43,956 bases of DNA, taken from contig NZ_KB910961.1 in assembly GCF_000383235.1 (NCBI RefSeq), forward strand, positions 1 to 43,956. The letters are read 5' to 3'. The stretch is from Bacillus sp. 123MFChir2. GTDB lineage: Bacteria; Bacillota; Bacilli; Bacillales; Bacillaceae_G. Below the pieces are notes generated by a model that made no database searches, had not been told where the DNA came from, and saw only the letters and a list, made by a program, of their open reading frames with translations. Position numbers and translations under genes: made by a program. This document shows positions 1 through 43,956 of the stretch, piece after piece. Within the stretch, counting starts at the first letter, position 1. Every line of letters begins with the position of its first letter.

Positions 1-22
1 AATGTGTGTGTAATGTATCCAT
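1..22 (-). CDS. 5' end of an unidentified gene (partial)
   Basis: On the minus strand an ATG at 22-20 is preceded by a good ribosome binding site (AGGGAGGA, about 28-36) and opens a frame reading M-D-T-L-H-T-H before the window ends. Too little is present to identify the product. The start is supported only by the binding site and its spacing. Confidence 0.4.
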
Positions 23-282
23 AATATATCCTCCCTAAATTGAAATGAGATGGATAGTAGAGAGAAACGGAAAATCAACATTTTTCTGTACGTGATCAGA
101 CGAAGGAACTTCTGTCAACAAAGGGATGTGCACCAATCTCTCTCTTACAGTTTTTAGGTCAGGGTTTTACCCACCATAAAGAAATACGTACTCGGCTATC
201 CATCATTATTATTCAGTATAGAAAGGTTTTAGGTGTGATAAACCCATTTTCATGTAAGGGATGTGAGTGCAAAATCATGATT

Positions 283-414
283 GTTTTTAGGGGAGGACGA
301 GAGCATCTGGCCGTGCATAGAAGCGGTCAGGGCCTTTTCCTGCCACATGCGATGTTTTAAAACAAAGGGAAAAAGCGAGTACAGGTGGTGTTACAGTCTG
401 CATAACAGCAACTT
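283..414 (+). repeat. bcr1-like repeat, copy A
   Basis: Matches four other places in this window (about 14885, 25846, 34346, 35128). The shared core is a GGGAGG...GAGAGC block, a GGCCGTGCAT...GCGGTCAG arm pair, CCTTTTCCTGCCAC, TTTAAAACAAAG and a final TCTGCATAACAGCAACTTA. It resembles the bcr1 repeat of the B. cereus group as I remember it, a short non-autonomous mobile repeat. It sits directly before the truncated sugar-binding protein gene. The rest of the gene-free stretch 23-450 shows nothing else I can support. Confidence 0.75.
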
Positions 415-450
415 ATATGTCGAAAAATTAAAATTGATTTATATAGTAAT

Positions 451-773
451 TTGAAAATGGATAAGAAAGTTACTGTTACTGGATTTTCAACACCTAATGT
501 TATGCGTGATTACGTAAAACGCGGACCAGTTCAACCATTTGGTTTGTGGGATGTAAAACAACAAGGTGCACTTGCAACTTATGTTGCAAATGAATTGGTG
601 ATGAAGGGGAAAAAGTTAAAAGTAGGCAACAGTTTTGGAATTCCATGGGGGAAGTGAAAGTAGAACTAAATGCAATTCAAGGATACGCTTATGAAGCGGA
701 AGGAAATGGAATTATCATCTTACCAGAACAGGTTGTGTTTACAAAGTATAATATTGAGAAGTATAATTTTTAA
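451..773 (+). pseudogene. C-terminal remnant of a rhamnose/AI-2 type ABC sugar-binding protein
   Basis: The frame from 451 reads a stretch with [10 protein letters not shown] and F-G-L-W-D-V, typical of the C-terminal third of RhaS/LsrB periplasmic-binding proteins. It stops at about 657. The +1 frame then continues the same family from about 645 (K-V-E-L-N-A-I-Q-G-Y ... I-I-I-L-P-E-Q-V-V-F-T-K) to the stop at 771-773. The gene therefore lacks its signal peptide and N-terminal lobe and also carries a frameshift near the 'IPG-IG' turn. No transporter genes lie beside it. A bcr1-like repeat sits immediately upstream of the truncation, so the loss may have followed an insertion or deletion there. 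The intact protein would bind a sugar outside the membrane; this remnant cannot. Confidence 0.75.
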
Positions 774-826
774 TGGAATCTTTTTAAAGAAAAAATTATT
801 AATAATAATAAATATTTTCATAATGA

Positions 827-857
827 AGAACAGCCTAAAATGGTTGTTCTTTTTTTG
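827..857 (+). terminator. Rho-independent terminator
   Basis: AGAACAGCC / GGTTGTTCT stem with a short AT loop, followed by a run of seven T. It lies after the sugar-binding protein remnant and before the sigma factor promoter. Confidence 0.7.
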
Positions 858-868
858 TGAAATAAAAA

Positions 869-896
869 TGAACTTTTTTTGAACATCGAGCGAATA
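869..896 (+). promoter_or_regulatory. Candidate ECF-type promoter of the sigma factor operon
   Basis: TGAAC (869-873) followed by a T run, a 17-base spacer and CGAATA (891-896), upstream of the sigma factor gene. ECF sigma factors usually recognise TGAAAC-like -35 and CGT-like -10 elements and transcribe their own operon, so autoregulation is likely. The match is partial and the call is inference. Confidence 0.4.
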
Positions 897-937
897 TAGA
901 GTGAAAGCTTTTACAGGTAATAGAAAGGGGCCCCAGT

Positions 938-1513
938 GTGAGTGAAGTAGAATTAAAAGAATGGTTGCAGCAAATGGCTGCTGGAAATCAAGACGCTTTT
1001 CATATTATTTATGAATTTACATGTAAAGATGTATATCGAACAGTAGCGTTCTTGATTCATGATAAGCAAGATGTGGAGGATATTGTAAATGAAGTGTATA
1101 TCCAAATGTGGAAATCGTTACATAACTATGATATAAACCGATCTTTTCGGTTTTGGTTGCATGGTCTAATTGTTAAGCAAGTACAGGATTGGAGAAGAAA
1201 GACGTGGAGAAGGTTTCGTATCTTTGAAAAAAAGAAGATATACACGCAAGAACAAGTTTATGTTATTGATGAAGATTTTTTTCATATGGAAACACGTAGT
1301 GAATTAATGGAACTTGTGCAAAAGTTATCATATAAACATCGTGAAGTAGTCGTTATGCGTTATTTCCATGAATATAGCTTAGATGAAATTGGAACGCTTC
1401 TCGCAACACCGGTTGGCACAGTGAAATCTCGATTACATACAGCATTGAAGCGTTTACGAACAGAGATGGAAAATTTACTGATTGAGCAAGGAGGCGAAGT
1501 AAATGGATTTTGA
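938..1513 (+). CDS. ECF-family RNA polymerase sigma factor
   Basis: 191 residues, the normal length for an ECF sigma factor. Region 2 is seen at about 20-85 (A-F-H-I-I-Y-E-F ... D-V-E-D-I-V-N-E-V-Y-I-Q-M-W) and region 4 at about 125-180 (L-S-Y-K-H-R-E-V-V-V-M-R-Y, then the helix-turn-helix S-L-D-E-I-G-T-L-L ... G-T-V-K-S-R-L-H). Regions 1 and 3 are absent, as usual for the group. The start is GTG at 938, seven bases after AGAAAGGGG. The stop overlaps the start of the next gene, the membrane anti-sigma, by 11 bases, so the two are translationally coupled. It should redirect RNA polymerase to envelope-stress genes when released from the anti-sigma; the exact regulon cannot be read from the sequence. 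A candidate self-recognised promoter lies at 869-896. Confidence 0.93.
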   Translation: MSEVELKEWLQQMAAGNQDAFHIIYEFTCKDVYRTVAFLIHDKQDVEDIVNEVYIQMWKSLHNYDINRSFRFWLHGLIVKQVQDWRRKTWRRFRIFEKKKIYTQEQVYVIDEDFFHMETRSELMELVQKLSYKHREVVVMRYFHEYSLDEIGTLLATPVGTVKSRLHTALKRLRTEMENLLIEQGGEVNGF

Positions 1514-2486
1514 AAAGCGATTACGAGATGAGTTTCAAAAAACAGCGGAGATGATGCAACCGTCTAGCAATTTGCAAAAAAGAGTTGAAGCATCTTTTGA
1601 AATGTATCGTCAAGAAAAAAGGAAGGAGAAAAGTTCTATGAAAAAAAAGTTATTAGCAGGATTGGTGGCAGCTGCAATCCTCGTACCTACAGGAACATTA
1701 GCAGGACCTACGTTGGTTAGTAAGATAGTTGGTACACCGGAAGAAGCGCAGAAGGATATAGGTATGAATGGTGAATGGTATTCGAAATTTAATGAAAGTA
1801 TAGAAGTGGCAAAGCAAGTTCTTACAAAAGAAGAATTCGATGAGTTTATCGTGCTATTAAAAGAGGACTATGAGTATTTGAAAAAGGTTAGTATTGTTGA
1901 AGATGGAGAGAGAAGAACAGCAAGCGAACGGATTAATCAAGACGACGAAAAACAGACGACAGAGAGAATTGAGAAATTAAATAAGTATTGGGCTAAAATA
2001 CAAGAGAAATTTAATTATACGATTGAAGAAGTGAAAAAAGTCGTTAATTTCCCAGTTCAATCTCCTACTTATATTCCTGATGATTATACATTAGAAGAGG
2101 AAAGTGTATTTACTGAAATTACAACTGGAAAACCCAAACCAATTATTAAACGAGAATTTAAAAATAATAATGCAGGTTCTGGGAAATCGAATGCAGAGAA
2201 AGGATTTACGATACAGCAATCGGAAATTTTTAATCAAAAGGGTACTTTTTTTGAAAATAAACCATTTGATCAAGCAACGAAAAAAGAACCTCATTTTGCT
2301 AAAATATCAACGTATACTCTTGAAGGATATAATATAACCTTTGGTGAAAATGAAAGGGGGAATATAAAAGGAATGAAAATCATAATCCCAGAAAAAGATG
2401 GGAGAAGTGCATATCAAATTTATATTAATGCTAGTATTTTACCAAAAGAAGAACTTGAAAAAATATTACTCTCAATGTTGAAATAA
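1503..2486 (+). CDS. Membrane anti-sigma factor, DUF3600-like extracellular domain
   Basis: 327 residues. An N-terminal cytoplasmic segment of about 46 residues (M-D-F-E-K-R-L-R-D-E-F) is followed by one membrane segment at about 47-68 (K-K-K-L-L-A-G-L-V-A-A-A-I-L-V-P) and a long charged extracellular domain with a coiled-coil-like stretch at about 150-180 and a beta-rich C-terminus. This is the layout of an anti-sigma factor: the inner part holds the sigma factor and the outer part senses a signal. It overlaps the sigma gene by 11 bases. The outer domain resembles the DUF3600 family, which from memory is described as an ECF sigma negative effector in B. anthracis. That family name is recalled, not checked. 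The sensed signal is unknown. Confidence 0.8.
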   Translation: MDFEKRLRDEFQKTAEMMQPSSNLQKRVEASFEMYRQEKRKEKSSMKKKLLAGLVAAAILVPTGTLAGPTLVSKIVGTPEEAQKDIGMNGEWYSKFNESIEVAKQVLTKEEFDEFIVLLKEDYEYLKKVSIVEDGERRTASERINQDDEKQTTERIEKLNKYWAKIQEKFNYTIEEVKKVVNFPVQSPTYIPDDYTLEEESVFTEITTGKPKPIIKREFKNNNAGSGKSNAEKGFTIQQSEIFNQKGTFFENKPFDQATKKEPHFAKISTYTLEGYNITFGENERGNIKGMKIIIPEKDGRSAYQIYINASILPKEELEKILLSMLK

Positions 2487-2498
2487 GATAATTCTTCA

Positions 2499-2527
2499 TA
2501 CCCCTTCCTTTCAAAGAAAGGGGTTAT
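2499..2527 (+). terminator. Terminator after sigma/anti-sigma operon
   Basis: ACCCCTTCCTTTC-AAA-GAAAGGGGT hairpin (with a small bulge) followed by TATTTCATT. The T tract is weak. Confidence 0.55.
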
Positions 2528-2574
2528 TTCATTAAAAGTCGAATACAGTAATGTTGCAAGAGAGGAGTGATTAT

Positions 2575-3105
2575 ATGATATTTCAAGAAGGGGAACTATC
2601 CATTCGATACGTAACAGAAAATGATGTTCAAACCTTATCAGACTGGCTATCAAACCCTGAAGTTTTACGTTTTTATGAAGGACGAGACAAACCACAATCA
2701 CCACAGCAAGTACGAGAGCATTATATAAGTGGTTCGGGAGAGAAAAGGTGTATTGTAGAGTACCAAAGCCAATCTATTGGTTATATACAAATGTATCCTT
2801 TAGATCCAGAATGGAAAGTGTTATATGGATATGATGAGAGAGAGAATGTGTGGGGGATGGATCAATTTATTGGAGAAACAGCGTACTGGAATCGAGGGAT
2901 TGGTACAAAACTTATGCAGGCTGCAATTACATATATTATGAATGAATTGGGAGCAGTGGCAATTGCGATGGATCCAAGGGTAAGTAATGAAAGAGCAATT
3001 CGTTGTTACGAGAAGTGTGGGTTTCAAAAAGTGAAAGTGTTAGAAGAACATGAATTGCATGAAGGGGTATTGGAAGATTGTTGGATGATGGAATATAAAG
3101 CATGA
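2575..3105 (+). CDS. GNAT acetyltransferase, aminoglycoside 6'-N-acetyltransferase-like
   Basis: 176 residues. The order of motifs follows the AAC(6') branch of GNAT enzymes as in AAC(6')-Ie: W-L-S-N-P-E-V-L-R-F-Y-E-G-R-D-K near the start, G-M-D-Q-F-I-G-E in the middle, W-N-R-G-I-G-T-K-L for the acetyl-CoA loop, D-P-R-V-S-N-E-R-A-I-R-C-Y-E-K-C-G-F, and H-E-L-H-E-G ... C-W-M-M-E-Y at the end. Such enzymes move an acetyl group from acetyl-CoA to the 6'-amine of aminoglycosides. Whether this chromosomal copy gives resistance cannot be told from sequence. ATG 2575 is chosen over ATG 2551 because GAGGAGTG lies at 2563-2570 just before it. The two hydrolase genes follow in the same direction 17 bases on. 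Confidence 0.85.
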   Translation: MIFQEGELSIRYVTENDVQTLSDWLSNPEVLRFYEGRDKPQSPQQVREHYISGSGEKRCIVEYQSQSIGYIQMYPLDPEWKVLYGYDERENVWGMDQFIGETAYWNRGIGTKLMQAAITYIMNELGAVAIAMDPRVSNERAIRCYEKCGFQKVKVLEEHELHEGVLEDCWMMEYKA

Positions 3106-3122
3106 GCTAAAGGGGAAATGGT

Positions 3123-3692
3123 ATGAAAGCATTGCTAGTTTTAGATATGCAAAAAGGACTTTTAGCAAAAAAGAATTTTAGTTCTGAAAAAGATTTAATT
3201 GAAAAGATGATAAATCATTTTAAAAATCAAGGTAATCCCGTTATTTTTATGAAGCACCAGGATGAAAATCCGGATAGTAGCATATATAGTCAATCGGAAG
3301 GCAGTGAAATAGAAAATCAGTTTGTAAAATATATAGATTATTTAGTTGGAAAAACTACGCCAAGTGCTTTTTTACATACAAATTTAGATGCTATATTACG
3401 TGAAAATAACGTCAATCATGTGGTTATAGTAGGATTTAATACAGAATATTGTTGCTTATTTACAGCTATTGCTGCTTTTGAAAAAGGATATAAAGTAACA
3501 GTTATAGAAGATGCAACTGGTACAGTAAATGATGAAGAAACATACGAAATGCCAGGATTAAATATTAATGATTTTGTTGGTTCAGTATTAAATTGGTCCA
3601 ATGTTATTGAAGTTTTATATTATAGTGAATATGTCGATTCCTATATTGGAAAAGGGAGTGGTTGTAATGAAACAAGCACTTATAGTAATTGA
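3123..3692 (+). CDS. Isochorismatase-family cysteine hydrolase (first of tandem pair)
   Basis: 189 residues. Isochorismatase-like hydrolase fold with the expected triad: Asp8 (L-V-L-D-M-Q-K-G), Lys77 (V-G-K-T-T-P-S-A-F) and Cys110 (G-F-N-T-E-Y-C), plus the cis-peptide region after V-I-V-G. Enzymes of this family hydrolyse C-N bonds (nicotinamide, N-carbamoyl compounds) or, without the Cys, isochorismate. The Cys points to an amidohydrolase. It lies 17 bases after the AAC(6')-like gene. Its last 26 bases overlap the start of a second hydrolase of the same family, so the pair looks like a tandem duplication that has diverged. The C-terminal tail is unlike the second copy. The substrate is unknown. 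Confidence 0.85.
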   Translation: MKALLVLDMQKGLLAKKNFSSEKDLIEKMINHFKNQGNPVIFMKHQDENPDSSIYSQSEGSEIENQFVKYIDYLVGKTTPSAFLHTNLDAILRENNVNHVVIVGFNTEYCCLFTAIAAFEKGYKVTVIEDATGTVNDEETYEMPGLNINDFVGSVLNWSNVIEVLYYSEYVDSYIGKGSGCNETSTYSN

Positions 3693-4188
3693 TGTCCAAG
3701 AAGGAATGTATGCAGCGGGTATTCCTGTACATAATGGTTCTAACTTATTGCAAAATTTAGAGGAAGTCATCCGAAAGTGTCGTGCGCATAATATTCCTGT
3801 TATTTATGTACAACACAATGGATCTGAAGGGCATCCGTTAGAAAAAGGAACAGCAGGTTGGCACATTCATTCTAAAATTGCTCCGATGCTAAATGAGATT
3901 ATAGTGGAAAAAGAAACACCGGATTCTTTTTATAAAACGAATCTTCGTGAAGTTTTGCAAGAAAAAGGAATTGAACATCTTTATATTTGTGGATTGCAAA
4001 CAGAATATTGCGTCGATACAACCGTTCGCCGTGCGTTTAGTGAAGGATATAAAGTAACGTTAATTCAAGGGGCGCATAGTACGTTTGATTCAGAGCAATT
4101 ACGTGCCGAGGAGATAATTCACCATCATAACAAAGTATTAGGTTGGTTTGCGGATATAGTCGATGTAAAAGAAATAAAACTGATTTAG
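3667..4188 (+). CDS. Isochorismatase-family cysteine hydrolase (second of tandem pair)
   Basis: 173 residues. Triad Asp8 (L-I-V-I-D-V-Q-E-G), Lys in V-E-K-E-T-P-D-S-F-Y, and Cys in G-L-Q-T-E-Y-C-V-D-T-T. It resembles YwoC/nicotinamidase-like cysteine hydrolases. ATG 3667 is chosen because AAAGGGAG lies 9 bases before it; an upstream in-frame ATG at 3601 has no such site and would run deep inside the previous gene. The overlap with the first hydrolase is 26 bases, so expression is probably coupled. A strong hairpin terminator follows. Substrate unknown; cytoplasmic. Confidence 0.88.
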   Translation: MKQALIVIDVQEGMYAAGIPVHNGSNLLQNLEEVIRKCRAHNIPVIYVQHNGSEGHPLEKGTAGWHIHSKIAPMLNEIIVEKETPDSFYKTNLREVLQEKGIEHLYICGLQTEYCVDTTVRRAFSEGYKVTLIQGAHSTFDSEQLRAEEIIHHHNKVLGWFADIVDVKEIKLI

Positions 4189-4210
4189 AGAAAGCTGATT
4201 GTTTGATAGT

Positions 4211-4256
4211 TAAGCCAGTATTTTTAGGATGAATTCCTAGAAATACTGGCTTATTT
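4211..4256. terminator. Long bidirectional terminator
   Basis: TAAGCCAGTATTT / AAATACTGGCTTA arms, extended inward by TAGGA / TCCTA, followed by TTATTT. It lies between the hydrolase gene and the convergent XRE regulator, so it may serve both. Confidence 0.8.
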
Positions 4257-4277
4257 ACTAGTGCACTTTGTTGTTAA

Positions 4278-4832
4278 TTAAAAAGTAGGAGGCGTAATTG
4301 CAAAAATTACTACTGCTTTCTTTTTATATGGATTTTCCCATTTATGTTTCATGTAAGATGGAATTTTGACACTATCTCCTTTGTGTAAAGTTAATGTTTC
4401 TTGATTTAAATATAGGGTAACAGTTCCTTCTAAAACAAATGCAATTTCCTCCCCTTTGTGTTCCAGCGGTTTTTCAGAAGAAGCAGATTGCGGCAATAAA
4501 GTCATAAGAGCAAGCTCGAGAGCGCCACTTAAATCGGGAGATAGTAACTCGTATGATAAGCTTTCACTTTCAGGAAAGGTAATTTTTTTTCGTTGGTTAG
4601 CTCTTACAACTAAGCTTTGAGCATTCGTATCTTCCAAGAAGAAATTAAACATAGGAATATTTAATGCGGCAGCTATTAACTTAAGAGTTTGTAGAGAAGG
4701 GTTTGCGGATCCCTTTTCAATTTGACTTAACATAGAAGGAGTGATATTGACGAGGGTTGCTAGTTCTCGACTATTTAATCCTTGTGCTTTTCGGTATTCT
4801 GCTATTTTTTCTCCGACATTTATATCATTCAT
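4278..4832 (-). CDS. XRE-family regulator with C-terminal cupin, next to D-serine dehydratase
   Basis: 184 residues. The N-terminal helix-turn-helix covers about 7-61 (G-E-K-I-A-E-Y-R-K-A-Q-G-L-N-S-R-E-L-A, then S-M-L-S-Q-I-E-K-G). A cupin_2 barrel follows at about 105-180 with E-H-K-G-E-E-I-A-F-V-L-E-G and L-H-K-G-D-S-V. This architecture is common in regulators that sense a small metabolite in the cupin. Its start (ATG 4832-4830) has a strong AAAGGAGAA site. It is divergent from the dsdA gene across 159 very AT-rich bases, so it most likely controls D-serine dehydratase and itself. In enteric bacteria dsdA is controlled by a LysR protein, so this would be a different solution. The ligand is not known. 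Confidence 0.88.
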   Translation of the reverse strand: MNDINVGEKIAEYRKAQGLNSRELATLVNITPSMLSQIEKGSANPSLQTLKLIAAALNIPMFNFFLEDTNAQSLVVRANQRKKITFPESESLSYELLSPDLSGALELALMTLLPQSASSEKPLEHKGEEIAFVLEGTVTLYLNQETLTLHKGDSVKIPSYMKHKWENPYKKKAVVIFAITPPTF

Positions 4833-4854
4833 GTTTATTCTCCTTTTTCTAGTT

Positions 4855-4945
4855 GATATTAAATTTAATTAAAATTTATTAATTTATATTTAATTTATTT
4901 TAGTTTTGTGTTAAATTTATTTTAATTATAATAAATAAATTTAAA
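4855..4945. promoter_or_regulatory. AT-only divergent operator/promoter region
   Basis: Nearly 90 bases that are almost purely A and T, made of repeated TTAAATTTA / TTAATTTA / TAAATTTAA words between the divergent XRE regulator and dsdA. Repeated palindromic words at this position suggest several binding sites for the regulator. No single promoter can be assigned with certainty because many TATAAT-like hexamers are possible. Confidence 0.5.
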
Positions 4946-4991
4946 TTTTGAAATGATAACATGGTAGGAATGAAGAAGGGAGATTAGCCGA

Positions 4992-6323
4992 ATGAAGAAG
5001 TATGACAGCGAAGCTATACAAACGTTAAAAGAAAAGTATCCTTTATTAAATCAACTTGTTTTGACAGAGGAAGTATTTTGGGTGAATCCGAATAAAGAAG
5101 AATTTGAAACAGGAATTCAAAAAGCCCCCCTTACGAAAGATGATGTAAAGGATGCGGAGGAAAGATTAAAACGTTTTGCGCCGTATATTGCGAAAGCTTT
5201 TCCTGAGACAAAAGATACAAATGGAATCATTGAGTCTCCTTTAGTCACAACGCCTTCTATGAAACAACATTTAGAACAAGAGTATGGTCAGCATATCGCA
5301 GGAAACGTATTACTTAAATGTGATAGCCATCTTCCAATATCAGGATCTATTAAAGCAAGAGGTGGCATTTATGAAGTTCTAAAACATGCAGAAGATTTAG
5401 CTTTAGAACAGGGGTTATTAAATAAACAAGATGATTATTCCGTTTTAGATAGTGATGCATTCCGCACATTCTTTTCGCAATATTCAATCGCAGTAGGTTC
5501 AACGGGGAATTTAGGTCTAAGTATTGGCATTATGAGTGCTAAACTTGGATTTAATGTGACGGTTCATATGTCAGCTGATGCAAAGCAGTGGAAAAAGGAT
5601 TTACTACGCAGTAAAAATGTTACTGTTATTGAATATGCAGCGGACTATAGTAAGGCAGTAGAAGAAGGAAGAAGACAAGCAGAAGCAGATCCGATGTGTT
5701 ATTTCGTTGATGATGAAAACTCAAAAAATCTTTTCCTTGGATACGCTGTGGCAGCTTCTCGCTTACAAAATCAACTACAAGATCAAAACGTTATTGTTGA
5801 TGCTGATCATCCTTTATTTGTTTATTTACCATGTGGTGTCGGCGGCGGACCTGGCGGCGTAGCGTTTGGTTTAAAATTATTGTTTGGTGATCATGTACAT
5901 TGCTTCTTTGCGGAACCAACTCATTCTCCTTGTATGTTAATTGGTTTACTGACAGGTCTTCATGATCAAATTTCTGTCCAAGACTTTGGGATTGATAATG
6001 TGACGGAAGCTGATGGTCTTGCGGTAGGAAGAGCATCCGGATTTGTAGGGAAAGTAATTGAACCTTTATTAAGTGGATGTTACACAGTGAGTGATCAAGA
6101 ATTATATAGACTATTAAAGGCTTTTGTTGATACAGAAGGAATAAAATTAGAGCCGTCAGCATTGGCTAGTGTATACGGACCAGTTCAATTGTTCAAGCAA
6201 CAGCAATATATTCAAGAAAATCACTTGGAAGAAAAAATGAAACAAGCAACGCATATTATGTGGGGAACAGGCGGAGGAATGGTTCCACCGCAAATTATGG
6301 AAGAATATTATCAAAAAGGATAA
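4992..6323 (+). CDS. dsdA: D-serine dehydratase (D-serine ammonia-lyase)
   Basis: 443 residues, the family length. It converts D-serine to pyruvate and ammonia with pyridoxal phosphate in the cytoplasm. The cofactor lysine is Lys121 in [11 protein letters not shown]. The phosphate-binding glycine loop is at [20 protein letters not shown] binds the substrate/cofactor and W-G-T-G-G-G-M-V-P is the C-terminal signature. ATG 4992 follows GAAGAAGGGAG. The divergent XRE-cupin gene is the probable regulator. A terminator hairpin at 6351-6390 makes it a one-gene unit. D-serine is toxic and is found in animal hosts and soils, so detoxification or use as a carbon source is a plausible role. Confidence 0.96.
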
Positions 6324-6350
6324 ACAATCTTTTTCTATTATATATGTAAG

Positions 6351-6390
6351 AGTACATCGCTTATCTAAAGTGGTGTACTTTTTGTTTTTT
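6351..6390 (+). terminator. Terminator after dsdA
   Basis: AGTACATCGCTT / AGTGGTGTACT stem (one G-T pair and one mismatch), followed by TTTTTGTTTTTT. Confidence 0.8.
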
Positions 6391-6512
6391 ATACGCTTCT
6401 TTTGGATTTCATATATTGTTATGACAAGAATAATTTACCAAAATATCAGTTTCGGTTATAATTAATTTGTTTATAAAATTAGGAAAATTCACAATAATTA
6501 AGGGGGATTATT

Positions 6513-7538
6513 TTGAATACAACTCAACTATCTGAACAATTCAAAAGTTTTGCCAAAATGGAATGTAAAGGTTCAAGTGAATTATATGAGTATTTATCTA
6601 TCGAAATTTCTGAAGATGATGAATTGTTAGAGCTATGCATGAATTCTCGAGAAGGGCAGCCAGTTCCTAATTTATTATTTGGTGCTGTCCATTATCTTTT
6701 GCTAAAAGGAAAAGAACATGTTTTAAAAGAGTATTACCCAAGTATTACGAAAAATCCAAGGGAAATTGATGATTCTTTACTTCATTTTAAAGATTTTTGC
6801 CAAGTATATAAAGACGAAATAATTTCTCTCCTAAAGAGTAAGTTAGTACAGACGAATGAAGTAAGGCGCTGCGCGTATTTATATCCAATTTTTTGTTATA
6901 TTTATAGCGTTGTCAAGAAACCGTTATCACTAATAGAAATTGGAACAAGTGCTGGTCTTCAATTGTTATGGGACAAGTATAGTTACTCGTATGGAACAAA
7001 TGAGGTATATGGAGATAGAAACTCACACGTCCACATAACATCTGAAATAAAAGGAAATCGGACACCGTCATTTCTTTTACCTAGTCCTCCAGTAGCTTCA
7101 AAAGTAGGGCTAGACTTACATATTAGCGATTTAAATAATTTTGAAGATTATTTGTGGTTAAAATCGCTTATTTGGCCAGAACATGAAGAAAGGATAGAAC
7201 TTTTTGAAAAGGCAGCTGCATGTTTAATTGAAAATCCAGTAGAACTTATAGAAGGCGATGGAGTGGCATTGCTTTCAGAAGTTGTAGAAAAACTTCCGGA
7301 GGATACTGTAATTTGTATTTTCCATACACATGTTGCAAATCAAATACCAGAAAATTCTAAGCATGAACTGCTAGAAAAAATAAAAACGATTGGAAGTAAA
7401 CGAGACGTTTTCCATCTTTACAATAATATATGGGATCGAAATCTTCATCTTGATTATTATATAGATGGTGTTGAGTACCATCAAATGGTTGGAGAAACAG
7501 ATGGGCATGGTAGATGGTTTGATTGGAACTTAATGTAG
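6513..7538 (+). CDS. DUF2332 family protein
   Basis: 341 residues. It matches the DUF2332 pattern: G-Q-P-V-P-N-L-L-F-G-A-V-H near 50, E-V-R-R-C near 116, then L-I-E-I-G-T-S-A-G-L at about 140, which looks like the glycine motif of an S-adenosylmethionine-dependent methyltransferase fold, and F-H-T-H-V in the C-terminal part. No function is established for the family that I know of; a methyltransferase-like fold is inference. The start TTG at 6513 follows AAGGGGG. The next gene begins 24 bases after its stop and is probably co-transcribed. Confidence 0.8.
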   Translation: MNTTQLSEQFKSFAKMECKGSSELYEYLSIEISEDDELLELCMNSREGQPVPNLLFGAVHYLLLKGKEHVLKEYYPSITKNPREIDDSLLHFKDFCQVYKDEIISLLKSKLVQTNEVRRCAYLYPIFCYIYSVVKKPLSLIEIGTSAGLQLLWDKYSYSYGTNEVYGDRNSHVHITSEIKGNRTPSFLLPSPPVASKVGLDLHISDLNNFEDYLWLKSLIWPEHEERIELFEKAAACLIENPVELIEGDGVALLSEVVEKLPEDTVICIFHTHVANQIPENSKHELLEKIKTIGSKRDVFHLYNNIWDRNLHLDYYIDGVEYHQMVGETDGHGRWFDWNLM

Positions 7539-7561
7539 GGTATTTAGAGGAGAGGAGTTCT

Positions 7562-8200
7562 ATGGCTATAATTGGTTTACTTGGAACTGTACACACAAAT
7601 GATTTACGCCAAAAATTAAAATATCCTCTTCATTTAATGGAGGATGCAATTCGTACTTTTCAACCAAATACAATTCTTGGGGAAGTAAGACCAGAAGATT
7701 ATAAACGATATTTAGAAAATAGAAATTATCAAGGATATTTAGGTCCATCTGAATATCGATCGTTAATTTTTCCACTGTGTGAGAGTGAAGGGATTTCATT
7801 TGAACCTGTTGATTGGTTTGATGAAGAAGTCATAAGTCTAAACTATTTTTCGTTTTATAATGAAGAATCGAAAGAACATTTGGAACATAAGTTGTATCAA
7901 ATATACGAAGATATATTTGAAGTGACGGTTTTAGAACCATTTCCTTTAAACTCTCATACGACGAATGAAATGATTAAGAAAAAACAACTATGGCTAAAAG
8001 AAAAGAACCCCGCTGTACATGAAATTGTATGGTGTAAAAGAAATGAACGAATTATTGATAATATTATGAAACATGTTACAGATGATGAAAAAGAAAGAAT
8101 CTTGATAACAATTGGTGCAGAGCATTGTTATTTTATTCAGGAAGAATTAAGTAAGATAGGAATAGATGTGATTTTTCCGATTGATGTAAAGAAACGATAA
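7562..8200 (+). CDS. Uncharacterised protein with TraB/TIKI-like motifs
   Basis: 212 residues. I do not recognise a named family with certainty. Three features resemble the TraB/GumN/TIKI superfamily: an N-terminal G-T-V-H (8-11), an acidic G-E-V (40-42), and near the end R-N-E-R-I-I-D-N-I (160-168) followed by I-T-I-G-A-E-H (182-188). In that superfamily the GxxH motifs and a conserved Glu form a metal site, and some members are proteases. No membrane segment or signal is seen. ATG 7562 is chosen because GAGGAGAGGAG lies just before it; an upstream in-frame ATG at 7523 would sit inside the DUF2332 gene. The closely spaced DUF2332 gene upstream suggests a two-gene unit. Confidence 0.7.
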   Translation: MAIIGLLGTVHTNDLRQKLKYPLHLMEDAIRTFQPNTILGEVRPEDYKRYLENRNYQGYLGPSEYRSLIFPLCESEGISFEPVDWFDEEVISLNYFSFYNEESKEHLEHKLYQIYEDIFEVTVLEPFPLNSHTTNEMIKKKQLWLKEKNPAVHEIVWCKRNERIIDNIMKHVTDDEKERILITIGAEHCYFIQEELSKIGIDVIFPIDVKKR

Positions 8201-8270
8201 TTACTTTAAATATCGTAATGTAATGAAAGCATTAAAAAGGCATTTGAAAAATCCATAATGGAGGTAAACT

Positions 8271-9188
8271 ATGGAGAACATTCCTCAAATTCTTCAAGAA
8301 AAAATTGATTTCTTACATTGTGTTAATAGAATTGAAAGATTATCTAAAGGATATTCTCCAGATGAAAAGTATGTAGTCTATTCTGATGATAAAAAATTCT
8401 TACTAAGAATAGGGAATTTAGAAGGGTATGAAAGAAAAAAGACGGAGTTTCAAGTATTGCAGAGAATGCAAGAGTATCATGTTCGATCTCCTAAGCCAAT
8501 AGAAATCGGAATTTTAGATGAATTGAATTCTTGTTACACTATTTATTCCTTTATTGAGGGCGTTGATGTAAAAGAGACATTAACTGTTCTTACTGATCAA
8601 GAGCAATACAAGATTGGTATTGAAGCAGGAGGACAGCTATCTAAAATGCATTTGCTTGAGGCACCTGTTCATATCAAATCTTGGTACGAACAAGCAATGC
8701 AAAAGCATTATCGATACCTTGATACATATAAAGAAAGTGGAATAAAGATTGAAAATGATCAAAAGGTTATTAACTTTATTGAAAAAAATAAATATGTATT
8801 AAAAGGACGTCCGAGTCGATTTCAGCATGATGATTTTCATTTGCAAAATATTATTGTAGACAATAATAGGTATGCGGGGGTAGTTGATTTCAATAATTTT
8901 GATTGGGGAGACCCAATTCATGATTTTGTAAAAGTAGCTTTATTTCAAAGAAATGAGAGCATTCCATTTTCAATAGGGCAAATTAAAGGATATTTTAATC
9001 ATAATGTTCCTGAAGATTTTTGGATGCTTTATTCTATTTATGCTGGAATGGTTATCTTTTCGTCAGTAGTCTGGTCATTACGTTTTGCGCCGCACCAATT
9101 AGATGAAATGATAGAAAGGTTGCATAAGATATTGGAAGATCATAAAAGTTTTGAAGTTGTAAAACCTTTATGGTATGAACCAAAGTGA
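8271..9188 (+). CDS. APH-family phosphotransferase (aminoglycoside kinase-like)
   Basis: 305 residues. Protein-kinase-like fold of the APH family. The catalytic loop is F-Q-H-D-D-F-H-L-Q-N (185-193) with Asp188 and Asn193, and the metal-binding Asp206 is in G-V-V-D-F-N-N-F-D-W-G-D-P. The N-lobe has the strand pattern Y-V-V-Y-S-D-D-K-K-F-L-L-R. Members phosphorylate aminoglycosides, macrolides, choline, homoserine or sugars. Here the substrate cannot be told; similar genes are abundant in B. cereus genomes without proven resistance. ATG 8271 follows GGAGGTAAAC closely. It is single, between short intergenic stretches. Confidence 0.85.
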   Translation: MENIPQILQEKIDFLHCVNRIERLSKGYSPDEKYVVYSDDKKFLLRIGNLEGYERKKTEFQVLQRMQEYHVRSPKPIEIGILDELNSCYTIYSFIEGVDVKETLTVLTDQEQYKIGIEAGGQLSKMHLLEAPVHIKSWYEQAMQKHYRYLDTYKESGIKIENDQKVINFIEKNKYVLKGRPSRFQHDDFHLQNIIVDNNRYAGVVDFNNFDWGDPIHDFVKVALFQRNESIPFSIGQIKGYFNHNVPEDFWMLYSIYAGMVIFSSVVWSLRFAPHQLDEMIERLHKILEDHKSFEVVKPLWYEPK

Positions 9189-9266
9189 TAAATGAAGTGT
9201 ATTGAAAGAGGGATTTGGAATTTTTGCTTATTAAGTTAATTACATTGTAATAGGAATTGGATTAAC

Positions 9267-9305
9267 AAAAGGAGGGATAAGTTTTTGCTATCGCTCCTTT
9301 TTTGT
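9267..9305 (+). terminator. Terminator after APH-like gene
   Basis: AAAGGAGGGATA / TATCGCTCCTTT stem with one mismatch and a TTTTTT tail. Confidence 0.7.
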
Positions 9306-9523
9306 TATTTTGGTAAAGCTTCTTTTTTATGCATTTGAGATATACTAATCTTCTGTTAAGTTAATATTTGATGATAAAGGCGAAATATATAAATGTGAAC
9401 GAAATTAAACATTTAAAATATGTTCAATAATTGTGTTGATTGTAGCTAAAAAACTTGGTATGGTATTATATCATATTAGGAAAAAGTAAAAGGAAACGAC
9501 AGCAGTTAGAGATTGCGAATAAC

Positions 9524-9541
9524 TTGTGAACGATTTCATAA
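9524..9541 (+). promoter_or_regulatory. Rex- or Fnr-like inverted repeat upstream of DUF1275 gene
   Basis: TTGTGAA-CGAT-TTCATAA, one base from the Rex-type TTGTGAA-N4-TTCACAA pattern. It also contains TGTGA-N6-TCATA, close to Fnr/CRP boxes. It is 60 bases before the next start codon. A single short match can arise by chance. The rest of 9189-9601 holds the terminator above and no gene I can support. Confidence 0.3.
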
Positions 9542-9601
9542 TAATGTTGTTTTTGTATAAATGGATAATATATGCAATATAAGGTACAAGGAGATAATAA
9601 T

Positions 9602-10306
9602 ATGAAAGACAAACTAAGTACAATCCCCTCATTATCTTCAAACTCTGTTTATTTAGGTGTTTTGTTAGCTGTAGTTGGAGGTTTTTTAGATGCTTATACT
9701 TTCATCAGTAGGGACGGAGTATTTGCCAATGCGCAAACAGGGAATGTAGTATTACTCGCTATAAGAGCAGCTAACGGAGAATGGCATAATGCGTTGCTTT
9801 ATATCCCGCCAATTTTAGCTTTTATGTTAGGGGTTTTAATATCAGAAGTAGTAAAGATTCCTCATATAAGACATGCATTGCATAGTTATAGACGATCTAT
9901 TCTTATTCTTGAATGTATTGTTTTAATCATTGTAGGGTTTATGCCAAAAAGTATACCTAACATAGTGGTAACAGTATGTATTTCGTTTGTATCATCTTTA
10001 CAAATCTCTACTTTCAATAAATTAGATAAGTGGGTTTACAATTCAACGATGACAACAGGGAATCTTCGAACTTTAACACAGGCAGCATATTTAGCGTTTA
10101 TAAAACGCGATCAGGAAGAGAAAAAACGATTTAATGAATTTTTTGTTATTATTCTTTCTTTTATACTTGGTGCACTATTCGGTACATTTACTACTGCTCA
10201 TTTAGGAAACAGAGCTATTTGGATTGCTGCAGGAGTTTTAGTGATTGCTTTGATTTTATATCATAAAGATAGAGGGTATTGGAGAAAACCTCAAATGTTA
10301 AAATGA
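9602..10306 (+). CDS. YoaK-like DUF1275 membrane protein
   Basis: 234 residues from ATG 9602, which has AAGGAGA 9 bases upstream; ATG 9572 lacks such a site. About six membrane segments. The family signature is near the start: G-G-F-L-D-A-Y-T-F and then F-A-N-A-Q-T-G-N-V-V. A second conserved block Q-I-S-T-F-N-K ... T-T-G-N-L-R sits in the second half. DUF1275/YoaK proteins are multi-pass inner-membrane proteins without a proven function. It stands alone with a terminator at 10424. Confidence 0.88.
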   Translation: MKDKLSTIPSLSSNSVYLGVLLAVVGGFLDAYTFISRDGVFANAQTGNVVLLAIRAANGEWHNALLYIPPILAFMLGVLISEVVKIPHIRHALHSYRRSILILECIVLIIVGFMPKSIPNIVVTVCISFVSSLQISTFNKLDKWVYNSTMTTGNLRTLTQAAYLAFIKRDQEEKKRFNEFFVIILSFILGALFGTFTTAHLGNRAIWIAAGVLVIALILYHKDRGYWRKPQMLK

Positions 10307-10323
10307 AAAAAATATTTGTTACG

Positions 10324-10413
10324 TTAATCATATTTCACTATTGCATTTCGTCCATTAGAAGCTTCTTCATAAGAGTCATGTGGAACGAAGTGTAGGTTGA
10401 TAAATAATGACTT
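10324..10413 (-). pseudogene. Possible C-terminal remnant of an unidentified gene
   Basis: The minus strand between the DUF1275 gene and its downstream hairpin reads a protein-like stretch (F-V-P-H-D-S-Y-E-E-A-S-N-G-R-N-A-I-V-K-Y-D) ending in TAA at 10326-10324. It has no start codon and an in-frame stop just upstream. It looks like the tail of a deleted gene, but a chance open frame is possible. Confidence 0.25.
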
Positions 10414-10423
10414 TTATTTGACG

Positions 10424-10458
10424 AAAAATCCTGAGAAAGAGTACTTCTCAGGATTTTT
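10424..10458. terminator. Bidirectional terminator between convergent genes
   Basis: AAAAATCCTGAGAA / TTCTCAGGATTTTT perfect arms around AGAGTAC, with a T-rich tail on the plus strand and an A-rich lead-in. It lies between the DUF1275 gene and the minus-strand DUF2512 gene. Confidence 0.85.
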
Positions 10459-10512
10459 CTTTTTGTTCAAGAAACGCAGTATTTTTTAATTCAAATCTCT
10501 AAAGTGGTTGTA

Positions 10513-10962
10513 TCATCTCTGTTTTTTCGTTTCTGTAACATTTTTCTCCTCCGCAAACTCTGTTCCATACGCCAGCGATCTGTTGAAAGTGAATGGTTTT
10601 CTTTCTATTGTTTGATAAGTAGCAATGCGATCCATTGAATAGCGGTGAACAAAAATTTCTGCTCCTGTAACTATAATGGCTGATAAAATACTTCCCCAAG
10701 CAATTTGCATATAGTTGTCTAACAGTACGCTCCCGAAAATCCATACACTCATATAAGTAAAAAGAAAATCAATCATGAGTGCAGCGGTATTTCCAGCTCG
10801 TGGCAAGATAATTTGATCTCCTAACATATACGACGCGATTGTAATAAATAAACTAAAGGAAAAGATGTCAACAATTGTTGCATCAAAGAATAAATCCAAA
10901 CCAATTGCAAAAGCAATCATGCAGGATATAAATTTGATAAGCATAATCGTAATATGATTCAT
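10513..10962 (-). CDS. YndM-like DUF2512 membrane protein
   Basis: 149 residues from ATG 10962-10960, preceded by GAGAGG. A much longer open frame exists upstream but has no binding site and an unrelated lysine-rich composition. Four membrane segments are seen (I-M-L-I-K-F-I-S-C-M-I-A-F-A; I-V-D-I-F-S-F-S-L-F-I-T-I-A; N-T-A-A-L-M-I-D-F-L-F-T-Y; W-G-S-I-L-S-A-I-I-V-T), then a charged tail of about 45 residues. It contains D-Q-I-I-L-P-R-A-G-N, typical of DUF2512/YndM. Function unknown. It is divergent from the SIR2 gene across 299 bases. Confidence 0.8.
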   Translation of the reverse strand: MNHITIMLIKFISCMIAFAIGLDLFFDATIVDIFSFSLFITIASYMLGDQIILPRAGNTAALMIDFLFTYMSVWIFGSVLLDNYMQIAWGSILSAIIVTGAEIFVHRYSMDRIATYQTIERKPFTFNRSLAYGTEFAEEKNVTETKKQR

Positions 10963-11261
10963 TATTTGAACCTCTCTTTTTCTATTTAGTTTGAATGAAA
11001 AAAGGGACTTTATGCATGGGAATTTTAAATTGCAATTTTTTAGGTAGTTTCTAAAAAGACAGAAGATAAATGCGTAGTTATAAATCGATTTAATGTCTTT
11101 AGTACTTAGCCTGTTTCCTTTGTTTCCGGTTATTTTAAGTACAATTTCTAATATACGGTTAAAATTTTTATTACCTTTACTTGTCTGAATGTTAAAAAAA
11201 TACAAAAGAAATGTTATATTAGAAAGAGAAAATTAACATTTTTAGGTAAGGGGGGATCGGG

Positions 11262-14200
11262 GTGTGGATTACTTCGGAAGTAGAAATTCCAGATGAACTC
11301 TTTGATAAACTCGAACAAGGGAAACTGGTTTTATTTGTTGGAGCTGGAGTATCTATGAAAGGCAATTCAAACTTACCAAATTTTGATGATTTAGTGGATG
11401 ATATTGCAAGCGCTCTATATGTAGATAAACGCGTGGAAAATGAACCGCACGATTATTATCTCGGAAAAATTGCAAAAACGAAAGATGTTCATCAGATTGC
11501 GAAGAATCTTGTTCATGTAGCAGGTTCAAAGCCAAATCCATTACATTATTCTATTTTGCAATTATTTGCAGCTGATGAGAATGTTCGAATTGTAACTACA
11601 AATTTTGATCAGCATTTCACGGCGGTAATTGAGGAGTCAAAACGTAAAATAAATATATATTACGCTCCGGCACTTCCAACGGGAAGAGCATTTAAAGGAT
11701 TGGCATATATTCATGGAAATGTAGAACAAGAAGAAGAAAATTTAATTTTGACTGATGGTGATTTTGGAAGGGCTTACTTAACAGAAGGATGGGCGAGACG
11801 ATTTTTAATTGATTTATTTTCTAATTATACAGTTTTATTTATTGGATATAGTCATAATGACCCTGTTATGAAATATTTAGCAACTGGATTACCACCAAGT
11901 ACGAGGCGGTATGCGTTTGTTGCGGGGGGAGATAATACATATCACTGGGAGCATTTAGGGGTTAAGCCTATTGTCTATCCCAATAAGACGCAAAATCATC
12001 AATCATTAGCAAAAGCAGTGCAGCGATGGGCAGAGCTAATGGGAGACAATTATATTACAAAGAGAACACGAATTCGAGATATCGTAACGGTTCCACCATC
12101 TTTAGAACAAGAACAGTTGTCTTATGTTAAACAATCAATAAAAAAGATTGAGACACTTCGCTACTTTGTTGAATTTGCAAGAGACTACGAATGGGTGGAA
12201 TGGTTAGAAAAAGAAGGACAACTGCGGAATTTATTTTCGGAGGAAGCTGAGACTTCTGAGAAAGATCAGTTGCTTGCACAGTGGATTGTGGATCATTTTT
12301 TAGTAAGCCACCAAAATGAATTATTTCAGTTGATGTATAAAAATAATACAGAAATATCTGCCTCGTTATGGAATACGATATGTACATTTTTGGTGGGTAT
12401 GGAACAACCAATACATATGGATACGTTTGCGAAGTGGCTCTTATTATTGTTAGAAAAGGCGAGGGGAAATGAATTTTTTATAGAAAATCTGCCTTCCTTT
12501 CTTCATAAATGTACGTACCCGAAACATAAAGAAATTATGGTTCTTTTATTAACTTGCATATTAGACGGAAAACTAAAATTGAAGCGGCTTCGGCAATGGG
12601 AACAAGAAATGCAAGATGTTGTAGAATTAGCGGCAACAAACCATCTATCGGATACAACCTTTTCAAAGATGCAGCACATATGGGAAGTGAAAATAAAACC
12701 ACATCTCTCTTATTTTTCGATTCCGATTTTGCAGATTGGATTAGAAAAACTACAGAGATTAGGATTAAAACAACAGGCGCTTCAAATCCATGATTCAGTT
12801 AGTGCATCGCGAAGTGCAATTGAACCGCATGAACAAGATAGCCAACCTCGTGAATTTTCTTTTTTAATTAATATTGTTAGGGATTGTATGGACTATGTTT
12901 GTATCCATTTTGAAGATAAAGCGAATTTTTATATTTCCTTTATGATGGAATTTGGAAATACAGTGCAAAAGCGAATGGCAGTGCATAGTATGAACCATAC
13001 TGTTTTTCGAACCCAAAATGAAAAAATAGAATGGTTGTTACAACATCAATTGTTCACTGAAGACACTTGTAAGCATGAAGTTTTTCAACTGTTAAAGAAT
13101 CATTATGAGCATGTATCTGAACATACGAAAGAAAAAGTGCTGACAACTATAGAGAAACAGTTTGAAGAAAAGACGTGTTATGTGGCTTGTAACTTAATCG
13201 ATTGGCTATATATGTGCGACCCAATAAATGAACGAACGAAACAAACATATGAATTTATGAAACAAAAATTCCCTCATTTTTTATCGAGGCAGTTTCCTGA
13301 TTTACAAGAAGAGCGGACATTACAGCCAATTGCATGCAATTTAACAACTGATGGTTTGCTACATATGAAAGAGGAAGAAATGATAAGGCAAATACTTCAA
13401 TATTCACAAGAAGGATTGTTTGAGAAACATCATTTTTTAGAAATGCTATCAAAGGCTTGTAAAACAAATGTACAATGGAGTATTTCTCTTGCGTATCAAT
13501 TAGTTAAATATAAAGAAGTGAGTAAAGAAGTATGGTTTGTATTCATAAGAGATTGGCGCAATAATCGAAAATTAACAGATAAACAGATGCAAGAGCTTTT
13601 ACCATTGCTGCATCAATTTGTAAGGCATGATACTTACCATTGGCTCATTAGCAGTTTTCTCTATGAAAAGGGCAATCAGTTAGCAGAATTTCAAGAAGAT
13701 ACAATTCGAGCAATAAAACAGCTTGCTTTTTCATTGTTTCCTCACGTTATGAAAAGTGAACAAGGAGGGGGAGAAAAGCAAACGGATTACTATAATGAGG
13801 CTGCTTTGCATCCAGTAGGGAAAATAACAGCAGTTTTATTAACACTTCTAGCGTATGAGCATTTATACGATCGAAATATACATGCTTATTTATATGTATT
13901 TGAAGAGCAAATGCAGAAAAAATCATACTACGTAAATATTATGATTGCAAGACTAACAGCTGATTTAACATTTTTATTTCATATCGAGAAGCACTGGTGT
14001 AGAAAGCATATGATTCCTTATTTAGATTTGCAGAAGAATGAAGAGAAAACAAAATATGCATGGGCAGGGTTTGTAAATACGCAAATTAATTTGCCTTTAT
14101 TTATACAAACAAAGAAATATATTGCTTTTGCTGTTAGACATTTACATTTGTTGAATAAACAAACACAAGAAGTATTTATGAAATGGTTAAGTCTCGTTTT

Positions 14201-14777
14201 TTTTAAGTGTATTTTATATTGGGATAAACAACTAGATTGGTTGAACGCTCTCTTTATACAGGGGGAAGAGATAGAGAAAGTAAAGTTTATAGAAAATGTC
14301 TCATATTATGTAAAAACTTTGAGCGTAAAAGAACAACAAAAATTTTGGCAAGATTGGCTTGCAGACTTTTTAGTAGAGCGTCCTAAAATGAGTATAATAG
14401 CAGAGAAAGAATATATTATCTTTTTGCGGTTTGTGTTATACATGGATGTTATTGCTGAAAAAGGGATTCAAACTGTTTTATCGCATTTTTCTATATCTTC
14501 ATTGCAAAGAGAAAAACAAGCATTAAAGGATTTATTGAAACAGCTGTTAGAAAAAAACGAGTTGATTCATCAAAGTCCTAAAGTATATGCAACATTATTT
14601 TTTGTATTATTAACAAAGATAAATGATGCAGAATGTATTGAAAATGAAGTGATTCATCTTCGGCACTTGTTTGATGAGATGAAGCTTGAAAACACGTTAC
14701 TTGAACGTATTCAAAATGAAATGATGCGCATTGGAATGATCAATCGAAATACAAATGATTCACATTTGTTATTATGA
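11262..14777 (+). CDS. Large SIR2-domain protein, defence-associated sirtuin-like (candidate anti-phage NADase)
   Basis: 1171 residues. The N-terminal SIR2 domain (about 10-260) shows the NAD-binding motif F-V-G-A-G-V-S (25-31), T-T-N-F-D (112-116) with the catalytic-type Asn114, Y-I-H-G (149-152) with His151, T-D-G-D-F-G-R (164-170) and F-I-G-Y-S-H-N-D-P (193-201). The remaining 900 residues are predicted helical, rich in Leu/Lys/Glu, with no visible P-loop, nuclease or membrane segment. SIR2 followed by a long helical C-terminus without an NTPase is the plan of the DSR1/DSR2 sirtuins, which deplete NAD+ when a phage protein binds their C-terminal part. Avs5-type SIR2 proteins differ by having a STAND NTPase. 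The start is GTG 11262 after AAGGGGGG. Base composition is like the neighbours and no phage genes are near. The SIR2 domain is certain; the defence role and NADase activity are inference. Confidence 0.88.
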   Translation: MWITSEVEIPDELFDKLEQGKLVLFVGAGVSMKGNSNLPNFDDLVDDIASALYVDKRVENEPHDYYLGKIAKTKDVHQIAKNLVHVAGSKPNPLHYSILQLFAADENVRIVTTNFDQHFTAVIEESKRKINIYYAPALPTGRAFKGLAYIHGNVEQEEENLILTDGDFGRAYLTEGWARRFLIDLFSNYTVLFIGYSHNDPVMKYLATGLPPSTRRYAFVAGGDNTYHWEHLGVKPIVYPNKTQNHQSLAKAVQRWAELMGDNYITKRTRIRDIVTVPPSLEQEQLSYVKQSIKKIETLRYFVEFARDYEWVEWLEKEGQLRNLFSEEAETSEKDQLLAQWIVDHFLVSHQNELFQLMYKNNTEISASLWNTICTFLVGMEQPIHMDTFAKWLLLLLEKARGNEFFIENLPSFLHKCTYPKHKEIMVLLLTCILDGKLKLKRLRQWEQEMQDVVELAATNHLSDTTFSKMQHIWEVKIKPHLSYFSIPILQIGLEKLQRLGLKQQALQIHDSVSASRSAIEPHEQDSQPREFSFLINIVRDCMDYVCIHFEDKANFYISFMMEFGNTVQKRMAVHSMNHTVFRTQNEKIEWLLQHQLFTEDTCKHEVFQLLKNHYEHVSEHTKEKVLTTIEKQFEEKTCYVACNLIDWLYMCDPINERTKQTYEFMKQKFPHFLSRQFPDLQEERTLQPIACNLTTDGLLHMKEEEMIRQILQYSQEGLFEKHHFLEMLSKACKTNVQWSISLAYQLVKYKEVSKEVWFVFIRDWRNNRKLTDKQMQELLPLLHQFVRHDTYHWLISSFLYEKGNQLAEFQEDTIRAIKQLAFSLFPHVMKSEQGGGEKQTDYYNEAALHPVGKITAVLLTLLAYEHLYDRNIHAYLYVFEEQMQKKSYYVNIMIARLTADLTFLFHIEKHWCRKHMIPYLDLQKNEEKTKYAWAGFVNTQINLPLFIQTKKYIAFAVRHLHLLNKQTQEVFMKWLSLVFFKCILYWDKQLDWLNALFIQGEEIEKVKFIENVSYYVKTLSVKEQQKFWQDWLADFLVERPKMSIIAEKEYIIFLRFVLYMDVIAEKGIQTVLSHFSISSLQREKQALKDLLKQLLEKNELIHQSPKVYATLFFVLLTKINDAECIENEVIHLRHLFDEMKLENTLLERIQNEMMRIGMINRNTNDSHLLL

Positions 14778-14884
14778 AACATATGATGCGATGAAAAGAA
14801 AAGAAAAAAAGTAACTACTCAGTCACTCTATGAAAAATCGATAGAAAAGCATTTTTTTAAGTTGCCCTGAGAGACTGGCTATGT

Positions 14885-15062
14885 ATATATAAATGTAAAT
14901 TAAAAAACCGACATAAAAACCCATTTCCTTTTTGGGAAGGATGAGAGCGTCTAGCCGTGCACAGTAGCGGTCAGGGCCTTTTTCTACCACGCGCAAAGTT
15001 TGAAAACAAAGAAAGGCAGCGAGGTGTAGGTCCATTTTGATCTTCATGGCAGCAATTATAGG
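14885..15062 (+). repeat. bcr1-like repeat, copy B
   Basis: Begins with ATATAAATGTAAATTAAAAA and ACATAAAAACCC, then GAGAGCGTCTAGCCGTGCAC, GCGGTCAGGGCC, CTACCACGCGCAAAGTTT and the final GCAGCAATTATAG. It is the same element as at 283, 25846, 34346 and 35128. It sits between the SIR2 gene and the aro operon promoter. A minus-strand open frame over it is only a by-product of the repeat. Confidence 0.75.
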
Positions 15063-15126
15063 TAAGTGTATTTTTGCTAGAATTATACTCCTTACCAAAC
15101 TTCTAAATGAAATATATGAAAAAGTA

Positions 15127-15156
15127 TTGACATATTTTGAAACGACATTCTATAAT
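15127..15156 (+). promoter_or_regulatory. SigA promoter of the aro/tyr operon
   Basis: TTGACA at 15127-15132, an 18-base spacer, and TATAAT at 15151-15156, both perfect hexamers. It lies about 30 bases before the first T-box leader. No comparable promoter is seen between the two T-boxes, so one transcript probably carries both. Confidence 0.85.
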
Positions 15157-15185
15157 ACAAATCATACTTAATAAAAACAACGCAT

Positions 15186-15431
15186 TGAAGGGAACAAAAT
15201 AGTGTTTATCTCCCTGTTATAGAGAGCTGATGGTTGGTGGAAATCAGTACAAAGGTAAACGTGAATTACAGTCCTGGAGCATCTTTTTCGTAGTAAAGAC
15301 AGAAGTCTTTATGAAGGGAAAGGCGGTCAAAACGATCGTTAACAATGAAAAGAGGTAGGCAAATATGTCTACAACTAGGGTGGTACCGCGATAATAATCG
15401 TCCCTACTGATTGAATCAGTAGGGATTTTTT
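15186..15431 (+). ncRNA. T-box riboswitch 1, tyrosine specifier
   Basis: The leader has the AGAGAGC...GGTTGGTG stem I features and the specifier region GAA-T-TAC-A-GTCCTGGAGC, which places the codon TAC (Tyr) at 15267-15269. The T-box AGGGTGG is at 15377-15383 in a GGTGGTACCGCG antiterminator, and a terminator hairpin TCCCTACTGATT / AATCAGTAGGGA with a T run is at 15401-15431. Uncharged tRNA-Tyr should stabilise the antiterminator and allow transcription. The specifier was assigned by lining the sequence up with the remembered glyQS layout, not by folding. Confidence 0.92.
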
Positions 15432-15476
15432 GCATATGCGCGGATTTAAATGATAATTAAATAATAAATGTAATGA

Positions 15477-15721
15477 TAGGAAAGAGAGTAGTGGTTGTTT
15501 CCCTGTAACAGAGAGCTGGTGGTTGGTGTGAACCAGTACATAAACAAGCATGAATTACAATCCTGGAACATCTTTTTCGTAGTAAAGGCAAAAGTCTTTA
15601 TGAAGGGAAAGACGGTCAAAACGATCGTTAAGAATAAAGAGAGGTAGACAAATGTGTCTGCAACTAGGGTGGTACCGCGATAATAATCGTCCCTACTGAT
15701 TGGATCAGTAGGGATTTTTTC
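15477..15721 (+). ncRNA. T-box riboswitch 2, tyrosine specifier
   Basis: A second complete copy, closely similar to the first over its whole length. Specifier GAA-T-TAC-A gives TAC (Tyr) at 15556-15558, T-box AGGGTGG is at 15666-15672, and terminator TCCCTACTGATT / GATCAGTAGGGA with a T run is at 15690-15720. It stands in series with the first leader before the DAHP synthase gene, so two terminators must be overcome, which would sharpen the response to tyrosine starvation. Confidence 0.92.
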
Positions 15722-15841
15722 ATATATTTCATATGAGAAATCGTTATCAACTTTGTTTTGTTATAAGGGATGAGTTCAGAAAATAGGGAATTTTCAATTC
15801 CTTGTCATATAATTTCAAAAAGATACAAGGAGGAATTTTGA

Positions 15842-16168
15842 ATGGGAAATCATGAATTAGAACAATTACGTAAACAGGTGGATGAGATTAATTTACAACT
15901 TCTGCACTTATTGAATGAGCGTGCGAAGGTTGTGCAAGAAATCGGACAACAAAAGAAATTGCAAGGCACGAAACGCTTCGATCCTGTTCGCGAGCGTGAA
16001 GTACTTGATATGCTTGCAGAGCATAACGAAGGACCATTTGAAACATCTACAGTGCAACATATTTTCAAAACAATTTTTAAAGCGAGCTTAGAACTGCAAG
16101 AAGATGATAATCGTAAAGCATTATTAGTTTCACGTAAAAAAAACAAGAAAATACGATTGTTGATGTAA
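15842..16168 (+). CDS. aroA: Chorismate mutase part of bifunctional DAHP synthase (frameshifted)
   Basis: This frame encodes the AroQ-type chorismate mutase domain that is fused to the N-terminus of DAHP synthase in Bacillus AroA. It shows L-R-K-Q-V-D-E-I-N near the start and a [12 protein letters not shown] block. In the usual 358-residue enzyme the domain regulates the synthase through prephenate and chorismate binding. After residue 100 the frame runs into [10 protein letters not shown] and stops at 16168. The run of eight A at 16136-16143 is one short of the nine that would read on as [11 protein letters not shown] into the synthase domain. So the gene is frameshifted here, by mutation or sequencing error. 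The start has AAGGAGG nearby. The operon is under two tyrosine T-boxes. Confidence 0.8.
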
Positions 16169-16176
16169 AAGGTGAA

Positions 16177-16917
16177 TTGTTAGGAAGTGGCGTACAAACA
16201 TTCATTATGGGGCCATGCGCAGTTGAAAGTTTAGAGCAAGTTCGCCAAGTTGCAGAGGCGATGAAAAAACAAGGAATAAAGTTAATGCGCGGCGGTGCGT
16301 TCAAACCGAGAACATCTCCATACGACTTCCAAGGATTAGGAGTAGAAGGGCTGCAAATTTTACGCCAAGTTGCAGACGAATTTGATTTAGCAATTATTAG
16401 TGAAATCTTAAATCCTAATGATGTAGAAGTGGCACTTGATTACGTTGATGTAATTCAAGTAGGCGCTCGTAATATGCAAAACTTCGATTTATTAAGAGCC
16501 GTTGGAAAAGTGAATAAACCAGTATTACTGAAACGCGGTTTAGCAGCGACAATTGATGAATTTGTGAATGCAGCAGAATACATTATTGCTCAAGGGAATA
16601 ATCAAATTATTTTATGTGAACGCGGCATTCGCACATATGAAAGAGCAACGCGAAATACACTTGATATTTCCGCAGTGCCAATTTTAAAGAAAGAAACACA
16701 TTTACCGGTTGTTGTAGATGTAACACATTCAACAGGGCGAAAAGATTTGCTTTTACCAACTGCGAAAGCAGCACTCGCAATCGGTGCAGATGCTGTTATG
16801 GCAGAAGTGCATCCAGACCCAGCAGTTGCTTTATCTGATTCAGCACAACAAATGGATATTCCGCAGTTCCATGCCTTCATGGAAGAGTTAAAAGGATTTA
16901 AAAATAAATTATCATAG
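16177..16917 (+). CDS. aroA: DAHP synthase part of bifunctional AroA (frameshifted from the mutase part)
   Basis: Encodes 3-deoxy-7-phosphoheptulonate synthase, the first step of the shikimate pathway (phosphoenolpyruvate + erythrose 4-phosphate). Motifs of the type Ib family: [43 protein letters not shown] and E-V-H-P-D-P. The domain is complete, but its start is missing because the preceding mutase frame is off by one base at the A8 run. The TTG at 16177 has AAAAGGTG only 2-3 bases upstream, so independent initiation would be poor. Re-initiation after the mutase stop at 16168 or slippage on the A run could still yield some product. The boundary given is the open frame, not a proven start. 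Confidence 0.82.
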
Positions 16918-17000
16918 GAAATTGTAAGCGGCGTAAGACATGGCTATACCCTTGGTTCACCGATTACATTGATTGTGAAAATGATGATTTCAAACATTGG
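16918..17000 (+). pseudogene. Chorismate synthase fragment (deletion scar)
   Basis: Directly after the DAHP synthase stop, one frame reads E-I-V-S-G-V-R-H-G-Y-T-L-G-S-P-I-T-L-I-V. After a one-base slip at GTGAAAATGATG the next frame reads N-D-D-F-K-H-W. This is the well-known N-terminal block of chorismate synthase (S-G-x-R-x-G-x-T-L-G-S-P-I). No start codon, and nothing of the rest of the enzyme remains. The following 17002-17052 (Q-I-K-Q-N-I-A-Q-H-K-K-Y-A-K-E-F, stop) is the tail of another unidentified gene, so a deletion has joined two genes here. Confidence 0.75.
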
Positions 17001-17108
17001 GCAAATTAAGCAAAATATTGCTCAGCATAAAAAATACGCGAAAGAATTTTAATAATGAAGGGGTGATTACAGTGTTAACACAACACTTTACTAATAGTAG
17101 GTCTCAGG

Positions 17109-18218
17109 ATGAGGCACATGTGTAAAAGAGTTGTATTAATAGGGACAGGGTTAATTGGTGGTTCACTTGCCTTAGCAATTAAACGAGAACACAATGTAAT
17201 CATTACTGGCTTTGATATTCAAAGTGAGCAAGTGGAACGTGCGAAACGATTGAACGTAATCGATGAGGTAGGGGGGAACTTACAAACAATATGTGAAGAC
17301 GCGCATTTAATTATTTTTGCATCTCCTGTCGAAGAAACAATGAAGCTATTAAAACAACTTGCTTCATATCAATTACGTGAAGATGTCATCGTGACGGATG
17401 TTGGTAGTACAAAAGGAACGATTATGAATGAAGCGAAAATGTTGCTGCCGGGCGGTGTTACGTTTATTGGTGGGCATCCGATGGCGGGATCTCATAAAAC
17501 GGGAGTAGAAAGTGCAAAAGCACATTTATTTGAAAATGCATATTACATTTTAACACCGATGCGTCACGTTCAAACAGATAAGGTTGAACAATTACAAGAT
17601 TGGTTAAAAGGAACACGTTCGCATTTTCTTGTGTTACATACAGAGGAACATGATTATATAACAGGGGTTGTTAGTCACTTTCCCCATTTAATTGCGGCAG
17701 GGTTAGTGAAGCAAGTAGAGAAACATGCCGGAGATAATCCGTTAATTCATATGCTGGCAGCTGGTGGTTTTAAAGATATTACCCGCATCGCTTCTAGCAG
17801 TCCAAAAATGTGGAGTGATATAGTAAGACAAAACCGTTCTCATTTATTACAACTATTAGAGGAATGGATTACAGACATGAAGCAACTGCAGCATACAGTT
17901 GCAGAAGGAGATGACGAAGTATTACACACTTACTTCGCAAAGGCCAAAGAATATCGTGATTCTATGCCTGTCCGCAAAAGCGGAGCAATTCCCGCTTATC
18001 ATGATTTATACGTAGATGTTTTAGATAAAGTTGGTGCATTAGCGCATATTACAAGCATACTGGCAAGGCACGAGATTAGTATTACAAACTTGCAAATACT
18101 AGAAGCGCGTGAAGGGCTGCTCGGGGTGTTACGTATTAGTTTTCAAACAGAAGAAGATCGTCTGAAAGCAACGCAATCTTTACAGGATGAACAGTATCAA
18201 ACATATGAAAATATATAA
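17109..18218 (+). CDS. tyrA: Prephenate dehydrogenase
   Basis: 369 residues. NAD-dependent oxidation of prephenate to 4-hydroxyphenylpyruvate, the tyrosine branch. The Rossmann motif [10 protein letters not shown] is near the N-terminus. [12 protein letters not shown] carries the catalytic His region, and [12 protein letters not shown] plus [11 protein letters not shown] are the helical dimer domain signatures. An ACT domain (about 295-369, [10 protein letters not shown]) probably binds tyrosine for feedback. ATG 17109 is given, but ATG 17118 (M-C-K-R-V-V-L-I-G) fits the usual family start better; neither has an ideal binding site. It is the intact gene in an operon led by two tyrosine T-boxes, consistent with its role. 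Confidence 0.93.
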
Positions 18219-18219
18219 T

Positions 18220-18369
18220 AGTCATGGTGATCATCGGATTGGAATGATGCTTGCAGTAGCTGGTTGTATTGCTGAAGGAGAGACACTGATAGAGGATGCG
18301 GAAGCTGCCTTCGTATCGTAGCCAGGCTTTTTTGAAGAGATTGAAAAATTGAGGTTAGAAACCCGATAG
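18220..18369 (+). pseudogene. C-terminal fragment of EPSP synthase
   Basis: Right after tyrA the frame reads [27 protein letters not shown], then F-V-S-stop-P-G-F-F-E-E-I-E-K-L. The D-H-R-I-x-M block is the hallmark of the last 60 residues of 3-phosphoshikimate 1-carboxyvinyltransferase. An in-frame TAG stands where the family has Tyr. About 85 percent of the gene is missing. This is a second deletion scar in the same operon. Confidence 0.82.
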
Positions 18370-18397
18370 ATTGCTAGAAAATCTATTGGGTTTTTGT
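18359..18397 (+). terminator. Terminator of the aro/tyr operon
   Basis: AACCCGATAGATT / AATCTATTGGGTT stem with one G-T pair and a TTTTTG tail. It immediately follows the EPSP synthase fragment. Confidence 0.85.
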
Positions 18398-18475
18398 TTG
18401 TGGATTTTGTATTTTCTGATTATTGTGTTATATTTTAATGTGCAGTTATGAACACGCAGAAGGGAGAACGGGAGC

Positions 18476-19648
18476 ATGGAAATAATTCAATTAATAGAAG
18501 AACAATACCGAGAGGCAATTCGACTATCTGAATATGCTTTTCAATATAAAGTAGCAGAAGATCAAATTGAAAAACGTCTTCAGCTTATGAAAAAGTATCA
18601 TCAAATATATGGGATATTAGAAGAAAAAGAGCTTGCCGCAAAATTACACTTTATCCCGTTTGAAATATTTTTAGGTGAAGAAAAGTATAAAATGGGCGGG
18701 ATTGCAGGAGTAGCTACATATCCAGAATTTAGACGAAACGGTTATGTGAAAAAATTATTAAAACATGTTTTAGAGACGATGAGACAAGATGGTTATAGCG
18801 TTTCCATGTTACACCCATTTTCTGTTTCTTTTTACAGGAAGTATGGATGGGAGCTGTTTGCGAATCGCCTTGTATGTTCATTAACAAAAGCAGATTTAAT
18901 TATGAAAGAACATGTGTCAGGAAGCATTAAACGATGTAAGAAGGACTCTCATTTGAAAGAGATTGAAATCGTATATGAGCAATTTGCGAAGAAATATTCA
19001 GGTATGTTAGTGCGAGATCGAGATATTTGGTTAAATTTTGTCTATGGTGATCTTAATGCAGCCGTTTATTATAATCAGGCGAATGAGCCGATGGGCTACA
19101 TTTTGTATAAAATAGAGAGCTCTAAGATGAAAGTAGAAGAATTCGTACCATTAAACAGCGAAGCTAGAACCGGTTTATGGAATTTCATTTGTCAGCATGA
19201 TTCAATGATTCAAGAACTTGAAATAATTGCTCATGAAAAAGAACCATTGCTATTTTCACTTCAAGAACCACGCATTAAAGCGGAAGTAAAACCATACTTT
19301 ATGGTTAGAATCGTTGATGTTGAACGTTTTATTAAGCAATATCCATTTGCCTGGGAACATAATGAAGAAGATGTTATTTTACATATTTCTGATTCATTTG
19401 CACATTGGAATAATCAAACAGTAGTTTTACGAGAGAAAGAAGTAGTTATGTTAAGCGTGGAAGAAGCTGTAGCATTGAAAGAGAATGGAGTTCATGTAAA
19501 CATTAACGCACTTTCCGCAGCGCTTTTCGGTTACAAAAGGCCATTGGAATTATCACAAATTGGGGCCATTTCCGGGATGGAAAAAGACATAAAACAATTT
19601 GAAAATTTGATTCCTTCCGAGCAGCCGTTTTTTTATGATTTCTTTTAA
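18476..19648 (+). CDS. Eis-like GNAT acetyltransferase
   Basis: 390 residues. The N-terminal GNAT domain has the acetyl-CoA loop at Y-P-E-F-R-R-N-G-Y-V-K-K-L (about 81-93), followed by S-M-L-H-P-F-S-V-S-F-Y-R-K-Y-G-W-E, the characteristic block of the Eis (enhanced intracellular survival) family. A second GNAT-like half and a C-terminal SCP2-like domain complete the usual 390-410-residue architecture. Mycobacterial Eis acetylates aminoglycosides at several positions and proteins. The Bacillus homologues have the same fold, but their physiological substrate is unknown. ATG 18476 follows GAAGGGAG. A strong terminator follows. Confidence 0.88.
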   Translation: MEIIQLIEEQYREAIRLSEYAFQYKVAEDQIEKRLQLMKKYHQIYGILEEKELAAKLHFIPFEIFLGEEKYKMGGIAGVATYPEFRRNGYVKKLLKHVLETMRQDGYSVSMLHPFSVSFYRKYGWELFANRLVCSLTKADLIMKEHVSGSIKRCKKDSHLKEIEIVYEQFAKKYSGMLVRDRDIWLNFVYGDLNAAVYYNQANEPMGYILYKIESSKMKVEEFVPLNSEARTGLWNFICQHDSMIQELEIIAHEKEPLLFSLQEPRIKAEVKPYFMVRIVDVERFIKQYPFAWEHNEEDVILHISDSFAHWNNQTVVLREKEVVMLSVEEAVALKENGVHVNINALSAALFGYKRPLELSQIGAISGMEKDIKQFENLIPSEQPFFYDFF

Positions 19649-19666
19649 TCATTTCGAATGGATATA

Positions 19667-19708
19667 GAACATAAAAAGCGCTATTTATAAGTAGCGCTTT
19701 TTATGTTC
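19667..19708. terminator. Strong bidirectional terminator
   Basis: GAACATAAAAAGCGCTA / TAGCGCTTTTTATGTTC perfect 17-base arms around TTTATAAG. It serves the Eis-like gene and the convergent minus-strand small gene. Confidence 0.85.
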
Positions 19709-19728
19709 GGTAATAATAAAACGATTTA

Positions 19729-19932
19729 TTAATATTTTCTATATATTGTAGGAAAGTGATGGTAATAATAGCTGACGTGTGGATGTGTTACCGATAAGTG
19801 AATGGGTGGATATGGCCAAATGAATGGCGTTACAATTCCTACAACGGGACTTGCCGTATGAATGGCGGCAACGTGGATGGCAGGAGTTACTACAGGAGTA
19901 GCGGTAACAACCCTTGTTGGAAATAGGTTCAT
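19729..19932 (-). CDS. Small His/Pro/Val/Tyr-rich protein
   Basis: 67 residues. The composition is unusual: Val, Thr, Pro, Ile and His dominate the first two thirds, with a repeated (V/A)-x-P-V-V and I-H-x-A pattern. The tail is aromatic and basic (V-S-Y-Y-Y-H-H-F-P-T-I-Y-R-K-Y). The minus-strand ATG at 19932 has TGGAGT about 9 bases before it, supporting translation. No signal peptide or transmembrane helix is clear. I do not recognise the family. Small His/Pro/Tyr-rich proteins in Bacillus are often spore coat components, but that is only analogy. No sporulation promoter was identified. Confidence 0.6.
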   Translation of the reverse strand: MNLFPTRVVTATPVVTPAIHVAAIHTASPVVGIVTPFIWPYPPIHLSVTHPHVSYYYHHFPTIYRKY

Positions 19933-20093
19933 AACAAATTCAACTCCATTAGGTCATGTATGCAATAGTATATTCTTTTGTTTGAAATGTGCATGTGGAA
20001 TGTTTAAAAAACCTAGATATTTTTATTTATTTTAAATAATCTCTATTTTACAATAATTTTAAATGGAATTATGTTTCTTATCTGGAGGTGGCA

Positions 20094-21301
20094 ATGAAAA
20101 ATTATAGGTTTTATTCGTTCTGGATCGCTCAAACAATCATCTCGTTAGCTGATGTCGTATATATCATGGTTATTACGACCTTTATTTATCAGAAAACGGA
20201 ATCTGTATTATTCGCTTCTTTATTTCCTTTTTTAAAAGCTTTTACAAGTTTAATAGCCGGATTATCAGCACCGCTAATTATACAAAATATCTCCATGTCA
20301 AAAGCACTTGTAAACTTGCAAATTACTAAGGCTATTTTTATTACTTTATTACTTTTAGGATTCACATTCTTAACTTCCCATATTTATATTTTATTCTTTT
20401 ACATATTGATAATTTCTTGCGTAGAAGGATGGGGTAGCCCTTTATTGAATTCTATCGTCCCTCAAATTGTTTCAAAAGAAGAACTTGTAAAAGCCAATAG
20501 CTTGTTATCTATTTCTAATCAAGCGGTACAAATTGGTGGCTATACGCTAACAGGATTTCTTGTCGTAAAAATAGGATATACTCCTACTTTACTAATAACG
20601 GCTGTCCTGCTATGGATTTCTATTATTTGTTTATACATAGCTGTTCGCTCTCTGTACAATCAGATAAGAGAAAATCAAGGGGCATCTAAATGGACACTTA
20701 TGAAGGAAGGGTGGCTTCACCTTTGGAGTAATTCAACTCTGCGATTGGTTACATTAATGGATGTAATTGAAGGGATTGCAGGTCAAATATGGGTTGGTGC
20801 TATTACATTGGTTTATGTAAAAGAAATACTCCACAAAGGAGAGCAATGGTGGGGGTACATTAACGCTAGTTATTATATCGGTACAATTGTAGGAGGAGTT
20901 ATAACGATATATCTAGCGAAAAAAATTCAAAAAAATCTTGTAATTAGTATGCAGCAGGGTCTTTTTTATTTAGCGTCCTTACCTTGTTATATGGGCTTAA
21001 TAGTATTCCCGTCTTATCACTTATACTTTGTATTGCCATGGGACCGGCATATCAAATACGGGATGTAGCACAGCAAACTGCATTTCAAACAAACATAGAT
21101 GTGTCATTACTTCCGAAAGTATATGCATCTCGTAATGTTTTATTGTCAACGATTTCGAGTGCTTCTATTTTTATAGTTGGAATTATAGCTGAATATTTTG
21201 GTATTAGAATGGTGTATATATTTTGTGCAGTACTTATCTGTATCTCGGCAGGATTGTCTTTTGTTTTATTACATGCAAAAAATAAGCATTTACAATGTTA
21301 A
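20094..21301 (+). pseudogene. MFS efflux transporter, frameshifted
   Basis: About 400 residues in two frames. The first (from ATG 20094, after GGAGG) gives ten membrane segments with the MFS opening F-W-I-A-Q-T-I-I-S-L-A-D and reads wrongly after A-S-L-P to a stop at 21068. The second frame, from about 20984, continues properly as L-Y-G-L-N-S-I-P-V-L-S-L-I-L, then G-P-A-Y-Q-I-R-D-V-A-Q-Q-T-A-F and the last membrane segments to 21301. One missing T at CCTTG (20982-20986) would explain it. It resembles macrolide-type or other drug-export MFS proteins. It may be a true pseudogene or a sequencing error. GTG 20088 is an alternative start. Confidence 0.8.
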
Positions 21302-21664
21302 AAATCCTAATTTACACACTCACTTCGAGTATTTGATTTTTTGTTTTTGTAGAAAAGATACGAAAAAAAGACCTAATAATATTAGGTCAGAAGAATAAGG
21401 TAACCATATATTAACATTTTTGTCGGTAGAGGTCTATATGTATCATATTGAGAAAAATAAAAACGACTTGTGCCGAAAATAGGAGAATGAACAAACGAAT
21501 GTGACTGCGTGAAGGGCTACAAGATTTATTATTGAAAAAATTTACATAGAAAATTTATACTTCATTCATATTTATTTAAATTTTCCATAATAAGAATAGA
21601 TACGTAGTTCTTGTCGTAAATAATCCGCTAATAATTCAGTAAACTTAAGCGATTAACATATCTA

Positions 21665-21694
21665 TTGTCTTTCCTATATTTACTACGGTATAAT
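21665..21694 (+). promoter_or_regulatory. SigA promoter of the ABC-F gene
   Basis: TTGTCT (21665-21670), an 18-base spacer, TATAAT (21689-21694). It gives a leader of about 90 bases. The rest of 21302-21660 contains no gene I can support, only a short GACCTAAT...ATTAGGTC palindrome at 21369-21388. Confidence 0.7.
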
Positions 21695-21702
21695 GTGGAT
21701 AC

Positions 21703-21741
21703 AGTTTAAAATACGCGAATCGTAATCTGTCTTTTTTTATT
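21703..21741 (+). promoter_or_regulatory. Possible attenuator in the ABC-F leader
   Basis: ACAG-TTT ... AAT-CTGT arms enclosing TACG-CGAAT-CGTA, followed directly by CTTTTTTT, within the predicted transcribed leader. This is terminator-like and could attenuate the gene, as is known for some antibiotic-resistance ABC-F genes. The stem has a mismatch, and no leader peptide was found. Confidence 0.35.
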
Positions 21742-21790
21742 TAACGCGTGAGAAAACGCTGAAAACAGCGGTATTACTAGGAGGAACTAA

Positions 21791-23419
21791 ATGATTACAG
21801 TAAGTAACGTAAGTTTACGTTTTGCAGATCGTAAACTTTTTGAAGATGTTAACATAAAATTTACACCAGGTAACTGTTACGGTTTAATCGGAGCAAATGG
21901 TGCTGGTAAATCTACATTCTTGAAAATTTTATCTGGTGAAATTGATCCATCAACAGGAGATATTCATATTACACCAGGTGAGCGTTTAGCTGTTTTAAAA
22001 CAGAACCACTTTGAATATGAAGAGTTCCCAGTTTTAGAAACAGTTATTATGGGACACACACGTCTTTATGCAGTAATGCAAGAAAAGAATGCAATTTACA
22101 TGAAAGAAGATTTCAGCGATGAAGATGGCATGCGCGCAGCTGAGTTAGAAGGCGAATTTGCTGAGTTAAACGGTTGGGAAGCAGAATCAGAAGCTGCAAT
22201 TCTTTTAAAAGGATTAGGAATCGGTGAAGACCTTCATGCGAAAAAAATGTCTGAGTTAACAGGTGCAGAGAAAGTAAAAGTGTTACTTGCACAAGCTTTA
22301 TTTGGTCAACCGGATATTTTATTATTGGATGAGCCTACCAACCATTTAGACTTAAAAGCAATTCAATGGTTAGAAAACTTCTTAATGAACTTTGAAAATA
22401 CAGTTATCGTTGTATCCCATGACCGTCACTTCTTAAATAAAGTATGTACGCATATGGCGGATCTTGACTTTGGTAAAATCCAGCTTTATGTTGGTAACTA
22501 TGATTTCTGGTATGAATCTAGTCAATTAGCATTAAAATTAACACAAGATGCGAATAAGAAGAAAGAAGAGAAAGTAAAAGAGTTACAAAACTTTATTGCT
22601 CGTTTCAGCTCGAACGCTTCAAAAGCGAAACAAGCTACTTCTCGTAAAAAATTATTAGACAAAATTACATTAGATGATATTAGACCATCTTCTCGTCGTT
22701 ATCCGTTCGTTGGTTTCACACCAGAGCGTGAAGTCGGGAATGATTTGTTATCAGTGGAAGGTCTTTCTAAAACAATCGATGGTGAGAAAGTATTAGATAA
22801 CGTGTACTTCACTGTGAATAAGGGTGATAAAATTGCATTCGTTGGACGTAATGAAATTGCAATTACAACGTTATTTAAAATTTTAGCAGGCGAAATGGAG
22901 CCAGATAGTGGTTCATTTAAATGGGGTGTTACAACATCTCAAGCATACTTCCCACGTGATAACTCTGAGTTCTTTAAAAATAGCGAATATAACTTAGTGG
23001 AGTGGTTACGTCAATTTTCACCACAAGATGAGTCTGAAAGCTTCTTACGCGGATTCTTAGGTCGTATGCTATTCTCTGGTGAAGAAGTAAAGAAAAACGT
23101 TTCTGTTCTTTCTGGAGGAGAAAAAGTACGTTGTATGCTTTCTAAAATGATGTTAAGCGGTGCAAACGTAATAACATTTGATGATCCAACAAACCATTTA
23201 GACCTTGAGTCTATTACAGCATTAAACAACGGTTTAATGGCATTTAAAGGTACAATTTTATTTACATCTCATGACCATCAGTTCGTTGAAACAATCGCAA
23301 ATCGTATTATTGAAGTAACACCGAACGGTTTAGTTGATAAACAAACGACATATGACGAGTATTTAGAGAATGATGAACTTCAGAAACAAGTAGAAGCGAT
23401 GTATAAAGAAGCAAAATAA
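21791..23419 (+). CDS. ABC-F ATPase, YkpA/YbiT-like
   Basis: 542 residues with two nucleotide-binding domains and no membrane segments, as in ABC-F translation factors acting on the ribosome. NBD1 has a full Walker A (G-A-N-G-A-G-K-S-T) and Walker B (L-L-L-D-E-P-T-N-H-L-D) but a degenerate signature (L-T-G-A-E). The linker at about 235-290 is rich in charged residues. NBD2 has a normal signature (L-S-G-G-E-K), but its Walker A reads G-R-N-E-I-A-I-T-T, without the lysine, and its Walker B reads F-D-D-P-T-N-H-L-D. So one composite ATP site is canonical and the other degenerate. Size and sequence fit the YkpA/YbiT group rather than the Vga/Lsa resistance group. ATG 21791 follows AGGAGG. A terminator lies at 23425. 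Confidence 0.92.
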   Translation: MITVSNVSLRFADRKLFEDVNIKFTPGNCYGLIGANGAGKSTFLKILSGEIDPSTGDIHITPGERLAVLKQNHFEYEEFPVLETVIMGHTRLYAVMQEKNAIYMKEDFSDEDGMRAAELEGEFAELNGWEAESEAAILLKGLGIGEDLHAKKMSELTGAEKVKVLLAQALFGQPDILLLDEPTNHLDLKAIQWLENFLMNFENTVIVVSHDRHFLNKVCTHMADLDFGKIQLYVGNYDFWYESSQLALKLTQDANKKKEEKVKELQNFIARFSSNASKAKQATSRKKLLDKITLDDIRPSSRRYPFVGFTPEREVGNDLLSVEGLSKTIDGEKVLDNVYFTVNKGDKIAFVGRNEIAITTLFKILAGEMEPDSGSFKWGVTTSQAYFPRDNSEFFKNSEYNLVEWLRQFSPQDESESFLRGFLGRMLFSGEEVKKNVSVLSGGEKVRCMLSKMMLSGANVITFDDPTNHLDLESITALNNGLMAFKGTILFTSHDHQFVETIANRIIEVTPNGLVDKQTTYDEYLENDELQKQVEAMYKEAK

Positions 23420-23424
23420 ACAGT

Positions 23425-23454
23425 AACATCCCCTAATGTAGGGGATGTTTTTTT
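23425..23454 (+). terminator. Terminator after ABC-F gene
   Basis: AACATCCCCTA / TAGGGGATGTT stem and a TTTTTTT tail. Confidence 0.88.
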
Positions 23455-23535
23455 GTTTTATTTTTTAAAATTTCTCCTTTTAATATGTCACAAGTAAATA
23501 GATCAAATCGTTTTAAGCGTAAAGGGGGAAATTAA

Positions 23536-23709
23536 ATGAAACATATTGTTATTCTAGGTGGAGGAATTACTGGTATTGAGACTTCTGAAGAAATATGTGT
23601 TTGGTTTAAAGAAGAAGTTCAAAAAGTAGGACTTGATTTTATTTTATCGGGTAAAATTGGCGCTCATATTCGTGAAAAAACATGGGATCAAGCTAGTGTA
23701 CTTGTCTAA
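23536..23709 (+). pseudogene. Remnant of an FAD/NAD(P)-binding oxidoreductase
   Basis: ATG 23536, after AAAGGGGGAA, opens the dinucleotide-binding strand I-V-I-L-G-G-G-I-T-G-I-E. The frame then jumps after about 20 residues to an unrelated-looking stretch (V-W-F-K-E-E-V-Q-K-V-G-L-D-F) and ends at 57 residues. Flavin or NAD oxidoreductases need 300 or more residues, so a large internal part is deleted. It stands right before a truncated sigma factor gene. Confidence 0.55.
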
Positions 23710-23745
23710 TTGCACTAAATGGAATAGAAAGTGAGGTTTTTTTCT

Positions 23746-23877
23746 ATGGAAAACGCTGAACTCAGTCAATTATATATCGAATATAAACCTCTTCTTTTCT
23801 CACTCGCTTATAAAATGACGGGTAGTAATAAAAGGAAAATTTCTAATATATGGAAATTTTCCTTTTATTTATGTTAA
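23746..23877 (+). pseudogene. Truncated ECF sigma factor (SigJ/ECF41-like) N-terminus
   Basis: ATG 23746 opens L-S-Q-L-Y-I-E-Y-K-P-L-L-F-S-L-A-Y-K-M-T-G-S, the first helix of region 2 of SigJ/ECF41-type sigma factors. It then runs into the terminator hairpin and stops after 43 residues. Regions 2.2 to 4 and the SnoaL-like C-terminal domain are absent. ECF41 sigma genes normally sit beside an oxidoreductase, epimerase or decarboxylase gene, which fits the oxidoreductase remnant upstream. Confidence 0.65.
23830..23866. terminator. Hairpin terminator, convergent side
   Basis: AAAAGGAAAATTTC / GGAAATTTTCCTTTT arms around TAATATAT, with a TATTTATG tail on the plus strand. On the minus strand it lies just after the deacetylase stop and is followed by TTATTACTACC. 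Probably the deacetylase terminator. Confidence 0.65.
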
Positions 23878-24701
23878 ATTCGTTTATCATGCCAAAAGTT
23901 TAAATCGAAATGTTCATTTTCATTATAACTTTCAAACTCATAGCCTTTTTCTTTTAATCCTTTAATAATAGCAGATACGGCAGAAACAGATTGTGGGTGG
24001 ATATCGTGCAGCAAGATTACTTCTCTATTTGTTTTTGCGCCTGAAATTACATTTTCTACAATTTTAGCAGAAGCAGCATCCACTGGCATTTTATTATATT
24101 TCCAATCTAAAGAATCAATAGTCCAGTCCCATACACGCAAACCATTTTCAGCGACTTGATTTCGTAATGCTTCATTTAGGCCTGGCATAGAACCATATGG
24201 TGGACGTGTTAATTTTGGTTCTCGTCCAATAATATTAGCAATTAACTTTTGATCTTCTTTCATTTCGTTCACATAACCGCCTTGCTTGTATAGCTTCGTG
24301 TAATCATGTGACATACTATGCATGCCGACGTAATGACCGTCTGCTAATTCGCGTTTTACTAAATCTGGATATCCTTTCACGTTAGAGCCGATAAGGAAAA
24401 AAGTGGCTTTCGCATCGTTTTGTTTTAATGTATCCAATAGTTGAGCAGTGTATTTTCCTGGTCCATCGTCAAAAGTAAGATAAGCTACTTTTCTAACTTG
24501 ACCATTGTATTGTTGTGGTGTTTCTTTTGGAGCTAGTGCAGTTTGTATTTCACTTACTAGCTGAACAGGTTGTGAAGAATCTTCTGTACTAGCTTTTACA
24601 ATGTGATTTGATCCGATAGATACTCCGTATATACATGAAATTCCTACACACATAATAAGAGTTCTTTTAAATAAAGTTCTGAGAGATGATTTGTTACGCA
24701 T
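23874..24701 (-). CDS. NodB-family polysaccharide deacetylase (peptidoglycan GlcNAc deacetylase type)
   Basis: 275 residues from ATG 24701-24699, preceded by GAAGGA; an in-frame ATG 14 codons upstream (24743) lacks a good site. An N-terminal signal anchor (about 10-33, hydrophobic I-M-C-V-G-I-S-C-I-Y-G-V) is followed by a linker and the NodB domain. Metal and catalytic motifs are all present: T-F-D-D-G-P, H-S-M-S-H (metal His pair), R-P-P-Y-G, D-W-T-I-D-S-L-D-W and L-L-H-D-I-H. It should remove acetyl groups from N-acetylglucosamine in peptidoglycan outside the membrane, which in B. cereus gives lysozyme resistance. It resembles the several B. cereus group deacetylases; the exact paralogue is not determined. 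Confidence 0.9.
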   Translation of the reverse strand: MRNKSSLRTLFKRTLIMCVGISCIYGVSIGSNHIVKASTEDSSQPVQLVSEIQTALAPKETPQQYNGQVRKVAYLTFDDGPGKYTAQLLDTLKQNDAKATFFLIGSNVKGYPDLVKRELADGHYVGMHSMSHDYTKLYKQGGYVNEMKEDQKLIANIIGREPKLTRPPYGSMPGLNEALRNQVAENGLRVWDWTIDSLDWKYNKMPVDAASAKIVENVISGAKTNREVILLHDIHPQSVSAVSAIIKGLKEKGYEFESYNENEHFDLNFWHDKRI

Positions 24702-24906
24702 AAATGTCCTTCTTTCTGTTTCAATAATTCCATTCCTTTTCATTCTATTATATTAGTAAATTTATGTATAGTACTGTAAAAAAATATATTTACAAGTAAG
24801 AAAGTGATTTATGAAATAGATGCAAGATTTTTTGAGTTTTGTTGATTAATTGTGTAGTGAAATCATACATTTTAAAAAATATATGATTTTGGGGTGAAGT
24901 GGAATT

Positions 24907-25827
24907 ATGAAGTTTTTTCAACGATTTATACAGGAGAAAAACTTACATACACATGTAATTATTATGGGAGCAATTCTGCAAAAGCAAAAAAATAGAGAAG
25001 GAAACGAGCAACGTGGTGAAAGAATAGAAAGAGAAGAGGATATAGAAAAATATTTTCGTCCGTCATGCTTTCATGTTCTTAATAATCGTTTTAATTATCA
25101 ATTTTTTGATCCTTTTATTGATAAGAAATACAATCAAATCATTCTTTCCTCGTCGCTTATGAACTCACCAGAAAATACAATTATTCATTATTTCAGTGCT
25201 TTACGAGAAGCTGAAAATCTTACGAAAAATAAAAAGGGAGGATGCGGGACTGTTGGACTGTCAAAAATACCGTATCCCGTTGCTTATAATTTTTTTACAA
25301 GTCAATATCAAAAAAGAGTTCCCTATAAAAGTTATTTACGTTCGTTCGAAGGAATTGGACATATCAATTTAATAAAACTAGAACCGTTACATCGAGATAA
25401 AAAATACCCAAAGGCAAATCGTTATTTCTTTGAAATGGAAACGATTGAAGGTTCGGCTAAAGGAGGAACATACTTTGCTTATTATTACGGCTATATTTAT
25501 ATAGAAAAGGAAAGCAATTCGTACAAAATTGCTGATATCGAGCTATACGGTGAAGATTTTTTATGTGCGGCTTATCACTTTTGGCAACATAATGCAGAGA
25601 TGGTTGTTGATACAAAATTCGGGAATTGGTGTAAACTTGTAAAAGAAAGACTTCCAACAAAACAGGAAGGTTATACGAAACAAATTGATGCGATTGGAAC
25701 TGATGGGAACAAATATCGCTTTGTATTTTTTCAACTAACAAATCATACAGATATTTTGGCCATACAATATAAAAAGAATACGAAAGGCAAATGGGAGTTT
25801 ATTGAAATCGATCCTGAAAAATGTTAA
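24907..25827 (+). CDS. Unidentified 306-residue protein
   Basis: I do not recognise a family. The protein is soluble-looking, rich in Lys, Tyr, Phe and Asn. It has a highly charged stretch at about 35-50, a K-K-G-G-C-G-T-V-G-L-S-K-I-P motif in the middle, and an aromatic G-G-T-Y-F-A-Y-Y-Y-G-Y-I-Y-I strand. The C-terminus ends W-E-F-I-E-I-D-P-E-K-C. ATG 24907 follows GGGGTGAAGTGG, a plausible binding site. It is a single gene between the divergent deacetylase and a bcr1-like repeat. Codon use is like the neighbours. Confidence 0.7.
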   Translation: MKFFQRFIQEKNLHTHVIIMGAILQKQKNREGNEQRGERIEREEDIEKYFRPSCFHVLNNRFNYQFFDPFIDKKYNQIILSSSLMNSPENTIIHYFSALREAENLTKNKKGGCGTVGLSKIPYPVAYNFFTSQYQKRVPYKSYLRSFEGIGHINLIKLEPLHRDKKYPKANRYFFEMETIEGSAKGGTYFAYYYGYIYIEKESNSYKIADIELYGEDFLCAAYHFWQHNAEMVVDTKFGNWCKLVKERLPTKQEGYTKQIDAIGTDGNKYRFVFFQLTNHTDILAIQYKKNTKGKWEFIEIDPEKC

Positions 25828-25845
25828 TAAATTAACTTGTGTAAA

Positions 25846-25986
25846 TATAAGTTGGAAAATAGATATTTGACCTTTTTTAGGGGGCGGGAGCATAAAAATG
25901 GTCAAGGCCTTTTTATGCCACAGGCAAGGTTAAAATAAAAGAAGATGAGTATGGGGTATGTTTTATTCTGCATAGTAGCATATGTT
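25846..25986 (+). repeat. bcr1-like repeat, copy C (diverged)
   Basis: Keeps GGGAGCA...AAATGGTCAAGGCCTTTTTATGCCAC, GCAAGGTTAAAATAAAAGA and the final TTTTATTCTGCATAGTAGCA, with a shortened arm. This is the most diverged of the five copies. It lies between the unknown protein gene and the hydrolase operon. Confidence 0.65.
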
Positions 25987-26063
25987 AAAAAATACAGATG
26001 AAAATTTATTAGAAATTTATTTTTATCTTGTATCCTTTCAATATAGCTTGAAAGGAGAATTCT

Positions 26064-27047
26064 ATGAGAAAATTTTGTAAAGTAGTAAAAAATATATTTG
26101 TTGTGTTTATTGCGGTTATTTTACTTGTATCAGTATCTGTATGTATATATCATAACTACCAATTAAGCAAAGAATTAGCGTTAATGAAAAGTAATGGGAC
26201 ATTAGTTGATTTTAATAATAAGAAAATTAATGTATATAATGAAGGTAGCGGTGAAGATACATATGTATTTATGTCTGGTTCTGGGATCGCTGCTCCTGTT
26301 TATGAAATGAAAGGAGTATATAGTAAGTTTTCAAAAGAAAATAAGATTGCTGTTGTAGAAAGAGCGGGTTATGGGAACAGCGATGTTTTTAATGATGGAA
26401 GGGATATTGATAAAATATTAGATCAAACGAGAGAAGTGCTTATTAAAAGTGGAAATAAACCTCCTTATATATTAGTTCCGCATTCAATATCGGGAATAGA
26501 AGCTATTTATTGGGCACAAAAATATCCAGAGGAAATCAAGGGGATTATTGCGTTAGATATTGGTTTACCTCAGCAGTATGTGAAATATAAAAGCGAAGTG
26601 GATAAGTCAACATTAAAAATAAGAGGAATAAATATCTTAACAAAAATGGGTATTCATCGACTTCTACCTTCTACTACATATAATCCTGAAGTGATTCGAC
26701 AATCTTTTTTAACTAAACATGAAAAAGAAATTTATAAAGCAATATCGTATAAACAGTTTTTTAATAATGATATGAAACAAGAGCTCTTACATTCTTACGA
26801 AAACAGTAAAAAATCCGTTAACCTTCCGATACCAAAAGAAACACCTATATTATTTTTAGATGCAGTTGCAGATCAATATAAAAACTCGAAATATACAAAA
26901 CAACATTATAAAGATTATCAAGAATTTGCAGAACAACTTGAAATAGCAGATGTTATAAAATTGAGGGGGACGCACAGCATTTATTTATATCAGGCTGATG
27001 AAATATATAAGCTTTCTAAGGAATTTATCAATAAAAAAGTGAAATGA
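26064..27047 (+). CDS. Membrane-anchored alpha/beta hydrolase
   Basis: 327 residues. One N-terminal membrane segment (about 10-31, V-F-I-A-V-I-L-L-V-S-V-S-V), then an alpha/beta hydrolase domain outside the membrane. The nucleophile elbow is V-P-H-S-I-S-G, the oxyanion region M-S-G-S-G-I-A-A, an acidic residue lies in L-F-L-D-A-V-A-D, and the catalytic His is in R-G-T-H-S-I-Y. It is the first gene of an operon: its stop overlaps the first ATG of the response regulator, which overlaps the sensor kinase. ATG 26064 follows AAAGGAGAA. The substrate is unknown; the context suggests that it makes, removes or is controlled by the signal of the two-component system. Confidence 0.85.
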   Translation: MRKFCKVVKNIFVVFIAVILLVSVSVCIYHNYQLSKELALMKSNGTLVDFNNKKINVYNEGSGEDTYVFMSGSGIAAPVYEMKGVYSKFSKENKIAVVERAGYGNSDVFNDGRDIDKILDQTREVLIKSGNKPPYILVPHSISGIEAIYWAQKYPEEIKGIIALDIGLPQQYVKYKSEVDKSTLKIRGINILTKMGIHRLLPSTTYNPEVIRQSFLTKHEKEIYKAISYKQFFNNDMKQELLHSYENSKKSVNLPIPKETPILFLDAVADQYKNSKYTKQHYKDYQEFAEQLEIADVIKLRGTHSIYLYQADEIYKLSKEFINKKVK

Positions 27048-27058
27048 AGGTTTGCATA

Positions 27059-27730
27059 ATGAAGGGATATCATATTTTAATAGTTGAAGATGATTTGATG
27101 ATTGGTGATTTATTGCAAAAAATTTTGCAACGCGAAGGGTACAATGTATGTTGGAAGAAAGAGGGGGGAAATATTAATGAAATCATCCATGAGATAGATT
27201 TAGTCATAATGGATATTATGTTGCCAGGTGAAGATGGCTACCAAATTACAAAGAAAATAAAAAATCTCGGATTAAATATTCCAGTTATTTTTCTATCCGC
27301 TCGAAATGATATGGATAGCAAACTCCAAGGATTGACAATCGGGGAAGATTATATGATAAAGCCTTTTGATCCTCGAGAGTTATTATTAAGGATGCAGAAA
27401 ATGCTAGATAATCAATATGGTACTTTTACACAAATCAAACATGTATACATCGATGCAGAATATAAAAAGGTTTTCAAAAATAGTCTGCATAATGAAGTTG
27501 TATTTACCGCGATTGAGCGTAAAATATTCTTTTATTTATATGAAAATAAGGATAGGATTTTAACGAAAGAACATTTTTTTGATTACTTATGGCAACTTGA
27601 AGACCGAAATCCAAATATCGTGAATGTACATATTAAAAAAATTAGGACAAAAATTAATGATAAAAACGGGGAAATTATTCAAAATATATATGGAGAAGGG
27701 TATCGATTAAATACCTATATGAAGAAATGA
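27059..27730 (+). CDS. OmpR-family response regulator
   Basis: 223 residues from ATG 27059, which has AAGG 8 bases upstream; ATG 27044, overlapping the hydrolase stop, is possible. Receiver domain: acidic pair V-E-D-D, phosphorylated Asp in V-I-M-D-I-M-L-P-G-E-D-G (Asp52 from this start), Ser in L-S-A-R, Lys in M-I-K-P-F. Winged-helix output domain at about 125-220, with N-I-V-N-V-H-I-K-K-I-R-T-K-I and G-E-G-Y-R-L. The receiver ends G-E-D-Y-M-I-K-P, where most relatives have G-A-D-D-Y. It overlaps the kinase gene by four bases (ATGA). Confidence 0.93.
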   Translation: MKGYHILIVEDDLMIGDLLQKILQREGYNVCWKKEGGNINEIIHEIDLVIMDIMLPGEDGYQITKKIKNLGLNIPVIFLSARNDMDSKLQGLTIGEDYMIKPFDPRELLLRMQKMLDNQYGTFTQIKHVYIDAEYKKVFKNSLHNEVVFTAIERKIFFYLYENKDRILTKEHFFDYLWQLEDRNPNIVNVHIKKIRTKINDKNGEIIQNIYGEGYRLNTYMKK

Positions 27731-28728
27731 AATTAAAGAAGAAATACCAGATATTATTATTTTCCGCTATTAGTAGCGTACCATTGTTATTGCTGTTGAT
27801 TAGTGTCCTTATGTCAGTAATCTATGATAGTGTCTTTAAAGCGAAAAACAAACACATTCCTTTTCATGAATCATTTGCATATCCTACAATGCTAGTTATC
27901 TTTTTTGTATCACTATTATTGTTAGCCATTTTATTCTCAAAATCAATTAACTCGCTATTAAATAAAATAAATATATTAAATAAAACGATTCGACATTTAG
28001 CTAGCGATAAAAAGCTCCCGAATACATTAGATGTGAAAAGCGATGATGAAGTAGGGGAATTAATTAGATCTGTAAATTTATTGATTGAAAGAACTACATA
28101 TCGTGAATTAGAATTTAAACAGCAAGAGGAAATGAAAAAAGAACTATTAAATAAACTAAGACATGATATTAATACACCTTTAACAGCTATGAGATTACAA
28201 TTATTTTATTTAGAAGATCAATATCATGGCAAATCACAGGTACTAGAATCGTTATATCAACAAATACAGTATATTGCTGAATTAACCAATGAATTTAAAT
28301 TTCAATCTACAGATACGTTAGAGAATTCTTATATTGTAAATGATGATGTAAATATACATGATCTATTAGAAATGATGGTTAAAAAGTGGAGTTATCTGTA
28401 TAGTATGCATGACATGGAATTAATATATAATCCAAAAAATATAAATGTGATATGGACTAGTAACGATTTGTGGCTTCAAAGATTATTTGATAACATTTTT
28501 CAGAATACGTTACAACATTCAAAAGCTAAAAAACTTGTGATAATGATTGAAGATAGTGTTGTTTCTATTCGGGATAACGGAATTGGTTTTGATATGAATG
28601 AGAAAAGTACGGGACTGGGATTAAAAATAATCGAGGATATATCTAGACTGCTCAATATCAAATATACTTTACAGTCAAATAAAGATGGGACTCTATTTTG
28701 CTTTACCGCAGTCGAAAAAAATATATAA
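27727..28728 (+). CDS. Sensor histidine kinase
   Basis: 333 residues. Two membrane segments (about 8-32 and 52-71) with only about 20 residues between them, so there is almost no extracellular sensor. A HAMP-like linker (72-125) follows, then the H-box K-L-R-H-D-I-N-T-P-L-T-A with His146. The ATPase domain has the N-box Q-N-T-L-Q-H-S, G1 box R-D-N-G-I-G-F and G2 box G-L-G-L-K-I-I-E-D. The short loop suggests that it senses the membrane or a partner, as intramembrane-sensing kinases do. The co-transcribed hydrolase is an obvious candidate partner. A terminator follows at 28769. Confidence 0.93.
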   Translation: MKLKKKYQILLFSAISSVPLLLLLISVLMSVIYDSVFKAKNKHIPFHESFAYPTMLVIFFVSLLLLAILFSKSINSLLNKINILNKTIRHLASDKKLPNTLDVKSDDEVGELIRSVNLLIERTTYRELEFKQQEEMKKELLNKLRHDINTPLTAMRLQLFYLEDQYHGKSQVLESLYQQIQYIAELTNEFKFQSTDTLENSYIVNDDVNIHDLLEMMVKKWSYLYSMHDMELIYNPKNINVIWTSNDLWLQRLFDNIFQNTLQHSKAKKLVIMIEDSVVSIRDNGIGFDMNEKSTGLGLKIIEDISRLLNIKYTLQSNKDGTLFCFTAVEKNI

Positions 28729-28768
28729 AGCGTACTTTGAAATTGTCTATAATGTTACACTTTATATT

Positions 28769-28810
28769 AAAAAAGGTGCATCACTAATTATATAGTGGTG
28801 TACCTTTTTT
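28769..28810 (+). terminator. Terminator of the hydrolase/two-component operon
   Basis: AAAAAGGTGCATCACTA / TAGTGGTGTACCTTTTT arms with G-T pairs, then TTTCTTC. Confidence 0.85.
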
Positions 28811-29002
28811 TCTTCTTTAACTAACCTTATCCCCCGATTAGAACAAGTCAGTTAAAGAAGAAAATTATATAATTGGTTCATTGAAAATATAAAGGAAATG
28901 TTATAATAGTACTTTGAATATTGTGTTGATTACAGCTCAATACGGACGTACACGTGATTTAGACATATAGAAGGATAATATTAAGATTGGAGGGGGAGTA
29001 AG

Positions 29003-29633
29003 GTGGCCGTTGAATTGTTTATCAAAGGATTAATGATTGGACTTAGTATTGCAGCCCCTGTTGGACCTATTGGAGTTTTATGTATACGACGCACACTGGC
29101 GCATGGGAAATTTATTGGTTTTATGTCGGGTTTAGGCGCAGCAACAGCTGATGGTCTGTATGGGATGATTGCTGGACTCGGCTTAACACTTATAACTAAT
29201 TTTTTAATTGAACAACAAGGATGGATTCATTTTATTGGTGGTGTGTTTTTTATTATATTTAGGACTGAAAATTTTTGTTTCAAAACCGTCAAAAACATCA
29301 GCTAAAGCGAATAGTAATAATGCCTTTTCAGCATATGTTTCTACATTTTTTTTAACTGTAACAAATCCAGTAACCATTTTATCTTTCTTAGCTATTTTTT
29401 CTGGGCTCGGAATTTCTAATTTGAATGATGATACGACGACTATCTTAATTGTAGTATTGGGATTATTTTTAGGTTCAACATTATGGTGGTTAATTCTTAG
29501 TAGTGCAACTGGAATATTGATGAATCGAATGAAAAATTTTTCTTTAAATATTGTGAATCGTATTTCTGGCTTCATTTTATTAATGTTCGGTTTATGGTCT
29601 ATGTACAGTCTAGTTAAAGGATTTTTTAATTAA
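29003..29633 (+). pseudogene. LysE/RhtB-family exporter, frameshifted
   Basis: About 210 residues in two frames. The first, from GTG 29003 after GGAGGGGGAG, shows the family opening I-G-L-S-I-A-A-P-V-G-P-I-G-V-L and ends wrongly at 29305. The second frame resumes with Y-L-G-L-K-I-F, then F-F-L-T-V-T-N-P-V-T-I-L-S-F (the second family motif) and the last membrane segments to 29633. Removing one T from the run of six at 29246-29251 would join them as G-G-V-F-L-L-Y-L-G-L-K. Intact members export amino acids. This may be a real pseudogene or a sequencing error in a T run. Confidence 0.82.
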
Positions 29634-29854
29634 AATAAAAGGTCTTAAACTATCGTTTCAAATTTTGTCTTTTTCAAGAAAAATGTTTTTAAAATATAGG
29701 AGTTAGCAATAGGTAGGTTCGGAAAAGATTAGCTTTAAAATTTCACATACCGTATTTTGTTTAAAAATAGGAAAATCAAAAAGTAATGTCGAATATATCA
29801 TGAGTGACAATAGATAGTAAAGAATATAAACAATAACTAATAGGAGAGATACAT

Positions 29855-30565
29855 ATGGAACCAATAGAGGCAGCTAAACAAACTCTTGTATCCCATTTTC
29901 CAAATTGTGACGCAGCCCTTTTAGGTGGGAGCATTGCGAGAGGAGAAGGAACAAAAACTTCGGATTTGGACATTATCATTTTTGATAGTACGCTTTCTTC
30001 AGCGTATCGTAAATCTTTCATAGCTAACGGATGGCCTGTTGAAGTATTCGTACACAGCTTTACGTCTTATAAAGACTTTTTTGCGAGTGATTGTAAACGT
30101 GGGCGACCATCTTTGCCGCAGCTCGTTGTAGAAGGAATTGTGCTAAAAGATAGAAATGTCGTCATGCCATCTATAAAGAAAGAAGCGCAGCAACTATTAG
30201 AAAAAGGACCTGAACCTTGGACAAAAGAAATGATACAACAAAAACGTTATTTTATTACGGATGTGTTAGACGATTTTATTGGTGCAGCAAAGCAAGAAGA
30301 TCAATTGTTTATCGCAAATCATCTGGCGGATCTTGTTCATGAGTTTATTTTGCGCATGAATAATTGCTGGACAGGACACTCGAAGTGGTTCATGAAAACT
30401 TTAAAGAAATATGATGAACAGGTTGCTGCAGAGTTTGTATCTGTATTTGAACAGCTTTATAAAACGGGAGAGAAGGAGCAAATTATTCTATTTGTGAATG
30501 GTATTCTAGATAAGTACGGAGGTCGTCTTTTTGAGGGATTTTGTATTGGGGAGGTTGAAAAGTAA
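29855..30565 (+). CDS. Nucleotidyltransferase-domain protein
   Basis: 236 residues. The N-terminal polymerase-beta-like nucleotidyltransferase core has L-L-G-G-S-I-A-R-G-E-G-T-K-T-S-D-L-D-I (about 22-40), the GS...D-x-D metal site, with a third acid probably in V-E-V-F-V-H. A helical C-terminal half follows. Such proteins transfer a nucleotide to small molecules (aminoglycosides), proteins or RNA. No toxin partner of HEPN type is adjacent, so a MNT/HEPN toxin-antitoxin pair is not supported. The TAA stop shares its last A with the ATG of the next gene (TAATG), so the two are coupled. Confidence 0.82.
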   Translation: MEPIEAAKQTLVSHFPNCDAALLGGSIARGEGTKTSDLDIIIFDSTLSSAYRKSFIANGWPVEVFVHSFTSYKDFFASDCKRGRPSLPQLVVEGIVLKDRNVVMPSIKKEAQQLLEKGPEPWTKEMIQQKRYFITDVLDDFIGAAKQEDQLFIANHLADLVHEFILRMNNCWTGHSKWFMKTLKKYDEQVAAEFVSVFEQLYKTGEKEQIILFVNGILDKYGGRLFEGFCIGEVEK

Positions 30566-31224
30566 TGGGTCTTAATAAACTTTTGATAAAGGATTTCTCA
30601 CAACTCATTCCTTCTTCTGTAGAAATAGGTCTATATTTATATGACACCAAAACAAAGGAAACTTTATGTATAAATGAAAATAAAAAGTTTCCTTTAGCGA
30701 GTTTAGCAAAATGGATTGTAGGTAGTATTGCTTTTCAGAAACATGAGTATATAGCGCCTCTAACAATTAAAAAGGCTATTAGTAAACATTCGAGAGAAGC
30801 ATATGATTCTATTTTAGAAAAAATTGATATAAGAGAGATTAATACTGAATTAAGGTATAGGAAACTCGATATACTCGTAAACAAGGATAATACAAGTATC
30901 ACTCAAAATTGTGGAACACCAGCAAGTATATTTCAGTTCATGAAATTCTTATATCAGTACGAAAAAGAGAATACGTTTATCTTCGAATCTTTAAAAGAAC
31001 AAGAAGATCCAGATGGCTTCCGATTTTCTAATCAATATGAATGGCTGCATATGACTGGTGGACTTGAAACAGTTTGTAATGATGTTGGTTATTTATATTT
31101 AGAAGATAGAGTGTTATTTTGTATTGGATTTGTTCGAGCAAAAGGTGAAAATACAGAGTGGCATCAACTTGAACAAGCACTGAAAAATATAGGAGAATTA
31201 ATTGTACAAACATATAAAAAATGA
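30565..31224 (+). CDS. Class A beta-lactamase-like serine hydrolase
   Basis: 219 residues, shorter than the usual 260-290. It has F-P-L-A-S-L-A-K-W with the Ser46-x-x-Lys49 pair typical of penicillin-binding serine hydrolases, and near residue 165 H-M-T-G-G-L, in the place of the K-T-G triad, with Met instead of Lys/Arg. No clear S-D-N motif and no signal peptide are visible, so it appears cytoplasmic and probably does not hydrolyse beta-lactams efficiently. It is coupled to the nucleotidyltransferase upstream (TAATG) and followed directly by a GNAT gene. Function unknown. Confidence 0.68.
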   Translation: MGLNKLLIKDFSQLIPSSVEIGLYLYDTKTKETLCINENKKFPLASLAKWIVGSIAFQKHEYIAPLTIKKAISKHSREAYDSILEKIDIREINTELRYRKLDILVNKDNTSITQNCGTPASIFQFMKFLYQYEKENTFIFESLKEQEDPDGFRFSNQYEWLHMTGGLETVCNDVGYLYLEDRVLFCIGFVRAKGENTEWHQLEQALKNIGELIVQTYKK

Positions 31225-31235
31225 GGAATGATTAC

Positions 31236-31790
31236 ATGATTAGTTTACCAAATATTCAATTAAGAGAATTATCGCTAAATGATATAGAAGATCGTTATCA
31301 ATGGTCATTGGATAAAGAAGTAACGAAGCATTTAGTTGTACCAGATCAGTATCCACCATTCACACGTGAAGAGACAAGAAGATGGATTGAAATGTGTATC
31401 AATCGAACGAATGGTTATGAACAAAGAGCAATTTGTTCTGAAGATGATGTGCATATCGGATGGGTAGATTTGAAAAATTTCGATAGAACAAATAAAAATG
31501 CAGAGCTAGGAATTGCGATTGGAGATAAACGATATTGGGGAAAAGGATATGGAATGGCTGCTTTATACAAAATGCTGCAAATTGGCTATGAACAGTTCGA
31601 TTTAGAAAAAATTTGGCTGCGAGCAGATGCAGATAATACGAATGCGATGAAAAGTTATGAAAAGGCTGGATTTGTATGTGAAGGATTAATGAGAAAAGAT
31701 CGACTGAGACACGGAGAATTTATTGATCGGTATCGTTTTAGTATGTTAAAAGAAGAATTTATGGAGTTGTTGGCTATCATGAAGGAGTGA
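31236..31790 (+). CDS. GNAT acetyltransferase, RimJ/RimL type
   Basis: 184 residues from ATG 31236 (TGAGGA 8 bases upstream); ATG 31221 overlaps the previous gene and lacks a site. It shows I-Q-L-R-E-L-S-L-N-D-I-E-D, E-L-G-I-A-I-G-D-K-R-Y-W-G-K-G-Y-G for the acetyl-CoA loop, and D-A-D-N-T-N-A-M-K-S-Y-E-K-A-G-F. This is the RimJ/RimL-like group that acetylates N-termini or small amines. It is the third gene of a tightly packed run from 29855. The substrate cannot be assigned. Confidence 0.88.
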   Translation: MISLPNIQLRELSLNDIEDRYQWSLDKEVTKHLVVPDQYPPFTREETRRWIEMCINRTNGYEQRAICSEDDVHIGWVDLKNFDRTNKNAELGIAIGDKRYWGKGYGMAALYKMLQIGYEQFDLEKIWLRADADNTNAMKSYEKAGFVCEGLMRKDRLRHGEFIDRYRFSMLKEEFMELLAIMKE

Positions 31791-31798
31791 CGAATTAA

Positions 31799-31944
31799 CT
31801 TTTATTAGTAGTACAAGGAGAAGTGTATGTGTGCAGGGAAAATAAAGAAATAATGTATATTTAAGCAGGACAAGTACTGGTTTGATGGCGATTGTAATAG
31901 AAGGAGAAGATCTATCAGTGGATATGCCTATACTACAAAAGTAG
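31799..31944 (+). pseudogene. Remnant of a cupin-type (AraC-like) protein
   Basis: The frame from 31799 reads L-L-L-V-V-Q-G-E-V-Y-V-C-R-E-N-K-E-I, stop, A-G-Q-V-L-V, stop, the look of a cupin strand pair. After a shift, M-A-I-V-I-E-G-E-D-L-S-V-D-M-P-I-L-Q-K and a stop follow. No start codon, several stops. The identity as a sensor domain of an AraC-type regulator is a guess. Confidence 0.35.
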
Positions 31945-32034
31945 TAAATACGTTATCCCTCTTTAAGTGGATTTTTTTACGAAGTATATTTTATAAACTA
32001 GTAATAAAAGTATAAACATTGTGAGGGATACTAT

Positions 32035-32799
32035 ATGATTACACATTTTTCAGATATAGAATTACAAACATTATCCATTGAAGGTGCAAAGCAAGTATAT
32101 GCTGATATACTACAATTTCCGATTGCAAAACAAACCGAAACGTACATTCAATTTCAAATTACGCCTTTTACTACCATTAGCTTCAAAGAAATATTAGAAC
32201 CAATCGTGCCAACTCATTTTGCTTTTCAAGTGCCATACTCTCTGTTTGATGAAATTGCATTGTGGCTCACACAATTGGGTGTTCAAATTTTGAAAGATAA
32301 ACAAGGAGAAAAGGTTACGTATCATTCTAAGGTAAGTAAAGCTATATATTTCAAAGACGGTGATGGGAATATTCTTGAGATTATTTCACACAAATATATT
32401 AAAGAAGAGGTTTTACAAAGAAATGGTCCTTTGCAAGTTATGTATGTTCGAGAAGTCGGATTTCCAGTTCCGTCTGTTCCTATGTTTCGAGAATGGCTGA
32501 AAACTACATTGCAAATGAAGACGATGCATGACCAAGATATATTCAACTTTGTAATTGGAGGAACTGCACATGCAGTTGTTGTGAAAGAAGGAAGGCCATG
32601 GATTCCAATTGATATGAGAGCATTAATGCCGAAAATGAACATTACTTTTGGAACTCCGGATATAGAATTTATCCAAAAAGTAAATAAAGAAGAAGACACA
32701 TTACAGTTTAAACAGCATTCTTATTTTATTACGTTGAAATATACACCGGAATTTCTAAACAATATCCCACAACAATTATTTTTACCTTTATCTTTATGA
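32035..32799 (+). CDS. Two-domain VOC (glyoxalase/dioxygenase) family protein
   Basis: 254 residues. Two vicinal-oxygen-chelate units. The first ends with Y-F-K-D-G-D-G-N-I-L-E-I, the usual metal-side Glu motif; the second is less clear (about 135-245). Members include glyoxalase I, fosfomycin resistance proteins and extradiol dioxygenases, so the reaction cannot be assigned. ATG 32035 follows GTGAGGGA. The GNAT gene downstream begins 18 bases after its stop and is likely co-transcribed. Confidence 0.78.
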   Translation: MITHFSDIELQTLSIEGAKQVYADILQFPIAKQTETYIQFQITPFTTISFKEILEPIVPTHFAFQVPYSLFDEIALWLTQLGVQILKDKQGEKVTYHSKVSKAIYFKDGDGNILEIISHKYIKEEVLQRNGPLQVMYVREVGFPVPSVPMFREWLKTTLQMKTMHDQDIFNFVIGGTAHAVVVKEGRPWIPIDMRALMPKMNITFGTPDIEFIQKVNKEEDTLQFKQHSYFITLKYTPEFLNNIPQQLFLPLSL

Positions 32800-32817
32800 A
32801 ACATGGAGGAACGAAAA

Positions 32818-33300
32818 ATGAAGGGAGCTGCCTTATACGTAGAGAAAAATAATAATTACTATATTTCTACCAATAAAGATTCGTTGCAAATCGATACAAT
32901 TCATAATTTTCTTAGCAATGATTCCTATTGGGAAAAAGGAATACAGAAAGAGTTAGTTGCCGAAGGGATTAAAAATTCATCACTTTGTTATGGTGTATAT
33001 GAAAGTGAAACGAATCAACAAATCGGATTTGCAAGGGTTGTTACAGATTTTGTGCGCTTTTCTTGGTTGGCAGATGTCTTTATTTTGCCCGCATATAGAG
33101 GAAAAGGATTAAGTAAGTGGTTAATAGAGACGATTGTAAAGCATCCAAACCTTAACGGAACACGATTTATGTTAGTTACAAAAGATGCACATGCGTTATA
33201 TGAGCAATTTGGATTCGAAAGAATTATAGAACCAGAGAAATTTATGATGAGAAAAATAAATATGGAAATTGTTATGAAAAACTATAAATTAGAGTTTTAA
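32818..33300 (+). CDS. GNAT acetyltransferase
   Basis: 160 residues from ATG 32818, with GGAGGAA 7-8 bases upstream; ATG 32803 overlaps that site. It contains I-G-F-A-R-V-V-T-D, A-D-V-F-I-L-P-A-Y-R-G-K-G-L-S-K-W-L (acetyl-CoA loop) and A-L-Y-E-Q-F-G-F. This is the pattern of small GNAT proteins often annotated as YitH/YhfO-like. Substrate unknown. Confidence 0.86.
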   Translation: MKGAALYVEKNNNYYISTNKDSLQIDTIHNFLSNDSYWEKGIQKELVAEGIKNSSLCYGVYESETNQQIGFARVVTDFVRFSWLADVFILPAYRGKGLSKWLIETIVKHPNLNGTRFMLVTKDAHALYEQFGFERIIEPEKFMMRKINMEIVMKNYKLEF

Positions 33301-33333
33301 AAATCGGCTTTCTAGTAAAAGGGGGACTTATGT

Positions 33334-34302
33334 ATGGTTCAAATATTAATAATGGGTGGTACGCAGTTTGTTAGTGAAGCATTAGCAGGATTTTTAATCT
33401 CAAAAGGATATGAAGTAGATATATTCACTAGAGGAACACGAGAAATTACATATAATGGAGTATGTACACATCTTATCGGAGATCGTAATGTTTCATCAGA
33501 TATACAGAAAAATATTTCAGATAAACAGTATGACTATATTTTTGATATTACGGCTTATCATACGAATCATGTAAAAATGTTACTTGATAATGTAGATAAA
33601 AGTAAATTAAAGCGATATGTACTTTGTAGTTCAGGAGCAGTGTACGCCCCTTCTACTCAAGTGTTATTTGAGAATTTCGAGCGAGCAGAAAATTATAATT
33701 GGGGACAATATGGACTTGATAAAAAAGAGGCGGAAGATTATTTATTTTCCTTACATAAAGAAGAAGGATTTCCAATTACGATTTTTAGACCTTCGTATAT
33801 TTATGGTGAAGGTAATAATTTGTATAGAGAAGCGTACATATTTGATCGCTTGACAAAAAAACTTACGATTCCAATTCCAAAACATGTGGGTCCAGTGCAA
33901 TTTGTACATATTGATGATCTCGTTCGAGTGATGGAAAGTGTAATCGGTTCTGAACAATCTAATGGGCAAGCTTACAATTTGTCGTATCCGGAAGATATTA
34001 CATGGGAGGTGCTCATCGATACAGCAAGTAAAGTAGTTGGAATAAAAGCACATACTATAGAAGTAGATGAAACAATATTAAATCCTACCATTTCAACGCG
34101 AAATTATTTTCCGTTTCGAAATGTTACTTACAGAATGAATATTGAAAAATTAAGTGCACATCACTTATATGTCCCGCAACTTGATTTACAGGCTGGCCTA
34201 CAAAAGGCGTATCATTTTTATCAAACTGAAAATGTTCAATTACATGATACTACTATGAGTAAAGTTGATGAAGTAATTCGTATGTTTTCATTAAATAAGT
34301 AA
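33334..34302 (+). CDS. NAD-dependent epimerase/dehydratase (extended SDR)
   Basis: 322 residues. Rossmann start L-I-M-G-G-T-Q-F-V-S-E-A-L-A (a G-G-T-x-F-V variant), C-S-S-G-A-V-Y and Y-G-L-D-K (the Y-x-x-x-K catalytic pair), F-R-P-S-Y-I-Y-G-E-G, and V-Q-F-V-H-I-D-D-L. The G-G-T-x-F pattern is typical of the isoflavone-reductase/UDP-glucose epimerase-like group common in Bacillus. ATG 33334 follows AAAGGGGGAC. No sugar-nucleotide or polysaccharide genes are near, so the substrate is open. Confidence 0.86.
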   Translation: MVQILIMGGTQFVSEALAGFLISKGYEVDIFTRGTREITYNGVCTHLIGDRNVSSDIQKNISDKQYDYIFDITAYHTNHVKMLLDNVDKSKLKRYVLCSSGAVYAPSTQVLFENFERAENYNWGQYGLDKKEAEDYLFSLHKEEGFPITIFRPSYIYGEGNNLYREAYIFDRLTKKLTIPIPKHVGPVQFVHIDDLVRVMESVIGSEQSNGQAYNLSYPEDITWEVLIDTASKVVGIKAHTIEVDETILNPTISTRNYFPFRNVTYRMNIEKLSAHHLYVPQLDLQAGLQKAYHFYQTENVQLHDTTMSKVDEVIRMFSLNK

Positions 34303-34345
34303 ATTCATATAATAATATTATTATGTAAACTTGATGTTGATTATA

Positions 34346-34498
34346 GATATATAGATACAAATTGAAAAACTAACATAAAAACCCTTTTCTTTTTCGGTGG
34401 GAGAGAGCAACTGGCCATGCATATAGGCGGTCAGTTCCTTTTCCTGCCACGTGCAAAGTTTAAAACAAAGATAGAAAGCAAGTAGCGACTTAGATGTT
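34346..34498 (+). repeat. bcr1-like repeat, copy D
   Basis: Contains AAATTGAAAAACTAACATAAAAACCC, then GAGAGCAACTGGCCATGCAT, GGCGGTCAGTTCC, CTGCCACGTGCAAAGTTTAA, AACAAAGATAG and AAGTAGCGACTTAGA. It is almost identical in its core to copy E. The two stand as direct repeats around the GNAT gene at 34589. Confidence 0.8.
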
Positions 34499-34588
34499 AA
34501 AAAGTCAACTTGTATTTATATATTAAGGAAAAGATTTAATTTTGCGGAGGGTGTTTTTTAGCTTAAATATAAGGAAGGATGTAATCGA

Positions 34589-35089
34589 ATGATTAGAATG
34601 TTAACTGAAGTGGACGCAGAAAATTATTGGGATATACGCTTAGAAGCATTGCAAAAAAATCCAGAAGCATATGTTACTATATATGAAGAAGCAATCAAAA
34701 AGAAAGAACCGATTCAAGAAGTAATCAAAAATTTACAAGGAGAATATAGCTATACATTTGGCGCTTTTGATGAGAGTAATAAGTTAGTAGGGATTGTCAC
34801 ATTATTAACAGAATCAAGAGCAGCACTTCGTCATAAAGGGCATATTGTTGGAATGTATGTAAGTGTTCAAAGTAGAGGAAAAGGGTATGCACGTAACTTA
34901 ATAAATGAAGTCGTGAAAAAAGCGAAGCAGTTAAATGTAGAGCAAATTACCTTATCAGTTGTTTCAAATAATAATGTTGCAAAAAAATTATATCAATCCA
35001 TTGGTTTTGAATCGTATGGTCTAGAAAAAAGGGCATTAAAAATGAATGAAGTCTATCGAGATGAAGAATATATGGCTCTATTTTTATAA
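34589..35089 (+). CDS. GNAT acetyltransferase flanked by bcr1-like repeats
   Basis: 166 residues. G-I-V-T-L-L-T-E strand, V-G-M-Y-V-S-V-Q-S-R-G-K-G-Y-A-R-N-L (acetyl-CoA loop), L-S-V-V-S-N-N-N-V-A-K-K-L-Y-Q-S-I-G-F. A small protein/amine acetyltransferase type; substrate unknown. ATG 34589 follows AAGGAAGGATG. Direct bcr1-like repeats lie about 90 bases upstream and 38 bases downstream, which could allow recombination to delete this gene. Confidence 0.88.
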   Translation: MIRMLTEVDAENYWDIRLEALQKNPEAYVTIYEEAIKKKEPIQEVIKNLQGEYSYTFGAFDESNKLVGIVTLLTESRAALRHKGHIVGMYVSVQSRGKGYARNLINEVVKKAKQLNVEQITLSVVSNNNVAKKLYQSIGFESYGLEKRALKMNEVYRDEEYMALFL

Positions 35090-35127
35090 GAAATATAATG
35101 TCCCAGGCAGTTATACATGAAAGCGAT

Positions 35128-35302
35128 TATATATAAATCCAAATTGAAAAAATGACATAAAAACTAATTTTTTAGAGGAGGAGACGAGAGCAACTGGCCA
35201 TGCATATAGGCGGTCAGTTCCTTTTACTGCCGCGTGCAAAGTTTAAAACAAAGATAGACAGCAAGTCGCTGCCATGTTTTGTTCTGCATAGCAGCGACTT
35301 AG
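35128..35302 (+). repeat. bcr1-like repeat, copy E (most complete)
   Basis: Begins TATATATAAATCCAAATTG and ACATAAAAACTAA, with GAGAGCAACTGGCCATGCAT, GGCGGTCAGTTCC, GCGTGCAAAGTTTAA, AACAAAGATAGACAGCAAG, TCGCTGCCATGTTTTG and TTCTGCATAGCAGCGACTTA. The 3' part AAGTCGCTGC / GCAGCGACTT forms a perfect inverted repeat, which suggests a structured transcript. Confidence 0.82.
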
Positions 35303-35309
35303 AATTACT

Positions 35310-35372
35310 TATACAGGAGGTTGTTGCCCTCATTGTGGTGGAAGTGATCCGTTTTGCTGGTGCATGACGTAA
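35310..35372 (+). other. Cys-rich open fragment just after bcr1 copy E
   Basis: Without any start codon, the frame from 35310 reads Y-T-G-G-C-C-P-H-C-G-G-S-D-P-F-C-W-C-M-T and stops at 35372. Five cysteines in 20 residues with a C-C-P-x-C knuckle look like part of a small metal-binding protein or modified peptide whose 5' part was replaced by the repeat. It may equally be chance. The remainder of 35373-35613 shows nothing I can support. Confidence 0.3.
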
Positions 35373-35613
35373 TAAACGATTACAATGAGCCTCTTGCTCA
35401 AAGTTGACGATTAGACAGTGTACTTACATTTACTTTAATTGCTTATACACTTATTTAGATATCACGAATAGTTGAATAAGGTCTAAAAATGTTGTTGTAG
35501 TAAATGAAGTCATTTGTAGTACAAAAAAAGTCTGATCTTACTCTGTAATGAAAAATTATGTATATTTAGTAATAAGTGCTACTTATCGCCAAAATGTACA
35601 AAGGGGTCTCATA

Positions 35614-35826
35614 ATGGGTATTTTTTTATTCAATTTATTATTTTTTTCAGTCTTAATTTTAGTGAAAATTAATTTTATTTCAGCACTAAATATAGAGCTA
35701 AAAAAAGAGTCAAGAAACTATTTAATAATAATTATTAATTGTCTTTTTATAATTATTTTTTTGTGGCTTAGTATAACTGTTTTTTTAGAAATCACTTTAA
35801 TATTACGCAGAACTTTCGGCAATTAA
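35614..35826 (+). CDS. Small two-helix membrane protein
   Basis: 70 residues from ATG 35614, with AAAGGGG about 8 bases upstream; an in-frame ATG at 35548 has no such site. Two hydrophobic helices (I-F-L-F-N-L-L-F-F-S-V-L-I-L-V and I-I-I-N-C-L-F-I-I-I-F-L-W-L-S) are separated by a charged loop (E-L-K-K-E-S-R). No family recognised. It lies alone before the G+C-rich efflux cassette. Confidence 0.45.
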   Translation: MGIFLFNLLFFSVLILVKINFISALNIELKKESRNYLIIIINCLFIIIFLWLSITVFLEITLILRRTFGN

Positions 35827-36010
35827 TCGAAAAATAATGGAGGGATAGAATTGCTATATTCACTTGTACAGCTGTCAGATGGGAATGATTCGAGGTGTAA
35901 TCATTGTGAAAGAAGCATAGGAGGAAGTAAAAACTCCATAAGGAAAATCAGCTGTATCCAATGGGGATAGCTTGTTTTTAAAATATTCGGAAAATACAGT
36001 CGGTAGTTCA

Positions 36011-36059
36011 TCTACTGAGTGTTACGGTATACCTGTAGTAGTTCACACTGAATAGTAGG
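36011..36059 (+). promoter_or_regulatory. Operator-like repeat unit 1 upstream of padR
   Basis: The unit TCTACTGAGTG, TTACGGTATACCTGTAGTA (36022-36040), ACTGAATAG is repeated 86 bases downstream with 16 of 19 matches in its near-palindromic core TAC-GRTATAC-TGTA. The stretch 35827-36010 before it has only a doubtful 39-codon TTG frame at 35851. Confidence 0.5.
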
Positions 36060-36087
36060 GTTGCAAAAATATTTTTAAGGAAAATAT

Positions 36088-36166
36088 TTGACACCTTCTA
36101 CTCGGTCTTACGATATACATGTAATAAGTAATACTGAATAGCGTGATTTCCTAAAAGCTATTCAGT
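36088..36166 (+). promoter_or_regulatory. padR promoter with overlapping operator and a perfect inverted repeat
   Basis: TTGACA at 36088-36093 is followed, 18 bases on, by GATATA (36112-36117). This -10 region lies inside the second copy of the operator unit (TTACGATATACATGTAATA, 36108-36126). It is followed by ACTGAATAGC (36133-36142) and GCTATTCAGT (36157-36166), a perfect 10-base inverted repeat around TGATTTCCTAAAA. A repressor bound over the -10 would block transcription, the usual way PadR proteins control their own operon. Confidence 0.55.
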
Positions 36167-36232
36167 AAAAACTCCCCTTAGTACTCTGTTATACTGAATA
36201 TAAGTCAAACAGAATAGAGGAGGGATCTGAAC

Positions 36233-36553
36233 ATGGAAAATTTAACTGAAATGCTGAAGGGTTCGCTGGAAGGCTGCGTGCTGGAGATCATTAGCCGACA
36301 TGAAACCTATGGTTACGAGATTACCCGCCGCCTGAACGAGCTTGGGTTTACCGAAGTCGTGGAAGGAACGGTCTATACCATCCTTGTGCGATTAGAAAAG
36401 AAAAAAATTGTGAATATAGAAAAGAAACCGTCAGATATGGGGCCGCCCCGCAAGTTTTACTCACTTAATGAGGCTGGCCGCCAGGAACTTGAATTATTTT
36501 GGAAGAAGTGGGATTTTGTATCATCAAAAATCAACGTCTTGAAGTCAATCTAG
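36233..36553 (+). CDS. PadR-family transcriptional repressor
   Basis: 106 residues. Winged-helix PadR domain: L-K-G-S-L-E-G-C-V-L-E-I-I, H-E-T-Y-G-Y-E-I-T-R-R-L-N-E-L-G-F, V-E-G-T-V-Y-T-I-L-V-R-L-E-K-K, and the wing M-G-P-P-R-K-F-Y-S-L-N-E-A-G. The start ATG 36233 follows GAGGAGGG. It begins a PadR/DUF1048/ABC-transporter cassette of the type that controls multidrug export. G+C content and codon choice (many GGC, CTG, CGC, GAG) are clearly unlike the neighbouring genes, which suggests recent transfer. Its likely target is the repeated operator at 36022 and 36108. Confidence 0.9.
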   Translation: MENLTEMLKGSLEGCVLEIISRHETYGYEITRRLNELGFTEVVEGTVYTILVRLEKKKIVNIEKKPSDMGPPRKFYSLNEAGRQELELFWKKWDFVSSKINVLKSI

Positions 36554-36623
36554 CTGCATAAGATATTCCGTGCGATATTTTTGGAATGTCTTGTTCAGCT
36601 TTATAAAAAGGAGGGGAAATAAC

Positions 36624-36965
36624 ATGATGGAAATTTTCAAAAAAATGATTGGTGATAAAAAAGAGTACAAAATGATGATGGCACGGGTTGAAGCACTGCC
36701 AGAGGACTACCAGTTTGTATTTAAGAAAATTCAAAACTACATGTGGAATTTCTCAGCAGGCAACGGGATGGATACGCTACACATACAGTATGAATTAATC
36801 GAGTTGTTTGAAGCCGGTACGGCGGAAGGTAGACAAGTGCTGGAAATAACCGGGGACGACGTGGCTTTCTTTGCCGACGAACTAGTGGCAAATGCTAAAA
36901 CCTATGTCGCTAAGTATCGTGAAGATTTGAATCAGAGTATCATGAAGCGATTTGGAAAAAAGTAA
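36624..36965 (+). CDS. DUF1048 family protein
   Basis: 113 residues from ATG 36624 after AAGGAGGGG. It contains I-G-D-K-K-E-Y-K-M-M-M-A-R-V-E-A-L-P-E-D-Y, then D-D-V-A-F-F-A-D-E-L, the pattern of DUF1048 proteins. These are small helical proteins usually encoded between a PadR repressor and a drug-export ABC transporter; their function is not known to me. It is intact although the transporter downstream is broken. Confidence 0.82.
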   Translation: MMEIFKKMIGDKKEYKMMMARVEALPEDYQFVFKKIQNYMWNFSAGNGMDTLHIQYELIELFEAGTAEGRQVLEITGDDVAFFADELVANAKTYVAKYREDLNQSIMKRFGKK

Positions 36966-36983
36966 ATTCAATAGGTAATACCG

Positions 36984-37085
36984 ACTGGATAGCTGGTTAC
37001 AAATGTGAATTGCGATCTTCGCTATTCAGTTATATTTTTAATTCGGTACTAAGTCATACAGATTATCAGTCAGACTAAATAGTAG
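36984..37085 (+). promoter_or_regulatory. Third operator-like unit before the ABC transporter remnant
   Basis: ACTGGATAGC (36984-36993) and GCTATTCAGT (37021-37030) repeat the inverted pair seen before padR with one mismatch. A degenerate third copy of the operator unit follows (TACTAAGTCATACAG, 37047-37061, ending ACTAAATAGTAG at 37085). The element therefore recurs on both sides of the padR-DUF1048 pair. Confidence 0.4.
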
Positions 37086-37136
37086 AGTTTAGGCAATCTA
37101 GCTCCGCAAGGAACTTTTTAGAAGGAGGAAAAAAGT

Positions 37137-37720
37137 ATGAGCAATGCAGCGATTTCTGTAAAAGGGTTAAAAAATCCTTTAAAGACAAGGAAGTCTTAAA
37201 GGGGGTGTATTTTGAGGTACGGTGTAGCGAAATTTTCGCACTGCTGGGTTCAAATGGAGCGGGCAAGACGACGACGGTCAACATCCTTTCGACGCTGATG
37301 AAGGCCGATGGCGGCGAAGTAGGTATTTGTGGCTATAACGTCCAGCGTCAACCGGATTATGTTCGCCAGAGCATCAGCCTGACAGGACAGTTCGCAGCTT
37401 TAGACGGAATGCTCACCGGGCGGGAAAATTTGATGATGATCGCCAAGTTGCGGGGAGTTTCCAATCCCGCTCAAGTCGCCGACGATCTGCTTGCAAGATT
37501 CAGCTTGACCGATGCGGCTAACCGCCGAGCGGACCGGTATTCTGGCGGAATGAAGCGCCGACTTGATATCGCCATCCTGCATGGTGGAAAAATCATCACG
37601 ACCGGTACCCTTATCGAACTCAAAGAGATGTTCCCGCCAGCGAGAGTGGAGTACATCGAGAAACAGCAGACATTGGAGGGAATTTTCCTCGCGATTATCG
37701 GCAAAAAGGAGGAGATGTAA
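37137..37720 (+). pseudogene. DrrA-like ABC transporter ATPase, frameshifted and internally deleted
   Basis: ATG 37137 after AAGGAGGA opens A-A-I-S-V-K-G-L-K and is thrown out of frame in the A run at 37169-37174 (six A where seven are needed). The correct frame resumes with S-F-K-D-K-E-V-L-K-G-V. It has Walker A G-S-N-G-A-G-K-T-T-T, the Q-loop at L-T-G-Q-F-A-A-L-D, and the signature Y-S-G-G-M-K-R-R-L-D-I-A. It then jumps directly to I-L-H-G-G-K-I-I-T-T-G-T, so Walker B, D-loop and H-loop (roughly 60-70 residues) are deleted. It cannot hydrolyse ATP. G+C is high, as in padR. Relatives export drugs such as daunorubicin. Confidence 0.88.
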
Positions 37721-37855
37721 ATGAAAAGCAAAACAGGGGTATTAGGTATGACGTTGGCTAGTTTACCTTTTTGGTTAAAAATTAAGAAAAATATGATAAT
37801 ATATAAATGGAAGATAAAAGAAATTTCATTAAAGGGTATAGGGGATTTGTTATGA
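37721..37855 (+). pseudogene. Permease stub fused to local sequence
   Basis: ATG 37721 directly follows the ATPase stop and AAAGGAGGAG, the place of the ABC-2 permease in such cassettes. The frame has only 44 residues (M-K-S-K-T-G-V-L-G ... L-P-F-W-L-K) and soon turns into AT-rich lysine-rich sequence. It overlaps the start of the AAC(3)-like gene as ATGA. The G+C-rich segment ends here, marking the probable right edge of the transferred DNA. Confidence 0.5.
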
Positions 37856-38676
37856 AAATAAATGATATAATTGCCAAAACAAAAATGCCAAACACAATTC
37901 GTACCATTGTAAGCGATTTACGAAAACTAGGTGTTACAGAAGGAATGGACGTTATCGTACACTCGTCTCTTAGTTCGATTGGTTGGGTAAGTGGAGACGC
38001 TTTGGCTGTAGTAGAAGCTTTAATGGAAGTAGTTACAAAAGAAGGAACAATTATTATGCCGACTCAAACGAGTGATCTATCTGATCCGAAAAATTGGCAA
38101 ATGCCACCTGTCCCGGAAAGTTGGTGGGAAATTATTCGTGACAATGTACCACCATTTCATCCGGAAACAACACCAACGTGAAGTATGGGGAAAGTAGTAG
38201 AATGTTTTCGGACATATCCGAATACAAAAAGAAGTAATCATCCGTTACATAGCTTTGCAGCGTGGGGGAAACACGCAAAACAAATTATTGATGGTCACAT
38301 CCTTGCTCCTAGTTTTGGAGAACAGTCACCATTGGGGAAAATGTACGATTTAGATGGATATATATTATTAATCGGAGTGGATCATAATTCGAATACATCA
38401 CTTCATTTATCTGAAGTTCGTTCGCAATATCGAAAAAAAGTTCAAGTGGGAGCACCGATTATCGAAAATGGAGTTCGCAAATGGAAAGAGTATGAGGAGT
38501 TTGACTATGATTCTGATGATTTTGAGCTTTTAGGGAAGGCATTTGATGAAACTGGATCGGTAATATTAGGGAAAATAGGAAACGCATCATGTAAATTAAT
38601 GAAGCAACGAGAAGCCGTTGATTTTGGAACAGAATGGTTTTTAACACAAAAACAAACGAAGCAAATATGTAATTAA
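37852..38676 (+). pseudogene. AAC(3)-type aminoglycoside N-acetyltransferase with in-frame TGA
   Basis: One frame of 274 codons from ATG 37852 (after TAGGGGAT) is interrupted only by TGA at 38179-38181. The first part has [16 protein letters not shown]; the second has [21 protein letters not shown] and [17 protein letters not shown]. These are the Antibiotic_NAT family signatures. At the stop the family has T-P-T-R-x-M-G, so CGA to TGA is the likely change. The intact enzyme acetylates the 3-amine of 2-deoxystreptamine aminoglycosides; this copy should be inactive unless the stop is read through. Confidence 0.88.
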
Positions 38677-38688
38677 AGGATGGGGAAC

Positions 38689-39384
38689 ATGAACGGGAAA
38701 AAGGTACTCATAACAAGTGGAGGCTGTTTAGAAAAATGGGATGAAGTACGTGGGCATACGAATTTATCGACAGGAAGAATGGGAAAGCTTCTTGCAGAAG
38801 AAGCGCTGAAGAGCGGGGCTTCAGTTATATATTTACATGGTTATTTTGCAGAAAAACCTGAAGGGACTCATAAGCTTTCTTCTCATTCGTTTGAAGGAAT
38901 TATTGATTTACAAGATAAAATGAAACAGATTATTACAAGTGAAAAGATAGATATTGTAATTATGGCGGCAGCTGGCTCAGATTGGATTGTTGATAAAATT
39001 GTCGATCAAGAAGGAAATGTAATGGATCAATTAGGAAAGTTATCAAGCGATATTCCGCCAGTTATTCATTTTAAAAAAGCTCCAAAAGTGTTATCTCAAA
39101 TTAAACAATGGGATTCGGGTGTTATGTTAGTTGGATTTAAGTTAGAGAGTGGTATAAGTCAACAAGAATTAATAGCGAGAGCGCAAATCCGAATGGACGG
39201 TGCACAAGCAGATTTCATAGTTGCAAATGCTTCTAACGCACTATATACCTCTGAAACAAATCACTATATTATTTCTAATGATGGTGAAGTTCAAGTATGT
39301 CTAGATAAAGAAAATACAGCTAGAAGTCTTATCAGTAAACTTGCGATGATTGATTCTGAAAAAGAACAAGTTGTTATTCATTAG
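38689..39384 (+). CDS. CoaB-like (phosphopantothenate-cysteine ligase family) protein
   Basis: 231 residues from ATG 38689 (AAAGGATGGGG just before it; ATG 38680 is too close to the site). It matches the DFP/CoaB domain alone: V-L-I-T-S-G-G-C-L-E-K-W-D-E-V-R-G-H-T-N-L-S-T-G-R-M-G, A-A-A-G-S-D-W, L-V-G-F-K-L-E-S, and A-D-F-I-V-A-N. In CoA synthesis this domain joins cysteine to 4'-phosphopantothenate. The usual fused CoaBC has an N-terminal decarboxylase, which is missing here. In place of the common D-P-V-R-x-I-S-N-x-S-S-G it has D-E-V-R-G-H-T-N-L-S-T-G. Probably a paralogue with a special role. It is in one direction with AAC(3), TPR and membrane protein genes. Confidence 0.83.
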   Translation: MNGKKVLITSGGCLEKWDEVRGHTNLSTGRMGKLLAEEALKSGASVIYLHGYFAEKPEGTHKLSSHSFEGIIDLQDKMKQIITSEKIDIVIMAAAGSDWIVDKIVDQEGNVMDQLGKLSSDIPPVIHFKKAPKVLSQIKQWDSGVMLVGFKLESGISQQELIARAQIRMDGAQADFIVANASNALYTSETNHYIISNDGEVQVCLDKENTARSLISKLAMIDSEKEQVVIH

Positions 39385-39422
39385 TGAGTGTTAAGAAAGA
39401 ATACATATTGTAGGGTGAGAAG

Positions 39423-39896
39423 ATGGAAAATCTATTGAAGAAAGCAATTCAATTACGCAATGAGAATAAATTCGCTCAATCAAGAGAGATATTATTAAGT
39501 TTAACAAACTTTACTCAAAATCCAGAAATCTTGTATCAATGCGCATGCACACACGATGCTATGGGGATGGAAACGGAAGCCGTTCCTTATTACGAGAAAG
39601 CTATTGAACTAGGATTAGAAGGAGAAAGTTTACGAGGTGCCTATATCGGTTTAGGAAGTACATATCGCTGTATTGGAGAGTATGAGAAAGCGATTGCTAC
39701 ATTAGAAGAAGGAATCAAACTGTATCCGGATGATGACGCCATGAAAGTATTTTTATCCATTGCAAAGTACAATGTACAATCTCATGAAGATGCGATGAAA
39801 CTGCTGCTAGACGTGGTAGTGAAAACGGAAGGTGTAAAGAACTATGAAAGAGCAATTACATTTTACAAAGGTCATTTAAATGAAATTTTCAAATAG
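39423..39896 (+). CDS. Tetratricopeptide-repeat protein
   Basis: 157 residues made of about four TPR-like helical hairpins, for example A-V-P-Y-Y-E-K-A-I-E-L-G and Y-I-G-L-G-S-T-Y-R-C-I-G-E-Y-E-K-A-I-A-T-L-E-E-G-I. TPR proteins are binding scaffolds; no catalytic motif is present. ATG 39423 follows AGGGTGAGA. It lies 38 bases after the CoaB-like gene and 14 before the membrane protein gene, so it is probably in the same operon. Confidence 0.85.
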   Translation: MENLLKKAIQLRNENKFAQSREILLSLTNFTQNPEILYQCACTHDAMGMETEAVPYYEKAIELGLEGESLRGAYIGLGSTYRCIGEYEKAIATLEEGIKLYPDDDAMKVFLSIAKYNVQSHEDAMKLLLDVVVKTEGVKNYERAITFYKGHLNEIFK

Positions 39897-39910
39897 AAAG
39901 GAATGATTAT

Positions 39911-40978
39911 GTGAATCATACTATATCGAAGAAACGATGGTTAATTTGGTTTGCTATTACGAGTTTGATTATCCTTTCGAATATTCTTCTTTATGCACTA
40001 CCAATCATGTCGCCTTTACCAAACCGGGTAGCACTTGCTTCTCTATTTGATTTTATACTTACTATTCCAATCGTTACTTACATACTGATTATAAGAAAGC
40101 GATATTCACTAAAATATATTTTTCCTGTGATACTTGCAGGTTATGTGGCTGCAAAATTTATTATTCCTAATCCGTATTTTGAATCTTATTCGTTTATCAC
40201 ATATATAGTAGTAGCTGGGGAAATTGCATTTCTTTGTTTAGAGCTGTATCTTTTTTGCAAAATAGCAAGAAAACTACCTGCGATTGTTCGCTCTTATAAG
40301 AAATACAAGCTCGTGTATCCATCTTTTTCATATGCAATCGAAAGAGCTGTATACGATTCCGTTTTCAAAAGTGTCGCTGTAAATGTATTGTTATCAGAGT
40401 TTAAGTTATTTTATTACGCGTTATTTTCTTGGCGAAAAAAAATACCTGCAGGTTCAGAAATGTTTACATATCATAAAAAAACAGGTGTAATTGCATTTAA
40501 TATTATGCTCATACATGCAACTTTAATTGAATCAATCGGTTTTCATTATTTTCTTCATCAATGGAATCCGGTTGTAGCATGGATTCTGCTAATTTTAAAT
40601 ATTTACGCTGTGATATTTTTCTTAGCAGAAATACAAGCAATTCGTTTATGTCCCTATGTTGTAACTGACAAAGAGCTTATTTTACAAGTTGGGTTGACGA
40701 AACAGCTTATCGTCCCATTTTGTAATATTCAAAGCATACGTCATAATAAAGGAGCATTACCTGCTGAAATTGAACAAAAACAAATTTTTGATGCGACAGT
40801 AAACGAGTTTATGAAAGAACCAGCAAAACTCGAAATCGTGTTAGTAGAACCGATGCAGGCAACTATGTTTTATGGGTTTCAAAAAACAGTAACAAAAGTT
40901 CATATCAATGTGGATGATGAGAGAATGTTTTATGATACAGTAATGAATAAAGTTCAAGAGAGAATCAGTCATGAGTGA
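39911..40978 (+). CDS. Multi-pass membrane protein of unknown function
   Basis: 355 residues from GTG 39911 (AAAGGA 8 bases upstream). About six to seven membrane helices in the first 245 residues: three near 12-95, one or two at 95-125, a central cytoplasmic part at 125-190, and two at 195-245. The soluble C-terminal domain (about 250-355) is strand-rich (Y-V-V-T-D-K-E-L-I-L-Q-V-G, I-P-F-C-N-I-Q-S-I-like) and resembles bacterial PH-like domains. I recall B. cereus relatives annotated as beta-carotene 15,15'-monooxygenase, but no such catalytic motifs are seen. Confidence 0.78.
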   Translation: MNHTISKKRWLIWFAITSLIILSNILLYALPIMSPLPNRVALASLFDFILTIPIVTYILIIRKRYSLKYIFPVILAGYVAAKFIIPNPYFESYSFITYIVVAGEIAFLCLELYLFCKIARKLPAIVRSYKKYKLVYPSFSYAIERAVYDSVFKSVAVNVLLSEFKLFYYALFSWRKKIPAGSEMFTYHKKTGVIAFNIMLIHATLIESIGFHYFLHQWNPVVAWILLILNIYAVIFFLAEIQAIRLCPYVVTDKELILQVGLTKQLIVPFCNIQSIRHNKGALPAEIEQKQIFDATVNEFMKEPAKLEIVLVEPMQATMFYGFQKTVTKVHINVDDERMFYDTVMNKVQERISHE

Positions 40979-41102
40979 TAAAAGACCATATTTCTCAACT
41001 AAATAAAACAACCGGCAAGTACAAAGCTAGCCAGTTTTCATCGTAAAGAAATGAAAATTATGATAAAATGAAAGAGTAACTCATGGTCAGAGTGGTTGTT
41101 TT

Positions 41103-41136
41103 ATTATCACTTCTCTAAGTGAAGGGAGGTGATAAT
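41103..41136 (+). promoter_or_regulatory. Sequestered strong Shine-Dalgarno of the toxin mRNA
   Basis: GAAGGGAGGTGATAA, nearly a full complement of the 16S rRNA 3' end, stands right before the TTG start. The bases ATTATCAC (41103-41110) are a perfect complement of GTGATAAT (41129-41136), with an inner CACTTCTCTAAGTG hairpin. In the folded mRNA the ribosome site would be hidden, as is known for type I toxin messengers. Confidence 0.65.
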
Positions 41137-41229
41137 TTGAGTGAACTTTCGTTGCTTTTGCAAGGCGGTCTTTTTCTCGTTGCATTGCTAACGTTCGTCG
41201 TGTTATTAATCGACAAGCTCAAAAAATAA
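41137..41229 (+). CDS. Type I toxin peptide (TxpA/holin-like toxin family)
   Basis: 30 residues from TTG 41137. A short polar start (S-E-L-S-L-L-L-Q-G-G), one membrane helix (L-F-L-V-A-L-L-T-F-V-V-L-L-I) and a basic tail (D-K-L-K-K) match the putative holin-like toxins of Bacillus type I systems (TxpA/BsrG/Hol-Tox families). The exceptionally strong GGGAGGTGAT ribosome site and its sequestration are typical. The messenger probably ends at the hairpin 41319-41351, leaving a 3' region that overlaps a predicted antisense RNA. Overproduction would be expected to damage the membrane or cell wall. It is too short for most automatic gene finders. Confidence 0.78.
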   Translation: MSELSLLLQGGLFLVALLTFVVLLIDKLKK

Positions 41230-41398
41230 CAACCCACTCTACGCCAATAGAAGGTGGGTTGTCTAATTCATGAGAAACAAATAGGATAATGAATAATCCA
41301 CTCTGCTGAGTTATATTGGACTAGTGTGTTGCCGCACGCTAGTCTTTTTTTATTTATATGCGAATTTAGTTTATTTATGTGATTGTATCGCTCTTTTC
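41215..41398 (-). ncRNA. Predicted antisense antitoxin RNA of the type I locus
   Basis: On the minus strand an extended -10 promoter TGCTATAAT (TATAAT at 41410-41405) predicts a start near 41398. About 140-170 bases on, the hairpin ACAACCCAC...TGGGTTGT (41262-41229) is followed on this strand by TTATTTTTTGAG, a terminator tail. The RNA of about 180 bases would pair with the 3' end of the toxin frame and its 3' untranslated region, the arrangement of RatA/SR4-type antitoxins. Predicted, no expression evidence; the -35 is weak. Confidence 0.6.
41319..41351 (+). terminator. Terminator of the toxin mRNA
   Basis: GACTAGTGTG / CGCACGCTAGTC-type arms (one G-T pair) with a TTTTTTTATT tail on the plus strand and no T tail on the minus strand. 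Confidence 0.75.
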
Positions 41399-41428
41399 AT
41401 TGTTATTATAGCACAATCTTGTTTATAT

Positions 41429-41457
41429 AAAAAAGGAGAGCGTACGTTCTCCTTTTT
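41429..41457. terminator. Bidirectional terminator after the HNH-like gene
   Basis: AAAAAGGAGA / TCTCCTTTTT arms around GCGTACGT. It lies 21 bases after the stop of the minus-strand HNH-like gene and upstream of the antisense RNA promoter, separating the two. Confidence 0.8.
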
Positions 41458-41477
41458 GGAAGCTTATCGATTATTCT

Positions 41478-42287
41478 TTAAGATTGAATTCCATTTGTTG
41501 GCTTGAATAATCCATTCATATATTCTTTTAAGCTTTTTGTATAAAATACTTGGTTAATTGCATCATTTACACCGACAATTGGTGACGGAAGACTGTATCT
41601 TTTTTTAGATAGATGAACAACGACATCAAATACATCAAAGAGGCGAATAAAGCAAAATAATCCATCTTTGTCACTTAGTAAAATGAAATAGTGGTTTTCG
41701 CAATCAGTATTTAAAGTGTTCCATAATGAACTTTTACTTAACTCTCGTACAATACGTCTATCTTTTAATTCAATGAAATCTACGTTAGATAAAATGTTAG
41801 AAATAGCAACTGCATCGGAATCATGAAAATAACCGTCTATTGTATTTACAGCAAATAAGTAAGCCATTTTCAGTAAACTCATCTTATATTTGCGGTTATC
41901 AAGGAGTAATTCACGCTGAATAGAACCCGCAACTTTAGTTACTCGTTCTTCTTTCCATATTTCATCATGAAGTGAGATATCGTGCCTTTTGCATAGTTTC
42001 ATAATGAGAGAATTTGAGAATTGGAACTCATTACTGTCCATTTCTTCATTTGCATATTCTTCTTTATCATATATATCTAAAAGAGGAGAGTCAATTTGAT
42101 GTTTAAGCTGTTCTATTTTATACTGGATTAACTTATGACTAATTAATAGACGATCAATACTTGTTAGTACGTTTTCGTGGCATGTTTCACACACAGTGTT
42201 GATATAATAATATCCGCATAACACTTCTGGAATTACATATTGTTCTATACATTGTTTATCATCTCTACATATACTGCATATTGGCAT
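41478..42287 (-). CDS. Zinc-knuckle protein with degenerate HNH-like N-terminus
   Basis: 269 residues from ATG 42287-42285, preceded by AAAGGTG; a GTG three codons upstream overlaps that site. The N-terminus has C4-x2-C7 and C33-x2-C36, with Q-Y-V-I-P (16-20) between them and I-D-R-L-L after. This matches the HNH_5 pattern C-x2-C ... E-H-V-I-P ... C-x2-C ... I-D, except that Tyr replaces the catalytic His. It is probably a structural zinc fold without nuclease activity. The remaining 220 residues are mixed helix and strand with no motif I recognise (S-S-L-W-N-T-L-N-T-D, F-C-F-I-R-L-F-D-V-F-D). Function unknown. Confidence 0.75.
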   Translation of the reverse strand: MPICSICRDDKQCIEQYVIPEVLCGYYYINTVCETCHENVLTSIDRLLISHKLIQYKIEQLKHQIDSPLLDIYDKEEYANEEMDSNEFQFSNSLIMKLCKRHDISLHDEIWKEERVTKVAGSIQRELLLDNRKYKMSLLKMAYLFAVNTIDGYFHDSDAVAISNILSNVDFIELKDRRIVRELSKSSLWNTLNTDCENHYFILLSDKDGLFCFIRLFDVFDVVVHLSKKRYSLPSPIVGVNDAINQVFYTKSLKEYMNGLFKPTNGIQS

Positions 42288-42583
42288 AATTATCACCTTT
42301 TAGTTGCGAATTTTTATCTTGCTATTTACGGACAATAGGATTCTCACTTTAAGACTTTTTGATATACAAAGGAGATAAAACAGGAATAACTGCCTGTAAA
42401 AGTCCAATTGGTTCAACTAATAATCAGCATAGAATGAAAACTCTACTGACAAAAGTTTTACTTGTATGTCTTTATTGTAGTGTATTTATTTATGCATTGG
42501 AATATAGAACGCAGAAATAGCATATAAATTTTTGCTTTGATTTGTTACAATGTATAGAAGAAATTTAAAAGGAGGCACTTTTT

Positions 42584-43666
42584 TTGAAATCAAAAGTTCA
42601 TTTTTGGACATTAGAAGTATTGATGGTTGTAGCGATTATTTTTATCTGTACAAAAATTTCGTTTTTATTTCAACCAATCGGTATTTTTATTTCCACTTTA
42701 TTTTTCCCTATTTTAATTGCGGCATTTTTGTATTTTATGTTTAATCCCGTGTTGCTCTTTTTAGAGAATAAAAAGGTACCACGCAGTTTATCAATTTTGT
42801 TACTATATGTCTTTATTATTACATTAATAGCTGTTGCAGTCGGCGTTGTTGTTCCTACTGTCTCTCATCAGCTGATGGATTTAGTAACAAATATGCCAAC
42901 GTATATTAAAGTGGGGAAAGAATACATAGCAGATTTATCGAATCATAAGCTATTTCAATGGCTTACAACTCAGGATTATGTTTCATTAGAGACATTAGAA
43001 AAGAATGCTCTCACGTATTTGAAAGAGATACCAAATACACTTACAGCGAGTGCAACTGCATTATTTGGGATTATTACAAACATTGCATTAGTTGTTTTCA
43101 CAGTTCCATTTATTTTGTTTTATATGTTTAAAGATGGCCATAAATTTCCTGGAGCAGCAGTTCGTTTTTTACCAGAATCTTATCGTGAAGAAGGGTTTCG
43201 ACTTTTTAAAGAAACGAATGAAACACTTGCAGCTTACATTCAAGGTCAAGCGCTTGTTTGTTTATTTGTTGGAGCTTTCACGTTTGTTGGTTATTTAATC
43301 ATTGGGCTGCCTTATGCTTTTATTTTAGGGATTGTGGCAGCATTTACAAATATTATTCCTAATTTAGGGCCGTTTATAGGAGCAGCGCCAGCGGTTATTG
43401 TTGGACTATTTGTATCGCCGGTACAGGCGGTATGGGTTATTGTTGTGGTAACAATTGTTCAGCAATTTGAAAGTAATATTTTATCACCGCGAATTATGAG
43501 TGAGAAACTAAATATTCACCCTTTAACAATTATCATGTTAATTCTTGGTGTCGGAAATTTTGCTGGAATTATTGGAATGATTTTAGCCGTACCAACTTAT
43601 GCTGTGATGAAAACAATCATTTCAAACTTAGTAAGGCTTTTTAAATTGAAAAGAAATAAGAAATAG
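42584..43666 (+). CDS. AI-2E family (UPF0118) membrane transporter
   Basis: 360 residues from TTG 42584, after AAGGAGG. Seven to eight membrane helices arranged as in the family: a pair near the start, a long amphipathic region at about 105-155, V-F-T-V-P-F-I-L-F-Y-M-F-K-D-G (about 180), then the signature region P-N-L-G-P-F-I-G-A-A-P-A with I-P before it, V-Q-Q-F-E-S-N-I-L-S-P-R-I-M and V-P-T-Y-A-V. Family members include TqsA (autoinducer-2 export) and Na+/H+ antiporters; in Bacillus the closest are YtvI/YdbI-like. The transported molecule is not known. A strong terminator follows. Confidence 0.92.
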   Translation: MKSKVHFWTLEVLMVVAIIFICTKISFLFQPIGIFISTLFFPILIAAFLYFMFNPVLLFLENKKVPRSLSILLLYVFIITLIAVAVGVVVPTVSHQLMDLVTNMPTYIKVGKEYIADLSNHKLFQWLTTQDYVSLETLEKNALTYLKEIPNTLTASATALFGIITNIALVVFTVPFILFYMFKDGHKFPGAAVRFLPESYREEGFRLFKETNETLAAYIQGQALVCLFVGAFTFVGYLIIGLPYAFILGIVAAFTNIIPNLGPFIGAAPAVIVGLFVSPVQAVWVIVVVTIVQQFESNILSPRIMSEKLNIHPLTIIMLILGVGNFAGIIGMILAVPTYAVMKTIISNLVRLFKLKRNKK

Positions 43667-43704
43667 AAAGAAGACCGGTTACAGACTGTAACCGGTCTTC
43701 TTTC
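43666..43704. terminator. Strong terminator after the AI-2E gene
   Basis: GAAAGAAGACCGGTTACAG / CTGTAACCGGTCTTCTTTC, perfect 19-base arms with almost no loop. Confidence 0.8.
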
Positions 43705-43705
43705 G

Positions 43706-43742
43706 CAGGCTGTGGAGAAAGCCTTCTCCACAGCCTGTTTTT
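43706..43742 (+). terminator. Second hairpin, possibly the left end of the insertion sequence
   Basis: CAGGCTGTGGAGAA / TTCTCCACAGCCTG, perfect 14-base arms around AGCC, then TTTTTGTG. It lies between the AI-2E terminator and the transposase start. It may be a terminator carried at the IS end that shields the transposase from outside transcription. The exact IS end cannot be set without the other end. Confidence 0.5.
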
Positions 43743-43803
43743 GTGTCTGAACATCTTTTCATCTGTCAACACTGATAAAAAAGATGCAAAGGAGCGATGC
43801 CCC

Positions 43804-43956
43804 ATGATGGGAGCGCTGAAAAATCATCGTGATGAGCGCGTAACAATTTCTGTAGAAGAGTTAGTTCCGCAAGACCATTTCCTTCGTGCCATTGAGGCAA
43901 CAATCGATTTTCATTTTATTGAAGAAAAATTACGTCCTTATTATTGCGCAAACAAT
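43804..43956 (+). mobile_element. IS1182-type transposase, 5' part (runs off the window)
   Basis: ATG 43804, with AAAGGAG 7 bases upstream, opens V-T-I-S-V-E-E-L-V-P-Q-D-H-F-L-R-A-I, I-D-F-H-F-I-E-E-K-L and Y-Y-C-A-N-N, the conserved N-terminus of IS1182-family (DDE) transposases. Only 51 codons are present, with no stop before the edge. The element begins somewhere between about 43704 and 43804. Confidence 0.82.

What the first reader, a model, noticed from the sequence alone, without database searches (positions are those of the whole stretch)
11262..14777. Solitary 1171-residue SIR2 protein, candidate DSR-type anti-phage NADase
Seen: SIR2 motifs G-A-G-V-S (27-31), T-T-N-F-D with Asn114, I-H-G with His151 and G-Y-S-H-N-D-P (195-201), then about 900 helical residues with no P-loop or other enzyme motif. 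Known: DSR1/DSR2 sirtuins have this plan and drain NAD+ when a phage protein is sensed. Inference: this is a single-gene abortive-infection system. Its sensor half may recognise a different trigger than known DSRs. It is not in a recognisable defence island.
Basis: partly seen in the sequence, partly recalled or inferred. Interest (0 to 1): 0.75.

Follow-up and report, generated by a model that had tools for sequence, protein, structure and literature searches.

The report
Solitary SIR2 defence protein, DSR1 relative
This Bacillus-type gene encodes a large one-piece protein that most likely senses a phage and then destroys the cell's NAD+; it is a distant cousin of the known DSR1 defence protein, and its presumed sensing half also turns up joined to quite different heads in other bacteria and archaea.

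Summary
Window 11262-14777 (+) is one intact 1171-codon ORF with a SIR2 active site and about 900 helical residues without a P-loop. It is a full-length relative of DSR1: with the SIR2 domain removed, the helical half of its clade aligns with that of DSR1 over 805 columns (hhalign E 1.6e-45), while Dsr2-like helical halves (E 0.27) and reversed controls do not align. It is not DSR1 in the curated sense: NCBIfam Dsr1 gives 261 bits against a cut-off of 1400, Pfam DUF4020 marks its C-terminus, and its SIR2 region falls in a separate clade. The clade is rare and patchy over several phyla, and ORFs beside relatives match many more defence-family models than ORFs from arbitrary regions. The window copy itself stands alone among non-defence genes. 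NADase activity, phage defence and the trigger remain inferred. The most novel point: the same solenoid occurs in proteins without SIR2, behind a Walker A ATPase in haloarchaea, a small head of about 190 residues, or a thioredoxin/DsbH-type head. This suggests a widespread sensor with exchangeable heads.

The parts
11262..14777 (+). whole gene, 1171-aa SIR2 - alpha-solenoid - DUF4020 protein
11262..12047 (+). SIR2 NADase-type domain, residues 1-262
11601..11603 (+). codon of Asn114 (DSR2 N133 / ThsA N112 by motif)
   Evidence: N in 36 of 36 rows; role of N112/N133 from PMC11263360 passages
11712..11714 (+). codon of His151 (DSR2 H171 / ThsA H152 by motif)
   Evidence: H in 36 of 36 rows; H171A lowers NADase activity in DSR2 (passage)
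12051..14741 (+). helical half, residues 264-1160, alpha-solenoid, presumed sensor
   Evidence: models; homologous to the DSR1 helical half
12573..12629 (+). only beta-hairpin of the helical half, residues 438-456
   Evidence: DSSP on the model; pLDDT under 50 at 444-450
14196..14723 (+). DUF4020 (PF13212), residues 979-1154
   Evidence: E 9.3e-36; the domain reaches E 0.01 in 14 of 28 clade members scanned, the window included
11248..11255 (+). ribosome-binding-site-like AAGGGGGG, 6 nt before the GTG
   Evidence: read
11192..11220 (+). promoter-like site TTAAAA-17-TATATT with TG before the second hexamer (weak, 9 of 12)
   Evidence: 12 such sites in the region against 18.3 in shuffles, so no evidence by itself

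Best explanation
A one-gene anti-phage (or anti-mobile-element) immune protein of the DSR1 kind. At rest the SIR2 domain is held off. The roughly 900-residue alpha-solenoid binds an invader protein, the SIR2 domains rearrange or oligomerise, and they hydrolyse NAD+ through Asn114/His151, so infection fails. Shown here: intact gene, SIR2 active-site residues, predicted fold, homology of both halves to DSR1, rare and patchy distribution, defence-rich neighbourhoods of relatives. Inferred: NADase activity, phage as the target, trigger binding by the solenoid, and its identity (there is no reason to expect a tail tube protein as in DSR2).
Against: No activity measured. Position 115 is Phe here (F in 25 of 36 rows) where DSR2 has Tyr134, whose change to Ala lowers activity. 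NCBIfam Dsr1 cut-off missed by far: 261 of 1400 bits. The window copy has no defence family beside it among the proteins scanned. The neighbour contrast is overstated: many PADLOC models are redundant (one helicase alone hits 35), the control regions are from Bacillales only and hold 36,013 residues in 120 ORFs, ORFs were called mechanically, and 33 of 154 neighbour ORFs were left out. No match in 50,697 phage records; a pattern scan of IMG/VR contigs found no relative; in plasmids 99 records match but none over 80% of the query. DSR1 is reported to act without killing the cell, so the abortive step is uncertain.
Confidence: 0.74

Rival explanations
1. Same protein type, but the natural target is plasmids or other mobile elements rather than phages.
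For: SIR2 effectors also sit in Argonaute systems that act on mobile elements (start of the abstract of PMC10474274, search listing); relatives lie beside integrases and a relaxase (Phage_integrase in 3 and TrwC in 1 of 121 neighbour ORFs).
Against: Closest characterised relatives, DSR1 and DSR2, are reported to act on phages (passages); neighbours include restriction enzymes, which act on both.
Confidence: 0.12
2. A housekeeping NAD-dependent deacylase or regulator with a large protein-binding arm.
For: SIR2 fold; stands alone among metabolic and other non-defence genes; NCBIfam PRK00481 deacylase reached at E 0.00083.
Against: That deacylase score is 18.9 bits against a cut-off of 221; Pfam SIR2_2, not classical SIR2 (1 of 28 clade members also reaches classical SIR2); closest folds are the NADases DSR2 and ThsA; too rare and patchy for housekeeping.
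Confidence: 0.06
3. A relic that no longer works in this host.
For: Other family members are broken: one frame holds stops, another is split (loci L122, L123, L128); the window assembly has other split genes.
Against: The window copy is open over 1171 codons with all the listed invariant residues kept.
Confidence: 0.05
4. A DSR2-type system that senses the phage tail tube.
For: Full-length DSR2 chains lead the fold search and superpose over residues 1-679 with large rmsd.
Against: No profile similarity of the helical half to Dsr2-like proteins (E 0.27), while DSR1 aligns at 1.6e-45. The three Dsr2-like rows used score below the NCBIfam cut-off, so this is not proof.
Confidence: 0.03

Closest known systems
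DSR1, defence-associated sirtuin 1 (NCBIfam NF041818; E. coli plasmid copy L002)
   Same: N-terminal SIR2, single gene, about 1200 residues, helical half homologous over 805 columns
   Different: 23% identity to L002; curated Dsr1 score 261 of 1400 bits; Pfam DUF4020 present here, not found in L002, L003 and L004, the three DSR1-side proteins scanned, though also not in the Rhodococcus clade member L001; separate clade, 100/99 support with a long-branch warning; 92 residues shorter than L002
DSR2 of Bacillus subtilis 29R (PDB 8wyb and others)
   Same: SIR2 plus helical solenoid in one chain; fold match over residues 1-679
   Different: helical half without profile similarity to Dsr2-like proteins; 166 residues longer than the 1005 of DSR2 (length)
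ThsA (Thoeris)
   Different: the rest is helical and no other domain than DUF4020 was found; ThsA has a SLOG ligand domain and a TIR partner (recalled; partner also)
Avs5 (SIR2-STAND)
   Different: no P-loop here; Avs5 needs its ATPase (PMC12931631 passages)
SIR2-less proteins with the same solenoid (e.g. L129, L130, L155, L156)
   Same: solenoid homologous to the window clade, hhalign E 5e-18 to 5e-35
   Different: no SIR2; heads with a Walker A motif, a small head of about 190 residues, or a thioredoxin/DsbH-type domain

Membership tests
DSR1 | NCBIfam NF041818 equivalog score at or above 1400 bits | tested here: not met
   261 bits
DSR1 | N-terminal SIR2 with the catalytic Asn and His | tested here: met
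DSR1 | helical half homologous to that of DSR1 | tested here: met
   hhalign E 1.6e-45, 805 columns; reversed control 0.2
DSR1 | NADase activity and protection from phage | not testable with these tools
   needs expression and phage assays
DSR2 | helical half homologous to that of DSR2 | tested here: inconclusive
   no profile similarity to three Dsr2-like proteins, but those score 504-679 bits of 1400 for Dsr2, and DSR2 structures lead the fold search
DSR2 | activation by phage tail tube protein | not testable with these tools
   needs co-expression
Avs5 / SIR2-STAND | P-loop NTPase between SIR2 and sensor | tested here: not met
   no Walker A pattern; no NTPase family in Pfam; helical model
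SIR2-HerA and SPARSA | partner HerA or Argonaute gene next door | tested here: not met
   next genes scanned are DUF2512 and DUF1275 on one side, chorismate mutase/DAHP synthase and prephenate dehydrogenase on the other
DUF4020 (PF13212) proteins | Pfam gathering score 22.7 bits | tested here: met
   123.7 bits

The most novel reading that the evidence does not exclude
The helical half is not a DSR-specific tail but one homologous, roughly 900-residue sensor module used across bacteria and archaea with exchangeable heads: SIR2 (this clade and DSR1), a Walker A ATPase (haloarchaeal plasmids), a small head of about 190 residues with an invariant His-Arg pair, and a thioredoxin/DsbH-type head. 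In the three phyla sampled, versions without SIR2 (16 of 28 genomes, in 3 of them cut or split) are about as common as those with it (12 of 28, 3 of them chosen because they hold it). If so, one class of trigger may be read by several effectors, and the SIR2-less proteins are immune systems that have not been described.
Probability: 0.55. Interest if true: 0.72.

Novelty: new variant of a known kind. Interest (0 to 1): 0.5.

Why it matters
DSR1 is a named defence protein whose sensor is unexplained as far as I saw: the passages I read of four papers (PMC10973363, PMC11263360, PMC12931631, PMC10952713) name no trigger for it, and profile and sequence searches found no solved structure of its helical half. 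A second, divergent clade gives the variation needed to find the conserved sensing surface. The finding that the same solenoid sits behind other heads turns the question 'what does DSR1 sense?' into one that can be tested by comparing heads and triggers across the whole module family.

Full report
What is there. The window holds one open reading frame at 11262-14777 (+), 1171 codons from a GTG with a good ribosome-binding site. Pfam finds SIR2_2 at residues 109-224 (E 4.8e-20) and DUF4020 at 979-1154 (E 9.3e-36) and no other family at E 0.1. Across the window and 35 of the 49 loci found, the catalytic Asn, Asp and His and the glycine motifs are invariant in 36 of 36 rows.

Kinship. PADLOC's Dsr1 models hit it (best E 3.5e-57), but the NCBIfam Dsr1 equivalog gives 261 of the required 1400 bits. 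To test whether only the SIR2 domain is shared, I cut it off and compared helical halves. The window clade (34 rows) and DSR1 (E. coli L002 and three relatives) align over 805 columns with E 1.6e-45; with Rhizobium and Zymomonas SIR2 proteins E is 1.8e-22; with three Dsr2-like proteins 0.27. Reversed-sequence controls gave 0.11 to 0.94 except one of 0.066, and 0.029 or worse. A profile of the helical half finds no PDB chain below E 0.11, although the PDB holds many HEAT and ARM proteins. A tree of the SIR2 region (35 rows) separates 29 clade rows from 6 DSR1-side rows with 100/99 support; two DSR1-side rows (L003, L004) have long branches, and the program warns that such joins may be false. 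The window pairs with Marinococcus luteus (96/97, 46% identity over 335 columns). So this looks like a sister clade of DSR1. DUF4020 marks it only in part: 14 of 28 clade members reach E 0.01.

Distribution and setting. Relatives occur in Bacillota, Actinomycetota, Acidobacteriota, Planctomycetota, Pseudomonadota and others, at low frequency: 1 of 193, the centre itself, and 0 of 34 genomes in two families, and 7 of 398 Bacillota by the helical half, centre included. Of these seven, two are broken or split and one runs across a masked stretch. Up to two ORFs on each side of 35 relatives, 121 scanned of 154 listed, hit 156 PADLOC families at E 1e-10 (25 shown), led by type I restriction enzymes, with type III restriction enzyme, type I methyltransferase, DpdE and SoFic; 120 ORFs from 20 arbitrary regions of other Bacillales genomes hit 9. 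The comparison is rough: families are redundant, ORFs were called mechanically and the genomes are not matched. Among 29 other window proteins scanned with Pfam none is a known defence family; PADLOC was not run on them.

Mechanism. By homology and active site the head should hydrolyse NAD+; the equivalents of Asn114, Asp116 and His151 belong to the DSR2 pocket, and D135A or H171A reduce its activity (PMC11263360 passages). Tyr134, also needed in DSR2, is Phe115 here, as in 25 of 36 rows. In DSR2 the helical region forms the cavity that binds the phage tail tube (same passages). I infer the same logic here with an unknown trigger. A review reports that DSR1 stops phage without killing the cell (PMC10952713 passage), so I do not commit to abortive infection.

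The module without SIR2. The helical profile also hit proteins whose frames lack SIR2. Of 28 genomes with a hit (7 of 398 Bacillota, 10 of 376 Actinomycetota, 11 of 274 Planctomycetota; three are centres chosen because they hold the protein), 11 have SIR2 in the gene or its adjacent piece, one has SIR2 motifs across a masked stretch, and 16 have none. In three of the 16 (G1375, G1420, G1500) the gene is split or cut, so the head may be missed, and in three more (L161, L164, L168) the solenoid begins near the start and leaves little room for a head. Heads seen: a Walker A motif in Haloferax (annotated AAA family ATPase) and Haladaptatus plasmid proteins; a small head with an invariant His-Arg pair in five proteins, whose fold I did not test; and in four Actinomycetota genomes a head of about 620 residues, alike by eye, one of which was tested and matches a Thioredox_DsbH protein (7tkv, E 5.2e-75). 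Their helical halves align with the window clade at E 2e-32 (set A12: L129, L130, L131, L132), 4.7e-35 (small-head set, L131 in both) and 3.2e-20 (DsbH-type set), against 0.47 or worse reversed. The direct link to DSR1 proper is weaker: 2e-07 for A12, 8.2e-06 and 0.0028 for the other two sets, 0.0036 to 0.026 for single proteins L166, L170 and P0002, and none for L164 (0.067, worse than its reversed 0.029). The link therefore runs through the window clade. None of the module proteins compared aligns with the Dsr2-like set. That the SIR2-less proteins are immune proteins is inference; I found no test of it and did not search the literature for them beyond.

Verdict. A real gene, a full-length but divergent relative of DSR1, probably an NADase defence protein. 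What is new is the clade, partly marked by DUF4020, and, more so, the evidence that its presumed sensor half is shared by several heads.

Noticed in passing
window 15176-15408 and 15464-15697 (+): Two T-box leaders in tandem (Rfam RF00230, 151.7 and 155 bits), 84% alike, before the chorismate mutase/DAHP synthase gene; a perfect TTGACA-18-TATAAT lies just upstream at 15127-15156.
   Followed up: partly
window 15842-16917 (+): The chorismate mutase/DAHP synthase gene is split into two ORFs in different frames; both pieces match side by side in 30 of 30 relative loci compared. Could be an assembly error or a real break.
   Followed up: partly
window 36000-40000: Several ORFs match only part of their families (an ABC transporter ORF of 171 aa, an acetyltransferase-family ORF matching positions 77-231 of 232), so the assembly may hold indels.
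   Followed up: no
L129 3456-7082 (-); L155-L170; L130-L132: Large proteins with the same helical module but no SIR2: small head, DsbH-type head, or Walker A motif in haloarchaeal plasmid proteins.
   Followed up: partly
L002 (E. coli plasmid pMTY18781-2): DSR1 lies near a phosphorothioated-DNA-binding restriction endonuclease, a 5'-nucleotidase, and a restriction S subunit with a DNA methyltransferase.
   Followed up: no
L122/L128 and L123: Clade members that are broken: one with several stops in the helical half, one split in two ORFs. Intact copies exist elsewhere.
   Followed up: no
L024, L027, L028, L030, L041, L046: Copies in several genera of Micrococcales (Glutamicibacter, Curtobacterium, Herbiconiux, Rothia, Brevibacterium, Microbacterium) begin almost alike over the first 40 residues, and L024 and L030 are close in the tree; recent transfer is possible. 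Full identities were not computed.
   Followed up: no
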